Shown one piece after another: positions 1-64,000 of a stretch of DNA of 64,000 bases. Below the pieces are notes generated by a model. It was given only the letters and a program-made list of their open reading frames with translations, made no database searches and was not told where the DNA came from. Each line of letters begins with the position of its first letter. Position 1 is the stretch's first letter. The stretch is from Norana najaformis (taxonomy: Eukaryota; Annelida; Clitellata; Crassiclitellata; Hormogastridae), in contig OZ029913.1 in NCBI GenBank assembly GCA_964023275.1, positions 56,914,858-56,978,857 of the forward strand, given 5' to 3'. A program made the position numbers and the translations under genes.

Positions 1-1004
1 CTCTTTCTTACTTAAAAAAGCTTAGCATCAAGAAATTGACCTAAATGAGCTTGCTAGCGTATTCTCAGTCTCGCGTTTGGGTTTGGTAAAAATTCTGTTG
101 GTCAGTTAACCAAAAAGAATGAACAATCGATCCTGATGTCTGAATGAGGCAGTTCAACAAGGACCAGTTCCAGTAGGAGTGTTTCCATCATTTGGAAATA
201 CAGACGGACCAGAACAAAAGAAAACATGTGCAGTCAATCCATGGCATGTGATTCATAAGCAAGACCAGGCAGAAATACAGCGAGATCACAACACAATATG
301 GAGAAAAGCAGGCATGCGACCTGGACAAAGTCACATGATCAAAGTGACGTCCAATACTATGGTCCATATATGCCTTGGACTATATATAGACTATCGTCCA
401 TTAACCCATCCATAAGCAAAGGTAAAATGTATGGAAAATTTGTGAACAAGTTAAGATAATTAAGAAAAACTGTTAAAACTCATAAAATTCAGAGAAAGGT
501 AGGAAGTTAAACTCAAGGTAAGGTCATTCAGGTTAATGACAATATTGGCAAAAGTTACAAACAACTATTAAAAAGGTCCTCAGGAAATTTCGAGACTTTA
601 AAGGGTATTGGAAACCCAAATTCTGAGACAATAAATGCTAAAAATTTCCATTAAAGTTATGATGGCCAAGCAATTCTGAGAAAGAGGGCCCATCTAGAGC
701 TTGCTAAGTACATGACCCATTTCAGTGAAACTCTGGACAATTCAGAAAAGAGGGGCCCATTTAGAGCTTGCTAAAGTACAACATGACCCATTTCAATGAT
801 CCTCTGGGAGGGTCCAAACTGCGATATGAGGTTACAATCAGTGGCTTACCTGGCCGGAGGGTCCCGGGGTCCGGCACCCCCCACGGGACAAGACCATCAA
901 TCTTGGATTCGTGCAAATGCTACAAGATATTGTAAGTGTACCCCCCAACCGATTGGTGAATGAACCCCCATAAACAATTTTATACTCCTCTCCACTCCTC
1001 TCTC
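1..1004. other. intergenic, no gene seen
   Basis: No open frame here looks coding. The only structure noted is a degenerate direct duplication of about 70 bp at roughly 673-812: both copies carry 'agagggcccat', 'tagagcttgcta' and 'atgacccatttca'. Confidence 0.5.
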
Positions 1005-1142
1005 TGGTCTCCTGGCAACCAGACTTGGTTCTCGACATGGTATCTTTGGACAATCCCACGGACTTGACATGGCGCTTGTGAATAAGCTGGTGCCCCGGCT
1101 TTTAAGTGGTGCATTAGAAATGTTGAGTTTACGATTACAACG
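1005..1142 (+). mobile_element. LINE 3'-tail fragment, subfamily B
   Basis: The segment has 'ggcaaccagacttggttct', then 'gtgaataagctggtgcccc', and ends with 'tttacgattacaacg'. This is the same order as the 3' tails found elsewhere in the window, such as 39110-39625, but the wording differs enough to call it a subfamily. A close relative lies at 10140-10262 and a reversed one at 51095-51235. No reverse transcriptase is attached, so it is a 5'-truncated copy. Confidence 0.6.
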
Positions 1143-2357
1143 AATGCTTCAAAATGCACATTCAGGGACTTCATCCCTGACATCGCTGGGGGAGCTTACA
1201 ATGCTCCCGACCCTCTAGTCCTTAGGGGCTTTACGCTTTTAGCATTCTCTGTCCAAGACCCCTCGAATTTCATCCAGGCAGCAGATTCTCTGGCTAAAAA
1301 ATTGCATATGCCACTGGTTACACTGTTGTATTACCTTGAAATATAAAATTTCTTTTAAACATGTGTGGCTCTTAGTCCCTGTATCTCAGAATTTCATGGC
1401 TTATTGAGCATAACCGAAAACGGTCTTTGTGTTCTTTTAACAGCAAACAAATGCTCACATGGTGAGGAAAACCCGAGTCTTAATTTTGACGAGTACTGCT
1501 GTACTGTAACCTTAATCCTAAACCCTAACCACAAACCCTAAAGCTAACCAACAACAAGCCATGAAGGCCATATATGGAAGTAGCAAAGAGACAAATATAG
1601 TGCAGTTTACAAAATTATTAAGTGAACTGTAGAAAGATAATCTACTAAAGCTCAACAAAACACGAATCTGGCCATATTTAGAATGGCATACTGCATTCCA
1701 GGAAAACCAGTAAACTTAACATTCTGATAATCAGTATTAGCCTACACACAACTTTCATTCTGTTTCGCTGTTCATTCTGCTATTGAAATCACTCACATCA
1801 GAATACAAATAAATGAATTAATTAGTAACTGAAAATAAATAATCCCGAATAAACCAACTGAAATACAAAAATTCATGTTATTTTACAAAAGAATGTGTGG
1901 ATTACTACTAGTCTAAGGATAACTGTGATCAGCAAGTCATATGTAATACTGCTGATAAGAAAGGAGAATAAGCATTGGACTGATCAATTGCTCAAACGTC
2001 TAAAATGCCAGTGCAATCCGTTTTTAATTCAAAATCGTGCAGCCAATGCAAAACAAAGTTTTCAGTACCTAAGAAATGTGCAAACTAATTAATTACCCCA
2101 TAAAATCCTCAATTAATGGCTGTAAACAGCCATCGCAAATAAACAACCATATAGCCCCGGTATTTCGGAAGCCATCATGGATTAATCAAATCCGCTCTGC
2201 GTGCCATAAAACTCCATGCACCAACATCAACCGCAAACATTCGCAAAACATCAGCTTCGTACAAGTTTAAGAGTTTAAAAAGTAATCTCTCCGTCTCTGT
2301 CTCTGCCTCTGTCTCTCTCTGTCTCTGCCTCTGTCTCTGCCTCTGCCTCTGTCTCTC

Positions 2358-2360
<3 letters not shown>
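1042..2360. repeat. tandem segmental duplication, copy 1 (~1.3 kb)
   Basis: This segment repeats almost word for word at 2571-3894 with an offset of 1529-1534 bases. Only scattered substitutions and small indels separate the two. It begins inside a LINE tail ('atctttggacaatcccacgg') and ends in a CT-rich simple repeat. It contains a stretch of degenerate telomere-like units (aaaccctaacc, aaaccctaaag) near 1509-1548. The short open frames in it are not maintained in a way that suggests protein coding. Confidence 0.85.
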
Positions 2361-2394
<34 letters not shown>

Positions 2395-2396
2395 AC
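2275..2396. repeat. CT-rich microsatellite, (CTCTGT)n / (GTCT)n
   Basis: Runs of 'ctctgtctctgcctctg' pass into a pure (gtct)n tract near 2360-2388. The tract marks the right end of duplication copy 1. Confidence 0.9.
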
Positions 2397-2570
2397 TAGG
2401 AAAATATTGCCCATAATTTGGAAATTCTGGAGGGCCTCGCCATGATTGGCGCATCCCAATTAAACTCTTCAGTCTCCAATGCCAATAAGCTGATATGAAT
2501 GCTACAAGTACTGAGGAAGATATGCTACACTAATGCGGCAAGTAAATATCTCCAGGACCAGCAGCTTTAC

Positions 2571-3880
2571 ATCTTTGGACAATCCCACGGACTTGACATG
2601 GCGCTTGTGAATAAGCTGGTGCCCCGGCTTTTAAGTGGTGCATTAGAAATGTTGAGTTTACGATTACAACGAATGCTTCAAAATGCACATTCAGGGACTT
2701 CATCCCTGACATCGCTGGGGGAGCTTACAATGCTCCCGACCCTCTAGTCCTTAGGGGCTTTTACGCTTTTAGCATTCTCTGTCCAAGACCCCTCGAATTT
2801 CATCCAGGCAGCAGATTCTCTGGCTAAAAAATTGCATATGCCACTGGTTACACTGTTGTATTACCTTGAAATATAAAATTTCTTTTAAACATGTGTGGCT
2901 CTTAGTCCCTGTATCTCAGAATTTCATGGCTTATTGAGCATAACCGAAAAACGGTCTTTGTGTTCTTTTAACAGCAAACAAATGCTCACATGGTGAGGAA
3001 AACCCGAGTCTTAATTTTGACGAGTACTGCTGTACTGTAACCTTAATCCTAAACCCTAACCACAAACCCTAAAGCTAACCAACAACAAGCCATGAAGGCC
3101 ATATATGGAAGTAGCAAAGAGACAAATATAGTGCAGTTTACAAAATTATTAAGTGAACTGTAGAAAGATAATGTACTAAAGCTCAACAAAACATGCATCT
3201 GGCCATATTTAGAATGGCATACTGCATTCCAGGAAAACCAGTAAACTTAACATTCTGATAATCAGTATTAGCCTACACACAACTTTCATTCTGTTTCGCT
3301 GTTCATTCTGCTATTGAAATCACTCATATCAGAATACAAATAAAAGAATTAATTAGTAACTGAAAATAAATAATCCCGAATAAACCAACTGAAATACAAA
3401 AATTCATGTTATTTTACAAAAGAATGTGTGGATTACTATTAGTCTAAAAAGGATAACTGTGATCAGCAAATCATATGTAATACTGCTGATAAGAAAGGAG
3501 AATAAGCATTGGATTGATCAATTGCTCAAACGTCTAAAATGCCAGTGCAATCCGTTTTTAATTCAAAATCGTGCAGCCAATGCAAAACAAAGTTTTCAGT
3601 ACCTAAGAAATGTGCAAACTAATTAATTACCCCATAAAATCCTCAATTAATGGCTGTAAACAGCCATCGCAAATAAACAACCATATAGCCCCGGTATTTC
3701 GGAAGCCATCGTGGATTAATCAAATCCGCTCTGCGTGCCATAAAACTCCATGCACCAACATCAACCGCAAACATTCGCAAAACATCAGCTTCGTACAAGT
3801 TTAAGAGTTTAAAAAGTAATCTCTCCGTCTCTGTCTCTGCCTCTGTCTCTCTCTGTCTCTGCCTCTGTCTCTGCCTCTGC

Positions 3881-3894
<14 letters not shown>
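2571..3894. repeat. tandem segmental duplication, copy 2 (~1.3 kb)
   Basis: This is the near-identical partner of 1042-2360. It starts at the same 'atctttggacaatcccacgg' point but lacks the upstream half of the LINE tail that copy 1 has, so copy 1 probably keeps the older left junction. The telomere-like stretch recurs near 3042-3081. About 210 bp of different sequence (2361-2570) separates the copies. Confidence 0.85.

Positions 3895-3965
<71 letters not shown>
3820..3965. repeat. CT-rich microsatellite, mainly (CT)n
   Basis: The CTCTGT-rich lead-in matches the one in copy 1, but here it is followed by a pure (ct)n run of about 75 bases instead of (gtct)n. The two duplicate ends have therefore diverged in their simple repeat. 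Confidence 0.9.
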
Positions 3966-3967
<2 letters not shown>

Positions 3968-4059
3968 ATCTCCCAAAACTGTAATCAACTGTGAAGTTGA
4001 GGCTCGCATGACAAATCAAACAATCCTTATCCACCCCGGTATTGGGTCCTTTTCTTAAA

Positions 4060-4584
4060 AGCGCATCTCGACTTACCAAGCATTCTCGAGTCGCTGCCCT
4101 TGCAACCTGCGGTCCACGGAGACGGTGCGAGGAAGATCGACAGCACTGCTTTCCGAATCGATTGTGAATCGGACCAAACAACGACCAACGAACGGACGAT
4201 GTACCAAAACGCGCACACACTGCACACAGCATTCAGATTCTTCTGGTCAAATACACACGGGGCCGAAATATTCGTCGACCGTGCGCCCTCTTTTTATTTC
4301 ACCGCTCCATCGATACGACGTCGAACTTGGATGTCCCCCCAGCGACTTGTAAAGCCAACTGCACGTGACTTGCTAAAGAGAGGCCGACCGCAACGACTTG
4401 CACGTACCCGTAGATGTGATGCGGGAAGCAAAGAGCATCAGTAGGCCTATTCGCAGGAAAATGTCCACAGGATTCGAGGCTCGTCTGTCTGTCTGTCCGT
4501 CCGTCCGTCCGTCCGTCCGTCCCGTCCGTCCGTCCGTCTGTCTGTCTGTCTGTCGCAGGAAAATGTCCACAGGATTCAAGGCTC

Positions 4585-4623
<39 letters not shown>

Positions 4624-4624
4624 C

Positions 4625-4675
<51 letters not shown>

Positions 4676-5250
4676 AATAAGCCTCTTCGGTAGCCTACAT
4701 AGTCTTTCGTTTGAATTCTGCCATCTTCCTTCAGCAGTAACACGGACGGCACGATCCAATATTAGAAGAGGAGGATCCCTTCCCTTTTGGTCAACGCAGC
4801 TCGTGTATTATTCAGGGAGCTTAAACCCAAAAATACGGAGGAAGAGGAGGTAGCATCCCAGTGCATGCTCACAGTTGCTGGCTCCTCTCTCTCTCATCCT
4901 CACAGCACGAATGCAGTACACCTACGAACCAGCGGTGCATACATTAACGACAAATCGTCCGACCGGGGGAATAAATTCACATTATTTAATTTTCGACCCA
5001 TCAGCTACTAGCGATGAAAAGGTCATGACCCCAATTGCGCGAAATAGCGTCAATACCACGCATTATCTGATAGGCGTACTAGATTGCTTAGGATACGGTT
5101 TTTAAGTTAAGTAAGTAAGCCTATCTTAACACGCCATGCGTGCATCAGCTGGGCGTGGGGTCGTGGGGGTCAGTGGGTCACAGGGGTCAGACAACAAGAG
5201 CAAGACGGTAAAAATAGGTCTTAGCCGCTTACCAATACGTCTGAATAACT
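4060..5250. other. CpG-rich stretch, no recognised gene
   Basis: Outside its repeats this stretch has clearly more CpG than its neighbours, for example around 4085-4410 and 4910-5240. That could mark an unmethylated promoter or simply younger sequence. Open frames run through it on both strands, but none shows a recognisable domain or good splice boundaries. It could belong to a gene whose other exons were not identified. Confidence 0.35.
4451..4676. repeat. duplicated unit with (GTCT)n/(GTCC)n microsatellites
   Basis: The phrase 'cgcaggaaaatgtccacagg' occurs at about 4453 and again at about 4555, each time followed by a long run of gtct or gtcc units. The repeat unit and its microsatellite tail were therefore duplicated together, with a period of about 103 bases. 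Confidence 0.85.
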
Positions 5251-5268
5251 GTGCTACTGCCTTTAATC

Positions 5269-5350
5269 GAGTAGTGCCAGTCCCAAACCTGGGTAAAGTA
5301 GGAGGGCGACGTCAACAGCCTTTGATGCCATAAGATGTCGTTAAACATTG
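5269..5350 (+). repeat. short interspersed repeat, family D
   Basis: The stretch 'gtagtgccagtcccaa' ... 'gcctttgatgccataagatg' ... 'tcgttaaacattg' is shared with 27165-27242 in an RNF41 intron. It looks like the 3' end of a SINE or LINE. Two copies in 64 kb show that it is interspersed, but I cannot name the family. Confidence 0.6.
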
Positions 5351-5475
5351 AACTACTACTACCAATGCGTCTAGCGAGATATTATCGAGGCTAATATAAA
5401 TAGGCTTCGCAAGGCATATAGCCTGTAAGAGTCTACCTATGCGTACGAAAGCGCAGATGTGGCCCACATAATGTA

Positions 5476-5544
5476 CTGGGCCACTGAGGTGGTCACCAGT
5501 ACCCACCACTGGGCCACTGAGGTGGTCACTAGTACCCACCAGTA
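5476..5544. repeat. 36-bp tandem duplication
   Basis: 'gggccactgaggtggtcac' followed by 'agtacccacca' occurs twice head to tail, with one base changed. Part of each unit is itself palindromic (ggtggtcac..gtacccacc). Confidence 0.8.
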
Positions 5545-5789
5545 CGCGCGCGCTGTGTGCCTTACGAACGCGCCTTTCTGAACTATGATTTTTAGCCTCA
5601 GTATGCTCAGTACCTCGTGATACAGAAATGCCAAAGCTTGGCTGCCCTCTCCGCTACCAGCGTACTGGACGAGTACTGTATACAGTACAGGTGACTGAAA
5701 ACAACTACGTATCTATGTTCAAGTAGCCTTTTGGTTAAAGCTTTTAACAAAATAATCAAGAGTAATATGTTGCACTAACTGTTCCAATC

Positions 5790-6215
5790 GTACTCGTAAA
5801 CTCGAGAGATTTCTATAGCGCCCACCGAAAGCTAAGTCGCGGGAACCAGCTTTAGGCCCAGTGCTTTTTCAGACGGAACGCTCCGGAACTGTGTTTCGCC
5901 ACCTTTTTTCGGCTGATAAAAATAAGTTAGTTTTTAATAAAAGAATTGTTACTAAGTTAGTTTAATTATGTAATATAATGTAACTTATTTTAATTCAATT
6001 TCAGTGTTTACAACTTTACCCTGTTTTCAATGTTTATTGATTGATAAAAATAATGAAATTTTTGCACAAAATTCCATAATTGTTCAGTTCCCGAACCTTT
6101 TTCTGTAGAAAAAAGCGCTGCTTAGGCCTATTCACAGGCGCTCAGTCGAAATAAAATCGAGACGCAAGAATTGTTCGGTTCCAGGTCAAGATCCAAGAGT
6201 TCTAAGCGACGTTGC
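5790..6215 (-). mobile_element. LINE 3'-tail fragment split by a MITE
   Basis: Read on the minus strand, the tail family appears as 5790-5858 ('actcgagagatttctatagc', 'gcgggaaccagc') and resumes at 6121-6215 ('ttcacaggcgctcagtc', 'ggttccaggtcaagatcca'). The 262-bp interruption is the MITE listed separately. Removing it and one target duplication would restore the usual tail order seen in the intact copies. Confidence 0.7.
5859..6120. mobile_element. hAT-like MITE nested in a LINE tail
   Basis: The ends form an imperfect inverted repeat: the left end reads 'cagtgctttttcagacgg', and the right end read in reverse is 'cagcgcttttttctacag'. It is flanked by near-identical 8-bp direct repeats, 'tttaggcc' (5851-5858) and 'cttaggcc' (6121-6128). 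An 8-bp target duplication is typical of hAT transposons. The interior is AT-rich and non-coding, so this is a non-autonomous element. Confidence 0.7.
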
Positions 6216-6571
6216 TGATGAGTGAGCTGACCGGTAATTTTTCCAGAAAAGCTGTTTACGATCGAAGCAGGTCAACTAGTTAAGCAAATATTATCAAGCT
6301 GCGCTCGTCGTACCTCGAGGAATGTGCATACTGGATATTTGTGGACCAACCGTTTCGGTCGACTCTTCTCAAATGTTCGACTCTTCAACTGACAAGTTAC
6401 TTGGATCTTCTTGTGGCCTTTGTGGTCTGTGCATAACTTCGCCGGGTGGGGTTGAGTCCAGCCCAGTTCTACACTCAGAGCCACCCGCATCACAGCCCCT
6501 TTTAACTCTCAAAGTAAAATGGCCGCTCCGTAGCATCTCTATTTAGGGTCCGTTCTCTTCAAGGAAGTTCG

Positions 6572-6829
<258 letters not shown>

Positions 6830-7536
6830 ATTGACAACCAAAATAATTAACAAATACAATTATAGTCTGTCACATACAATGGTGCCAATGGGCTGACCTA
6901 AAAGGAACAAACAGTTCCGCTACGAAGGTCGCCTATTTACATCATGGATTACAAATAGCCTAGGTGACAGCATAATACTGAGCAAAACAATTAATAATCT
7001 AAAATATGAAGTAATTAATATAATCAGTGTCAGTGCATAAACACAAGGAAAAAAGACTGCTCCGAAATTGCAATCTCGAGATTGCGATTATCGGCGAAGT
7101 TATTTAAGAAGCACATGCGCGTTTATGTGAATACCATATCTAGCCTACTAATTAAAGTTAGTTAAGTTAGTTATTCTGTTTGTCATCATGTTTTGTTCAG
7201 TTGTTCTGAATCTTGTAACTGGTATTTTTCTCAGATTACTCATTCACCGTTATATGTTGTATCATATCACAGGTGTCTTCATTTAGCGGGATTTTATCCC
7301 TTCGAAGTTGCCTTTTGCTTCCTGTATCTGAGAATGTTATTGGTGGCAATAAAAAATGATTGATTGATTTCAGGGAACAGACGAATATCGTGCTCTACGT
7401 TGCCTACGTCAGACGATGAAGGGTTTCTTTGCATCTATGAGGGTTAATAACTGTCGCCTTACTTGGTCTGCCCATTTGTCATTAACAGGGTTGATTTTGT
7501 AAAAATATAGAATGTACAATCACACTGTATAGGGTT
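6830..7536. other. intergenic, no gene seen
   Basis: Ordinary AT-rich sequence. I saw no coding frame and no repeat boundary. Confidence 0.5.
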
Positions 7537-7544
7537 GGGTCAGG

Positions 7545-7666
7545 CAGTGGCGGATTTAGCTGCAGTCACGGGGGACGGTTCACCCCGGCGCCCCTCTTGG
7601 TTATATGTGGCGCCCCTGTGGAAATAGCCTTGCCCCTCCACGCAAGCAATCCTGGAGCCGCCACTG
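7545..7666. mobile_element. short hAT-like MITE with target duplication
   Basis: The ends are inverted: the left end begins 'cagtggcggatttag' and the right end is 'ggagccgccactg'. The element is flanked by 8-bp near-repeats, 'gggtcagg' (7537-7544) and 'gggtcaag' (7667-7674). At 122 bp it can encode nothing. The CAGTGGCGG terminus and 8-bp duplication fit a hAT-type MITE. Confidence 0.75.
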
Positions 7667-8137
7667 GGGTCAAGGTGTAAGCACTTTAAGTTACATGCAG
7701 CGTTTCGAAATTGAAACCCAGTTCGTAATTGAAGTTGGCAAGATTATCAAAGCTTTTCGGAGCTGTTAATTTCAGTTGGCAAGATCTAATCAAAGCTTTT
7801 GTGCGTAATAACAACGTATCGATCAACCGGATATGGAAATCTTAGGCGAACAGTGGTCTGACTTTCTTGAAATGTTGAGTCATAAAAAGGTTGATTGACC
7901 TGTCATATATATCATACAGAAGCGAGGAATACAAGCATTTACTAAAGCAGCTTAATTACTGAACACCAGGAGGAAGTGCAAAGGAAGATTACATGGTTCA
8001 ATACTGCAATCAGATCTTAATTAAAACGTGATTATCAAAGCATCAGTGCTGCTGTATTTCACCAATGAATCACACCTGGTTGGTCAGAAATTATGCGCAC
8101 CAGTTCGTGTGTGTGTCTGTGTGTGTGAGCGCGCGCG

Positions 8138-8280
8138 CGTGATCGTAAACTCGAGATTTCTACAGCGTCCAGAGAAAGCCAAGTCGCAGTAATCTGCTTA
8201 TTCACAGGTGCTCAGTAAAAACAAATTCGATATGTAGGTAAGGTCAGATTCGGTTCCAGATCAAGATCGGAGGATCAGAC
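8138..8280 (-). mobile_element. LINE 3'-tail fragment
   Basis: Minus-strand copy containing 'gtaaactcgagatttctac', 'ttattcacaggtgctcagt' and 'ttcggttccagatcaagatc'. It is followed at 8392 by a second copy in the same orientation. Confidence 0.7.
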
Positions 8281-8391
8281 AGCCAGGCAGTCAGATGGCT
8301 ACGGTGGATGGTGCTTGGAATTGGGGCGGCAAGATAAAGGGAAGTGAAGAATTCAGGAGAGCCTTTGTGAAAGAGGTTGTTGCTAGAAGCT

Positions 8392-8680
8392 AATCGTAAT
8401 CGTAATTCCGAGATTTCTACAGCGCCAAACGAAAGCCGCGCCGCGGGGACCAGCTTATTCACAGGTGCTCAATCAAAACAAAATCGATAGGCAAAAGGGT
8501 TCGGTTCCAGGTCAAGATCCAAAAGTCAGGCAGAGAGACTGCGTGGCAGCTACGGTGGGTGATGTTTGGGATTGGAGGGAGAGGGAGATAAGAGGAAGAA
8601 GGGGTGTCAGGGTACGATCTGTGAAAGAGGAATGTTGAGTGAAAGGCCGAAGCAGAAATTTAAAGCGGTGGAGCATCGAA
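8392..8680 (-). mobile_element. LINE 3'-tail fragment with decayed ORF end
   Basis: Starts at 'taatcgtaatcgtaattccg' (the reversed ATTACG end). It then carries the standard tail order: 'gatttctacagcgcc', 'accagcttattcacaggtgc' and 'ggttccaggtcaagatcca'. The upstream 100 bases correspond to the frayed end of the LINE reading frame seen better at 38085-38415. Confidence 0.7.
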
Positions 8681-8689
8681 AAGTTTGTA

Positions 8690-10130
8690 TGATGGGTCAA
8701 AAAACTGTCGCAATTCTGATTGAGTTAAGCTACGTTTGCATCAGTCGACTACACCGTCAACGCAAAAGATCCAAACAAGCAAACAAGCATACACACAGAA
8801 ACAGTCAGGCAGAGACATGGACAGACAAAATCGGAAAAACGCGCAAAGTAACATAAACATATGGGACGAGTCAAAACTACTAGCTGCATGACAGTTATAG
8901 GCCTAATTAGTCTCAATCCGGTGTACCTGTCGAATATTATTCACCTTTGAACCAAAATAAGCAAACTTCAGAGTTAATCCGAACTAATATATCAGCAATG
9001 TGCATGTAAGAACAGAACACATCTCTAAGTGGAAAATATTCTAGCAGACAAACAACTCGGAGGCCGCAGTTTCAGTGGATGTATATGTAGCAGAGGTGAA
9101 TGAAAATCACTGATGATGTTAATGATGATACATGTAATTAATTAGCCATCCTAGTACCATTAACAGGTTCTTAAACGAAATGATGCCTTATGCTTCTAAC
9201 CCAAGTTAATGTGATCTTAATTGTGAACTGGAGAATTTCCTAGAAAAGGAGCAGTCTGTTAAGCTTGCCTGAGGCAGCCATGTACTGAAGTGTTAGCAAC
9301 TTCATTTTCTTGGTCTTGGCATATGAGAGCAGGTGACCAGTGCTCACCCTCGCCGCCTGATCTTCCCACTGATAGTATATGGTCAGAGTACTCATTATAA
9401 ACGACTTTGATAGGGGAACAAGTGCTGCTTTAAAGCTAAGTGCAGGGCATCAGCTTATTAAGAAGCATTGCGTCAAGTCAGAGGGGTTGTCCAGAGATAC
9501 TATTGGAAGAAGAAAATTCATTTCCCAGAAGACTAGACAGAAGGAGACAGAGGACTTCTATAGCGCCATAATCATATGCATAAGGTATCAATCAACTGTC
9601 GCCGCATTCTGATAACAGGGGTCAGTGCCCTATAGAAGTCATCAGATTTGATCAGATTTACTTCATAATCTGGTAAATGTTTGACCTTCTCTGACCTTTT
9701 GTTAGTTTGGTTTCTTTCCCTATCATCAGCATTAGTTGCGGGGTAAACATCTTGTTTACGATGGTCGAACAATGAGACCACAAACTCAGCAGAGAAGGAA
9801 AGGGTAAACATGACGATAGCATCTAACAGCTTTAGCATCAATCCGCTTTCTGTGGTCAAGACTGCTTCTGATAATTGGGCCGGTGAACAGAAAATCAGAT
9901 CACGAAAACAAAACTTCGAGTACAAAGTGTAGGAGGCAAGCATGTGACAGTGACGCCAAGCAAGCACATACACATACACAAACACACACCTACCCATACA
10001 CAGGCACATCAGAACACACAATTACGCATACAATTACACAAGTCCGTTATCACACGCACACACATACCACAAACATATTCAATCCATTCCTGTTTCTCTC
10101 AGCTTAAACACAACCCACCCTAACAGTTCC
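8690..10130. other. intergenic, no gene seen
   Basis: No convincing exon. A CA-rich tract near 9960-10065 accounts for the His/Thr-rich open frames there. A scrap resembling the LINE tail ('acttctatagcgcc') lies near 9555. Confidence 0.45.
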
Positions 10131-10139
10131 TTTCCCCCT

Positions 10140-10262
10140 TCTGTCTCTCTCATCTTCTGGCAACCAGACTTGGTTCTTGACATGGCAGCTTTGGACAACC
10201 CCACTGACTGGACGCAGTGCTAGTGCGCTTAGCTTTTCAGTAGCGCTTTAGCAATTTTGAGC
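10140..10262 (+). mobile_element. LINE 3'-tail fragment, subfamily B
   Basis: Shares 'ggcaaccagacttggttct' and 'gacatggcagctttggacaa' with the copy at 1005-1142, then decays. It is directly followed by a MITE-like inverted-repeat segment. Confidence 0.6.
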
Positions 10263-10263
10263 T

Positions 10264-10384
10264 GTCGTGTCATCTATAAAGGAGGTTCACAAAAATTACA
10301 TGCACCTACTTTTGACCCCTCCTACCCTTGTACACGTTAGGAAGCCCATCCCTCCTCTTTGCAGATGTCCCTAATGAACGACCC
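10264..10384. mobile_element. MITE-like element, family E, short copy
   Basis: The left end reads 'gtgtcatctataaagga'. The right end, reversed, reads 'gggtcgttcattagggac'. The inner half resembles the clearer copy at 12455-12726, including 'acccctcc' and 'agatgtcc' near the right end. It is degenerate. Confidence 0.45.
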
Positions 10385-10929
10385 CTGTTTTGCCAACATC
10401 ATATAAGTCAGATATTTGCTCCAACTCAAATCCAAGCGGCCAGATCTTAACCTGGCCTTTTAAGGATGAAAAAATGCACTCCAGTGCAATGACCCAGTAC
10501 ATCACACTTGCCTTATGATCCAATGATTACCGGTTCAAGCTTCAAACTCTGGGCCACAAGCTGGAGCAAGTTGTTTGTATCTGCCTTGTGAAGGCCTTGA
10601 CACCAAGCAACAGAATTTGGCAACTGCATGAGCACTTGGACTCGGCCGTGTTATTTATGTCAATATAATATAAATAACACCAATGCCTTTCAGAACTGTA
10701 GGCAAACGTACAAAATTGTACATGGAGAATTCTGTCACGTATTTAGTGGCATCAGAATAAAGATTTTGGGATTCGTCCTTTGCTGACTAAGGACCCAAGA
10801 AAAGGAACTTAATGCATCTCCAATGTCCTACTATGGGTTACGTGAGATTTTACCAGACTTCCGTTTAACAACTTCAATGTCACAGCAGCTGCCATCTTGT
10901 CACCACTGAACAGAAACTGTAAGATTTTG

Positions 10930-11380
10930 CATTGGTGCAATTTTGGTGAGAAAAGTTGGAATACCGATTAAATCTCCCACCCTTGTGAAACTGAAGGGTG
11001 CCATAAGTGGTGATACCAATTACATGTAAATCTTCTCCCACCCTGTGAAAATGAAGGGTGCGATACCCATGGTGAAAATAAGGAACTGTACTCATTACTG
11101 TAATGTAATTTAAGATTTATAAAGCGCCTCTTAGAGAATAAACTCAACAGTGGCGCTCCCGACCCGAACAAGCAAAATCACTGTCAAACAGTACAGTATT
11201 CAGGCACCTGTGAAACCGTGAGGGGGGAAGAGAGAGGAGCTCAAGTCGCAGTTCGAGAGAAAAAGAGAGACTGTTCCAGCATGTGGGGCTGCCATATGCA
11301 AAGTTTCTGGACTGGGCGGTAGTCACATAAAACCCATACAAAAGAAACTCAAAAGCCACTATCAAACAATTCCACTGACG
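10930..11380 (-). mobile_element. decayed LINE tail, family C
   Basis: The order 'cctcttagag', 'ataaactcaacag', 'gcgctcccgaccc', 'cagtacagt' near 11125-11200 matches 33640-33725. On the minus strand the open frame near 11200-11340 has a Leu-rich LINE-like ending (LWN-type residues are broken). Just beside it, at about 10973-11062, 'tctcccaccct(t)gtgaaa' plus 'tgaagggtgc' is repeated in tandem with a ~62-bp period. Confidence 0.5.
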
Positions 11381-11389
11381 AAAAGAGGC

Positions 11390-12454
11390 AAAGAAACATC
11401 ATGAAAATTATGTCACATATTACTTACTAGTACAAACAGATGTGTCAAACATGTTAAAGATTCTCTCCTACCTTCTGGCAGTTTTTTAACTGAGGAACAA
11501 GAAGGTGACCTTAAAAAGGAAAGATCAAGTAATGACGACTGTGCCATCTGTTTCACTTGATCAAGTATACTGCTTCAGTTGATCAAATCAGCAAACATTT
11601 TCGTGCAAGGACCTCGAGCAAATGCTTATCCATAACTGTCTGACTTCGTTGACTGATGACTGATGCCAAGTTATTGGATAGTGGCACATAACAACGAAAA
11701 ATAAAAAGCAATAGATGATGATAATAATAATAATGATGATAATAATAAAAATAATAATAATAATACATGTAGTAAAAAATAATAATACTATGAACAGAAA
11801 TCAGTACTGATACCCATCAGAATTGTAGGCATAGATAAACGCTTGTTACACGATTTAACTTTAATGATTGATATTCAGAGATGTTTACAAAATCAGTGAT
11901 GATTAATCTTTAAATCAGGGTCACATTATATTTGCAAGTTAACAAAAACTGTGAACATGTAAAATCTAAACATTAATAGTCACAAATATTATTTTTCCAC
12001 ACAACTGCAACTCACTTGTTTACTGTCTGACCTGATATTATCCATACTCAGTTCTCACTTATGCAAAGCCCCAAAACACCATTCTCTCACACAATCCAAA
12101 CAAATACTCCTGCTTACACTATGTCAAAAAATGTCCAAGTATCATTTCACTGACTTCCCCTGTGTTCGTGATTTCAGGAAGTGCCCTTCCACGATCCCAG
12201 GAATAGTCTCTATTCTAATAATCCCCCAAAATGAGTCACAATTCCAGCAACTGCCCCTGTCCTGGAGTTCCAAAAAGTAACCTCACGATTCCAAAAAATG
12301 CCAAATTCCTACCAAATGTCTCTTTCCATATTTGTTTTACTAAGTTTGTTTCCTCTTTCCAATTCCAGCATTAGCAGACTCAATACTCACTGTATGACCC
12401 TTTAACACGTGGTAATGCTTAAAGTGCACTAGTTTTATGGACCCCACCCCTACA
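11390..12454. other. intergenic with (TAA)n tract
   Basis: Contains an ataataat/gatgataat simple-repeat tract at about 11715-11790. No gene seen. Confidence 0.5.
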
Positions 12455-12726
12455 GGGTCGTCCATAAAGGACGTCTGCAAAAATAACCTACTTCTGATCC
12501 CTCCCTCCCCTTGTCCACATATGGCTTTACCCTCTAACCTCCAACAGAGTATTTCGGCCTACATCAGTTTGCTGTCTGACTAAAGCCGTTGCTTCAGATG
12601 CAGGCTATAGTGATATAACCACATTAACAAATTTTGATGCAAAGGTCAGCATTGGGCATAACCCCCTTGCACGCATTTGGATGACCCCTCCATTCCCTCT
12701 CTGCGGATGTCCTTAATGGAATACCC
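12455..12726. mobile_element. MITE-like element, family E
   Basis: The termini are imperfect inverted repeats of about 25 bases: left 'gggtcgtccataaaggac', right (reversed) 'gggtattccattaaggac'. The interior has no coding capacity. A shorter relative lies at 10264-10384. A short TA-type duplication (tac/tac) may flank it, but this is uncertain. Confidence 0.55.
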
Positions 12727-12729
12727 ATA

Positions 12730-13490
12730 CGAAACATAGCAACTTACTGCATGGTGTGTAAACTGATATATTATGAGTCCGAGATGTTTGGTGGTTACTG
12801 ACCAACTGTATATATATACAAGTAAACTGGAAAGTAGACACAAGCAGATTCTACTAAAAGGCGGATACTCTGCCAGACAATTCTTGCATTACTCAGAGCA
12901 TTTTCTATGTATACAAGCGAATACACATATTAACATCTGTAATAACTTTAGGGTACCTGGGTATAGGGTTTTTATCACTTGCCAGAAACTGTAAATGATC
13001 AATATAACCAACAGGCCCTCCCTCCTAAGACGACTTATTTCTTCAATCTTTAAAGAATCTGTAGATTACCACATGCACAAACTTCTCCAGCACAGCAAGG
13101 GGGTGCTTCAGAGTTAGACAAAAACTGGGTTCATTTACTCACGACTTGCACTACACGTGGACATTAACGCTTGGCTACAAAGACCCATGTGATAAAGGAT
13201 CCGCACTGCGTCTTCATAACGTGTCTTCTACTTCAGATCTAACAAATGACAACTCACCCTATACAAACTTTCAGTCTTACAATCCGAACTCTCGGCTATA
13301 AAAGAAACGTCTCTCAATCCAGCACAATCGTTTGGCGAGCACACTCACGACTGATATCTAACCCAACAGTTCATCGTAAGCCATTTCCAATTATTTGCAC
13401 GGCTACTGTTTTAAAAGTCTCATGGAAAGTGCAGCGCGCTAAAACAGGCTTTGTCCTCTGGTTACCAAGGTGACGACGGCCGAGTCCAGG
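12730..13490. other. intergenic / 3' flank of the coiled-coil gene
   Basis: No exon recognised. If the minus-strand gene ending at 13494 has a 3' UTR, it would run into this stretch, but no clear polyadenylation signal was identified. Confidence 0.4.
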
Positions 13491-13493
13491 CAC

Positions 13494-16400
13494 TCAGCAA
13501 CGTTTCCGGAGCTTGTATTCTTTGACCGGAGCTGCATCTGCAGGCCTTTTCTTGCCAGCAATGATGCTTGAGGACTGGGTGCTGCCTGCCATACGGGAAG
13601 CTGCTGCCTTCATACGATTCACATGCTTCATGATGGCCTCGCTTGACTTGGCTGATGAGAGTTTGGATGGCGTCTATAAGCAAAAAAGACCAGGGTAGGT
13701 AAATGTTAAACGCTCTTTGAAAACAATGCTCTGACATCATGTAAAAATTAGAGTTAGGTGTTAAAATACAAAAGACAAGTAAAACGGTCTTTGAAAATAA
13801 TTGTCTGACATCAAGCAGTAATAAAAAATCAAATCTCATGCAATATTTTATATACCGGTACTGCTAAAATTCTATCACCATTAGATTCAGCACATATTTT
13901 CTTTATTTTTCTTTATGATGACAGTTGATAGGCTGTTACCCAAAACATTTTTCTACAGGTCTGAGAACACAGAAACTGCCCTATCCTGTGAAGTGGTGCA
14001 TGTGGATCAAAAAGGATGATCCAGGGGTATTTTTTCCTCAAAAAAGTGAATTAAAGGTTTCAAACCTGAAACAGAGCACTACAAGAAACTTTTATAGGTT
14101 GCATTCACCTTAAAACATTAAGGAGACATTGCAAGTACAAACCTGTTTTTGATCCTTTCTTACACAAAACTGCCGGTTGTTAGGGGCTTGAGAATTACTG
14201 AGCTGTCAGTTGTGAGGGATTTATTCTTTTTTAACCATTACAGGATTAAAAGAAACAATGAACTGTTACCTTGAAAACCTTTGCTGGTGGCACTTTCTTG
14301 CTTTTACCCAATGAAAGGGGTGGCCTCTTGTGAACCAATGCTGCCTGCGACTGCCCGACTGGCTTCTTCAGTGGCTTGCTGTCCTCATCATCACTATCTG
14401 ATTCTGATTCATCATCACTCCTTGAGCCCTGGTCCTTCTTCGAACGACCAGCAGTTCTCAGTTGCTGCTCTCTCAATCGCAGTTCATCGTCTTTCTTGCG
14501 TAGCTCCGCCTCCCATTTGGTCAGCCTCTGCTGCTTTGGCAGCAGCTTCTCCCTCTCCTCAGTCAGAAACTTTCTCTGCCTTTCCAGCTCCTGTTTCTTC
14601 CTCTCCAGTTTTGCCGCATCCATCTCCTTACCCGTGGCATCGGGACCTAACGGTTCTGTGTCGACCGGTGCATCAGAGCCATCCTTTGCTTCTGTGTCTT
14701 TTTTCTCGGCGTTCATTTCCATCCGTCTGAGAACACGTTCTCTGTACTCAAGTGTCTTTTCCATCTCCTTCAAGCGACGTTCGGTTCTCCACAACTTCCC
14801 CTCATTCACCTTCAGGTGAGACATCCGCTCATCCAGCTCGACATCCAAAGCCCTCAGTTTCTCCTCTCTCCTTGCCAACATCAGTTCCTTCTGCTTCAGG
14901 TCTTTTTCTACACTTCCTCCCACAGTTCCTTTATCCGCTGGAGATCCAACATTCGCCTTTCCGACAGACTTTCTTTCGACGACCATCTTGCGGTCCGCCG
15001 GCGAGCCGAGCACTGGTTCTCTAGCTCGGCTGAATTTTCGACTATGAAAATCGATATTGAACTTTTTCGTGACTGTCTTGCTCTCAACTTCCTTCAGCCT
15101 AGCTTTCAGCTCAGTGTTGACTGCAATAAGTTCATCAATCCTGCTCTGCAGTGCCTTTGTATCACTCAAAAATCCGTCATCATTGCTGGTCGACATGTAC
15201 CACGGTGTGCTGCTGCTGGTCTTTCCTTTATCCTTCTCAGCAACAGCTTCAAGCTCTGGCACCTTCACACGGTCATGCTCTTTCTGTTTCTTGCTAGCAG
15301 CCTTATCAGCCGTTGCTTTCTCGTGGTCTGCCGTTTCACTGTGCTCCTCTGTTTCAGGCTCATGCGTTTCATTCCTTAGATCCGGTGGCTCAACGCTCTG
15401 TGGATTTCTGACTGAAGGCGGACTTTCCAATTGTCTTGGAGTGGCATAAGAATGCCAACGACTGTTGTATTCGAGCTGTTCCAGCTCACATTCGGCATCC
15501 ACCCCAACTTCAACTGTTGGGTCTTCGCATTGAACATTCTGGCTGTCTGTAGGGTCGTCCTCGGAACAGTGGATCGGATTCTCAGCTCGAAACTTTTCCA
15601 GAGTAAACTCCACATCATCTTCATCTTCGATCGCTTCCGTCTCATTTGCATTCTGGCCATCTGCTCCAACTACAGTTTCAACTACATCAAAATCATCTGC
15701 CATGAAGATGTCACCATGTTCCGCAGCTGTTGCAGCCACAGCATGCGACAACTCGGCCGATTTCTTCCGTGCTTCCCTGTTTGGCCTTTCCTCCTCTTTT
15801 CCCTGACTTTTCCCTTTGACCTGGTTACCTTTCCCCTTTCTGTTTCCCTGTGAAGGCTTCTCTCCTTTATTTCTGTCAACTTCGTCAATAGCTTCCAGCC
15901 GCTCGGCTCCTGCCAATCTCGACTTCTTTGTGACACTCCGTTTCGATGGTCCAGGCTCTGGGTCAGACTCGCTTCCCGTATCTGTTGACGATCTCTTTGA
16001 AGTCCCAGTTGATTTAATTTCTCCTTGCAAAAGTTCAAACACCGATCTACGCGGAGTCGACCGTTTCGGCCGGCTGTTAATATTCAGATCAGCCTGAATG
16101 GCAAACTTCCCTTTTGCTGAATCCTTTCCGGTTGATTCTTCCGAGGTGCTCCGATTCCTCTCTCGATTCTTCTTTCCTGTCATTTTCCCACTGGCTGTAT
16201 CAGTTTCTGTTAGCTGCTTAGTCTCCTTCTGCTGATTTTCCTCTGGCTGTACCTCCTCTGATATGCATCTTGTTTTAATGCTCTCCTCATCATCAACAGT
16301 TGCTTCAACTTTTTTGACATCCTCAACAGCCTCCAATGCTGGCACATCATCACTAATTCTGTTGATATCTCCAGAATATTCCAGATAAGGTGTACTGTCT

Positions 16401-16756
16401 TCATTTTCACTTGAAACGATCCCATCATCTTTACAAAGAACATCCTGTTTTGAGGGCTCCTTCAACTCCTGACCGCTGCCATTGACTGAAGTGATAACAA
16501 CAGTCTCCTCCATGACATTGTCGCTCGCCAACGGGTGCGCAAAATCGTCGAGATCTGGCATCTCCTCGTTCTCCAGAAGTTCCTCTGTTCTTTCAGCTTC
16601 TGGAAGATGCAGAGCAGGCTTGTGTAGCTCACTGGACAGAATTTCAGGTTCATCCTTTGTCATCTGGTCTCCTAAAACATCATCGTCACCTGTTTCTGCT
16701 GCCTGAGAACCACCATTTTCTTTCGGCACAGAAAACTCTGCCGATGCTGGCTCCAT
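13494..16756 (-). CDS. uncharacterised acidic coiled-coil protein (~888 aa, two coding exons)
   Basis: I do not recognise the family. Coding exon 1 is 16756-14270 (829 codons from ATG) and ends at 'aag|gtaaca'. Exon 2 is 13673-13494, after 'cttatag', in phase 0, giving 59 more residues and a stop; it ends in a basic LRKRC tail. A 'tttcattag' just upstream of the ATG suggests a 5' UTR intron. The N-terminal half is acidic and polar. Near residue 230 comes a basic SRPKRSTPRRSVFELLQ stretch that could be a nuclear signal. Heptad-rich coils lie at about residues 535-560, 618-684 and 714-769, followed by an acidic Ser/Asp run and a Lys/Pro-rich tail. GSPAD occurs twice (about 584 and 604). The charge pattern suggests a nuclear or cytoskeletal scaffold, but that is inference. 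The gene is divergent from RNF41. Confidence 0.85.
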
Positions 16757-17150
16757 TTACGCTAATGAAACATCAGAAAACAATGCTTTTAAATACTCCT
16801 AAAATAATGAACACATTCTTTAATATAAATGCAGATGCCAAAAAGATTCTGTAGACAATAAAAATACCAAAACACATTCTTCTAAATAACATAATTAGAA
16901 ACAAATTTAACAGTACATGCTCTAAACAAAGAAACGAATAAAATAATTTGCATGGTAGTTCAAGACTCAAGCTCTGTATTTTCAAATAACAGTGGTTTAA
17001 AAGAAGTTTATTATACTAGTTTTTTTATACTAGAAAAATTAAAATGGTAAACACTTGCACTTATTCAATCAATCCTTCATGCAGAGCCTTTATATAACAC
17101 CCCTTCAAGATTTGTACTAATAGGTGCTCCCAACTCAGACTTGGCATAAA
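16757..17150. other. AT-rich upstream flank of the coiled-coil gene
   Basis: Lies upstream of the minus-strand start at 16756 and is strongly AT-rich. It probably holds a 5' UTR intron, judging from the acceptor-like 'attag' beside the ATG. No promoter element could be named with confidence. Confidence 0.35.
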
Positions 17151-17189
17151 AGAAGAGTTTTAAGTGTTGAGGTAAGGTACATGAAGCAT

Positions 17190-18370
17190 TCCTTCCTGAG
17201 CACGATGACGCCCGGCATGACAGATGTTTTAGGGGACAGCCCCGAGACCTCAACTTCACGGCAGTTTTGACCACTGAGCTTGAGAAACTGGTGCTCACAG
17301 TAAACCAGGTGTATGACACAGGCACCGAGCCAGAAGTGATAACCACGACAGACTACTTCAGGACTTACCAGTAGCACTTGTATTACCCAGCCAGCTACAA
17401 GCCCAGCAATTAAAAGATGAGCTTTGCTGGGATACAGTTCCCAGTGAAGATGGGCGATGTTGGCAAGTTTGAGTGCCAGAACCCCACCTTATCAGTAAGT
17501 GTGTATGGCTGGAAGGTTGTAAGTGTGTATGGGTGGAAGGCTGGGCTGTACCTGATCCACATATCACAGGTGATGGGGCATGCGACTGACCTCCTGCTCC
17601 TGGCCGACAACCTTGAAAACAAGCGCTATGTCTAGATCAAGGACCTAGCATGCGTTTAGTATAAAAACGATGGCCATAAGTACAAAAAGCACCCATGCCG
17701 CTAATGATTGCATGTGTCCACAACCAAAGACCTGCTCGACAGGAACAAGGAAGACTGCGAGGGCAACAGCGAGAGGCCTCAGCGCACTACCACGCCAGAA
17801 GAGGGCAAAAACGTCCTGTGGTTCCAGAACCATCACAAGCAGAACCATGCGCCTTATACATACCTAATATACACCACCTGCAAGGCGTTGAACATCCCAG
17901 TGGACGGCTGTGCCAGAAACCCAGAGCCACACCAACCTACTTACAAAGCAAGCCCCATGAAACTATGGCTTTGTGGTGGTTCGCTGCGATTGCAAGACTA
18001 AGGGCCTAGTCCTTTTTGTGGGCAGTATGTGGTGGAAAGGTTCTTCGAGGCCCTCCAAGAACAGCTAGCCAAAATTTGAGAGGTCTGCAGGCGCCCAGCC
18101 AAACGTGTATGGATCGCGATTATCAGCAGGCCTTCATGAAGGCCACATTTGCAGCAAGTTGCTTGGCGAGGATGAAGCCCACAGCCACCACAACATTACG
18201 GACGAGAACTGTGGGATGGCCCATAAGAACTGCATCATCAAGCTGCATATCCACCCAGACAAAACAAAGGTCCCGGTTGTCTTCCACAGTCTGTGTGATT
18301 TTTGATGGACACCTGATTATGTACGCATTATGTGCATCGGAGGCCATGCAAGGAGAGAAAATCGGCCTTT
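17190..18370 (+). pseudogene. Polinton/Maverick-type DNA polymerase B, broken relic
   Basis: Open stretches in shifting plus-strand frames resemble the N-terminal half of the protein-primed family B DNA polymerase of Polinton (Maverick) elements. The clearest piece, about 18150-18300, holds the spaced Cys/His cluster that precedes 'VVFHSL', a layout characteristic of these polymerases. Other pieces include 'LTTELEKL' (about 17265), 'MSFAGIQFPVK' (17417) and 'EEGKNVLWFQNHHKQNHAP' (about 17795). Stop codons and frameshifts interrupt it repeatedly, including a stop after 'ENKRYV' at 17635. The polymerase catalytic motifs are not seen, so the relic is truncated and inactive. No integrase or capsid gene was recognised beside it. 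Confidence 0.75.
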
Positions 18371-18424
18371 GGGAAAAGCAGACAGACAACTGTTGAAGTT
18401 GGAAGGGGATTTGGCAATCTTACA

Positions 18425-18600
18425 GTATCATGGTCGAACCTTTGCAACAGCATATGGGTGTGGCTTCAGCTGCAGCCCTGGCAGCACTGGATACCTGCGA
18501 CGGCCGAATTTACAGGGTTCATCGCTCGTCCGTGTTTACCCAGCAGGCAGCACTGCTCAATGAAAATGACCACATACCTGTAAATAGCTGTGCCAGCAGC
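18425..18600 (+). repeat. inverted repeat, left arm
   Basis: This segment ('gggtgtggcttcagctgcag' ... 'gcactgctcaatga') is matched in reverse complement at 19200-19385 with an estimated three quarters of bases identical. In the plus frame it reads as a plausible protein piece (VASAAALAALDTCDGR), so both arms may be copies of one gene fragment from a mobile element. Confidence 0.65.
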
Positions 18601-18639
18601 CGTACAAACTGGTAAAGGACTCAGCACAACTGAGCGGCT

Positions 18640-18915
18640 AATCGTAATCATAAGACTTCTACAGCGCCCAATGAAACCCATGTCAAGGGGACCAGCTTAT
18701 TCACAGGCACTTAGTCAAAACAAAATCAATAGGCAAGAAGAGTTCGGTTCCAGGTCAAGATCTAAAAGTCAAGCAGGGAGACAGCATGGCAGCTATGGTG
18801 GGTGGTGTTTGGGATTAAGTGGAAAGAGAGATAACAGAAAGAAGGGGAGTCGGGATAGGATCTGTGAAAGAGGAATGTTTTGAGTTTTGAGTGAAAGGTC
18901 AATGCAGAAATTGCA
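18640..18915 (-). mobile_element. LINE 3'-tail fragment
   Basis: Minus-strand copy: 'taatcgtaatcataagactt', 'accagcttattcacaggcac', 'ggttccaggtcaagatct', then the decayed end of the LINE reading frame. It sits between the two arms of the inverted repeat. Confidence 0.7.
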
Positions 18916-18989
18916 AGCAGTTCTACATCTGGACATTCTATAAATGCAAGTCAAGGAAGTCCATTCTATTGGATAGTTTTCTATTGTCC

Positions 18990-19225
18990 GATTATCATCC
19001 GATTAGCGAGTCCCTGATGGCGCCAAAACTGCTCGGCACTTACGATGTCTACAACAAACTTGGTTACATAACGTTTGTGCAAAAAATGGATGCAGCTACG
19101 TTGTTGCCAATAACTGAATGAGTTGTTGTACCCGGTTCGGTTATAACACTGGATCAGTGGGCGGCATATCAGGATATCCCGAATCTGCCCAAAAACTACT
19201 GCCACCAGACAGCTGTAATTCTGTT
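18990..19225 (+). pseudogene. Merlin/IS1595-like (ISXO2-type) transposase relic
   Basis: Two plus-frame pieces, 'DAATLLPITE' (about 19088-19117) and, after an in-frame stop, 'VPGSVITLDQWAAY' (about 19128-19170), keep the spacing around a catalytic Asp typical of the DDE_Tnp_IS1595 fold found in Merlin transposons. It continues 'NLPKNYCHQT' before running into the inverted-repeat arm. Only about 75 codons survive and at least one stop breaks them. This is a judgement from motif spacing, not from a database match. Confidence 0.55.
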
Positions 19226-19385
19226 GTGGTCATACTCGTTGAGCAGCGCATACGGCTGGATAAATTCAGATGCACGATGAGACCCGTAGAACCAGCCGCA
19301 GCGGGCACCCAGCGCTGCCAGGGCTGTGGCTGAAGCCACCCCCATACACAGTTGCAAAGATTCGACCACAGTACTATAAGGTTGA
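19200..19385 (-). repeat. inverted repeat, right arm
   Basis: Reverse-complement partner of 18425-18600. Read on the minus strand it gives 'gtggcttcagccacagccct' and 'gcgctgctcaacgagtatg'. It overlaps the right edge of the transposase relic. Confidence 0.65.
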
Positions 19386-19389
19386 TGGG

Positions 19390-20300
19390 AATATGACCTA
19401 ACATGTTCATTACTTCATGTGTGAAAGAGAAATTCACAAATTTTATAAATGTTGAGGTTAAAAATCTTACAATCCTGTAAGATGGGTGTTAAACACCAAA
19501 AAAAACCCATGCATCCAGTTTTAATGGACACTAACTTAATCCATCTGATCCAATCTGGAAGCTTTTATTGCGCAGTCGTCGTAATGCCAAGCCGATCGAT
19601 GGTCGCTTCTAGATACAACCGAGTTTACCGATTACAATGCTTTGGACAGAATCGGCCTAGATTCACGAGGTTCCAGAGACCGGCAGACAAGCTACGGATG
19701 ATAAGCACTCCGAAAAGAATCCAATTTACGATCAAATTATGCTGTTCTTTTAATACGAAGAAAAAGATAGGTCGAGTTATGGACGCAGAACTATATTGGG
19801 TCGGACTGGCCACAACGGACAACCACAACTGCAATAAAACCTTAAAACAGCCTTTCAATTCGTCCGATTACGATCGAACCGTCACAACAGACGAAACTCA
19901 AAAATCGCTGTCATAAGTTAAGAGACTAATTACCTGTGTATTTGTTAATTCAATGTTTTTTTAAAAACAGCAGCAAATCATTAACATCAACGTCGCCATC
20001 AAAATAGGTAAGTCTTTACTTGCCATCTGGTAAAATCACTACCCTAGCGCATGGTTTAACAGTGTACTTATCGCTCAGAAGATATGCTGGATGGCGTACT
20101 GTGCCAATTTTTTGTGCGTTAGTGGGCTCATCTAGAAATATAATATCTTGGGTTGTAAACTTCTGAACTTGGTTTTGGCAGTGTGCGTTCCAGTTTAAAC
20201 CCAAAAACTGAGTTGGTGGCATATGGCTAAGACGTTTCGTAGTTGGCCCTTGTGACAAAGTTCGAATCTAGCTTTGTACTCTTGAACTGTGGTAAATTAA
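19390..20300. other. non-gene stretch with unassigned open frames
   Basis: A plus-strand open stretch (19449-19916) and a minus-strand one (20258-20016, containing QFLGLNWNAHCQ) have some protein-like composition. I recognise no domain in either. Given the surroundings they are probably further mobile-element debris. Confidence 0.35.
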
Positions 20301-20304
20301 CGCT

Positions 20305-20540
20305 ATTCTCGTAATCGTAATCACCAGATTTCCACAGCGCCCAGCGAAAGCCACGTCGCGAGGACCAGCCTATTCACAGGCGCACAGTCAAAACAAAATC
20401 GATAGGCAAAAAGGGTTCAGTTCCATGACAAGATCAAAAAGTCGGGCAGAGAGAGCGTGGGAGAGAGCGTGGCAGCCAAGACGGGTGATGTTTGGGACTG
20501 GACCGGAAAGAGATAAGGAGAAGAAGGGAGTCAGAATAAG
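20305..20540 (-). mobile_element. LINE 3'-tail fragment
   Basis: Minus-strand copy with 'tcgtaatcgtaatcaccag', 'gaccagcctattcacaggcg' and 'aaaatcgataggcaaaaag'. Confidence 0.7.
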
Positions 20541-20614
20541 ATAGATCTATATTGCAGAGATTTAAATCTCGGGTTAGCACCAATGGTTAGCACGGTCCGT
20601 GCACGGGGACATTA

Positions 20615-21085
20615 AGTGGCATTGCGTTCATTCAAACGGGCAGCGGTGGTGAAGGACCTCACCCATCATTGAAAATGAGGAAGGTCGAGGCCATACGACC
20701 GCTACAGATATTAAACAGCGTACATTTACATTTATATAAAACCGTGTACATTTATGTTTATCCCTAATGCAGAAGTGGCTCTCCTCTGCACTTTCTCCAT
20801 TTGTTCTATAAATGTACATTTATAGCGATTTTTATATAGCGACCATATAGCCGAGACCCTGATCATTTTTAATGAATTAATCAGGCGAGATCCTTCTTCC
20901 TCCCCTTCTTCCTCATCCCTCTTTCCACTCCAATCCCAACTATCACCCATTGTAGCTGCCACGCTGTCTCTCTGCCTGACTTGGATCTAGACCTATCGAT
21001 TTTGTTTTGACTGAGCGTCTGTGAGTAAGCTGGTCCCCGTGGCTTTCGTTGGGCGCTGAAGAAATCCTGAGATAACGATTACTAA
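20615..21085 (+). mobile_element. LINE 3'-tail fragments, two pieces in opposite orientation
   Basis: At 20620-20700 a minus-oriented piece carries the reversed form of the 'caccaccgctgcc' segment that precedes the LINE reading-frame end at 39160. At 20880-21085 a plus-oriented tail runs 'gagatccttcttcctcc', 'ctatcgattttgttttgact', 'gtaagctggtccccgtgg', 'gataacgattac'. The opposed pieces suggest an inverted or nested insertion. Confidence 0.6.
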
Positions 21086-21089
21086 TACC

Positions 21090-21783
21090 ACCGCTGTCCT
21101 TTTGGATGAGCGCCACGCCATTTAAGGTCCCCGTGTACGGTCTCGAGTTGTTCTATGTGATATCTTGGATGTGGATTCCATGCCTGGTTAAACCAGCTTA
21201 TATTCATGCAAAACTGTCATTAAACTACGTTCCTTTACATTAGAATAGATAATTAGATAAACTTTTTACTAATAATTTTCTTGAGCTTAGTAGATCTAGA
21301 CTCGTAAAGTTGATTAGACATCCGAATGTTGCTCTATAACTGTAATCTATGTAAGTGTTGGAAGGTTTATTCGGGAGCTTCCGTATCCATAGTTCATCAT
21401 TGAATAAAATATACAATTTCGGAGAAATAAAAGATTTTCGGTTACTGATGTAAATCCTTTAGTTTGTGAATATTTTGTTCAACCTAACTTAAACAGGACG
21501 AATTTAAGTATTTTAAAGCGTGTACAGACAGAAACATTCGAGAGTCGAATTGAAGTAGACGGACAAAATAATGGCCCGACGTTCCTATAAAAACGGGGTT
21601 TTCATGCAGCAGACTGCGATAAACATTACTAAAAATATGCCCTTTTAAGCGCAGGTGTATATAGTAGATACTCGTATTAAAAACAAGATAGAAATCGGGG
21701 ACGTTATAATTCATAAAAATAGTGTGAGTATAGCGAATGTGATTTACGTGGTCTGCATTGTTGTCTTGCATAGTTTAGGAACG
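21090..21783. other. 5' flank and UTR of RNF41
   Basis: AT-rich sequence before the RNF41 start. The frame stays open for some way upstream of the chosen ATG, but homology supports the start at 21784. No core promoter motif could be assigned. Confidence 0.4.
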
Positions 21784-24700
21784 ATGGGTTTCGAAATTGG
21801 ACGATTTGAGGGAGAGGTTGACGAAGAGCTCATCTGTCCTATATGCAGCGGTGTACTCGAGGATCCACTGCAGGTAAGTTGCTCACTTACCGAGTCCAAG
21901 TCATCATCAGCTGTCAGTTTCTTTTGGCTTTTTAAGATCTTGAACTTCTTCATTAGTCTCTGGTCAACCTTTTCATGTGGCTGACCACAATCCATTTAAT
22001 TCATGTGAGCCAACTGATGAATGACAACTGTCTGTTTGACCCAACCAGTCTGATTGCTTTTGCATAACTGATAGCTGTTGTGACCCTTCAACTCCAAAAC
22101 TGTAGCTCAAGCACTGATGATTGAAGACATCCATATATCTTCCATAACTGTGCAAAAACCAACTTGAAAACGCTAAGATGCAGAACGATTAAACACATAA
22201 AAATATTCGATACAAGCAGTACAGAATGCTGATATTTTACATCTAAATTGAACCACAAAGAAGCGGCATCTGGCACTCAGAACTTGTTGAATTTTGTTTG
22301 AGCATTTGGTAGTGTTTGACTTATTTTTAAATTAAGCCAGATCTTTTTATGAATGTATTAAATTAGCATGAGCTGATAGTAGGAACCTTGTCCTTATGAC
22401 TATAATTTGGTCACAACTTAAAACTTACCTCATAGGTAATACCTTTTTCAGCTGACTTGTCCAACGTAGGCCACCGCTTTGTCTCAGTGGACTGACTTTC
22501 TGGGTATTGACCTGATTGCTGCTTGATTTTGGTGCACCATCAGTTGATGCCTTGTATATTAGGTACCAACAGTATATAAATTGCTATTTATATTATTATC
22601 CAAAGTGTGAGGTTCATTGTGAAATAGCTGCTTGATGAGTTTTATACGTGGCTTTGTTAGGCAACACAGTGTGAGCACGCATTCTGTTCGACGTGTATCC
22701 ATGACTGGATGAATCGACAGCCAACTTGTCCCATAGATCGTGGTTCCTTACTGCGCAAGAACCTTAAACCCGTGCCAAGGATTCTTAGAAATCTTCTGTC
22801 AAGACTTAAACTTTCGTGCAGTAACGCGGAATTTGGTTGTCAAGCGGTTGTGAAGCTTGACTTACTTCCCGCTCATCTGCAGGTAAAATTCATTACGTTC
22901 GTTTTTCTTTTCTCTTTCTGTTCGAGTGTAATAAACTGCTCATTATGTAAGTTTGTGTTTAAAGAGTTCGTTTTTTATATCTGTTCATTTATTTATTAGC
23001 AGTCAGATTATAAGGTCTACTACTCATGCATTGGACCTGGCATAGTAGCATATTCTGAGACTTAGTGTATACCAGGTAAATTGGAAAGGCGTTTAAAGTA
23101 TTGCACCACCTAAGGTGTTTGGTGGTTTGAAGTACCACATTGGATGTATGGTTTTGAAGTACGACCTAATAATGTTGCACTTTAAAAAGATTCTTATACA
23201 ATACTGTGTGATTATCTGAATACATGCATAGATGCTGTATATGCAAAGTTAAACTTTGTCTAGCAGTGTGCGATCACTGAAGCACTTGTGTCTAAATCAG
23301 GTAGTATTTGTTGTTGATATTTATGACACTTTCACTGGACTGCACTGTTTCCTATAGGAGTGTGAATTCAATCCAAAGAAACCAATTCTGTGTGACAAAG
23401 GATGTGGTTTGACTATGCCGAAAGATGAACTTGCTGTGAGTAGCACTTATTTCTATCAATAGCTGAGATGAATTTTAAAAGTTAAGTTTGTCCACTGTGG
23501 ACAAACTTAAGATCAGCCTCCTATGGCCAACTGTTTCTTCCAGCTTGCCAAAAAAAGATGTTTGATTTCCGTGCCTTTTGACATGCTGGGTCACATCTTT
23601 GGAATTCACTACCACCAGATTTAAGGGACCCTTCTCTTACTCTTATTTCATTTTGCAAGTAAATGAAGAGTTATCTTTTTTCAGTAACCTGCACTTTTGA
23701 GGTGAATTCATAAATTAACGCAATATAAGTATCTGATTAATAATGATAATGATGATAATAATAATAATAATAATAATAGTAGCAGTAATAATAGTAATAA
23801 ATTGCCTACTTAGTTTTGTGCCAGTTGTTGCTTGTTCTTACTTCAGGCTTCGGGTGTTCTGGTCTGTGCTAGAGCCCAGTATGGTGGCGAGACATGTTCT
23901 GTTCATTTCTAGTGCTTTGTCAGGTCCTTAGAAAGTTGCTAAGCAGAACTCTGAATGAATACATATGTGCATGTCTTGTCTTGTCCTGTCTTCAGTCATC
24001 CTTGAGCTGAGGATTGGCTGCACCACGGAAATAAGGGCTTACCTTACATACAGCAATTATTTTCTGATGAATTCTAAAGGCAGTTTAAATTCATGCAAAT
24101 ACTTTCGTCCTCTCAGGTTTTCTGTTGTTAGACAGACTAGTCACTAAATAGTGTACTTATATCTATTTGTGCTTGCTTCTTAGAAAGATGAGGTTCCAGT
24201 ACTATGTCATCATCGTCGTCCACGTCATCATCATCACCATCATAATCATATACTTTTGTCCCCTCAGGTTTTTTGTTGCTGGGCAGACCAGTAACTAAAT
24301 AGTGTACTTATATCTATTTGTACTCACTTATTAGAAAGATGAGCTTCCATTACAAGGTCATTTTCTTCATGATCATCATCTTCATCATTTTCATCATCGT
24401 CATCATCATCACTGCACCTTTGTTTTCTTCTGCATTTCTCGGTCTTGTACTGCCATAGAAAAGCTGTAGAAATTTGTTTGGCACCAGTCTTCTGTGCTGT
24501 CAAGCCATTCTTTGCCAAGTTTTCCTGTACTTGTACCTTTCACAATTCCCAACATAACAGTTTTCTATCGTTCTAATGTTATTCGTCCTGCTTATGTCCA
24601 AACAGACCCGACTGGTGTAAAAATGAGAATCATCTACTTTGAGGTCAGGATGGTTTACTATTTCATGACTGGCAGTGGAAAATTACTTTTTAATACGGTT

Positions 24701-27700
24701 TAACATATTGAATCTAGGACCTTTGCTCATAAGACTATCGCTCTTAAGACCATCACTCATTGGACTTTCATGCATAGGACTTTTGCTCATAGGGTCTTTC
24801 ACTTGGATGAATATCACTCATAAGCGGCCCGCAATTATGCATTTGATGGATTTCCTTGCAATAGGGGCAGGTTTTGTTTTCACCACGATTGTTAATAAAA
24901 CACAGCTGCCAGTGTTTGTTTACATGGAATATTTTATTGTAAATAGACATAAAACTCAATACAGCATTAAGTCAAAAGAATGTATACACTGGAAATGTAG
25001 ACTTGAAGATTTAAACTACTTGAACAATAAGTAAGCCAAGGCACGTAAGTATGTCAGAATGTCAGTTTTCCCATATGTTTCCACTGCCCTCATGACACGA
25101 TCCTTCAGGCTGCGATAGCACTTGACCCTCTGTTGCTTGACGCCAGTAACACCCTGAAAAAGATTGATTTTTGTTTTACGCAGTCGGTCTGGGGAAGCTT
25201 TCTTCTTGACTCAGTCGCTGCAAATGTTTGACTGGCTATCATTTCAGGCCCTTTTTATACCAAACAGAGGAAACGTTTCCATTCAATTAAATGATCTGTG
25301 CTTCGATGTACATAGATGTAATAAATATTTGCAGTTTCTTCTTTGAAGTGCAGAATTTCAGCATGCTGAATTCTTAGTTGTAATAGCTGCACAGTTATTG
25401 AAAATTCATTTGAAGTCATTGTTTGTCCCTACGTTTATGTACTTAATTGGAAGAATTGGTAATTGAAAGGAATACTTTTGTAATTGCCAGGTACTTTGCT
25501 ACTTTGAAGTTTGCGCTACTTTGAAGTTTGCTAAAATTTAGACATATGTGTGACAGTCCTATGAGCGATATTCCTATGAGTGAAAGGCCTTATGAGCAAA
25601 TTCCTATGAGCGAGAGACCTGTGAGTGATAGTCCTATGAGTGATGTTCCTATGAGCGATAATCTGTTAACCAGTAAGGTTAAGTAAAGTTTGCTATGGTG
25701 TGACTGGCTGTGATAAATTACAGTTACGACATTTTGACCATCAAGGGTTTAAGATTGGCATGCACTGCACGAGAAGTGCTTTGCTGTTGGCTGAAGCTAG
25801 GCTAGTGAATAGTTCCGTCAGGTTGTCTTAAAGAAGTGCTTTTGTTAATGTGAATTTATTGTAATTCAATATTTAAAATGAAGTAATTGAAGTGATGTGA
25901 TATGATTTTTTACCGGTAAAATTTCTTTTTATTTTACCGTGGTAAAATATGATAAAAATGGTAAAAATGTTAAATGATTTAAATTATTTTTCTTTACAGT
26001 TATTTTGTATCAGACTGAATATTGTTACTGTTATTATTAAACTCCTGCATCTGACTTTGGCTTCTTCAAATCGGTAACTTTGTATGAAATAATTCACAAT
26101 TACATTATGAATTATTTCCTGTTTCAAACCACTCCTCTTAATAATAATATTATTAAGAACAATAATGGTTGCAATTATTATTGCTGTTCTTAAAGAATGC
26201 TTGGATGTTGTGGACCTTTCTTACTTGCTATTGTTAACCTGTCCCTTGGTGAAGATTTCTGTCCTTCTTGCTATGCCCATGCTTTAGTCTATCCACTCCT
26301 CAAGAAGCCATTGTAGTATTAGAACGTGGCTCTGCATAGAAGCGAATATCGATTGATGCCTCATGCATGACGACAGTGGCGCTATAGAAGTTTCCAGATT
26401 CGTTCAAAAGATTTACAGTACATTTGGCTTTTGTAGATTTTTGTTACTCGTACCCCATAGTGTGGAATGCCTTACTGACTAGCATCAAAGATAACACTCG
26501 GAATTCCAATAACAAAAAAGAAGCTTAAAATTTGCATGTTTAATAGCTCTGCCTAGATTTCTGTGCATTCCTATTGATCTATAAACCATGATATTACTCA
26601 GTAGGCATTTTTAGGGTCGTTGCACATGCCTTTGAGGCTGTTGTTAATTGCGTGTGTTATAAATGTCTGTTTAATAATAATAATAATGATAATAATAATA
26701 ATTTAGTAACTTGCTCATTGCTCTCAATGTCAGCTTTATTCAGTTAGTTAATCTGTCACCTAGTTCACTAAGTTATGCATTTCAGTCTTTATTTGATCTT
26801 AATTTGATGTTCACCCGAGATGGGCTGAACTGCTACAGCTGATTAGGCCTACAGAAACACACTGACTGGTATCAGACTCATGACTGCCTAATCTGTATGC
26901 AGCTGACTGTAATTACAAGTCCAGCCCACATCTGACCTTAGTGAGTTGCTTAGGATATGAGAATCAATGCAGTTTGTGATGACGATGAACATGGACTCTG
27001 TAAATAGAATTTATTGTCTGGAAACAAACAATCTAGTTAGCAATATGATACTAGGGCAGTGTTACTGTTCAGTATTTTACTGTAACTTATAAATGGATAG
27101 ATATATAGGTGTGTGGGACATATCCAGGGGTTTTTGAACTCTGCCTCTGCCTTTAGTTTGGTAGTGCCAGTCCCAAGCCTGGATAAAGGAGGAGAATGAC
27201 GTCAACGGCCTTTGATGTTATAAGATGTCGTTAAACATTGGAACTACCAAGGGGTTACATCACTTAAACACTAATAAAAAACTTTTACCATTCCAACCAG
27301 TAGAAATCTGGATATTTTACGGCGGAAATATTTTGCTGATAGATTTACACCACATCTTGAAACTGAATTTATTTTGTTGCTGTTAGGATCACAATTGTGT
27401 GCGTGAACTCCGAGCTCTCGTGCAGCAGCAGCTGACGAAGATCAACAGTTTGCAGACAGAGGCAAATGATCTGAAGACACAACAAGCGGAGTTAAAGCGA
27501 GAGCTACAGATGTTGAAGGTATTACATCTGTATAATGCGAAGGGCAAACATTTTCAGTGTATCTTAAAAGTGTATCTTTTAAGGTTTGATAGATATTCTT
27601 CTTTCATCTTGCCTTTAGCCATCTTTGATCCGAAAGTTGGTCACTCCATGATAATAATAATAATAATAATAAGACAATTTATATAGTGCTTAACACAACT

Positions 27701-30700
27701 GAGGTTGAAAAAAGGGTGCTGTACATTCACCAGTGCATTCAGCCATTGAAGGATAAGCGGAAAAGGAATGTTTTTAGCTGTGATTTAAATGTCTTCAGTG
27801 TTTCTATCTTCTGTTGTACTCAGTAATTTACTCATAGTTAATTCTGATCAAGTCCTCATGTTTTCATTCAAGGCTGTTTGCGGTCTTCCATATGCTTGTG
27901 ATCCAGATTTGATACCGTACATCATTTCTTTCTCCAAACAGTCTCCGTTTTTCTTCATAATAGCTATTCTAAAGGCTCTTAAAGAGTGTTATAAAAATGT
28001 TCACTTACATATTCTTCTTGTACCTTGAGCCAGTACAGTACTAGGTTCTTGTGCTTTCTCCGTTGTTAGTCTGTGAGGTAATAATGCATTAATGAGTTCT
28101 GCTTCTTTCTGCTGTGCAGGTTCTGTGATGTTGTTTGGCTTTGGCCTGAAATCTCATGTTTTTCAGATGGCTTATCCTCTTTAGCTTATCTTGTGAACTC
28201 TGGGGCCTCATGAGTCTAAATTAACGATATCTTTTACTAACAGGTTACATGGCTTGAAAACAAATTACTTGTTTCTTTATCTTAATGTGACAGAGTTTGT
28301 ACCCTGGATGCAGTGCTGACCTCCTAGTACTTGTTCAGTGCCACCAGGACGTTTTTTTGTGATGATGCAATACAGCAGAGAGATGTCTGTCTAGTTTGCA
28401 CTGCATGACTATTATGTAAACTGATTTGCATTTGTGTTTGCCATTTGCCCACAGTATAAACATCTGTATAATATTTGCTTTCAGATCTGCACATATAAGG
28501 ACTTGATTATTAGTTTCTGTTTTGTATGTACAGCAATGTATAGTAGTCGAATTCTCAGATCTGTCTGCTCATAATGGCTGTTGATGAGTGACTTGTAAAA
28601 TTGGCGTGTAATTACACGGTATTCTGGTAGATTAATATGGGTAAAAAATTTGCACAGTTTGTTGATGATTTTTATGCAGGAGAATCTGCGAATGAGTAGA
28701 CTTTCTGGTACGATGCCGCAGGATTCAGGATCCACTGTTGAAAACGAAGAAATCCGAAGGTATATCGGATCAGTATCATCTTTCAGTTGCAATCGCAGAA
28801 CTTGCCGTGACTTTGCCAGAGGTTTATTTTTCAGTGGCAAATGACTTGTAATGCATACTCATCAGAATAGGATATCTGTTGTCCTACTTTGCTGCTTATT
28901 TAGTTGAGCCCAGTGCACCTCTATCATCCTTTAATTAGCTGTAATTGGGTGGGATGATTACAGGATAGTTAAGTCATCAACTGAAGGCATGTGATCCCAC
29001 AATAATTGCCTTTATCCCACATTCATCATGTATTTTACAACTGTCCTGTAAGTATCTCTGTAATTATTCTGTAAGTATCAGTAGGATTCGTTATGAATTA
29101 CTGAAGAGATTTTCTTATAAAAGGCCGCTGTGCTTGGTTTGGTATATTGTGTTAGCTGCTTAATGTTTTATCGTGGCATGTTCTGTGACAGGTGGATCAA
29201 CACCCTGCAGCCATGCCGTGTAACGCGCTGGGGTGGAATGATATCAACGCCAGATACCGTTCTGCAAACGGTTATTAAAAGAGCCCTAATTGACAGCGGA
29301 TGTCCCTCATCCATTGTCAACGACCTTATGGAAAACTCCCACGAAAGGCGCTGGCCTCCAGGCCTTGGAACTCTTGAGGCACGCCAGCTGAATCGGCGGC
29401 TGTACGAAAACTACATTTGCAAAAGAATTCCTGGTAAGGAATTGTGGCTCAGCTGTTAACTTCCGAATATTTAACACCTGGCTTCCCTTATCCATTGTGA
29501 AATGGTTGTATTTTGTTTCATTATTTATAACCTATAATAAGTAGCTGAGTACAGTGCCATTTAAGTCATGTTAAAGCAAAATGACCATCTAGCTCCTGCT
29601 TAGAGCACCTTTGATGCTCGCTATACATGTAGGTGTTTGGGAATGACTCAGAGTACATTCTACTAGATTGGTGTTTGCAGAAGTGAAGATTTACATGATA
29701 CACAATGAAGCTCACGTGGCCCATTAAGCTTTTTCACGGTGGAAATCACGTAACACAAAAACGTTTAACAAGAAATATTGGTTAACATGAACAGGATGCT
29801 TGGTCCATTCCAGCATCGTTGGTTTTAAATATAAATCAGTACATTTATCACGAAACTGATAGCATGAAAAAATTGCTTATTACAGAATAATTTTTTTGGT
29901 TTTGTGGAAGAAAATGCAGTATGAAACCTTGGATGACGTGAAATATTGATTTATTTTTAACATCTGGCTTCCCTTGTGATCCATTGTTAAATGGTTGTAT
30001 TTTGTTTCATTATTTATTACCTGGCCAGCTGTCAGGATCAGTGATTACCTTTGTATTTATGGGAAAATACTTTCATGTAGGTCAGAATAAATCTTTTGAT
30101 GTGGAACAAAACGTAAAATGTAGCATCGTAAATGTACGTACTGCGTAGAATGCAGTAGTATTAATCCACCTTTTGTGGCAGATGTTAACCGAATCTCAAC
30201 TCTAAAAAAGCGGGATTGTGACATATATTAGTAGTAAAGGCTTAACATGCCTGGAGATTTGTGCAAATGAAATGCGACAAAGTGGCTACAGCCTTCCACT
30301 GTAAAAAAGTTTGATGGACCACGAGCTTCATTGTGTATCATGTAAATCTTTAGTTAGACCTGCAAACATCATTCTAGTACAAATGTACTCTAAGTCATTC
30401 CCAAACACCTACTTGTATAGCGAGCATCAAAGGTGCTATAAGCAGGAGCTAGAGAGGTCATTTTGGTTTGGGTTTTAGCACCTTTGTAACCAGAGTTAAA
30501 TACAAAGCATATTGCCAAACTGTGTGAAACTATGGTGACCTTCATTATAATACACGTATGAGTGCCTTCCATAGTCTTAATCTTTGCTATGACTCGTTTT
30601 GAAGGATGCCATTGTTATCGTTACATATAAATACATGTGTGATGTTTTAGTATAGGATTTGAACTTTTTTAACTTTGTCTGTGATTATGAAAGTGGCTTA

Positions 30701-32080
30701 TTTAAATTTTTTTGCAAGTTTATCTTTTTATTATCTTTCAAATTAATTACCATGTAGGAATGAATTAAATGAAGTCGTGTAGTTTGTTTGAATGCGTGTA
30801 GGCCTACTTCATTATGGGTGCCATACCCAACTAACACTCAGTAGTTGGGTATAATAAACACTCGTACTAAACATTTAAACATTTAAAACCTGGAATTTAA
30901 AAAACGGTCAAAACAAAATTCGGTTAACACGAATTGTTTGCACTAGATCCCTGCATTTTGTGTTAAACGATTTGCACGTACTTCCATGCAGGCTTCGGAA
31001 TTAATAATAATAATGATAATTAATAATTAATAATAATAATGCCTGTGAGTTGCTGATCTCTCCAAGCTCTTGATGTTAGTAGGTATCTCTGATAGAGAAA
31101 TGATCTGCTTAGGTCTTTGTTTATTTTTTCTTATCTATTCAGTTAGAGTGATCAGTCAGGAGTCAGTCAGTCTGTTATGGAGTCAGTCAGTGAATGATGA
31201 CATGTTTGAGTACTTGGAGGAATCAGTGAGTAGCTATTTGATGGAGTCAGCTAGACAGGCAGAGAAGGGAGCAAAGTTCAAGAGAGTCACTGAGACATTG
31301 CAAGTGACCGAATGGTCTAACTTGCAAAGTTGCAAGTAAGCAAGAGAAATGTTCAAGGACAGAATATTTGTTGCAGTTTGCACAAGGCAGGGTATGTTGT
31401 GTGCGGCAGGGGGTTGGTAAATGTGTTGGCTAATTAGCACGATTAGTCAGCTTAGTGACAAAATAGAAGAAGATAAATTAACTGCGGTTAATTAGTCATG
31501 TGTACACGTGTATATATACAGAGGCAGGGTTAGCTGGCTTTGGATATACACCTCTGCTGTGCTAGATAAGCAATAATTTGGCTGTTATTTCAAGTTGCTC
31601 TGCAACTGATTATCTATTTGCTCTGTAATTTTAAATTCCACAGCTGCTCTTGATGTATTTGTATGTTATTTATATGGCGCCTTTTAAGAACCTCCAATTA
31701 CGATGGAAATGTGTGTATTTTGACAGTTACCAGTATTCAGTGTGTCTAAAAATCTCTCTAAATTGCTGAAATAATCGCAGGAATTTTCCACTCAGTTTTT
31801 CTCTTGCAGTGAGCATGCAGAGGTAAAAGTTTGAGTGCCTCTGAGTAGTTCTTTCTATAAAAGGCTGTATATAAATTGACGAATACAGTACAACAGAAAA
31901 TGTCTTGGCATGTTTTGTGTACATATGGAATACCATAACGAGTCTAACTATTCTTGACTGTAACGTTGTTGTGCAGGAAAGCAAGCTGTGATTGTCATGG
32001 CTTGTGAGAATCTCCACATGGCTGAAGAGATGATCATGGATCCTGGTCTGGTTATGATATTTGCTCATGGTGTAGAATGA
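21784..32080 (+). CDS. RNF41: E3 ubiquitin-protein ligase NRDP1 (RNF41), complete
   Basis: RNF41 is a RING ubiquitin ligase; vertebrate orthologs act on ErbB3, Parkin and BRUCE and affect receptor sorting and mitophagy. Seven coding exons join in phase: 21784-21873, 22661-22882, 23358-23435, 27387-27518, 28680-28759, 29192-29433 and 31977-32080, giving 315 residues (human 317). Exon 1 opens [20 protein letters not shown], the start of the C3HC3D RING; exon 2 completes it (CEHAFC..CIHDWM..CPID) and begins the TRAF-like zinc region, which exon 3 continues ([14 protein letters not shown]). Exon 4 is a coiled coil ([19 protein letters not shown]). Exons 6-7 give the conserved C-terminal substrate-binding domain ([13 protein letters not shown], ending VMIFAHGVE-stop). 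Exon 5 is the most diverged part. The zinc ligands seen are intact and there are no frameshifts. Confidence 0.96.
23482..23510. repeat. 29-bp perfect hairpin in RNF41 intron 3
   Basis: 'ttaagtttgtcca' and its exact reverse complement 'tggacaaacttaa' are separated by three bases. It may be a trace of a mobile element end; nothing else marks it. Confidence 0.85.
23735..23805. repeat. (AAT/GAT)n microsatellite
   Basis: Imperfect run of aat, gat and agt units in RNF41 intron 3. Confidence 0.85.
24105..24375. repeat. ~147-bp tandem duplication with CAT-rich tails
   Basis: 'ctaaatagtgtacttatat' plus 'tagaaagatga' occurs around 24145-24190 and again around 24293-24342. The first copy is preceded by 'cctctcaggtttt' and the second by 'cccctcaggtttt'. 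Each copy leads into a run of cat/gtc triplets. Confidence 0.75.
24697..25671. mobile_element. fold-back element with arms of 15-bp repeats
   Basis: The right arm (about 25555-25665) holds seven head-to-tail 15-bp units of the form 'cctatgagygawadt'. The left arm (about 24715-24830) holds about seven similar units in reverse complement. The extreme ends also match in inversion: 'ggtttaacatatt' on the left, 'ggttaacagatt' on the right when reversed. About 720 bp lie between the arms, including a minus-strand open frame (24959-24768) with a CPYC..HQMHNC cluster that reads into the repeats. It lies within RNF41 intron 3. The architecture resembles fold-back (FB-type) transposons; no transposase was recognised. 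Confidence 0.7.
26380..27160. other. RNF41 intron 3, remainder
   Basis: AT-rich intron sequence with (taa)n tracts near 26670-26702. A scrap similar to the LINE-tail end ('gcgctatagaagtttccag') lies near 26380. No exon seen. Confidence 0.45.
27165..27242 (+). repeat. short interspersed repeat, family D
   Basis: Second copy of the element at 5269-5350: 'gtagtgccagtcccaagcc', 'gcctttgatgttataagatg', 'tcgttaaacattgg'. Confidence 0.6.
27650..27672. repeat. (TAA)n microsatellite
   Basis: Short pure run just inside RNF41 intron 4. Confidence 0.85.
29467..30024. repeat. direct repeat pair in RNF41 intron 6
   Basis: 'ctggcttccctt' and 'atggttgtattttgtttcat' followed by 'tatttat' occur together at about 29478-29530 and again at about 29967-30022. 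The second copy lies inside the long inverted repeat's loop, so this is a separate duplication. Confidence 0.75.
29577..30466. mobile_element. long inverted-repeat element in RNF41 intron 6
   Basis: The sequence 'tagctcctgctt' ... 'agcacctttgatgctcgcta' ... 'gtaggtgtttgggaatgact' (29577-29667) recurs in reverse complement at 30373-30466 with about nine of ten bases the same. The match continues inward, more weakly, through 'agatttacatgatacacaat' to about 29750 and 30290. Arms of about 175 bp enclose a ~540-bp loop with no coding frame. It is probably a MITE or fold-back element; target duplications were not clear. Confidence 0.75.
30998..31042. repeat. (TAA)n microsatellite
   Basis: Imperfect ttaataataa run in RNF41 intron 6. 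Confidence 0.85.
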
Positions 32081-32880
32081 GTGCTGCCATCTAGGGGAGT
32101 AAGTCACCTTTTCCTGTCTGATGTACATAGGTAACTGAACATTTCTGCAGTACCTTCTAAGAACCTTTCGAAGGCACTCGTCACTCTTGGAGTTTGTTAA
32201 ATTCAGCAAATGGTGCTGGAAAAATAGCTGGAAAAGTCAACAGATGTGTAGAATCCAACCAACTGAATCTGTTGTACTGTAATATAATGAGAAATTTATA
32301 TTGTAATTGTAAATTTATGTAGCATTGCTTCAAGAGAGACTTGTGAGATGTACTCTCTTCACACATCTCCATGATATTTAATGTTGTTGCAGTTACCTTA
32401 TTTTCATGCGTATAACCCATACAAGCATATGCTCTGCAGAAATTTGTCGTTTTTGTATTAGGAATTGTATATTTACAGATAGAGCATACATGTTTTCCTG
32501 GTTTCTTACACTAATAATTTTTTTTTAAATACCTTTTCTTAATACGTAGTTTTAGTTTGTGACTGCATTCCATGTTATCTTTTGTTGCTCTATTTAGGGT
32601 CCTTGGGCTGGTTTTCATGATAAAGTAGAACAAAGAAATCAAAAATCTGATACTAATGCAACACACAACAAAATTGTAAAAATCTTTAATTTGGAAAGTA
32701 TAAAATATGATTGAGTCGGAACAAATTTAACAGTTGACAGTCATTTCTAATTTGCCTCCTGTCACAAATTCATTTAGCGTTGTTCTGTGCATTACAGCAC
32801 TGTCATTACAGCCTGGAAACTGTCTGGAAAATATAGTAAGCTCACGGCAACCATCTGTTTAAAATAAAATAGTATAAACT
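32081..32880. other. 3' flank of RNF41
   Basis: Follows the RNF41 stop. The likely 3' UTR lies here, but no clear polyadenylation signal near the stop was identified; an 'aataaa' occurs only near 32863. Confidence 0.4.
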
Positions 32881-32884
32881 GCGT

Positions 32885-32975
32885 ACCGAGATAACCTGAG
32901 CACCTGTGAAAAAGCTGGGTCCTGCGACTGAGCTTTTGTGAGGCGCTGTAGAAATCTCAAGCTTACGATTACGAT
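32885..32975 (+). mobile_element. LINE 3'-tail fragment
   Basis: Ends 'gcgctgtagaaatctcaagc' then 'ttacgattacga'. Preceded by 'gagcacctgtgaaaaagctg'. Confidence 0.65.
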
Positions 32976-33624
32976 GTGCAGATGTATAGTGACTTTTTGC
33001 AGATCACTTAATTCCTCACTTGTGTATCTGCTTACCTTCTCACTGGCTTACCATCTAGTTCTAGCATTATTTTTATTTCATATTTCAACAAGCATTTATG
33101 GTTATTAAAGCCAGTTGATAATTAAAAAATGACATGATGGCTAGAGGCTTACTGATATTTCTGATTTCAAATTGTTTCTTTCTAATTTTAGATTGTAAAT
33201 AGTTTCAAGACTGGAACTCTGACAGCGGCTTCAGTGTTTTGACGAAAACTGTGTAAAATGAACTCTTGCTAAGTTGTTGCGCTTTCTTCATCTTCAGCAA
33301 ATGATAAATTAACTGGAGAATTAGGAGGAGAATTTAAAATATGAGGTCCACTACTGATCGTTGGCTGGAATCTGACATATGAGACTCAACTAAGAAGTTC
33401 AGGTGGATTAGCGTTGTTACGGTTGATGCAGCAAGCATTGTAAATTATGGCCATGGACAGTTTTCTTGTGGCCTACTGAGGCATCGAATTTTTGAAAGAG
33501 CTACTAGCAGTCTGTATGCCTGCAACCTGTGAATATTTTAAAGAGATTTTAATATGAGAACTTAGAAATCGGACCTCCTGTTTTAAATTCTGTGTATTAA
33601 ACTTAGGTTCTAGTAACCATTTGT

Positions 33625-33830
33625 AATTGTAATTTGAATTTTTAAAGCACCTCTTAGAGGATAAACTCAACAGCGGTGCTTCCGACCCCAAAAAGGTAAA
33701 ATCGTTGTTAAACAGTACAGTCTTCAGGCGCCGGCGGAACACTGAACGGGGGAGAGAAAGGAGATGAGGTTGCAATTATTGAGGGAGACGAATTCAGGAA
33801 GTAGGACCCTATGAGGCTTTGAAGATTTTA
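33625..33830 (-). mobile_element. decayed LINE tail, family C
   Basis: Relative of the 10930-11380 segment: 'aaagcacctcttagaggata', 'aactcaacagcggtgcttcc', 'aaacagtacagtcttcagg'. On the minus strand the adjoining open frame reads FRRRLKTVLFNNDF, the usual end of a CR1/L2-type LINE reading frame. Confidence 0.6.
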
Positions 33831-33884
33831 TTGATCTGTGGCAGGCAGATTTACCTTGATTGCCAGTGTTCTTAGTGAGGTTAT

Positions 33885-33980
33885 TCCCCAGTTCTGGGAC
33901 AACGGGCCGGGAGTGCCTCTTTTGAGGCTACCTTGAAGCGGCGCTTTACAAATTTACGATTATGATTACAGTTACAGTGT
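33885..33980 (+). mobile_element. LINE 3'-tail fragment
   Basis: 'ccccagttctgggacaac' resembles the LWN(K/S)LP region of the LINE frame. The piece ends 'gcggcgctttacaaatttac' then 'gattatgattaca'. Confidence 0.5.
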
Positions 33981-33999
33981 GTTGTGTAAGGTAACTGTA

Positions 34000-36800
34000 A
34001 TTGTAATTTCATGCTTATTTATGCAGTGACTTACAAAAAATATTGAACTGTTAGTGAAAGGTATGGGATATTCTGAATTAGCTCCACGGTATTGTATGCT
34101 ATTTCATGAGCAGGTAGCAAGCACTGAGGCTAGCTGTTTATGGATGAATGATTTTAACACTTCTTAGGTTAGTGCAGGCAGCACATTAGTGAGATACTTA
34201 AAAGGCACTATACTTATTGTCAAAATACAGACATACAAAGTAGGAAGTTACTGTTTGTGTCTTCTAATGAGATGTGGTTGGGTTGCACGACTCCAGTGGA
34301 TGAGATTCAGTTCTCCTGGTGATGGTGCGGGGTGTTGATCCCTATGGAGTAGGGGGACATGTCCCACCCAATGTTTACCGGGTAGGTTGAGGAGACACAT
34401 GTGGTCATGTCCGCTCTAATATTTTTTGCATTATAACATGTGTTGTTGAGTGTTTCTCTTGCTTAAATGTCTAAAAAAATTTTGCTGTCTATTGATAACA
34501 AAATAATAATAATAAAATTCGATTACTGTAAATTATAATAGAATTATAATATTAATGAATTTTAATATTATAATAATAAATTATAAGTTATAGTAGAAGT
34601 ATATTATAAAATGTATAACAAAGTAGCCAAACTACTTTTATTAGCGGGGTTTTATTAGTAGGGAAGTAGATGAGACGGGGAGAAGTTTCCCCTTAATGTG
34701 GGGACAGATCGGCACGACTGATTTTGTGAACTCCGTTCATGAATGTTGCACAGCGCGAGCCTTTATGAGTGTTACACTCTTGTGTGGTGGAATCTTCTGC
34801 ATTACCAGGATTTGCTGTATTTTAGAAATGTTCGTATTCTGTTGTCATCTTCGTTGTTTTTTTAGTATGATGACATCTTGTGTTTGGATAAATTTCTGTT
34901 ACATCCTGGATTGTGTGATTTTGTGGTCATTGTAAAACACGAAGGGCCAAACTAGTTAGAAATATGATGAGCGTTGATTACTTGACCTGCTGCTTTAATT
35001 TATGCTGCTGTGTGACCTTCTGTCCATAAAGAAATTGATGTGTAATTAGAGCAAGAAAGGCATGAAAGGTTTTGTGCGAATCACAGCACGTCTAACATAA
35101 GGAGCAAATTTCGGAGTGAAAAGTGGAGACTGGAGTGCTTTCGATTCATCTGGTAAGCTTGTAAGCACCACACTTATAATTTTACAAATATGAGATCAGC
35201 TAGTTTCTCTTATAAAAACACCGATTACTTAGGTAACTGTGGATGAAAGCACAGGTGTTAAAGCAGAAATATTAAAACAGTTTATGTTGAAATTTAATAA
35301 TAGTTGGCAGGAGAGTAGTTCTATGTACATAAACGAAAAACTTACATCCCATTGTAGAGAATGGTCGAACCAGTCAGTAAGTTTCCCTTGCAAATTGCAC
35401 TCTGCCAGTTGCAAGTCGAATCTAAACCTGTTCTCCTGCTTGCTGTGCATGGCAACGACATTTGAAGTGAGTACAGAAGTGACCTGACTGACAACAATAC
35501 GGTTTTTAATCCAGCTTAGTCATGTGAATGCTCATAAATCCATGAGTGCTATAGTCTAAACAAAAAGCTGTTTCAGTTTCTGCTGTAAAAAAGCCAGGTA
35601 TTGCATGCGTTGTTTTATTCAATCTGTTGGGGCTTATGTGATCAACTTTTTTCAGGGTACAGTAGCCATTGGTGTTTGGAGTTTTAGCAGGCTGGCAGTG
35701 TTAGCCTGAGATTGTCATGACTCTTTTCACAGGGTTCAATCCATGATTTCTGGTCAGTACTGTAAACTTCGCAGTATTTATTTTCGATAAAAATTTTAAA
35801 CAAAGCTAAATTACGTAATTGCATCCTTAAGATGTTTACACAGCTTTTCGTGCAATCGTACAGCAGGTTCTTGGATGTAGCTTCTAATGATTACTACTAA
35901 CAGTAGTTTACACAAACAGGAAATTTGCCTGATGTGAAAACTAGATGTACTAGTTTTGCAAAGCTTATGGCAGCTTATGTTGTTGACATTATGCAGCAGT
36001 TACTAGTAAAAAATGCTGTCTTAAAGTGCTATTCCTTTGTGTATTTGTGAAGGTCTCAGAGCAATGTGGTGTTCAACATGCAACATTCAAATTATTGTTC
36101 AAATGCAGTTAGTTTGTGTTTGTTCAAATTCAGTTAGTTTGTGTTTGTATATATACAGTGTAAACTAATAAAGTTTTAAAACCAGACTCGTGCTTATCAA
36201 AATAATTCTGTACAATGTACAGTAGTTCTATAACCAACACACACTTATGTCGCAAATATAATTTCTATAGAGGAATGGCAACAAGTGTGATACCTTTATC
36301 TTTTTACCTTAAAATATATCTGCATGGTTCTGCTAAAGTATTTTGTAGAAATATAAATTTGAGATATCAGATGCTTATCATTACGTGACTGACACTGCAC
36401 TCAAAAAGAAACTTTCTTATACATTACTTTTTGTAGCATTAATTTATTAAATGTTAATGTACACGGTTTTATATAGCAACCATATAGCCTCAACCTTGCT
36501 CATTTTTCAATGAATATGTCTTTTATTGATGGGACTACCATGTTTTGTTGAGTGTTCATTTTGGTTAGTGGTGTTAGTTTAATTCTGTTTGATTATTTAT
36601 TCATGAAGGTCACTCAAATTCAGTTTGAGGTCTTTATAATTATTGCCAAAGAACTGATACATGCTTATTAGTTCAAACTGAACATGTTTTTCTGTTCAGT
36701 AACATAAAATCAAGTTCAGTTACCTTCTGCTGTGCTGCCCAGAGCTGTAAAATGTTAATTGCAGGTATACTTATGAAACTCTTGGGACGGAGATGAGATC
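34000..36800. other. intergenic between RNF41 and the SKICH gene
   Basis: Mostly AT-rich with an aat/taat-rich tract at 34500-34620. A 24-bp tandem duplication ('caaattcagttagtttgtgt') lies at about 36104-36148. One possible exon (35233-35376) is listed separately. Confidence 0.45.
35233..35376 (+). CDS. possible orphan exon (48 codons)
   Basis: An open 144-nt block is bounded by 'cttag' on the left and a perfect 'gtaagt' donor on the right, in phase 0-0. It would encode VTVDESTGVKAEILKQFMLK and so on to WSNQS. I recognise no domain, and no partner exons were found, so it could be chance or a cryptic exon. Confidence 0.2.
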
Positions 36801-36830
36801 CGAGACAGCCCAGTCCGAGCAAGACCAAGA

Positions 36831-37632
36831 TGTTCACGTAGCAGTCCAAGATCATGTCATGTCATGTAATCATCTCTGGACTGGATCCAATCGTTGATTT
36901 CTCTATGACATCCCTCCACAAATCTCGTTTCCCGGCCATCTCCTCAAGGGTCATTCTCCGTCTGCCCTCCGTTTTCCCATAGATAGTAACTCCGGCACCT
37001 TTCAGATCCTCTTCAAGGCAGTCTATCCATCTTCTTTTCGGTCTTCCCACTGCCCTCTTTCCGTCCGGTTTGTATTTAAAGATTTTCTTTGGATTACGGT
37101 TCTCCTCCATCCTCAGGATATGTCCTGCCCACTTCATTCTTCTTTTCTTAATCACATTGTTTATCAATGGTTGTTGTGTTCGTTGTCTAATACTTTCATT
37201 CGTTACATGGTCCTTATAGCTAACTCTTAGTATTCTTCTGAGCCATTTGTTTTCTGCTGCATTCAGTTTATTCTCCATTGTTCTTGTAATACTCCATGAC
37301 TCACATCCATAGATTAGTACTGGGATCACGCATGTGTTGAGGATTTTTAGCTTTATCTCCAGTTTTATATCATGTCGTTTGAAGACCTTTTGTAACCTGT
37401 TAAAGGTTGACCCTGCAAGTGCTATTCTCCTTTTGATTTCTGTTTCAGATCCTCCCCCTGCTTTCATTTCACTTCCCAGATAGACAAACTTATTTATTAC
37501 CTCAATTTCTTGTTCCTTAAGCTTAACTATCGGCCCGTTGTATTCCTTTTTTGTTATTGGCATTATTTTAGTTTTGTTATAGTTAAGTCCAAGATGAGCT
37601 TGAGATATTGGGGCTTCATAACAAGACCAAGA
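36831..37632 (-). mobile_element. 5'-truncated LINE with reverse-transcriptase C-terminus
   Basis: A minus-strand open frame (about 37620-36862, some 250 codons) covers the end of the reverse transcriptase of a non-LTR retrotransposon. It holds VYLGSEM, then RIALAGSTFNRLQ, VLIYGCESW, WAGHILRM and GRPKRRWIDCLEEDL, an order common in RTE- and jockey-related elements. It is truncated at the 5' side. Past the stop there is a short (acatg)n tail. The 11-mer 'caagaccaaga' flanks it at 36820-36830 and 37622-37632 and may be the target duplication; the left copy lies 22 bases beyond the tail, so this is tentative. The frame is intact over its length, suggesting a fairly recent insertion. Confidence 0.85.
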
Positions 37633-38084
37633 CATAGGGACTCAGACATTTGGCCTATGAGATGGGACCGAGTCGGGAGATGTCCCTGAAAGTGTATTTT
37701 ATTGTCAGCGGTCAGCAATTTGTTAATATTTTAATGTATGTTTACTTCCGTTTTAGGAAATTTCTCAATGATTTTTTAAAATAATTTTATAATGGCCTTG
37801 GTATCTACTTATTATCATTGTACTTATGATTGCAGTTATGTTACATGAGTTCACTTGCCTAACTGCATTTGTGTAAATTAGTAGGCAACTTAGTTAATAC
37901 TACTCATAATGAACACCGACATCAGACAAGTGAATAAAGTACTACACAAAGCTGTAGGCTTTCACCTCTCATGGGCTAATGACAGTCATCGAGCAGTAAA
38001 TGAAATTATTGTATTATTATTATTATTACAGAAATGCAAAGCTGAGGCACAGTTAGACGGTTGCCAGGTGAGATGCATTTTTAT

Positions 38085-38415
38085 ATCAAGATGTTTGAAA
38101 GCCAGTCGTGCAAACTCACCTATGCTGCACTACTTGCAATTTCTGCATTGGCCTTTCACTCAAAACTGAAAACATTCCTCTTTCACAGATCCTATGCTGA
38201 CTCCCCTTCTTCCTCTTATCCCTCTTTCCGCTCCAATCCCAAACGTCACCTGCCAGAGATACCACACAGCCTCTCTGCCTAACTTTTGGATCTTGACCTG
38301 GAACCGAACCCTTTTGCCTTTCGATTTTGTTTTGACTGAGAGCCTGTGAATAAGATGATTCCTGTGATGTGGCTTTCGTTAGGCGCTGTAGAAATCTCGA
38401 GATTATGATTACGAA
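38085..38415 (+). mobile_element. LINE 3' end with frayed ORF
   Basis: The frame carries FHSKLKTFLFHRSYADS, close to the ORF end at 39370-39410. The usual tail follows: 'tcttgacctggaaccgaa', 'tttcgattttgttttgactg', 'cgctgtagaaatctcgagat', 'tatgattacg'. Confidence 0.75.
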
Positions 38416-38959
38416 ATTGAGGCATTACCTGAAGGAAGAGTTTGTGCTTTGGAGAAACATTGGTATCAAAGTTTAATTACTTACCTTTACAGTTATATCC
38501 TAGAATAGACAAGTGTGAAATAAAAAGGAAATAACCAGAAAAGTTCAAATACAGAGAAAAACATGAATAAATCAACTTGATGAGATCACAACTTCCTCTG
38601 GAAGCCATGTATTAGTTCAATACTTTTAAAATAGTGGTATGTGAAAAATGTTACAATTTAAATTATAATTCTCGTATGACATTGTTTGCTTTCACAGACC
38701 TCTGCACTCGTTCAGCGTGTCAGGCTGCGCTATCCGAGTAATGGGTTACTCGAGTACTCGGCGATTGATGTCTCACATGACGCACCATAGACTCGGTTGA
38801 TCATTTCGCCGACGGGGAATAATAGATTCTATTAGACTGACCAGTTGGAAAACGATCACAGAAAGAAACGATCGGTAGTCTGCATAATAGGATGTTTGTG
38901 ATGTCGGCAATTATTTTATGGAAATTAGGACATCGGCCGGGCCCTCAGGTTGGCCTATA

Positions 38960-39080
38960 GGTTATCGTAATCTCTGGATTTCTTAAGCGCCCAGAAATCC
39001 AGTGTTTCAACAGACGCGTGGTCAAAAACAAAATTGATGAGGTAGGCATCCATGGGCAAATGCGGTACCAAGTCGAGATC
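38960..39080 (-). mobile_element. LINE 3'-tail fragment (reversed)
   Basis: Minus-oriented tail: 'taatctctggatttcttaag', 'cgtggtcaaaaacaaaattg', 'ggtaccaagtcgagatct'. It abuts the plus-oriented copy that starts near 39110. Confidence 0.55.
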
Positions 39081-39109
39081 TAAATGTGAACAAAATGTAC
39101 ACGTTTTTA

Positions 39110-39625
39110 TATAGCTGCTCATTTATCAATGAATTAATTAATTGGGTGAGATCCTTCACCACCGCTGCCTGTTTGAGTGGGCGCCACGCCTCATCTGTCC
39201 TAACACTTCTTCGCCCTCCCGTCACCTCATCCTTAAAATTTGGAAATCGCTCCATAGCCATAGCTGCCCCACCGCTTTGGAATAAACTCCCGCCAGAATT
39301 GCGACAGTTGTCTGGTCAATCATACGAACTCACCAACACTTCACCTCTTTCAGTTTCTGCGCAGGTCTTTCACTCAAGACTGAAAACACTTCTTTTCCAG
39401 AAATCTTATCCTGATTCTTCCTCTTCCTCTTATCTCTCTTCTCGCTTCAATTTCAAACAGCATCCACCGTAGCCGTCCGACTGTCTGAGTGCCTGACTCC
39501 TGGATCTTGACCCTTTTGCCTATCGATTTTGTTTTGACTGAGCGCCTGTGAATAAGCTGGTTCCCGCGACTTAGCTTTTGTTGAGCGCTGTAGAAATCTC
39601 GAGATTACGATTACGATTACGATAT
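39110..39625 (+). mobile_element. best LINE 3' end copy (reference for the tail family)
   Basis: An open frame reads SIAIAAPPLWNKLPPELRQL and then FHSRLKTLLFQKSYPDS, the standard C-terminal tail of CR1/L2-like LINE polyproteins. The untranslated tail follows ('ctatcgattttgttttgact', 'gcctgtgaataagctggttc', 'gctgtagaaatctcgagatt') and ends 'acgattacgattacgat'. The upstream polymerase domain is missing. All other copies of this family can be aligned to it. Confidence 0.8.
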
Positions 39626-40026
39626 CAAGTTCACCCTATTCGGCAAACGAAACCATTCGACCCGTCTGGAACACAGTCATGATAAATAATTGTATCGGGG
39701 CAATCGGATCGTGCATCGGTACATTTACACAGACAGCCGGTAGCAGACGAGATTTGCTATTTCGGTATCATCCAGCGCTTAAGCGGAATTTAAGCTTTAT
39801 CAATATAGTGAAGGCTTAAGCGCTAACATTGCCATCGAACAGTAGAAGTGACGTCATAATGATGTAATAGATGACGTTACGTCGAGATAACGGTCGAGAG
39901 GTAGATGGAATGTCGGTTGATGGAAGTGGAGTGAATTCATCTGGAAAGAAGATTTGACGGAATTTGGAGAAAACTGGAAAAGAAAGCGAAGAAGGTTCAG
40001 CGACGATTCAAGGACGAGTGTGCCAA

Positions 40027-43000
40027 ATGGGGGAGAAAGCAGCACAAGAAGACAAGAGTGAGTATGGTGTATAAATTAGGTATGCAAATTTATGAATTTT
40101 TTTAATAGTTAAAGAGGGGTTGACTGCGTTTTTCAAAAGTAGTTGTAACTTATTCAGTAGTTAAACTGGTTGTTTGTAATTAGTTTTAGAAAAGGTTCTT
40201 TAACAGCTTTCTAAATGACTTGTGTACCTAACTTTGTTAATACTGTAAGATGGGAACTGAGCTGCTGGAAGACAGGTGTAATTGATTGTTAATCTTCAAC
40301 TTAATATAAACAGCATACAACCTTCTTTACGTTTCGTATTGTATGTATGCATCTGTTATCTGTGAGACATTGATAAAACAATGAGATAACATTTCAAAAC
40401 AGTGGACTGAATACACATGTCACTTTCGCGGTGTCTAAAAATCTATTGTATCAGTTTAAATTCGGACAGCGACTATAAAATGCATTACAAAGTTGGAGAG
40501 TTTGACAGATATCCAGAAGACTTCTTGAAACAGTTAATGTATAAAGCTGTAATTTTTTTGGTCTTCATTTCACTTTCTTATCGGCACGTCTATAGCAACA
40601 ATGAACTATTAAAATATACATGATCACTGTCCTCTGCTCCAACCTGAATTACCTCAATTACCTCAATTTTCAATCTGTTTATGGCTCTTAATGTTTCCTG
40701 TTTCCCGGCTTCATTGTGCACGTCTGACCTTTGTAAAGAAGGCATTATTAAATTATAGTTGTGTAGTTGTATTGTATTGTATATTACTTAATCAGATGAC
40801 GGGTAGGCCTAAATGGCTTAATCAGACGGTGGTAAATATAACCAAACAGGCAGTGTTGCCAGCTGTAGTAGCTCAACAGAAATGATTTGTAGACACTGGG
40901 AACAAGGTGGGAATATCTGTTGCTGAAATTAATTAAGCAAAAGCAGTAAAGTAATAATTGAGGTTTCATAGTTTAACTTCTGTACTTTAACCTGTTTCAC
41001 CTATTTTTTAAAAAGTAGTAAACCACTTTTTAACTGCTTAAAAATTGATAGAAAATTACCAGATCTGTTCTGGGAAGATGGGAATAGGCACGCTAGACTT
41101 CTTGTGGTCCTGTCTATTACCAGGTGAAATGTGATGAAATTCAGTAACACTTTCCATTAGTTCGAGCTGAATTTTTGAAAATTCCCAGAAAATTCCCAGA
41201 TGGTTCCAGAAGATGGAAATATGCAGTTCTTGAGATCGCATCTATCACAGGGTAAATTTGACGGGATTCAATAACAGTCCCTAAATCACTTTTCTATTGG
41301 ATCAAGCTAAAAATTTGAAAAATTTTGCCAGAAAATCTCACAAGATTGGTTCTGGAAGATGGGAATAGGTGCATTAAACTCCTTGAGGTCCTGTTTATCA
41401 GGTAAAATTTTATGAGATTCAGTAACGGTTCTCAAACCCCAATCCATACCTATGGCCAACTGTTATTGATATTCATTCATACATCTGATTATGAGAAATT
41501 GCACAGTTGTTTGGATTTCCGTAGCATAGGCGTGTTTGAAATATCATTATGCACTGGTGGGATTTAACTACATGACAATTATATTTTTTTATATTTACTA
41601 ACTTTCTTATCAAATTGCAATAAATTGTCTTTGTATATTACTGCTAGCATTGGGTTTGAAAGGAATTATGAAATTATTTTGTTACAGTGGCATCTGATAG
41701 CAAAATGTCGGCCAACAAACAGCCGGTACCTGTAGATATTGGCTCTGTCCTGTCCAACAACTTGAAACTTGTGACCTTTTGTCGAATTGGTGAGTTGATT
41801 ACCCATGACCAGAACCTCGCTCTTCGATACCATATCAGCAATTCATTCCATCCAAAGTCAGGAGATTGGATAGGGCTTTTTCAGGTGAGCCGCAGCGATT
41901 CAGAAAAATACCTGTACATGGGCTTCCACTGGGCTCAAAAGCATCCGTACGACAAGAAGAAGCCACTGGAACGACTGGTGCACTTCAGGATCAATGAATT
42001 TAACATACCTGTAAGCATCACATTCACTTCACGTTTTTACTTTGCAATATATTTGTTTTGTTCCTTCAGTTGTATAATCATTATCGTAATAAGCCAGAAT
42101 GTTCTTTTAGTTCCTATGATTATAATGATCAAGCCATTGTACCGCTGTAAAACAAACTGCCACCAGAATTATGGCAACTATTAGATCAGTTCTACCAACT
42201 CTGCATCCCTTGCAATCTCCATTCCTGTTCAACAACATCCTATCCTGACTTCCACCTCTTTTCCTTGTCTCTGTTGCTGCTTCAATTCTAAGCACCATGT
42301 ACCATAGCCGTCCAGTTGTTGTCTGACCTTTGAGATTGACCTTGAACCAAACTGCCTTACCTGCCTACTGATTTTATTTTGACTATGAATAAGCTGATTC
42401 CCTTGACTTAGCTTTCATTGGGTGCTAAAGAAATCTTCAGATTGCGAGTACAATTACTGATGTAGTACAGCAGAGACATGAATCCAAAATTTAATGCAGC
42501 TTTGGAAAATGGCCTCAAGTTGCAACCTTGTTATGGCAGTACTTGATATGGCACCTAAGGTAGTATTGTAAGAAGACTCCAGTGTATATGATTTCTTAAC
42601 GTTATTGTTTAAATCTGTATTAGTGAACAAAATCAAAGCAGCTAGGGTAGTAGTGAGAATCTAGTGTGTTTTTAAGAGAGAGTTATGTATTAAACCTTTA
42701 ATTGTACGTGTCATATAGAACCTTCAAAGTTACTTAGTGAATTATTTGTTTTCTTATATTTATGTGGCACCTTTATTTAATGAAAAGATGAAGAGACCGT
42801 CAGGTGATGGTGCTTGCCAACTCTGTGTACAAGACTTGCTCAGAGTGACTGCTCAACAGAAGCACAAACTCACACACTGCATTGCAAGATGAACCCTCAA
42901 CCAATCATTCTGGTCTGGCTGGATTCTGCTACCTTGCCACACCTGCAGTAATTGCACAGGCTTGCCACTGAACAGAGAATCCAGTTTAAACATGTCTCTT

Positions 43001-46000
43001 AGTTTATAGGATAATATACATTGGCCAGCCAACTTGTCTTCATCATTGCTCAACCCAAACTCGCAAATACTGCCACATCTGCAATAATTGCACAGGCTTC
43101 ATCATTGCTCAACTCAAACTCGCAAATACTGCACAAATCATTGACTGTCTTGTACCTTGAGCCACAGCGGTCCTGGGTTTCCAGTCTTTCCTGGTCATTG
43201 GCCCAAGGCATTGGAATTTGTTACCTGTTTCATTCTGCTCTGCGAGCTCTGCAACGTCATTGAGTTCTGGGCTAAATTCTTGTTTTCTGATTGCTTATTT
43301 AACTGTAATCTGTCATATGGTCTCAGGAATTATGACTTGTTCTGTTCAATGAATTGTGATTTTGGACTGCAGTTTTGCTTAGAAGTGACCATCCATTGAT
43401 CCATGGTGCATTAAATAACAGCGCAATATACCACAGAAGTTTCCAGATTTCACCTGTACCTACGTCACCATGTGAGCTTATTTAATGTATGCATATATTT
43501 GAATGTTAGTAATGCCTTTTAAGGACCTATCTAACCCATGTCACTTGTATTGCAGGTTAACTGTGGAAAAGATACCTACTACCAATTCTTATATATGACT
43601 GCATCAGAGAAGCTCTTAGGTTGCAGCAGTGTATTTGGAATTCGAATCTATTTACCACTTGTCAGAAAACTGAACACTACATCGAAAACAACATCTGCAA
43701 CTACACAACCATCCACTACCAGCCAGCAGCAAAAAGCTATAGTTCCCTACGAATTCTTCCATCAGCAGCATGCACTACTGCAAATGGAAAATGCTGTAAT
43801 CCACCTTGTAAGTTGTTTAGCCACTTTTTCTGATCCACAGATAGTGCGTTAAGTGTGAAGTGCTAGCAGTTTGCTTCATTTTCCTGTCTTGTTTTATGAG
43901 GGTGAATTGTATGTATCTGGATATTGATATTGTGAATTGCTCCAACTGAACCGTCTCTTACCTCCTTAACAGGTTTGGGTCAACTACTTATGGATAATGA
44001 ATCTGACCTATGTGAAAAATGTCATTACCCTGTTTAGGATATGAACGGCCAAACTGTTGGTGTCAGCTGAGCAGGCAGACTGCTTGTTTATATAATTGCT
44101 TGTAAGTTATTTCAAATAACTGAGTTTAAATTTCTCTGATCTAGAGATTTCTGTAGCAGCGTTGTCATAAGATGCGAGGCATCAGTCAGTGGTCACTGAA
44201 GTGAAACAGAAGTTTATAATCAAGCAGATATGGTTGATAACAGAGAATCAGAAAGACCCAAAGACAGGTTACTGAGGATAAGCGTCGCAGTAAAGTTTGA
44301 GTTCAGTCCTAAATGACATCAGAGAACTTACAGAGAGAAGCAGGCAGTGAATTTCAGAACTGTAACCAGCCACCAAAATTTGTAGTGCTCAGTAATTGCA
44401 AAATATTCCATCTGTATATCTCTCAAAAATTGAAACAGTTAGTTCAGATTAATTGATAACAGAATTAATAAATGTGTGTCTAACACATCTCCTTCAGGTT
44501 TTCATGTAGATCTGGCTATGCATAAAATGCACACTAGTATAACCAAGCTAGTTACTAGTATGCAGTTATATTTATGTGTGCTTATTAGGCCTAAACAGGC
44601 TTACATATAATGTGATGACCATTATAATAACAGATTTTAAATATGTATTATATAAATGTTTTATTTAGTGCTATGAAGATCTGGTTGCTAGACACTGTGT
44701 GATTGATTCAACAAAATATCCAGTTTCACATCGCTTTGCTGGTAGTGAGGGTCTCAAAGACTGGAGCAGATTGTCATTCAGTGCCTTATCTTCCTATTCA
44801 CCATCCATAAACTGCATTGGATGCCAACAATCCAAGGACATCATTAGATCCCTTCGAAGAAGAATTTTCTTGCTGAGAAAGCCTGCAAAGCAGGTTGGCC
44901 GCTAGTTAACAACAATTTGACTTTTCATGTTGTATGTTGGTTACTTTATTCTTTTTCCTGAAATGTGAGGAAGAATGTGTTCTTTGATGCATAACATGTG
45001 ATCAGATGATGCCTTTTATGTGTGATGTCTCATGCCAAACTACAGATTTACCTAATATATACAACATCTCCCCTCCTTTGCTTCTAAAGACTGATTCCTG
45101 AAATTTCGATTTGGAAAGTCATTAGTTTAGTTTAGAATGACTGCAAGTTCTTTTTTTATGCACAGTTAGTGCAGTTAAGTTAATTTGCCTTTTTTAGATA
45201 AGTTAAATTGTCTTGTTTACATTGCTTCTGAGACCTTCTTAAAAGTGCCATAAAAGTGTGTTCAAAATACGTACATAACAAGCAGACATATGTCACAAAA
45301 TTTGCATAATTAGTCTCAATATTGACTAAACTGTGAAATATACTTTGTATTATTTATTATACGCTTTCATGGTTAACTTTCAGTGTGAAATGAAAGATTG
45401 CATCTGCTCGCAGAAGGAAATTGAAGCTTTGCAGAATGAGGTGAACCGGTTGAAACAACGAGAGCTGTCATTGGAGGAGGCTCTGGCAGAGGAACGCAGG
45501 GGAAAATGGAATCTGATTCAACTTCATCTTGAAGTGGAACAAGAGGTGATGCAGAAACTTAAAGAAATTACAACCTGGCTCATGGAGAGACGGTCCAACA
45601 CATCCCAGGTACCAGGAATTTGTTTCTCTCCTTGACTCTTGATGTTTTTGTATTTACTGGTAAGACTGGTCCCTTTAAACTATCCCAGAGAGGCAACCAT
45701 AGGTGTGAAGTATTATCAACGTCATTTTACCACATTTTGGGGATGAAAGGAGACAAAAGACAAAAAGATGGAATGACATTCTTTTCTAATTCTACATCTT
45801 TTTTGTTTTTTATATTTTAAATATTTTCTAGTTGGGCTAGTCTATGACAACTTTCCAAAATCTACTGAGCTGCTGGATGATTAAGTATTGTTACATACAC
45901 AGACCCTCCTTGTAGCATGCATCAGTACAAAATAAGTTCATTTAATAAACTATGGTTGGATAACATAACCCAAATTTAATTCAGCTATAGAAGGCAGCCT

Positions 46001-49000
46001 TGTTACAACTCAACCCCATTATAATACTGTGCTTAAACATGGTTCTACAAGGTCAGGGTTATAACTTCATAAGAAAGTTTCAGTATTTCTATGAAAAATA
46101 CAGAAGCGTTAGTTATCCTAGGATGTGTTTTACTAATACTAGTTTGTTACTATTACTGTTATTTAATTTATCACTAGCAGAACCAGCACCAATACAGTTT
46201 TACATCAGCTGGTCAGCACAGGAAAGACCAAGTCCACATCAATCAATCTTGCAAGAATCAAATCGGCAACCCTTGCAAGGACACCAATAATCCAAGCACC
46301 AGTGAAAAGAAGTCAGTAAATAAAAGGTCTGTTAAGGTTACAAGAAATGGAGGAAAGAACTCACAAAACTTGACTGGAGAAGTTCAAAGCACACTGAAGA
46401 AGAACAAAGTACTGCTAAACCATGATACTTATTCTGGTTCCAAGATAGCTCTCAGATTCTTATTTAAAGAAAATGCACCTAAAAACACTACAAAGGACCA
46501 GCCACCTACTGCTGAAATCTATTCTGGATCAAACCTTTCCTCAAGATTTTTGTTTGGGGAACATACTCCAGACAAATCTAGAAAACAGAAGCCATCTGGA
46601 AATATCAACTGCTACTCTGGGTCAAACCTTTCCCTCAGACGTCTGTTTGATGATCGGTTTTATGAAAAAACAGCAAAAAATCAAGCATCATCTGGTAATA
46701 CTTACTCTGGTTCAAACCTTGCACTATCTTATTTGTTCAGTGAAGAAAACAACGATGCAACCACAAACTTCAAATCTACAGATGAAAGCAGCAGTTGTGC
46801 AAGATGTTCCTGCCAATGCAAAGCACAAATGCTAAAAGAAGAGGGAAAACAAAGTGTGCTAAGCAACACATCTAGCTGCAAGACTGGTACAGAAAGAATG
46901 AAGATGCAGAGAGATGATGCAGAAGAAGGTTTAAAAAGGAAAGCTGAAAAATCTGTTCAGATTAACAGTAAAAAATTATGTGTGTACTTTCGAAATGACA
47001 AAGAGGAGGAGGAAGAACTACACCTTAACGATGCAACAACAAAATCTAATCCTACTAGTAGAGATTACTTAGTAGAAATCAAAGATAATCACCTTGTAAA
47101 AGTAACAGAACGAGACAACAGTTCCAGTGTCAAACAAGACACAAAAAGTGCACCAGTCTTTGTCACAATGCCGATGACAGCTGGCATAGAAGTTACCAAA
47201 GAAACAAATGCTACTGCCACCACCTGTTGCTCCATTGCCAGACCAACACCTGAACCAAGAAAGAAATCTAACAGATCACCTGGCAGCAACATGACCCAGT
47301 CTACTACGAAAGACACAGTCGTGAAAAACGAAGCCAAGAAAGATGAAATGATACAGGTAGATGGTTTACTGTACAGTGGGGGTGTGAACTGGCTTTCAAG
47401 TGAGCTACCCACACTGGCAAAAACTACCCCAGCTATATCATCAATGAGCTGTCAGACAACCACGGAAGTCATTCCGCCAACTAAATCTCTTACCGTGTCG
47501 GTGGTAGCTGCAACTGATGGCAAGCAAGATAAGTCCAAAGACTCTGCCATTCTTACAACCCAAGCAGATATTTCAAGAGATGCAAAATCTGCCTCCAGCT
47601 TAGGAAAAACAGGAGTCAACAGCCGAGGAAATGAAACAAGTATTGCTTCAAATCCCACAATTACATCTATCAATTGCAGACCAGCCACAAATCAAAATTT
47701 AGTTATGGGGTCCGGAGCACAAGGCACCAACCCCAGACCAACAATGATGGGCACGATTCAAAGCATGGAAATGACTGACATTTCGTCAATGTCACAGCTG
47801 ACACTGATAAAAGACCTCAACATCATATCGATCTCTACTTCAACAGATGCTGCTTCTACCCAGGCACTGCACACCCTACAGAAAATCAGTCCAGATGCAA
47901 CTGTGACACCTGTTATAAAACCTGGTCCAGAAGAGAACAAGAAAAGAAAGAGATACTCTACCACTGGTTCTTCTGCACTTTGCAAATCGAACAACACCAG
48001 CGATCCTGCATCAGGCAAGCCAAATGAAAACAATAAGATCACGATGACTGCATGTCTCACACCTGGATCAGGGTTCTGCAACTTCATATGCACTGCCAAA
48101 CCACGCCTCCCAAAATCCCCAACAATGCCTTTAGTTCCAGACGACTCAGCTAGAAGCAGTGCACTAATCCAGCCAGTCAAACCACAGTCCCCACCTCTGA
48201 CAACTTCACTTGGTACAACGAGTGGTGCAATTCAGTCCACCAAAAGTGAGTCAAAGACTCTGCCTTTGATGTCAATTCGTTCAACAGGAACAGGGTCTAG
48301 TGCCTCTACTCAACTTAGCAAAGTGCTACCCCCTCCGTCTTGTCCCCTTTTGCCACCCAATCAAACGAGACTTCAAACTGCCTTTCAGCAAGACGCTTAT
48401 GATGAATATCCACCACTACCTTCAGCACTGCCTGATTTAGTAGCAATGAAACCAAGCATGGGTCATGCTGATGCTAGTTATGCAGCAGTGATCAGACGAG
48501 ATAAAAAGCCTGTGAGCAGACCAGAGGCTACCATGTGTTCTCTAAAGAGTCTGGCAAGGCTAGCTAAGGATATTATTCTGAAATACTACAGATCAGAGGA
48601 AGAAATGAAAGAATCTTATCCAAAAGCAGCTATTCCAAAAGATATGTCTCCTTTAGTACAAAACCTTTATAACTCACAAAAGAAAATCCAAAATAAAGGA
48701 AGTCATGTCAATGAACTGGAATGCAAACAAGACACAGTGGACACCAGAAGACAGGGAAATGCTGAGGAGAAAACAGCAAACCCCTCTGCTACAACACATG
48801 ATTTCTTGAAAGCAGTCCAGCTATCAGGTGTCATCCAAGAACCACTGATGGAAGAGAATGACCACTCGTCATCAACTAAAGAAGACTCTTTGGCTATAAG
48901 TCAGACTCCAACAAACAAAGAAGACCCCAGCAAAAGTAATCTCACAGCAACTACACAACAGCAGAAGGTCTCTTTAAACACATGTGCTACAGCAGCAGTA

Positions 49001-49579
49001 CAGCAAGACCCATTAATAACAGATATAATTCCAACTAAAAGACAAGAACCCATTCAGACTGATGAGGCTCAAACCAACAAACAACACACAAATCACAAAA
49101 ACACAGTCAAAACAGATCACATGAACCCCACTCAGAAAGTTCAAGCACCTAGTAAAAGACAGCGATTCAAAAAGGCTGATCTAATCGTCAACATCAATGC
49201 TTTTTCAAGAAGACGTGAATCCATTAAGACAGCTCCAGCTCAAAGGGAAACAAGTGAGGAAGAAGCTGTCAAAACGGAGCTGAAGACAACAAGTAATGAC
49301 TCTACCATGAAAGATCAGGATCACACCACCACACAAAATCCAGTTCATACAGTTCCACCTCCAGAAAGACAGGACCTTCCAACGACTGATAAGTCATCTG
49401 CTATACAGAATTGCAACATAACCAATCAAACTTCATCCAAAATACAAGACACGAATCAGAAGAACAACATAAAGACAGATCCAAATACCACTACAGAACC
49501 AGAGCCACAAGACTACAGAAGTAGGTTTTCAAAGCACTTGGCCAATCTGCCGCAAGAGGACCCAAGCAGGCACACTTGA
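40027..49579 (+). CDS. SKICH-domain coiled-coil protein, CALCOCO/TAX1BP1-like, with long repeat-bearing tail (~1484 aa)
   Basis: Coding exons: 40027-40057, 41688-42010, 43556-43807, 44669-44893, 45384-45608 and 46181-49579; all phases agree. The ATG at 40027 (ccaaATGggg) reads in frame across the first junction; 'aaaATGtcg' at 41704 is an alternative. Residues ~35-150 form a SKICH domain (GDWIGLFQV..YYQFLYM..VFGIR), as in autophagy adaptors such as NDP52 and TAX1BP1. A coiled coil (KEIEALQNEVNRLKQRELS) is in exon 5. The 1132-residue last exon is Ser/Thr/Lys-rich and probably disordered. It holds four YSGS[NK][LI] repeats from residue ~436 at 30-31 residue spacing, DEYPPL near 1093, and a basic cluster (PSKRQRFKKADLIV) late on. 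Zinc fingers of human TAX1BP1 were not seen. Adaptor function is inferred. The tail is far longer than in vertebrate relatives. Confidence 0.85.
40985..41435. repeat. three degenerate ~140-bp tandem repeats in the SKICH gene's first intron
   Basis: The units each contain 'gttctggaagatgggaata'-like, 'cttgaggtcctgt'-like and 'gattcagtaac'-like phrases, near 41068, 41202 and 41350. Similarity is moderate, so the array is old. Confidence 0.7.
42165..42455 (+). mobile_element. LINE 3' end in the SKICH gene intron
   Basis: Opens with remnants of the LINE frame ('ccaccagaattatggcaac', matching PPELRQL at 39290). It continues with 'gattttattttgactatg' and ends 'aaatcttcagattgcg'. Interrupts intron 2. 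Confidence 0.7.
43035..43140. repeat. ~60-bp tandem duplication
   Basis: 'tcatcattgctcaac' followed by 'caaactcgcaaatactgc' occurs at about 43040 and about 43099. Confidence 0.8.
46430..46744 (+). repeat. coding tandem repeat: four YSGSNL units
   Basis: Units begin at 46430, 46520, 46613 and 46703 (spacing 90, 93, 90). Each encodes Y-S-G-S-[NK]-[LI]-[AS]-[LS]-x-x-L-F (for example YSGSNLSSRFLFGE and YSGSNLSLRRLFDD). The ~18 residues between cores are polar and Lys/Gln-rich and vary freely. A weaker relative (YSGGVNWLSSEL) occurs near 47370. Conservation of the core against drifting linkers suggests selection on a short motif. Confidence 0.9.
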
Positions 49580-49656
49580 CAAGATGGAATCTAACATCAG
49601 AGGAGTAAAGGATAAACGCAACTGAATACTGAAAACACAGCAATATAAGAAAACAC

Positions 49657-49944
49657 AATAAAAGAACTAAGTTTCATGTTCTACACATAGCCATTAGCAA
49701 CAAGGTAACAAAAGGCACATGCACAGCTAACATGCAAAACAGGTATTAGCTCCATTCTACCAAGTTCATAAAATAACATTTCCTTACAGTTCACAAAGCA
49801 CAGAACATGCTAAACCCACATTTACAACCATTTAGCAGGATATAAGGAAATATTCTATAATGCAACAGTATTATTTTGACAAACAAGGGTTGTGCACTAC
49901 CAGTACATGACATATGGCTATGTTACAGGCTAGTAATCAATAAA
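49657..49944 (+). terminator. polyadenylation signals of the SKICH gene
   Basis: Two AATAAA hexamers lie 78 and 360 bases past the stop, at 49657 and 49939. The second is followed by a T-rich stretch ('ggttttatttttag'), which fits a cleavage region. Either could be used. Confidence 0.4.
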
Positions 49945-51090
49945 GAACTTCAACATTGATTTCCTTGGTTTTATTTTTAGCCAAAATAAGAGCTTCCTTA
50001 AAGCAAGAGATACAGATACAACACCACATTCCTGTTATGCTACTGACATCTACTGGTACAGTGATCTATTTGACCTGTGAAGAACAATACATAATGCATT
50101 GTGAAAAGCCAAATTATTAAACAGCTGTGTATGAAACTGGCTCTTAATATATGCCACTTAAAACATGTAGACTATCGGTAGATAAAACACAAACCAAAAG
50201 CTCTATGCTGATATGACACAACTTGTATGAAATTTTAAAAAATATCTTAAACCTCGATAGTACTGAACAAATAACACACAAATGCAATTAATGTCCTTCA
50301 AGATATGCTCAAGTCAACTAGTTGCAGTTCTTCTAAAGAAAATATTTAAATAAGACAAATTTTACAGTGTGATCTTGTTGCTAACTTGCTGTTCATTTTG
50401 CACATTCCAATTCTAATCCTAAGCTCACATAAAAAAATTAGATTGCATAATAACAATGGATATCAATCAGTTGCAGAGTTTGGAACAAGTGTAACTGCTC
50501 AAACCCTGTCAAAACTAGGTAGCTTTAACATACCAGCCACATACGTTATAAGTATGAATTTTTCAAATAAATTTAAGGCACTTCAAATTTGTAGTCTGTT
50601 AAAGGTACAGGTAACACAGTTGTTAACACTGATATGCAGACCTTGGAAGTGAAGGATATAGGCTGAAGTGCAAACATGACTCCAGCATTCCAACAATGGA
50701 ACATTTTTAACACCCTCCCATAATCATGCATTGGTACTCGTACAAACCCTGGATGGATGGCAGGCCAAGTTGGCCCATATAGCCTGGTATTGCATGAATG
50801 GTTTGCCAATCCAAATACTAACCATGATCGATCAACATTGCCTAACTTCACTTGTGTCATATACACCATACCAAGCCACTTGTATCATATACACCATACC
50901 AAGCCACCACCTATCACTAACGTTAAACTTTTTTAAGAAAAATGATTTCTATTCATTGCCTTTGCTAAGACTGAAGTGTTCTGCATTAGCTTCATATTAC
51001 TGTAACTTTTAAATATCAACGTTAACAAGGCATGTTTGGTACAGTGAAGCAGTATCAAACGGTCGAACCAGTTTACACCAACACACATTG
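49945..51090. other. intergenic between convergent genes
   Basis: Separates the 3' ends of the SKICH gene (plus) and RABEPK (minus). Holds a 30-bp tandem duplication ('catatacaccataccaagcc') at about 50855-50908. No gene seen. Confidence 0.5.
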
Positions 51091-51094
51091 CACA

Positions 51095-51235
51095 TAATCG
51101 CAATTGTAAACTTGAAATTTCTAAAGCGCTACTTAAAAGCTATGCACAGGGCACCAGATTATTCATGAGTGCTGTGTTGGGTCAGTGGGGTTGCCAAAAG
51201 ATGCCATGTCAAGAACCAAGTCCGGCTGCCTGAAG
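51095..51235 (-). mobile_element. LINE 3'-tail fragment, subfamily B
   Basis: Reversed subfamily-B tail: 'taatcgcaattgtaaacttg', 'ggttgccaaaagatgcc', 'atgtcaagaaccaagtccgg'. Confidence 0.6.
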
Positions 51236-51742
51236 ATCAGACAGACAATGGCACAAATACAGTTGATACACAAGCTAATAAGCTAAGTTAACAAGCTGAG
51301 TTGATACTTAGAAGTGATCAAATTAAGGTCTGCATCTTTGCTGTAACACACCTAAAATGCAGCTGATAAAGCTGTATAAGACTAGTTTCCATTATAATTG
51401 CAATCTTACACAGTGCATCATTTGAAATTTCAGTTAAACTGTGTTTGTATGCTACAATTAAACCATAAAAAGTCATGGGTCTAGGGAGTACCACAAGTCA
51501 AGACATTCATAACAGTATTATCTTATAAAACAGAATAAAATCCATTTCTTTAATTGAAATCTCATGCATGCCTATCATTACTAGTAAAAGTTGAGTAAAT
51601 TCTGTCTACAGTCAGATATCTTCACAACCATGACAAATGATCAACCTCTGTCAGTTCCTGTTTCACATGTGCTACCCCCTGGAGCATTCTTCACACCAGC
51701 TCAGGGAGTGGCTCTGGTCATGTAACCACTAGAAATCAAAGT

Positions 51743-54518
51743 TCATGATAATGTCCTGAGCAGAATAACAAATGTGTCTTCAAATATCTCGCCCTCTGTG
51801 TCCGTGCCACCGTGGATCAGGCCCATTTGTATCGTCTTGTAAGTTGCACAGGAGGCACTGGCACAGCCACCTGTTTCTTCCAGTCTACATTTCGCTATGC
51901 ATTCATTCAATCCTTGACCCTCAAATTCTGCAGCATTGCCCTCTGGTAAGGTTTCACAGGCACCTGAAGCTGAAAAGAATTTAAGCAGAAAATGTTTTAT
52001 TATTTTCAAAAAAGGTTTACACATGGTAAAATACTGACATGAGATGACAAGAGATCACCTTGGCTTGATCTCTGGATTTGACCTAGCACTGAAACAGACC
52101 TAATAACTGGCTACTGCAGATCTGACTAATTACCAGACATAAAGTTGTAGTGTGGTACTGAGAAATTTACATATACATAAGCATTTACTGCAAATAGCTT
52201 ACAATTCAGACACATATTTCTACTAGCTATAGCAAAAGAATTACATAACTGAAACAATCCATTCATGACTAGCATGAGTATTCTTACTCTTTCTGCTAAC
52301 CTGTGGTGGCAAGTGTTGCCACATGCTGATAAATATTGGCATAAAATTCACAATGTTTCAGATCATGAACTTTTTCCAAACTGACCATAACCATAGCTAG
52401 CCTGCCTCTCCTCTTGGACCTGTTCATACTGGTTTGATGTATCTAGACACTGATGTATCTAGGTTTGATGTATCTAGACACTATGTCCAGAGAGCTGATA
52501 TAAGAATTGGTCATCAATTGATTGATGACTTGTACTGTACTGAGTTTACTGTCTTTTTGTTACTGCGTGATACTTAAATAGTCTATTATATTTCTATTAT
52601 AATTAAGATCAGTCTGGCATAGATCAGCCAAGGCTAGTATGAAACTGTCCTAAGTAACCAACAGTACAAATGTCCAATGAGCAGAAAAAAAAACAAATGC
52701 AAAACTGCATTATTCAAACCTGATTCTCTGGGCTTCAAATCTGGAGAAAGTTCTGGTGTAAGATCCTCATTTCCACTTTCCGTAGGTATGACATTGTCTC
52801 CAGTTCCATTCTGTTCCTTAATGTCTAGCTTGTTTTCACCAGCAACTGCTTCCTTAGTCACTGCTTCTGATAATGGAATCTTGAGATTGAAAACACAGGT
52901 GGCAAAGTCCAGCCTGTTGCCAGGAGGGGAACCTTCAGTCTTCAATTCAGTCCACTTCATTGTTACTGCAGCAAACCAGATCAACAAAGCAAATGTCATC
53001 TTCACTAGCCATTTTCTGATGTGTCACTATAAAAATGTAGCATAACGAATTGTCCTTTTAAAGGAATTTAACAGATATTAAGCAAAAGGAACTAAAATGC
53101 ACTTTTATTTCATTGGTGTTGAGGAATATAGATAAGCTTTCTATACTCTGATGATATGATCTGCTAACATAAGTGTTTTTTTCAAAATTAAAAAAAATTG
53201 CAATTATCTTTAGCACACAATTTATTAGATAAACTTTTCAGTGAAGGCACATACACAAAACAGAATATATTCAAGCACAAAATCTGCTTCATATTCCACA
53301 TGCTGCTTTTTTAAAGTGCTCAGTAGTGTCTCAGACTGTATTAATTAGCACCACTGCAGCATAGGAATTACAGATCAGTTACTAACATAAGGTAGTGAGA
53401 AATCAGATAAAACATGAATGCCGTTACACACTTGCCAGTAATTACCACTGTTTTCAGGATGAAGTGACTGAACTACTAACAGAAGAGCCATTCAAACAAT
53501 GATTCATTTCGACAGCAATCCAACTACTACACAACCTTTCTCTGCAGCATTTAAGGCTTGACAGTGAACACGACATAAGCAAGATTTGAATCCTGACTAC
53601 AGTAGTGAATATCAGCTCAAAGTGCTGAAATTTATTTAAGTACTAAGTCATTAAACGAAGCCTCTATTTTAAATCAGAGTATGAAGCACTTGCGTTCTCA
53701 CTTGTGTCAAGTTTGTAAAAGTCGTCCAGTGCACCATCACGATTCATTCCACCAAAAATGTAAATATCAGATCCACTAACAAAGCCACTGTGGCCGGTTC
53801 TTGGAGGAGGCTGACCTTTCTTCTGCTTAACAGCAGTCCATGAACAATTTCCAAGATCTAGAATGTGAAGGTCGCTGTAGAATGTTGTTCCTGACATTCC
53901 ACCATGGACAAAAACCTTGTCTCCAACTGCAACCATCAGATGTCCAAGTCTTGGCTTTGGCGGCGTACCACTCATACGAATCGTACTCCAGGTGTTCGTC
54001 GAAGCATCAAAGCTGTATACCTGCCGATCTCCCACTGGATCAGTTCCCTTGTCTCCCCCACTGTAGACAATGAGGCGGTCCCCAATATAAGGTCCGTTGT
54101 GAAATATCCGCGGTGAAGGCAGGTTACCAGTACAAGCAACAGAACTCCAAGTATTTGAGACAGTATCAAACACCTGAATATCATTCATATTACCATATTG
54201 GTCAGCTCCACCAAAAATGTAAATTTTGTCTGGTTGGCAGGAAGGTAAAAATGCTGAATGCTCATACCGAGCTTTCAGACCAGTACATTCAATTGTATCC
54301 CAAACATGAGTATCAAGATCTAGGACATACACTTCAGCAAACGTACCATTTGGATTGGCACCACCTATAAAATATAATTTACCATTTGACTGTGGCTTTG
54401 GAACATGGGTGCAAGTGTGGCCAATGCGCATAGTGGGACAATCCCCTACAGCTGATAAGACATACCACAGATTTGAACTAGGTTCGATCCCTCTCTCCAG
54501 TATCGGATGAAACTCCAT
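51743..54518 (-). CDS. RABEPK: Rab9 effector protein with kelch motifs (RABEPK)
   Basis: In vertebrates RABEPK (p40) binds Rab9-GTP and helps endosome-to-Golgi transport of mannose-6-phosphate receptors. Coding exons on the minus strand: 54518-53702, 52965-52720 and 51969-51743, all in phase; 429 residues from the ATG at 54518 (human 372). Kelch repeats with the GG doublet are visible: FIGGANPNG, IFGGADQYG, YSGGDKG, HGGMSG, IFGGMNRDGALDDFY, then IHGGTDTEGEIFED in the last exon. The sixth repeat is split by about 85 extra residues, first acidic and polar (NGTGDNVIPTESGNED) and then Cys-rich (CETLPEG..CIAKC..CASASC); vertebrate RABEPK also has a spacer here but not this Cys cluster. The gene is convergent with the SKICH gene and head to head with the palmitoyltransferase. 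A possible extra upstream exon is listed separately. Confidence 0.93.
52436..52490. repeat. short tandem duplication in a RABEPK intron
   Basis: 'ttgatgtatctagacac' occurs at about 52434 and about 52465, with a third partial unit between them. Confidence 0.75.
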
Positions 54519-54546
54519 CGCCAGCACAGCTAATCCCCTTGCAAAT

Positions 54547-54848
54547 TCTATTGGGGTTTGTTGATTGTCAAACAGAAATGTAATCAGTGTCTATAATCAC
54601 AAAACGACACACAGCGACGACTGTATCTGCTTTTCACTTGTCTTCGTCTCGTTGTTTCCGGATTTTGTTACAAGAACAGCGGGACCAGCAGAAAATTTTG
54701 ATGATGACGCTGACGATGGCGGTGACTGTTGAAATCCTCGAAAAGGCAGCGTATCCTTTGACTTTTTCTGTTGCTGACGAAAGATGACTAAAGATGTGTC
54801 TTCATAACGGTGATGAATCCATTGCAATGTTTGGGCCTCGCTGCCCAT
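54547..54848 (-). CDS. possible extra 5' exon of RABEPK
   Basis: A minus-strand open frame from ATG at 54848 (acaaATGggc) runs about 70 codons and is Ser/Pro/Gln-rich. A donor at 54638|54637 ('acaa|gtgaaa') and an acceptor 'aatag' at 54549-54548 would remove a 90-bp intron and join it, in phase, to the open sequence just before the RABEPK ATG (FARGLAVLAMEF). The phase agreement is suggestive, but vertebrate RABEPK has no such extension, so 54518 is kept as the main start. Confidence 0.3.
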
Positions 54849-54849
54849 T

Positions 54850-55370
54850 TGTCAGCATTTAGCAACTACAATATGAAAACACTTTCAAAAATTACAAAGT
54901 ACATTTCCTACGAAATCTAAAAAATGACTGAAACTTCGGTTTCCAAGCACTTCTCCATTAACCACGGTTTCTAACGCCCAACTGATCAAGTCGCGCAAGT
55001 CGCCTAAACCAGAGCCATCTATACCGTGCTAGGCCAAGCCTTCAAAAGACGATCTCGTGTTTATCATAATATTATATTAATTCCTACATTAAGTGCATAT
55101 TATGTCCTTCTTTACGAAAGACAGTGCAGGTTTTTATTAACACGTGGCTGTGTTTTGCACTAATAATTTGTAACTGAATATAACTTATCTTTCTGCCTTT
55201 TTGGCCAAATCTTCGGAGATTTGTCATTCTAAAACAAAAATGTTAAACAAAAATGCTTCTGCAACAATCCAAATAAGACTTATAGGCATATCTTTAACAT
55301 TCGTATCAAGAAAGATAAGGTAATATTCATATTAATGACTGATGCACATCAATGATGTCTTATAAATTCT
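54850..55370. other. shared upstream region of RABEPK and ZDHHC
   Basis: Lies between the divergent RABEPK and palmitoyltransferase genes. Promoters for both could be here, but no element was recognised. Confidence 0.35.
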
Positions 55371-55374
55371 TAAC

Positions 55375-55548
55375 ACAATCCACGTAATCGTTCGATTGTT
55401 TGCCTGCTTCACCCTTGGAGTTTGAACTGGAACCGAATCTGATCCTACCCGCCTATCGATTTTGTTCTGACTGAGCGTCTGTAAATAAGTTGATTCCCGC
55501 GACTTATCTTTCGTTGGGCGCTGTACAAATCTCCAGTTTATGGTTATG
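55375..55548 (+). mobile_element. LINE 3'-tail fragment
   Basis: Contains 'ttggagtttgaactggaacc', 'cctatcgattttgttctgac', 'tctttcgttgggcgctgtac', and a frayed end 'tatggttatga'. Confidence 0.65.
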
Positions 55549-55624
55549 ATTTCAATGTCATGTACGATGAATGTAATAAAGGTGCACACTGCGGTGTAGA
55601 AAGCTTCGTGGTTTAATTTCTTTA

Positions 55625-55692
55625 TTACCTCGTAATCGCAATCGTAAACTCAAGTCAGATTCTGTTCCAGGTCAAGATTCAAAGGTCAGATT
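55625..55692 (-). mobile_element. LINE 3'-tail fragment, internally deleted
   Basis: 'tcgtaatcgcaatcgtaaac' is followed directly by 'gttccaggtcaagattcaaa', so the middle of the usual tail is missing. Confidence 0.6.
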
Positions 55693-55884
55693 AGGTTGCT
55701 ATCAATTATGAGATTGTAGAATTGTATTCAATATGTTTCTAGATGCAAACATTGCAAAGTCCTTAAGTCAGCAAAGTCAAGTTTAAAGTAAATAATAATG
55801 CTCGTTATTTGGTTTTCAGCGAGTTTTACAGAGAGTAAAGTTATTTCCTTTAGACATGCGCTTCGCGCCGTAAGTTCCATAATA

Positions 55885-56055
55885 ATCGTAATTGTAATCG
55901 TAAACTCGAGATTTCTATAGCGCGCAATAAAGGCCTAGTCACGGGACCCAGAGTAATCACAGGCGCTCAGTCAAAACAAATTCGATTGGCAGAAAGAGTC
56001 AGATTCGGTTCCAGGTCAAGGACCAGCGGTCAGGCAGGCAGACAGTGAATACCGA
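55885..56055 (-). mobile_element. LINE 3'-tail fragment
   Basis: 'taatcgtaattgtaatcgta', 'actcgagatttctatagcgc', 'cacaggcgctcagtcaaaac', 'ggttccaggtcaaggaccag'. Third copy within 700 bases. Confidence 0.7.
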
Positions 56056-56506
56056 ATGGCACTACCAAAGTAGCGAACAGACGTGGTTGAAAAGCAAACC
56101 CGTCATATATTCTGAGCTTGAACTTGTGTGTTTGTGGGGGGGGGGGGAGCAATGCTGGCGGCAAACAGCAGTCTTATATTCATTCACTTACTTCCCTAAT
56201 GTCTTGCTTGCGTGGCCCTTTTCACCTAAAAGTATGAAGCCATGTCGTAGTTTTGTAGCGAATTAAGGGACGTTTTGGAACTATTCAGACATTTATTCTA
56301 ATTTTCGCAAATCAGTTAAATTATTTATCTCAAAGCTCCTGTATTTTAGTTTAAGAATTTTTATTTTAATATCTACAAACTGGTTTAAAATCGTTGTAGA
56401 AGACAGAGACATTTTGTGCCAATTTTGTTGCGGCCATTACGGAAATGCGAAAGGATGGTGTTTTAGGATGAAATTTGCCTGATTTTTCGTTTCTTTGATG
56501 AGTAGA

Positions 56507-59500
56507 ATGCCGTCTTGCAAGCCTTCGACCAAGATCATACCTGCGGCCTGTGCTTGGCTGCTTCTTCTCAGTTGTACTAGTCTGTTTTTTGTCTTCGTGT
56601 AAGTTATTTGTTGAATTTTGTACACGCAAACTGCACTTTAACAACTAGCAGCCGCTGTGACATGTCTTCTCAGTCTCTGCTTCTCTATCTTTCTCAGGAG
56701 CAACATTTTTGTTCTGTGCGACCTTGGTAATCCTGTATTGTAGTATATTTTCTTGTTAGGCAAACCGGTTGCATAACACCTTAACTTACTGTTATTTTCA
56801 ATTTTATTAAAACTGGAAAATGGCACAAAACAGATAGATATTCGTGCATATATTGGATCAATTATGTTAACAGATATAAGTAAAGCGATTATTTTTGTGG
56901 CCAATGTCACTATAAGGTTGTTTTCTTTTAATGAATTGTATCAAAGGTTGATCAAGGCAGATTGTGGAATGTTGAGTAAATATGTGAGAGCTTAATAAGT
57001 AGATTCTTAGGGCAATGCTCCACAAAGCCTGATATTTTGAGAGCTCCACAACTGCAGTCTATGTGTACCTATACCATATTTATAATCAAGGTGAGTCAGA
57101 AAGCCTAGTTACAAGATCTCCCATGATTTTGCATATGATGCAATTTCTCTGTCACAGAATTCTGAAATAATTGTGTGGGTGAGGTGGGTACAGAAGTAAT
57201 TGTTCCTTTTGGTATAGTGGATGGCTTCCAAGGAACTAGTAAGGCCACAGGCTGGTGTAGATATGAGCACTAATCCATCCATAAACAGTACTAATAACTC
57301 TAAGGATTAAGTCTCTGTTTGTGTGGTAAGGAAATAAGTATGCATTAATTTTTAAGTAGCACATACTAATACAAGAGCTTATGATGTAAATTCCAGCAAA
57401 ATCATTACTGGTTTAAATTTGTAAAAGCAATTAAATGACACAAGTTTCAGAAATGCAATGATGAAGACTTGAGAAAACGTTCAGACGATGAAATGTGCTG
57501 CATCACGCATATGTTGTAAATACATGTGTATGAAGAATAAAGATTATGACTTAGTGTTGTAAATAAAAGAGATATATACTTCTTGCAGTAGTGTTGCTCA
57601 CAGGTGCAGCACTGTATGTCTACACCGGTCTGGTGTGTTCTTGTTACTGTTTCTAGGAAACTATCCATTTTTCCAAAAGGAACAATTACCTTTGTATCTT
57701 ACCTTTGTATCTTACTCATACAAATATTTTCTGTGACAGAAAAGTAGGGAATGATTACCTTTGTATGTTTATTTAATTTATTTATTTAATTATTTAAATA
57801 TTTAATTTATTGAATTTTTTTAGGTGTCCACACCTGACAACCACATACCATTATAGCTTTGCCATCTACCAGGGCTTGTTGACAATTTTCGTCATTGCAA
57901 ATTTCGGGTTTGCTACGTTTATGGATCCTGGTGTTTATCCACGAGGTATCACTAACTACTACACATTTTTCTGTAAACTTCGTAAATTATGATGACAGTA
58001 ATAATGACTGTAATGTTTTTTGTGTTGGGAAGTTGTGCGATTTTATTTTTGTGGACTTGATTGGGCATATTAGCAGGCACCTGGAAGTCTGGGTAACCGT
58101 TGGAAGGGTGGACTCAGGCCATGAATCATATGCCTGAAACCCAGCCAAAGAAGCGCGATGATATTTTTAAGCAGGTTGCTATATTAGTGGCTAGCTTAAG
58201 GCTTAATAATGGACAGTTGTCTGTGGCCTGCGAAGGGAGGTATCGGATTATAGTTGATTGGTATCAGTTAGCAAAGCATGTAGAGTAACAAATTTCTTTA
58301 GTCTCTTGGAGTCAATAGAAATAATTCACTGTCATGTTGGTTGGCTGAAAGATGTTGTGGCCTCGTGGGTAAAGTTACTGCTTAATTTACTTAACTAACT
58401 AATTAGGCCTAAGTGCATATAATGACTAACATGCAGCCCATTAGTGATTCATTTATTATCCAATGATGGAGTGACGGGTAGTCGGATACCTACTCAGAAT
58501 GGACTTGGGTACCTGGGCCATATGTTACCAAACTTTTGACTCGTTAAGTCTTGATCTGTTGTTCTTCAGTTATGCCTTGGGTTTTGTGCAGGTTTACAAA
58601 GTCCAACCTATTTAGTAATAATAAATTTTCACCATTTCAGGCTACATATATAAACAACATTGGTTGACTCTTGAATGTTGTTTGTACATGCGTCCTGAAA
58701 TCTTACTTGTTTGAACAATGCCAGAACTAGAAGAAAGGTGTCTCTTGAGTGGACAGTTTTCATTCAGCTGCTGGACGCAGATGGAGAGCTGATGGAAAGG
58801 CAATGAACCTTGTGTTGATCTCTTCAAATAGTCAGACTTAGTACATGTTTCTCTTCTTGAGAGAAGAAATTCTCAGATTTGTCAATAATTTCCTTACTGT
58901 TAATTATTTCTTACTGTTTTTATTATTTATTGTTAGAAGTAGTAGTAGTATCACTAATATTGTTTTTTTATAAATGTATGTATCTGGACATTTACTAGGT
59001 AGATATTTGCAAAGTTTCTGCTTGCAAGGGTTAATGCTCTACATGATGCCTGAGTTCAAGGATTATCTGTTCTTGTAGTCAGACGATGCTTTAAGAACTT
59101 AAGGTCTTCACTGGCAGGCACTTGGAGACTTGCAGAAACAAAATACTAAAATTAGTAAAGTCCCATTAATGGTGAATAGTTAGTGAAGTGTTTGAAGCAA
59201 ACAGTTATACATAAAGGTTGGCCCTTCCTCAGTGACAGCTGAGCAAGCCATATTTGAACATATGGACAGCTTGAAGAGCTTGTAGATGGTTTTTGAAAAC
59301 CCTTTGTAGTGGATTGCTGAAGGGCCCGAACTAACTACTGCGTGATCAAATAATTTTTGTTTCTAATTTGTCTATAAGTTTGGCTGTCTGAAGAGGTTGA
59401 TGTAAGGTTCATTGTCTTTACCTTTCCCTGTGACCTCAAGAAGGAGAATGAACTCCAAAGATTTTCCTTTTATCTCTATGCTATTTTTTATTTCTCAGAA

Positions 59501-62500
59501 AACGTTTTTACCTTGGTTAAACTTAATAATAAGATAAGTAAGCATGTATTCATTGGCATCTACTCTGCTGTATTCCTAAAGTTGGTAAAAGCAAACCATT
59601 TGGCGGGAAGGATGGGCTTATGTTGCTATTGTGGAATTTGAATTGCTTTATAAGCTGATGCTTTGGATAAAAGGGAATTAAGTGTTTTCTTGATGTCTTT
59701 AAGTGTTACCACCTTTGTTACAAAATGTGGAATGTGGCATTATTTTTTATAACTATGGGCCTGTTAGTTTTAGCCTATGTCATTTCTGCATCGTGTTTTC
59801 TTGTGCAGCTGGCCTTTGTGGCTCAAATGGAAGATGCTGAGAAATGAGTGTTTTATTTCATACATGTGTAAATGCTTGCAGCATGTGTGCATAATTTCCT
59901 TGAGCATATGAAGTATTTATACCAGGATATCTAATTTTTTCAGTGAAAAATGTCACATATTAGACAGTGAACTGCCAGATCAATGCATATATTGCTGTCA
60001 CATATATTTAATTTTTATATTAATATATAACATATTTTAGCTGTAGATGAGCTCCTAAAAGATGGAGAACTGCCAAATCCACTGCACAGAAGCGTGGAGA
60101 TCCATGGTGTAACAGTACGAATGAAATGGTGTGCGACTTGCAAATTCTACCGGCCACCTCGCAGTTCTCACTGCAGTGTATGCAACAACTGCATCGAGGT
60201 GAGTTTCTAAATTGCAGTAAAGCATGTAATGAATGTCTCATAAAAACCAATGTTAGTATAGTACAATGCAACTGAAATTTGATAATGCCCCCTTACAAAG
60301 TTAAGAAATGCACATTTGAAGGCAGACAACACACTTTGACTAATACGCATGTCATAGACTTTTCCTCTCTTTACGGTTGAAAATTTAGGGGTCAACTTAT
60401 ATGGAACGTCGAATTGTACACGAGTATCATTGGTGGTTCATTTGTTATGTTCTGCATTTGCTGTACTAAATGTCACAGGTGCAGTTCTGTGGTTGTTAGA
60501 TATCTGTGCTTCAGCACAAGTATGTCTTCAGAAATTTGACATTTAGGTATACCATTAGTACGTTAATGACAGGAGAAACAGAGGGATGAAGGAAGAGAGG
60601 AAGACTGAGCAGGGCATGGATTGATGACGTGAAGAAATGGACTGGGATTACCTTGGAACAGGCAGTCCACATGATGCAGGAGAGGTTTATGGAGAGAGAT
60701 CATCCAAAGTGCTGCCAAGTTCAAAGTAACGAATAGGCATTGATGACAATGACCAGTACATTAGCTTTTAGCAGGACTAACCAGATAAGCCTGGATACTA
60801 TCATTTAATCTGAAACAGGTGAAAGAAAACAAAGGAGAGTTGTATATTACTCACGTAGATGGAATATTAATACAGCAGAGTTTTGGTATAACTTGTTTCT
60901 TTTTAAGACAAATTCTGATATAAAACAGTTAGGGGCACAAATTCTAGGTTTACTTCAGCTGTTTAAAACAATCTCGTTGTAAGACAACCTTGTTGTAAGG
61001 CAGTTCTTGATATGGCTCCCAAAGACAGTCTTGCAATGGGTTTCGGGTGGATGTCTTTACTAATTAATCGCATAATTGCATAATTGGCTTGCTGTTGTTC
61101 TGATCTGTAGGTATTTGACCACCACTGTCCATGGGTGAATAACTGTGTTGGTCGTCGTAATTATCGCTACTTCTTCCAGTTTCTCGTCTCGCTCAGTCTT
61201 CACATGTTCAGCATTTTTGCGATGTGTTTAATTTATGTTTTGGACCACAAGGAAGTACTGGCCATGCTAAATAACATCGTCTCGTATCTTTAACTGCTGT
61301 TCAATTGTTTGGTTATGCAAAGGGTTTCTAGTTACTAATTTTTTAGGCAAAATCTTATTGTTCTTATTGAGACTGTTTCTTGATGTGCCAAAATTTTTAC
61401 CGTATATTTAAATATTTGAATGTGAGATGCCCTTTATGTGTGTTATGTAAACATGTGCCTTTTATGTGTGTTGTGTAACCATTCTTTTCAAACAACTTTA
61501 AGAAAAAAGGACTTATATTCTGTTGTGTTTACTTAATCAGTGTAGCCTTAAACGTATTTTTCGATTGCCTTTTGCATACGCAGTTAGTAGAAGTAAGAGC
61601 AATTTGTGCAGACAAAATGCTCCATAGCTGAGAATAGGATTTTGTTATGAGTAGGTTTTATCCTTGACAGAATTCTGTGCAGAATGTGTATAATGGTAAT
61701 AATTGGTCTGTTGTGTATCCCAATTGTGGGCTTGACGTGTTTCCACGTCGTGCTTATTGCCCGCGGAAGAACCACAAATGAACAGGTGAGAATGAGTACT
61801 AAGTGCTGTTTTGCGTAGTTCACTTTCAGTCGTATGTAAAAGTGTGGATAGACAACGTAAATGAAAATGTAATAAGACTTGCATTAAATTTGTGGAAAGA
61901 CCTGAACTTGACAAACGATGTAAACGAGGTCATTCGCTCGAATCCACTTTTGCTTAAATGACTTTTCTCTGGAACTGAGGAGGGTGAAAGTGGTGGTGGT
62001 GGTGATGGTGGGAGATCAATAAATGATGGGAGAGTAGCTTGTTGAAAATTTGAATATTTTACATACTGTCATTTGTGCATTCTTTGCATGGAGAAGCTAC
62101 TGGCTCGTGTTTTAGAGTCCACAATGTTTATATTTTTAAGGAATGAATTTAAAACTCACTTGTTGCTCCAGTCTTCTGGCTGACAACTAACCTGGCTGAG
62201 CACCACAGAGGTAGCTTGTGACATATGATGAGTGATGTGTTTATAAATTATTTTTGCATTTACAGAAGAGTTTTCATTGTATCATTATATATGTGTCCGA
62301 TTACATGGATTTAGGTTATTAAGTTGCTGTGATTTCTGCAGGTGACAGGAAAGATGAAGGGAATTACGAATCCGTATCACTTGGGTTGCTGGAAGAACTG
62401 TGAATACCTTCTCTGCGGCCCAGTTTGGCCAAAGTGAGGATCTTGCACTTTGCTGGCACTTCTTAAATAACAACTCAATAAGTGATTGCATTGCTTTAAT

Positions 62501-63502
62501 ATGTTAGTCACAAGAGAATTATTTCTTGATAGAATTTTTGAGTGAATGAGTCAGCAACTGATGGAGATTTGTGGTCACTCATTTCCACGTTGTTCAACAC
62601 AAAGCTGCTTTGGACTGTCATTCTAGAGCAATCTTTTGCTGAAGATTCCTGCTTTCCATCTTGACTGAGCTCATGAGACTTTTTTAGGCTGAGGTTGTTG
62701 TCAAGCTCTGAGACTGGTAATAACAACAAATTAGTTGTATCCAAGTGCTGCAAAACATTAGATGATCAGTAATACTTTCTTCCACTTGCCATTGGAATTT
62801 CAATACCTGGAAGTAAATATATCCGATAAACGTAAGCAATAAAATGATCTAAAATGTACAGGGTATATATTTACAAGTAGGCGTAATGTTTTCCCAGTGA
62901 GCTATAAATAACCAGTATTGTGAATATTTAGGACTAAATGATTTTATTCACATTGCAGTCATTTTCAACCACATTGGCCACCATAGTATTAAGGACTTAT
63001 ATTAATTTGTGTATTTTGAAGGGAAATTACCATATATATTAGGTGCATACACAAGGGAGGTTTTTGTGCTGGCTTTGATGTAGTGGGAATGTTGGTCATT
63101 GTTTATGGAGATCTGCATCCCTGGCTTTCATGAGACAACCCTGCACTCTTCATGCATTGGTCCATATTCTTGGAACTGTCTTTCTGCAAACATGTGCACT
63201 GTTTGTTCTAAGTTAGCTTAAGTTGCATTTTCAGCTTATGTTAAGGCACACATATTTAGATTCCTTTTTACAGCCATTTTCACAGCAGTTTTAAGGAGTG
63301 CTTAAAATGTGCTGAACAAATGTTCATATCCATACATGTATGTGTATATGTTTGGTTGGACAGAATTTCCAATAAACCACAGCGTCAGTTTACCGTGAAT
63401 GCAGAGGCTCTGGCAGCTGCGTACCACGTCTCAGAGAATTCTGTGAAAGTATATATCGATGTCAACAATGGATCTCAACGCAGCACCAAAGATTACAACA
63501 AG
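56507..63502 (+). CDS. DHHC palmitoyltransferase, ZDHHC5/8 type (3' end beyond window)
   Basis: A multi-pass membrane enzyme that attaches palmitate to protein cysteines. Coding exons: 56507-56598, 57824-57945, 60041-60198, 61111-61283, 61683-61785, 62342-62433 and 63364-63502 (293 residues here); every junction phase agrees. Exon 1 ([20 protein letters not shown]) gives the N-terminus and first membrane helix; exon 2 the second helix and MDPGVYPR. Exon 3 starts the Cys-rich domain ([18 protein letters not shown]), exon 4 carries the active-site DHHC ([20 protein letters not shown]) and third helix, exon 5 the fourth helix and RGRTTNEQ (TTxE motif). All catalytic and zinc-site residues expected are present. 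The 61283 donor ('gtctc|gtatct') was chosen because it keeps frame and spacing. The long cytoplasmic tail of this subfamily should continue past 64000. ZDHHC5 and ZDHHC8 are vertebrate duplicates, so a single symbol is not given. Confidence 0.93.
58290..60030. other. intron 2 of the palmitoyltransferase gene
   Basis: AT-rich intron. No additional exon or recognised repeat. Confidence 0.5.
60570..60735 (+). mobile_element. LINE reverse-transcriptase C-terminal scrap
   Basis: A short frame reads [19 protein letters not shown] followed by [11 protein letters not shown]. This is the 'GRPR.RW.DDV..W' motif that ends many LINE polyproteins. It lies in intron 3 of the palmitoyltransferase gene and stops soon after. 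Confidence 0.6.
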
Positions 63503-64000
63503 GTTTCTTCTTTTCATTTGCCTGTATTGCTATAGATATTAACCTGTTTTTGCTTCTACATTTTTAGACAAATAGCATTAGTTTTCAGCTGTTTTATGTA
63601 TGAAACAGCCAGCCATGCTGTTTTATATCAGGTTAGCTTTAAGAGCTGTTTTATACTGTATCTAGGTTTTTTCTTAGACCTTCCCTTAGGGTGAAATTCT
63701 GGCTTAAGAAGTTTGAAACTTAAAATTTGGTTCGACTTCTGAAATGTGCAGAAATATAGAAATATGAGTGCATTTGTAAACTTAAAGGGTGACCTATATA
63801 CATCTACAAGTTTGATAGATTTGATGGAATTAAAGCTTTTTTTTGGTAGTAAAAATCTTGAGAATACAGAACAATTGAACAAAATTTTGAACTCAGTAGC
63901 TCTTGATCAGTTTTGAATGACATTCAATAAGCGTTCAAGAGGAAACTGCACTGCATGCTGTTTCCCGCTACAGAAAGGCTGCCTTCTGGGAAGGTACTTT
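63503..64000. other. intron 7 of the palmitoyltransferase gene
   Basis: Follows a 'aag|gtttct' donor at 63502. No further exon could be fixed before the window ends. Confidence 0.45.

Follow-up and report, generated by a model that had tools for sequence, protein, structure and literature searches.

What might a short segment be doing four times over, in frame, in the last exon of a gene that begins with a SKICH domain? SKICH adaptors help to select what selective autophagy takes up, and they are known mainly from vertebrates. The locus described here lies in a 64,000-nucleotide stretch of DNA from Norana najaformis, which we call the window.

The repeat array and its host gene

The four units begin exactly where the original prediction had placed them, each at a plus-strand Tyr codon (Table 1), and all of them lie inside one open last exon of 1133 residues, spaced 90, 93 and 90 nt apart. 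The 12-residue core that had been proposed, Y-S-G-S-[NK]-[LI]-[AS]-[LS]-x-x-L-F, fits each of the four; its formula omitted the acidic residue at position 14 (E, E, D and E, in unit order), although the end that had been given for the array, 46744, covers it. Extended to 14 residues, the consensus of all four units reads Y-S-G-S-[NK]-[LI]-[AS]-[LS]-x-x-L-F-x-[DE], with units 1 to 4 being YSGSKIALRFLF-KE, YSGSNLSSRFLF-GE, YSGSNLSLRRLF-DD and YSGSNLALSYLF-SE. Six core columns (Y1, S2, G3, S4, L11 and F12) are without variation in the four units.

Our model of the host gene has five exons, separated by GT-AG introns that are all in phase 0, and joins to 1469 residues. Its assignment as a SKICH-domain gene proved sound: the open frame of exon 1 (41672-42181) matches Pfam SKICH at E 2.2e-12, exon 2 alone reaches E 0.13, and the two joined give a nearly full-length match at E 1.5e-17 (profile 1-102 of 103). 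Exon 3 matches no Pfam family at E values up to 1, and coiled-coil families gave weak sub-cutoff Pfam matches only, the coil of exon 4 being judged by eye. Inositol 5-phosphatases of the INPP5K kind also carry SKICH domains; we rejected such an enzyme as a candidate, since Pfam detects no phosphatase catalytic domain in joined exons 1-4 or in the tail. The SKICH domain, together with the introns and the LINE-like frames of the window, points to an animal host. Three helix-like stretches of this gene begin, by eye, with similar cysteine-rich sequence (SINCIGCQQSKDIIRSL, CEMKDCICSQKEIEALQNE and SSSCARCSCQCKAQMLKEE, at 44804-44854, 45384-45440 and 46787-46843), which could possibly serve metal binding or disulphide dimerisation.

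The tail encoded by the last exon is 45% Ser, Thr, Lys, Asn and Pro, and its composition suggests that it is probably disordered. Searched against Pfam up to E 1 it matched only DUF7555 (E 0.97, far under the family's cutoff), and against NCBIfam it had no match. A single-sequence AlphaFold model of 122 residues had a mean pLDDT of 38.8, a value consistent with disorder but weak evidence for it, and strands were drawn without confidence; at this pLDDT the model gives no structural information.

Table 1. Positions of the array, of its host gene and of other features in the window.
Feature	Positions	Strand	Basis or remark
Exon 1: 102 aa with the start codon and the initial part of SKICH	41705..42010	+	GT donor after 42010
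Exon 2: SKICH end and Ser/Thr-rich linker, 84 aa	43556..43807	+	AG acceptor, GT donor, phase 0
Exon 3, probable, 75 aa; weakest of the model	44669..44893	+	open frame, AG/GT ends, phase 0
Exon 4, coiled-coil-like, 75 aa	45384..45608	+	AG/GT ends, phase 0; heptad-like by eye
Exon 5, last: 1133-aa low-complexity tail to TGA	46178..49579	+	single open frame
Unit 1 core YSGSKIALRFLFKE	46430..46471	+	pairwise 12-mer comparison and codon alignment
Linker 1: 16-aa polar stretch following the 14-residue core	46472..46519	+	
Unit 2 core YSGSNLSSRFLFGE	46520..46561	+	pairwise 12-mer comparison and codon alignment
Linker 2: 17-aa polar stretch following the 14-residue core	46562..46612	+	
Unit 3 core YSGSNLSLRRLFDD	46613..46654	+	pairwise 12-mer comparison and codon alignment
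Linker 3: 16-aa polar stretch following the 14-residue core	46655..46702	+	
Unit 4 core YSGSNLALSYLFSE	46703..46744	+	without the Arg of units 1-3
836-residue open frame, acidic, coil-like stretches by eye	14246-16756	-	no Pfam match up to E 0.01
RING-finger exon	22661-22999	+	zf-RING_2, E 2.2e-6
LINE retrotransposon fragment-like frame	36862-37641	-	by eye; Pfam only sub-cutoff DUF6451
LINE retrotransposon fragment-like frame	39041-39472	+	by eye; no Pfam match
Kelch-repeat gene	53664-54590	-	Kelch_KLHDC2_KLHL20_DRC7, E 7.1e-60

Copy number and constraint on the core

The likeness of the units exceeds chance, which confirms the observation from which this work started. Seven or more identities were shared by 42 pairs of 12-mers in the exon, whereas 200 shuffles of its residues averaged 2.3 such pairs and never gave more than 12; the best pair of the exon has 10 identities where the shuffles reached 8. 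Similarity is concentrated in the core, with a column identity of 0.71 in its 12 residues and 0.16 in the remainder of the 30-column unit; in a test that allows for free choice of the position of the 12-column window, this contrast was matched in 4 shuffles of the columns out of 20000, and in 64 out of 20000 when units 1-3 were taken by themselves.

Four appears to be the full count. The ten best sites in a BLOSUM scan of the tail comprised the four units, scoring 50.8 to 52.5, and six others at 6.8 or less, and hmmsearch with a profile of the unit found four domains in the tail. Elsewhere in the window no further copy was found among 2092 six-frame ORFs, the next best profile match having E 0.46. 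A candidate fifth copy beginning YSGG at 47372 (YSGGVNWLSSEL) was rejected, being absent from those ten best sites; the same stretch has one match in the PDB up to E 10, to kelch-like protein 17 (E 0.038). The tail also holds a weak second direct repeat, NDATT (46751-46779 and 47027-47055; 23 of 29 nt identical), whose copies stand 276 nt, or about three unit lengths, apart and which was reached by 2 of 40 codon shuffles.

At the DNA level the copies have drifted: over 38 nt they are 63, 79 and 66% identical to unit 2 as the reference copy, a divergence that explains why Tandem Repeats Finder did not report the array. Silent codon differences occur at five of the six invariant core residues. 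Nei-Gojobori counts among the copies, with linkers counted from residue 13 onward, give pooled values of pS 0.70 and pN 0.19 (ratio 0.28) for a 12-codon core and of pS 0.67 and pN 0.23 (ratio 0.35) for a 14-codon core. The linkers give pS 0.62 and pN 0.43 in units 1-3 and pS 0.64 and pN 0.48 in all four, and pairs of random unrelated tail pieces give pS 0.73 and pN 0.71. Equal rates of change in core and linker, the outcome that the original prediction had set against itself, are thus contradicted within the array. Because pooled core pS is close to that of unrelated tail pieces while pN is held down, the comparison supports selection on the core, as an estimate from few codons (12 x 4) in non-independent pairs of copies of one gene, with a core chosen after inspection. 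Constraint is read here from the copies within this one gene.

The same counts bear on the reading that tandem duplication left the array behind as a relic in a disordered tail that evolves fast, with no docking function and a core kept by short elapsed time or by gene conversion. Its tandem spacing would be expected of such a relic, and core pS is uneven: it is near saturation in pairs with unit 1 (0.82-0.96) and only 0.43-0.57 among units 2-4, below the level of unrelated pieces. The linkers also retain some sign, if a marginal one, of shared ancestry: in units 1-3 they resemble one another slightly more than random pieces of the tail do (p 0.05; p 0.09 with unit 4 included), both p values being conservative since the null permits overlapping pieces; the earlier description of a freely varying polar linker was therefore right as to polarity and a slight overstatement as to freedom. 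Yet a relic does not account for core silent sites that, pooled, have diverged about as far as unrelated pieces while replacement sites have not, nor for the lower replacement change of core than of linker in the very same copies. Gene conversion would hold silent sites alike too, so that a protein core retained while its DNA drifted is predicted neither by conversion nor by duplication alone. We judge the relic reading unlikely.

A proposed docking array and its rivals

The best reading, to which we give a little better than an even chance, is that the array acts multivalently, its four units serving as equivalent docking sites along the tail, probably disordered, of a SKICH adaptor. Core constraint, near-fixed spacing, a polar low-complexity tail and a verified SKICH domain support it. 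Each core would consist of a Y-S-G-S turn followed by a hydrophobic L-x-L-x-x-L-F-x-[DE] segment, which might lie on its partner as a short helix or in extended form. Each core would bind one folded domain, and the polar linkers of 16-17 residues could allow four partners to be held at once or, through avidity, strengthen the hold on a partner that is itself oligomeric. If function carries over from the human proteins, the SKICH end would recruit autophagy or TBK1 machinery as in TAX1BP1 and NDP52, and the protein would therefore cluster its tail partner, taken here to be none of those named by the rival readings below, with that machinery. PMC7737610 describes the SKICH domain of human TAX1BP1 as a binder of FIP200 and TBK1 and names clustering as the critical step. 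Of the proposal that a short linear motif has been multiplied for multivalent binding, then, the constraint on core over linker within the array stands and the binding is predicted.

Among known systems, the 20-residue repeats of APC come close: a disordered scaffold there carries a short binding core several times, with variable linkers between the copies, although the core sequence is not that of the array. Against docking, none of the named motif classes that we compared fits all four units: the consensus forms of LIR, eh1, BH3, PAM2, PIP, ABBA and RHIM do not match the core along its full length, and three further classes raise more specific rival readings.

One of these readings takes units 1-3 as cyclin-docking sites whose RxLF would bind the hydrophobic patch of a cyclin, like the RxL motifs found in p21/p27 and in substrates (PMC9906319). 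These units, with R-F-L-F, R-F-L-F and R-R-L-F, hold the only three RxLF strings of the tail, where 0.05 would be expected by composition; the three presumably arose from one by duplication and so count once. Unit 4, however, has S-Y-L-F in place of RxLF, only one of the tail's 11 [ST]P sites falls within the array, and we know of no role in the cyclin RxL motif for the invariant Y-S-G-S, which makes cyclin docking very unlikely. A different set of residues recalls the BRC repeats of BRCA2, in which case the cores would bind a RAD51-family ATPase. The array shares with them a repeat length of about 30 residues and an L-F-[KGDS]-[ED] end in all four units that resembles the LFDE module, described in PMC9162458 as two bulky hydrophobic residues with an acidic last one; three of the four units also have a hydrophobic residue three before the Leu, as V1542 is placed in BRC4. 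BRC4, however, depends on FxxA, whose place Y-S-G-S would hold here, is weakened in binding by Ala to Ser, and spans 21 residues from Phe to Leu (1524 to 1545), against 10 from Tyr to Leu in the array. Neither the array nor any single unit matched the Pfam library, which we take to include a BRC profile, up to E 10 (most matches weaker than about 0.1 are discarded by the program), and a BRC-like array seems to us highly improbable.

Closer to the SKICH family, the units could be a multiplied galectin-8 site of the kind found in NDP52, whose peptide PGLAYGNPYSGIQE contains Y-S-G (PMC4933242); numbered from the single Leu of that peptide, its Y-S-G reaches into the hook at 371-381. Y-S-G alone, though, is common to the units and the peptide. 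The substitution L374A abolishes NDP52 binding (PMC5010046), this Leu, if it is the peptide's only one, stands six residues before the common Tyr, and L-A-Y-G-N-P occurs in none of the four units, so that a galectin-8 site is scarcely plausible. Rather than binding a foreign domain, hydrophobic and possibly beta-prone cores might instead stick to one another in a strand- or amyloid-like manner and so oligomerise the protein. TAX1BP1 self-oligomerises through several regions (PMC7737610), and strands do appear in the single-sequence model, at a confidence too low for meaning. Over core positions 4-14 the hydrophobic moment of units 1, 2 and 4 is greater at 160 degrees than at 100 degrees, and sequence in these units accordingly favours an extended strand and not a helix; unit 3 has a slightly higher moment at 100 degrees (1.11 vs 1.05). 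Arg in units 1-3 and the acidic end residue in all four speak against self-adhesion as well, which we consider quite unlikely.

SKICH kinship, novelty and neighbouring features

The solved structure closest to this SKICH domain is TAX1BP1 (4nlh, E 1.9e-6), followed by NDP52 (about 1e-4), and all six PDB sequences with a match at E values up to 1 belong to these proteins, two to TAX1BP1 and four to NDP52. Like TAX1BP1 and NDP52 (CALCOCO2), the protein has an N-terminal SKICH domain, followed by an exon that by eye looks like a coiled coil; unlike them, it has a short putative coil and a tail of 1133 residues, and no C-terminal zinc finger was found. In the region 41001-53600 (plus strand) the C-C-[HC]-[HC] pattern matched ten times, never in the tail frame and never past the stop at 49579, in a scan blind to intron-split fingers or other spacing, and Pfam detected no zinc finger in the tail. 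Plain membership of the CALCOCO/TAX1BP1 group is therefore not upheld, and the protein is not a standard TAX1BP1 or NDP52. A pattern scan of the tail for LIR-type [WFY]xx[LIV] gave two candidate matches, at tail residues 744 and 768.

With position 114 of the 5z7g chain taken as TAX1BP1 residue 114, alignment places a Cys (43622-43624) at the position of TAX1BP1 A114, which in PMC7737610 is a TBK1/FIP200-binding position where a change of Ala to Gln was tested. Since that substitution was the one tested, Cys may be tolerated; with Cys at this position, recruitment of TBK1 and FIP200 as in TAX1BP1 is nevertheless not assured.

A multiplied, constrained motif in a SKICH protein that lacks the usual zinc finger would indicate a different way of reading cargo. 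A bolder version of the docking reading, which we advance tentatively and think rather unlikely, would have a SKICH adaptor of this animal lineage, which lost the ubiquitin-binding zinc finger or never had one, recognise its cargo by a four-site docking array of its own. If true, cargo choice in SKICH autophagy would proceed via multivalent motif binding and not via ubiquitin. The 14-residue core is short enough for direct use as bait.

As far as Pfam, the PDB and open-access papers were searched, the motif is undescribed. The original prediction that no named repeat in CALCOCO/TAX1BP1 proteins has this core agrees with our searches, in which we found no Pfam family, no PDB chain and no open-access paper that brings YSGS and SKICH together; the PDB returned no matches up to E 10 with either the array or the unit profile. 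The string YSGSN itself has literature matches, whose titles, as far as listed, include some on TDP-43. Viral contigs yielded pattern matches (five stretches for the array, six for the four-unit alignment and six for the SKICH exon) with no confirmed relative among them, as did prokaryote genome contigs queried with the whole tail (184 pattern matches, again with no confirmed relative). Neither collection is intended for animal sequences, and misses in them therefore say little about orthologs.

Beyond the host gene, the window contains a RING-finger exon, a long acidic open frame and two frames that look like LINE retrotransposon fragments (Table 1), as well as a Kelch-repeat gene on the minus strand that presumably encodes something like the Rab9 effector with kelch motifs.
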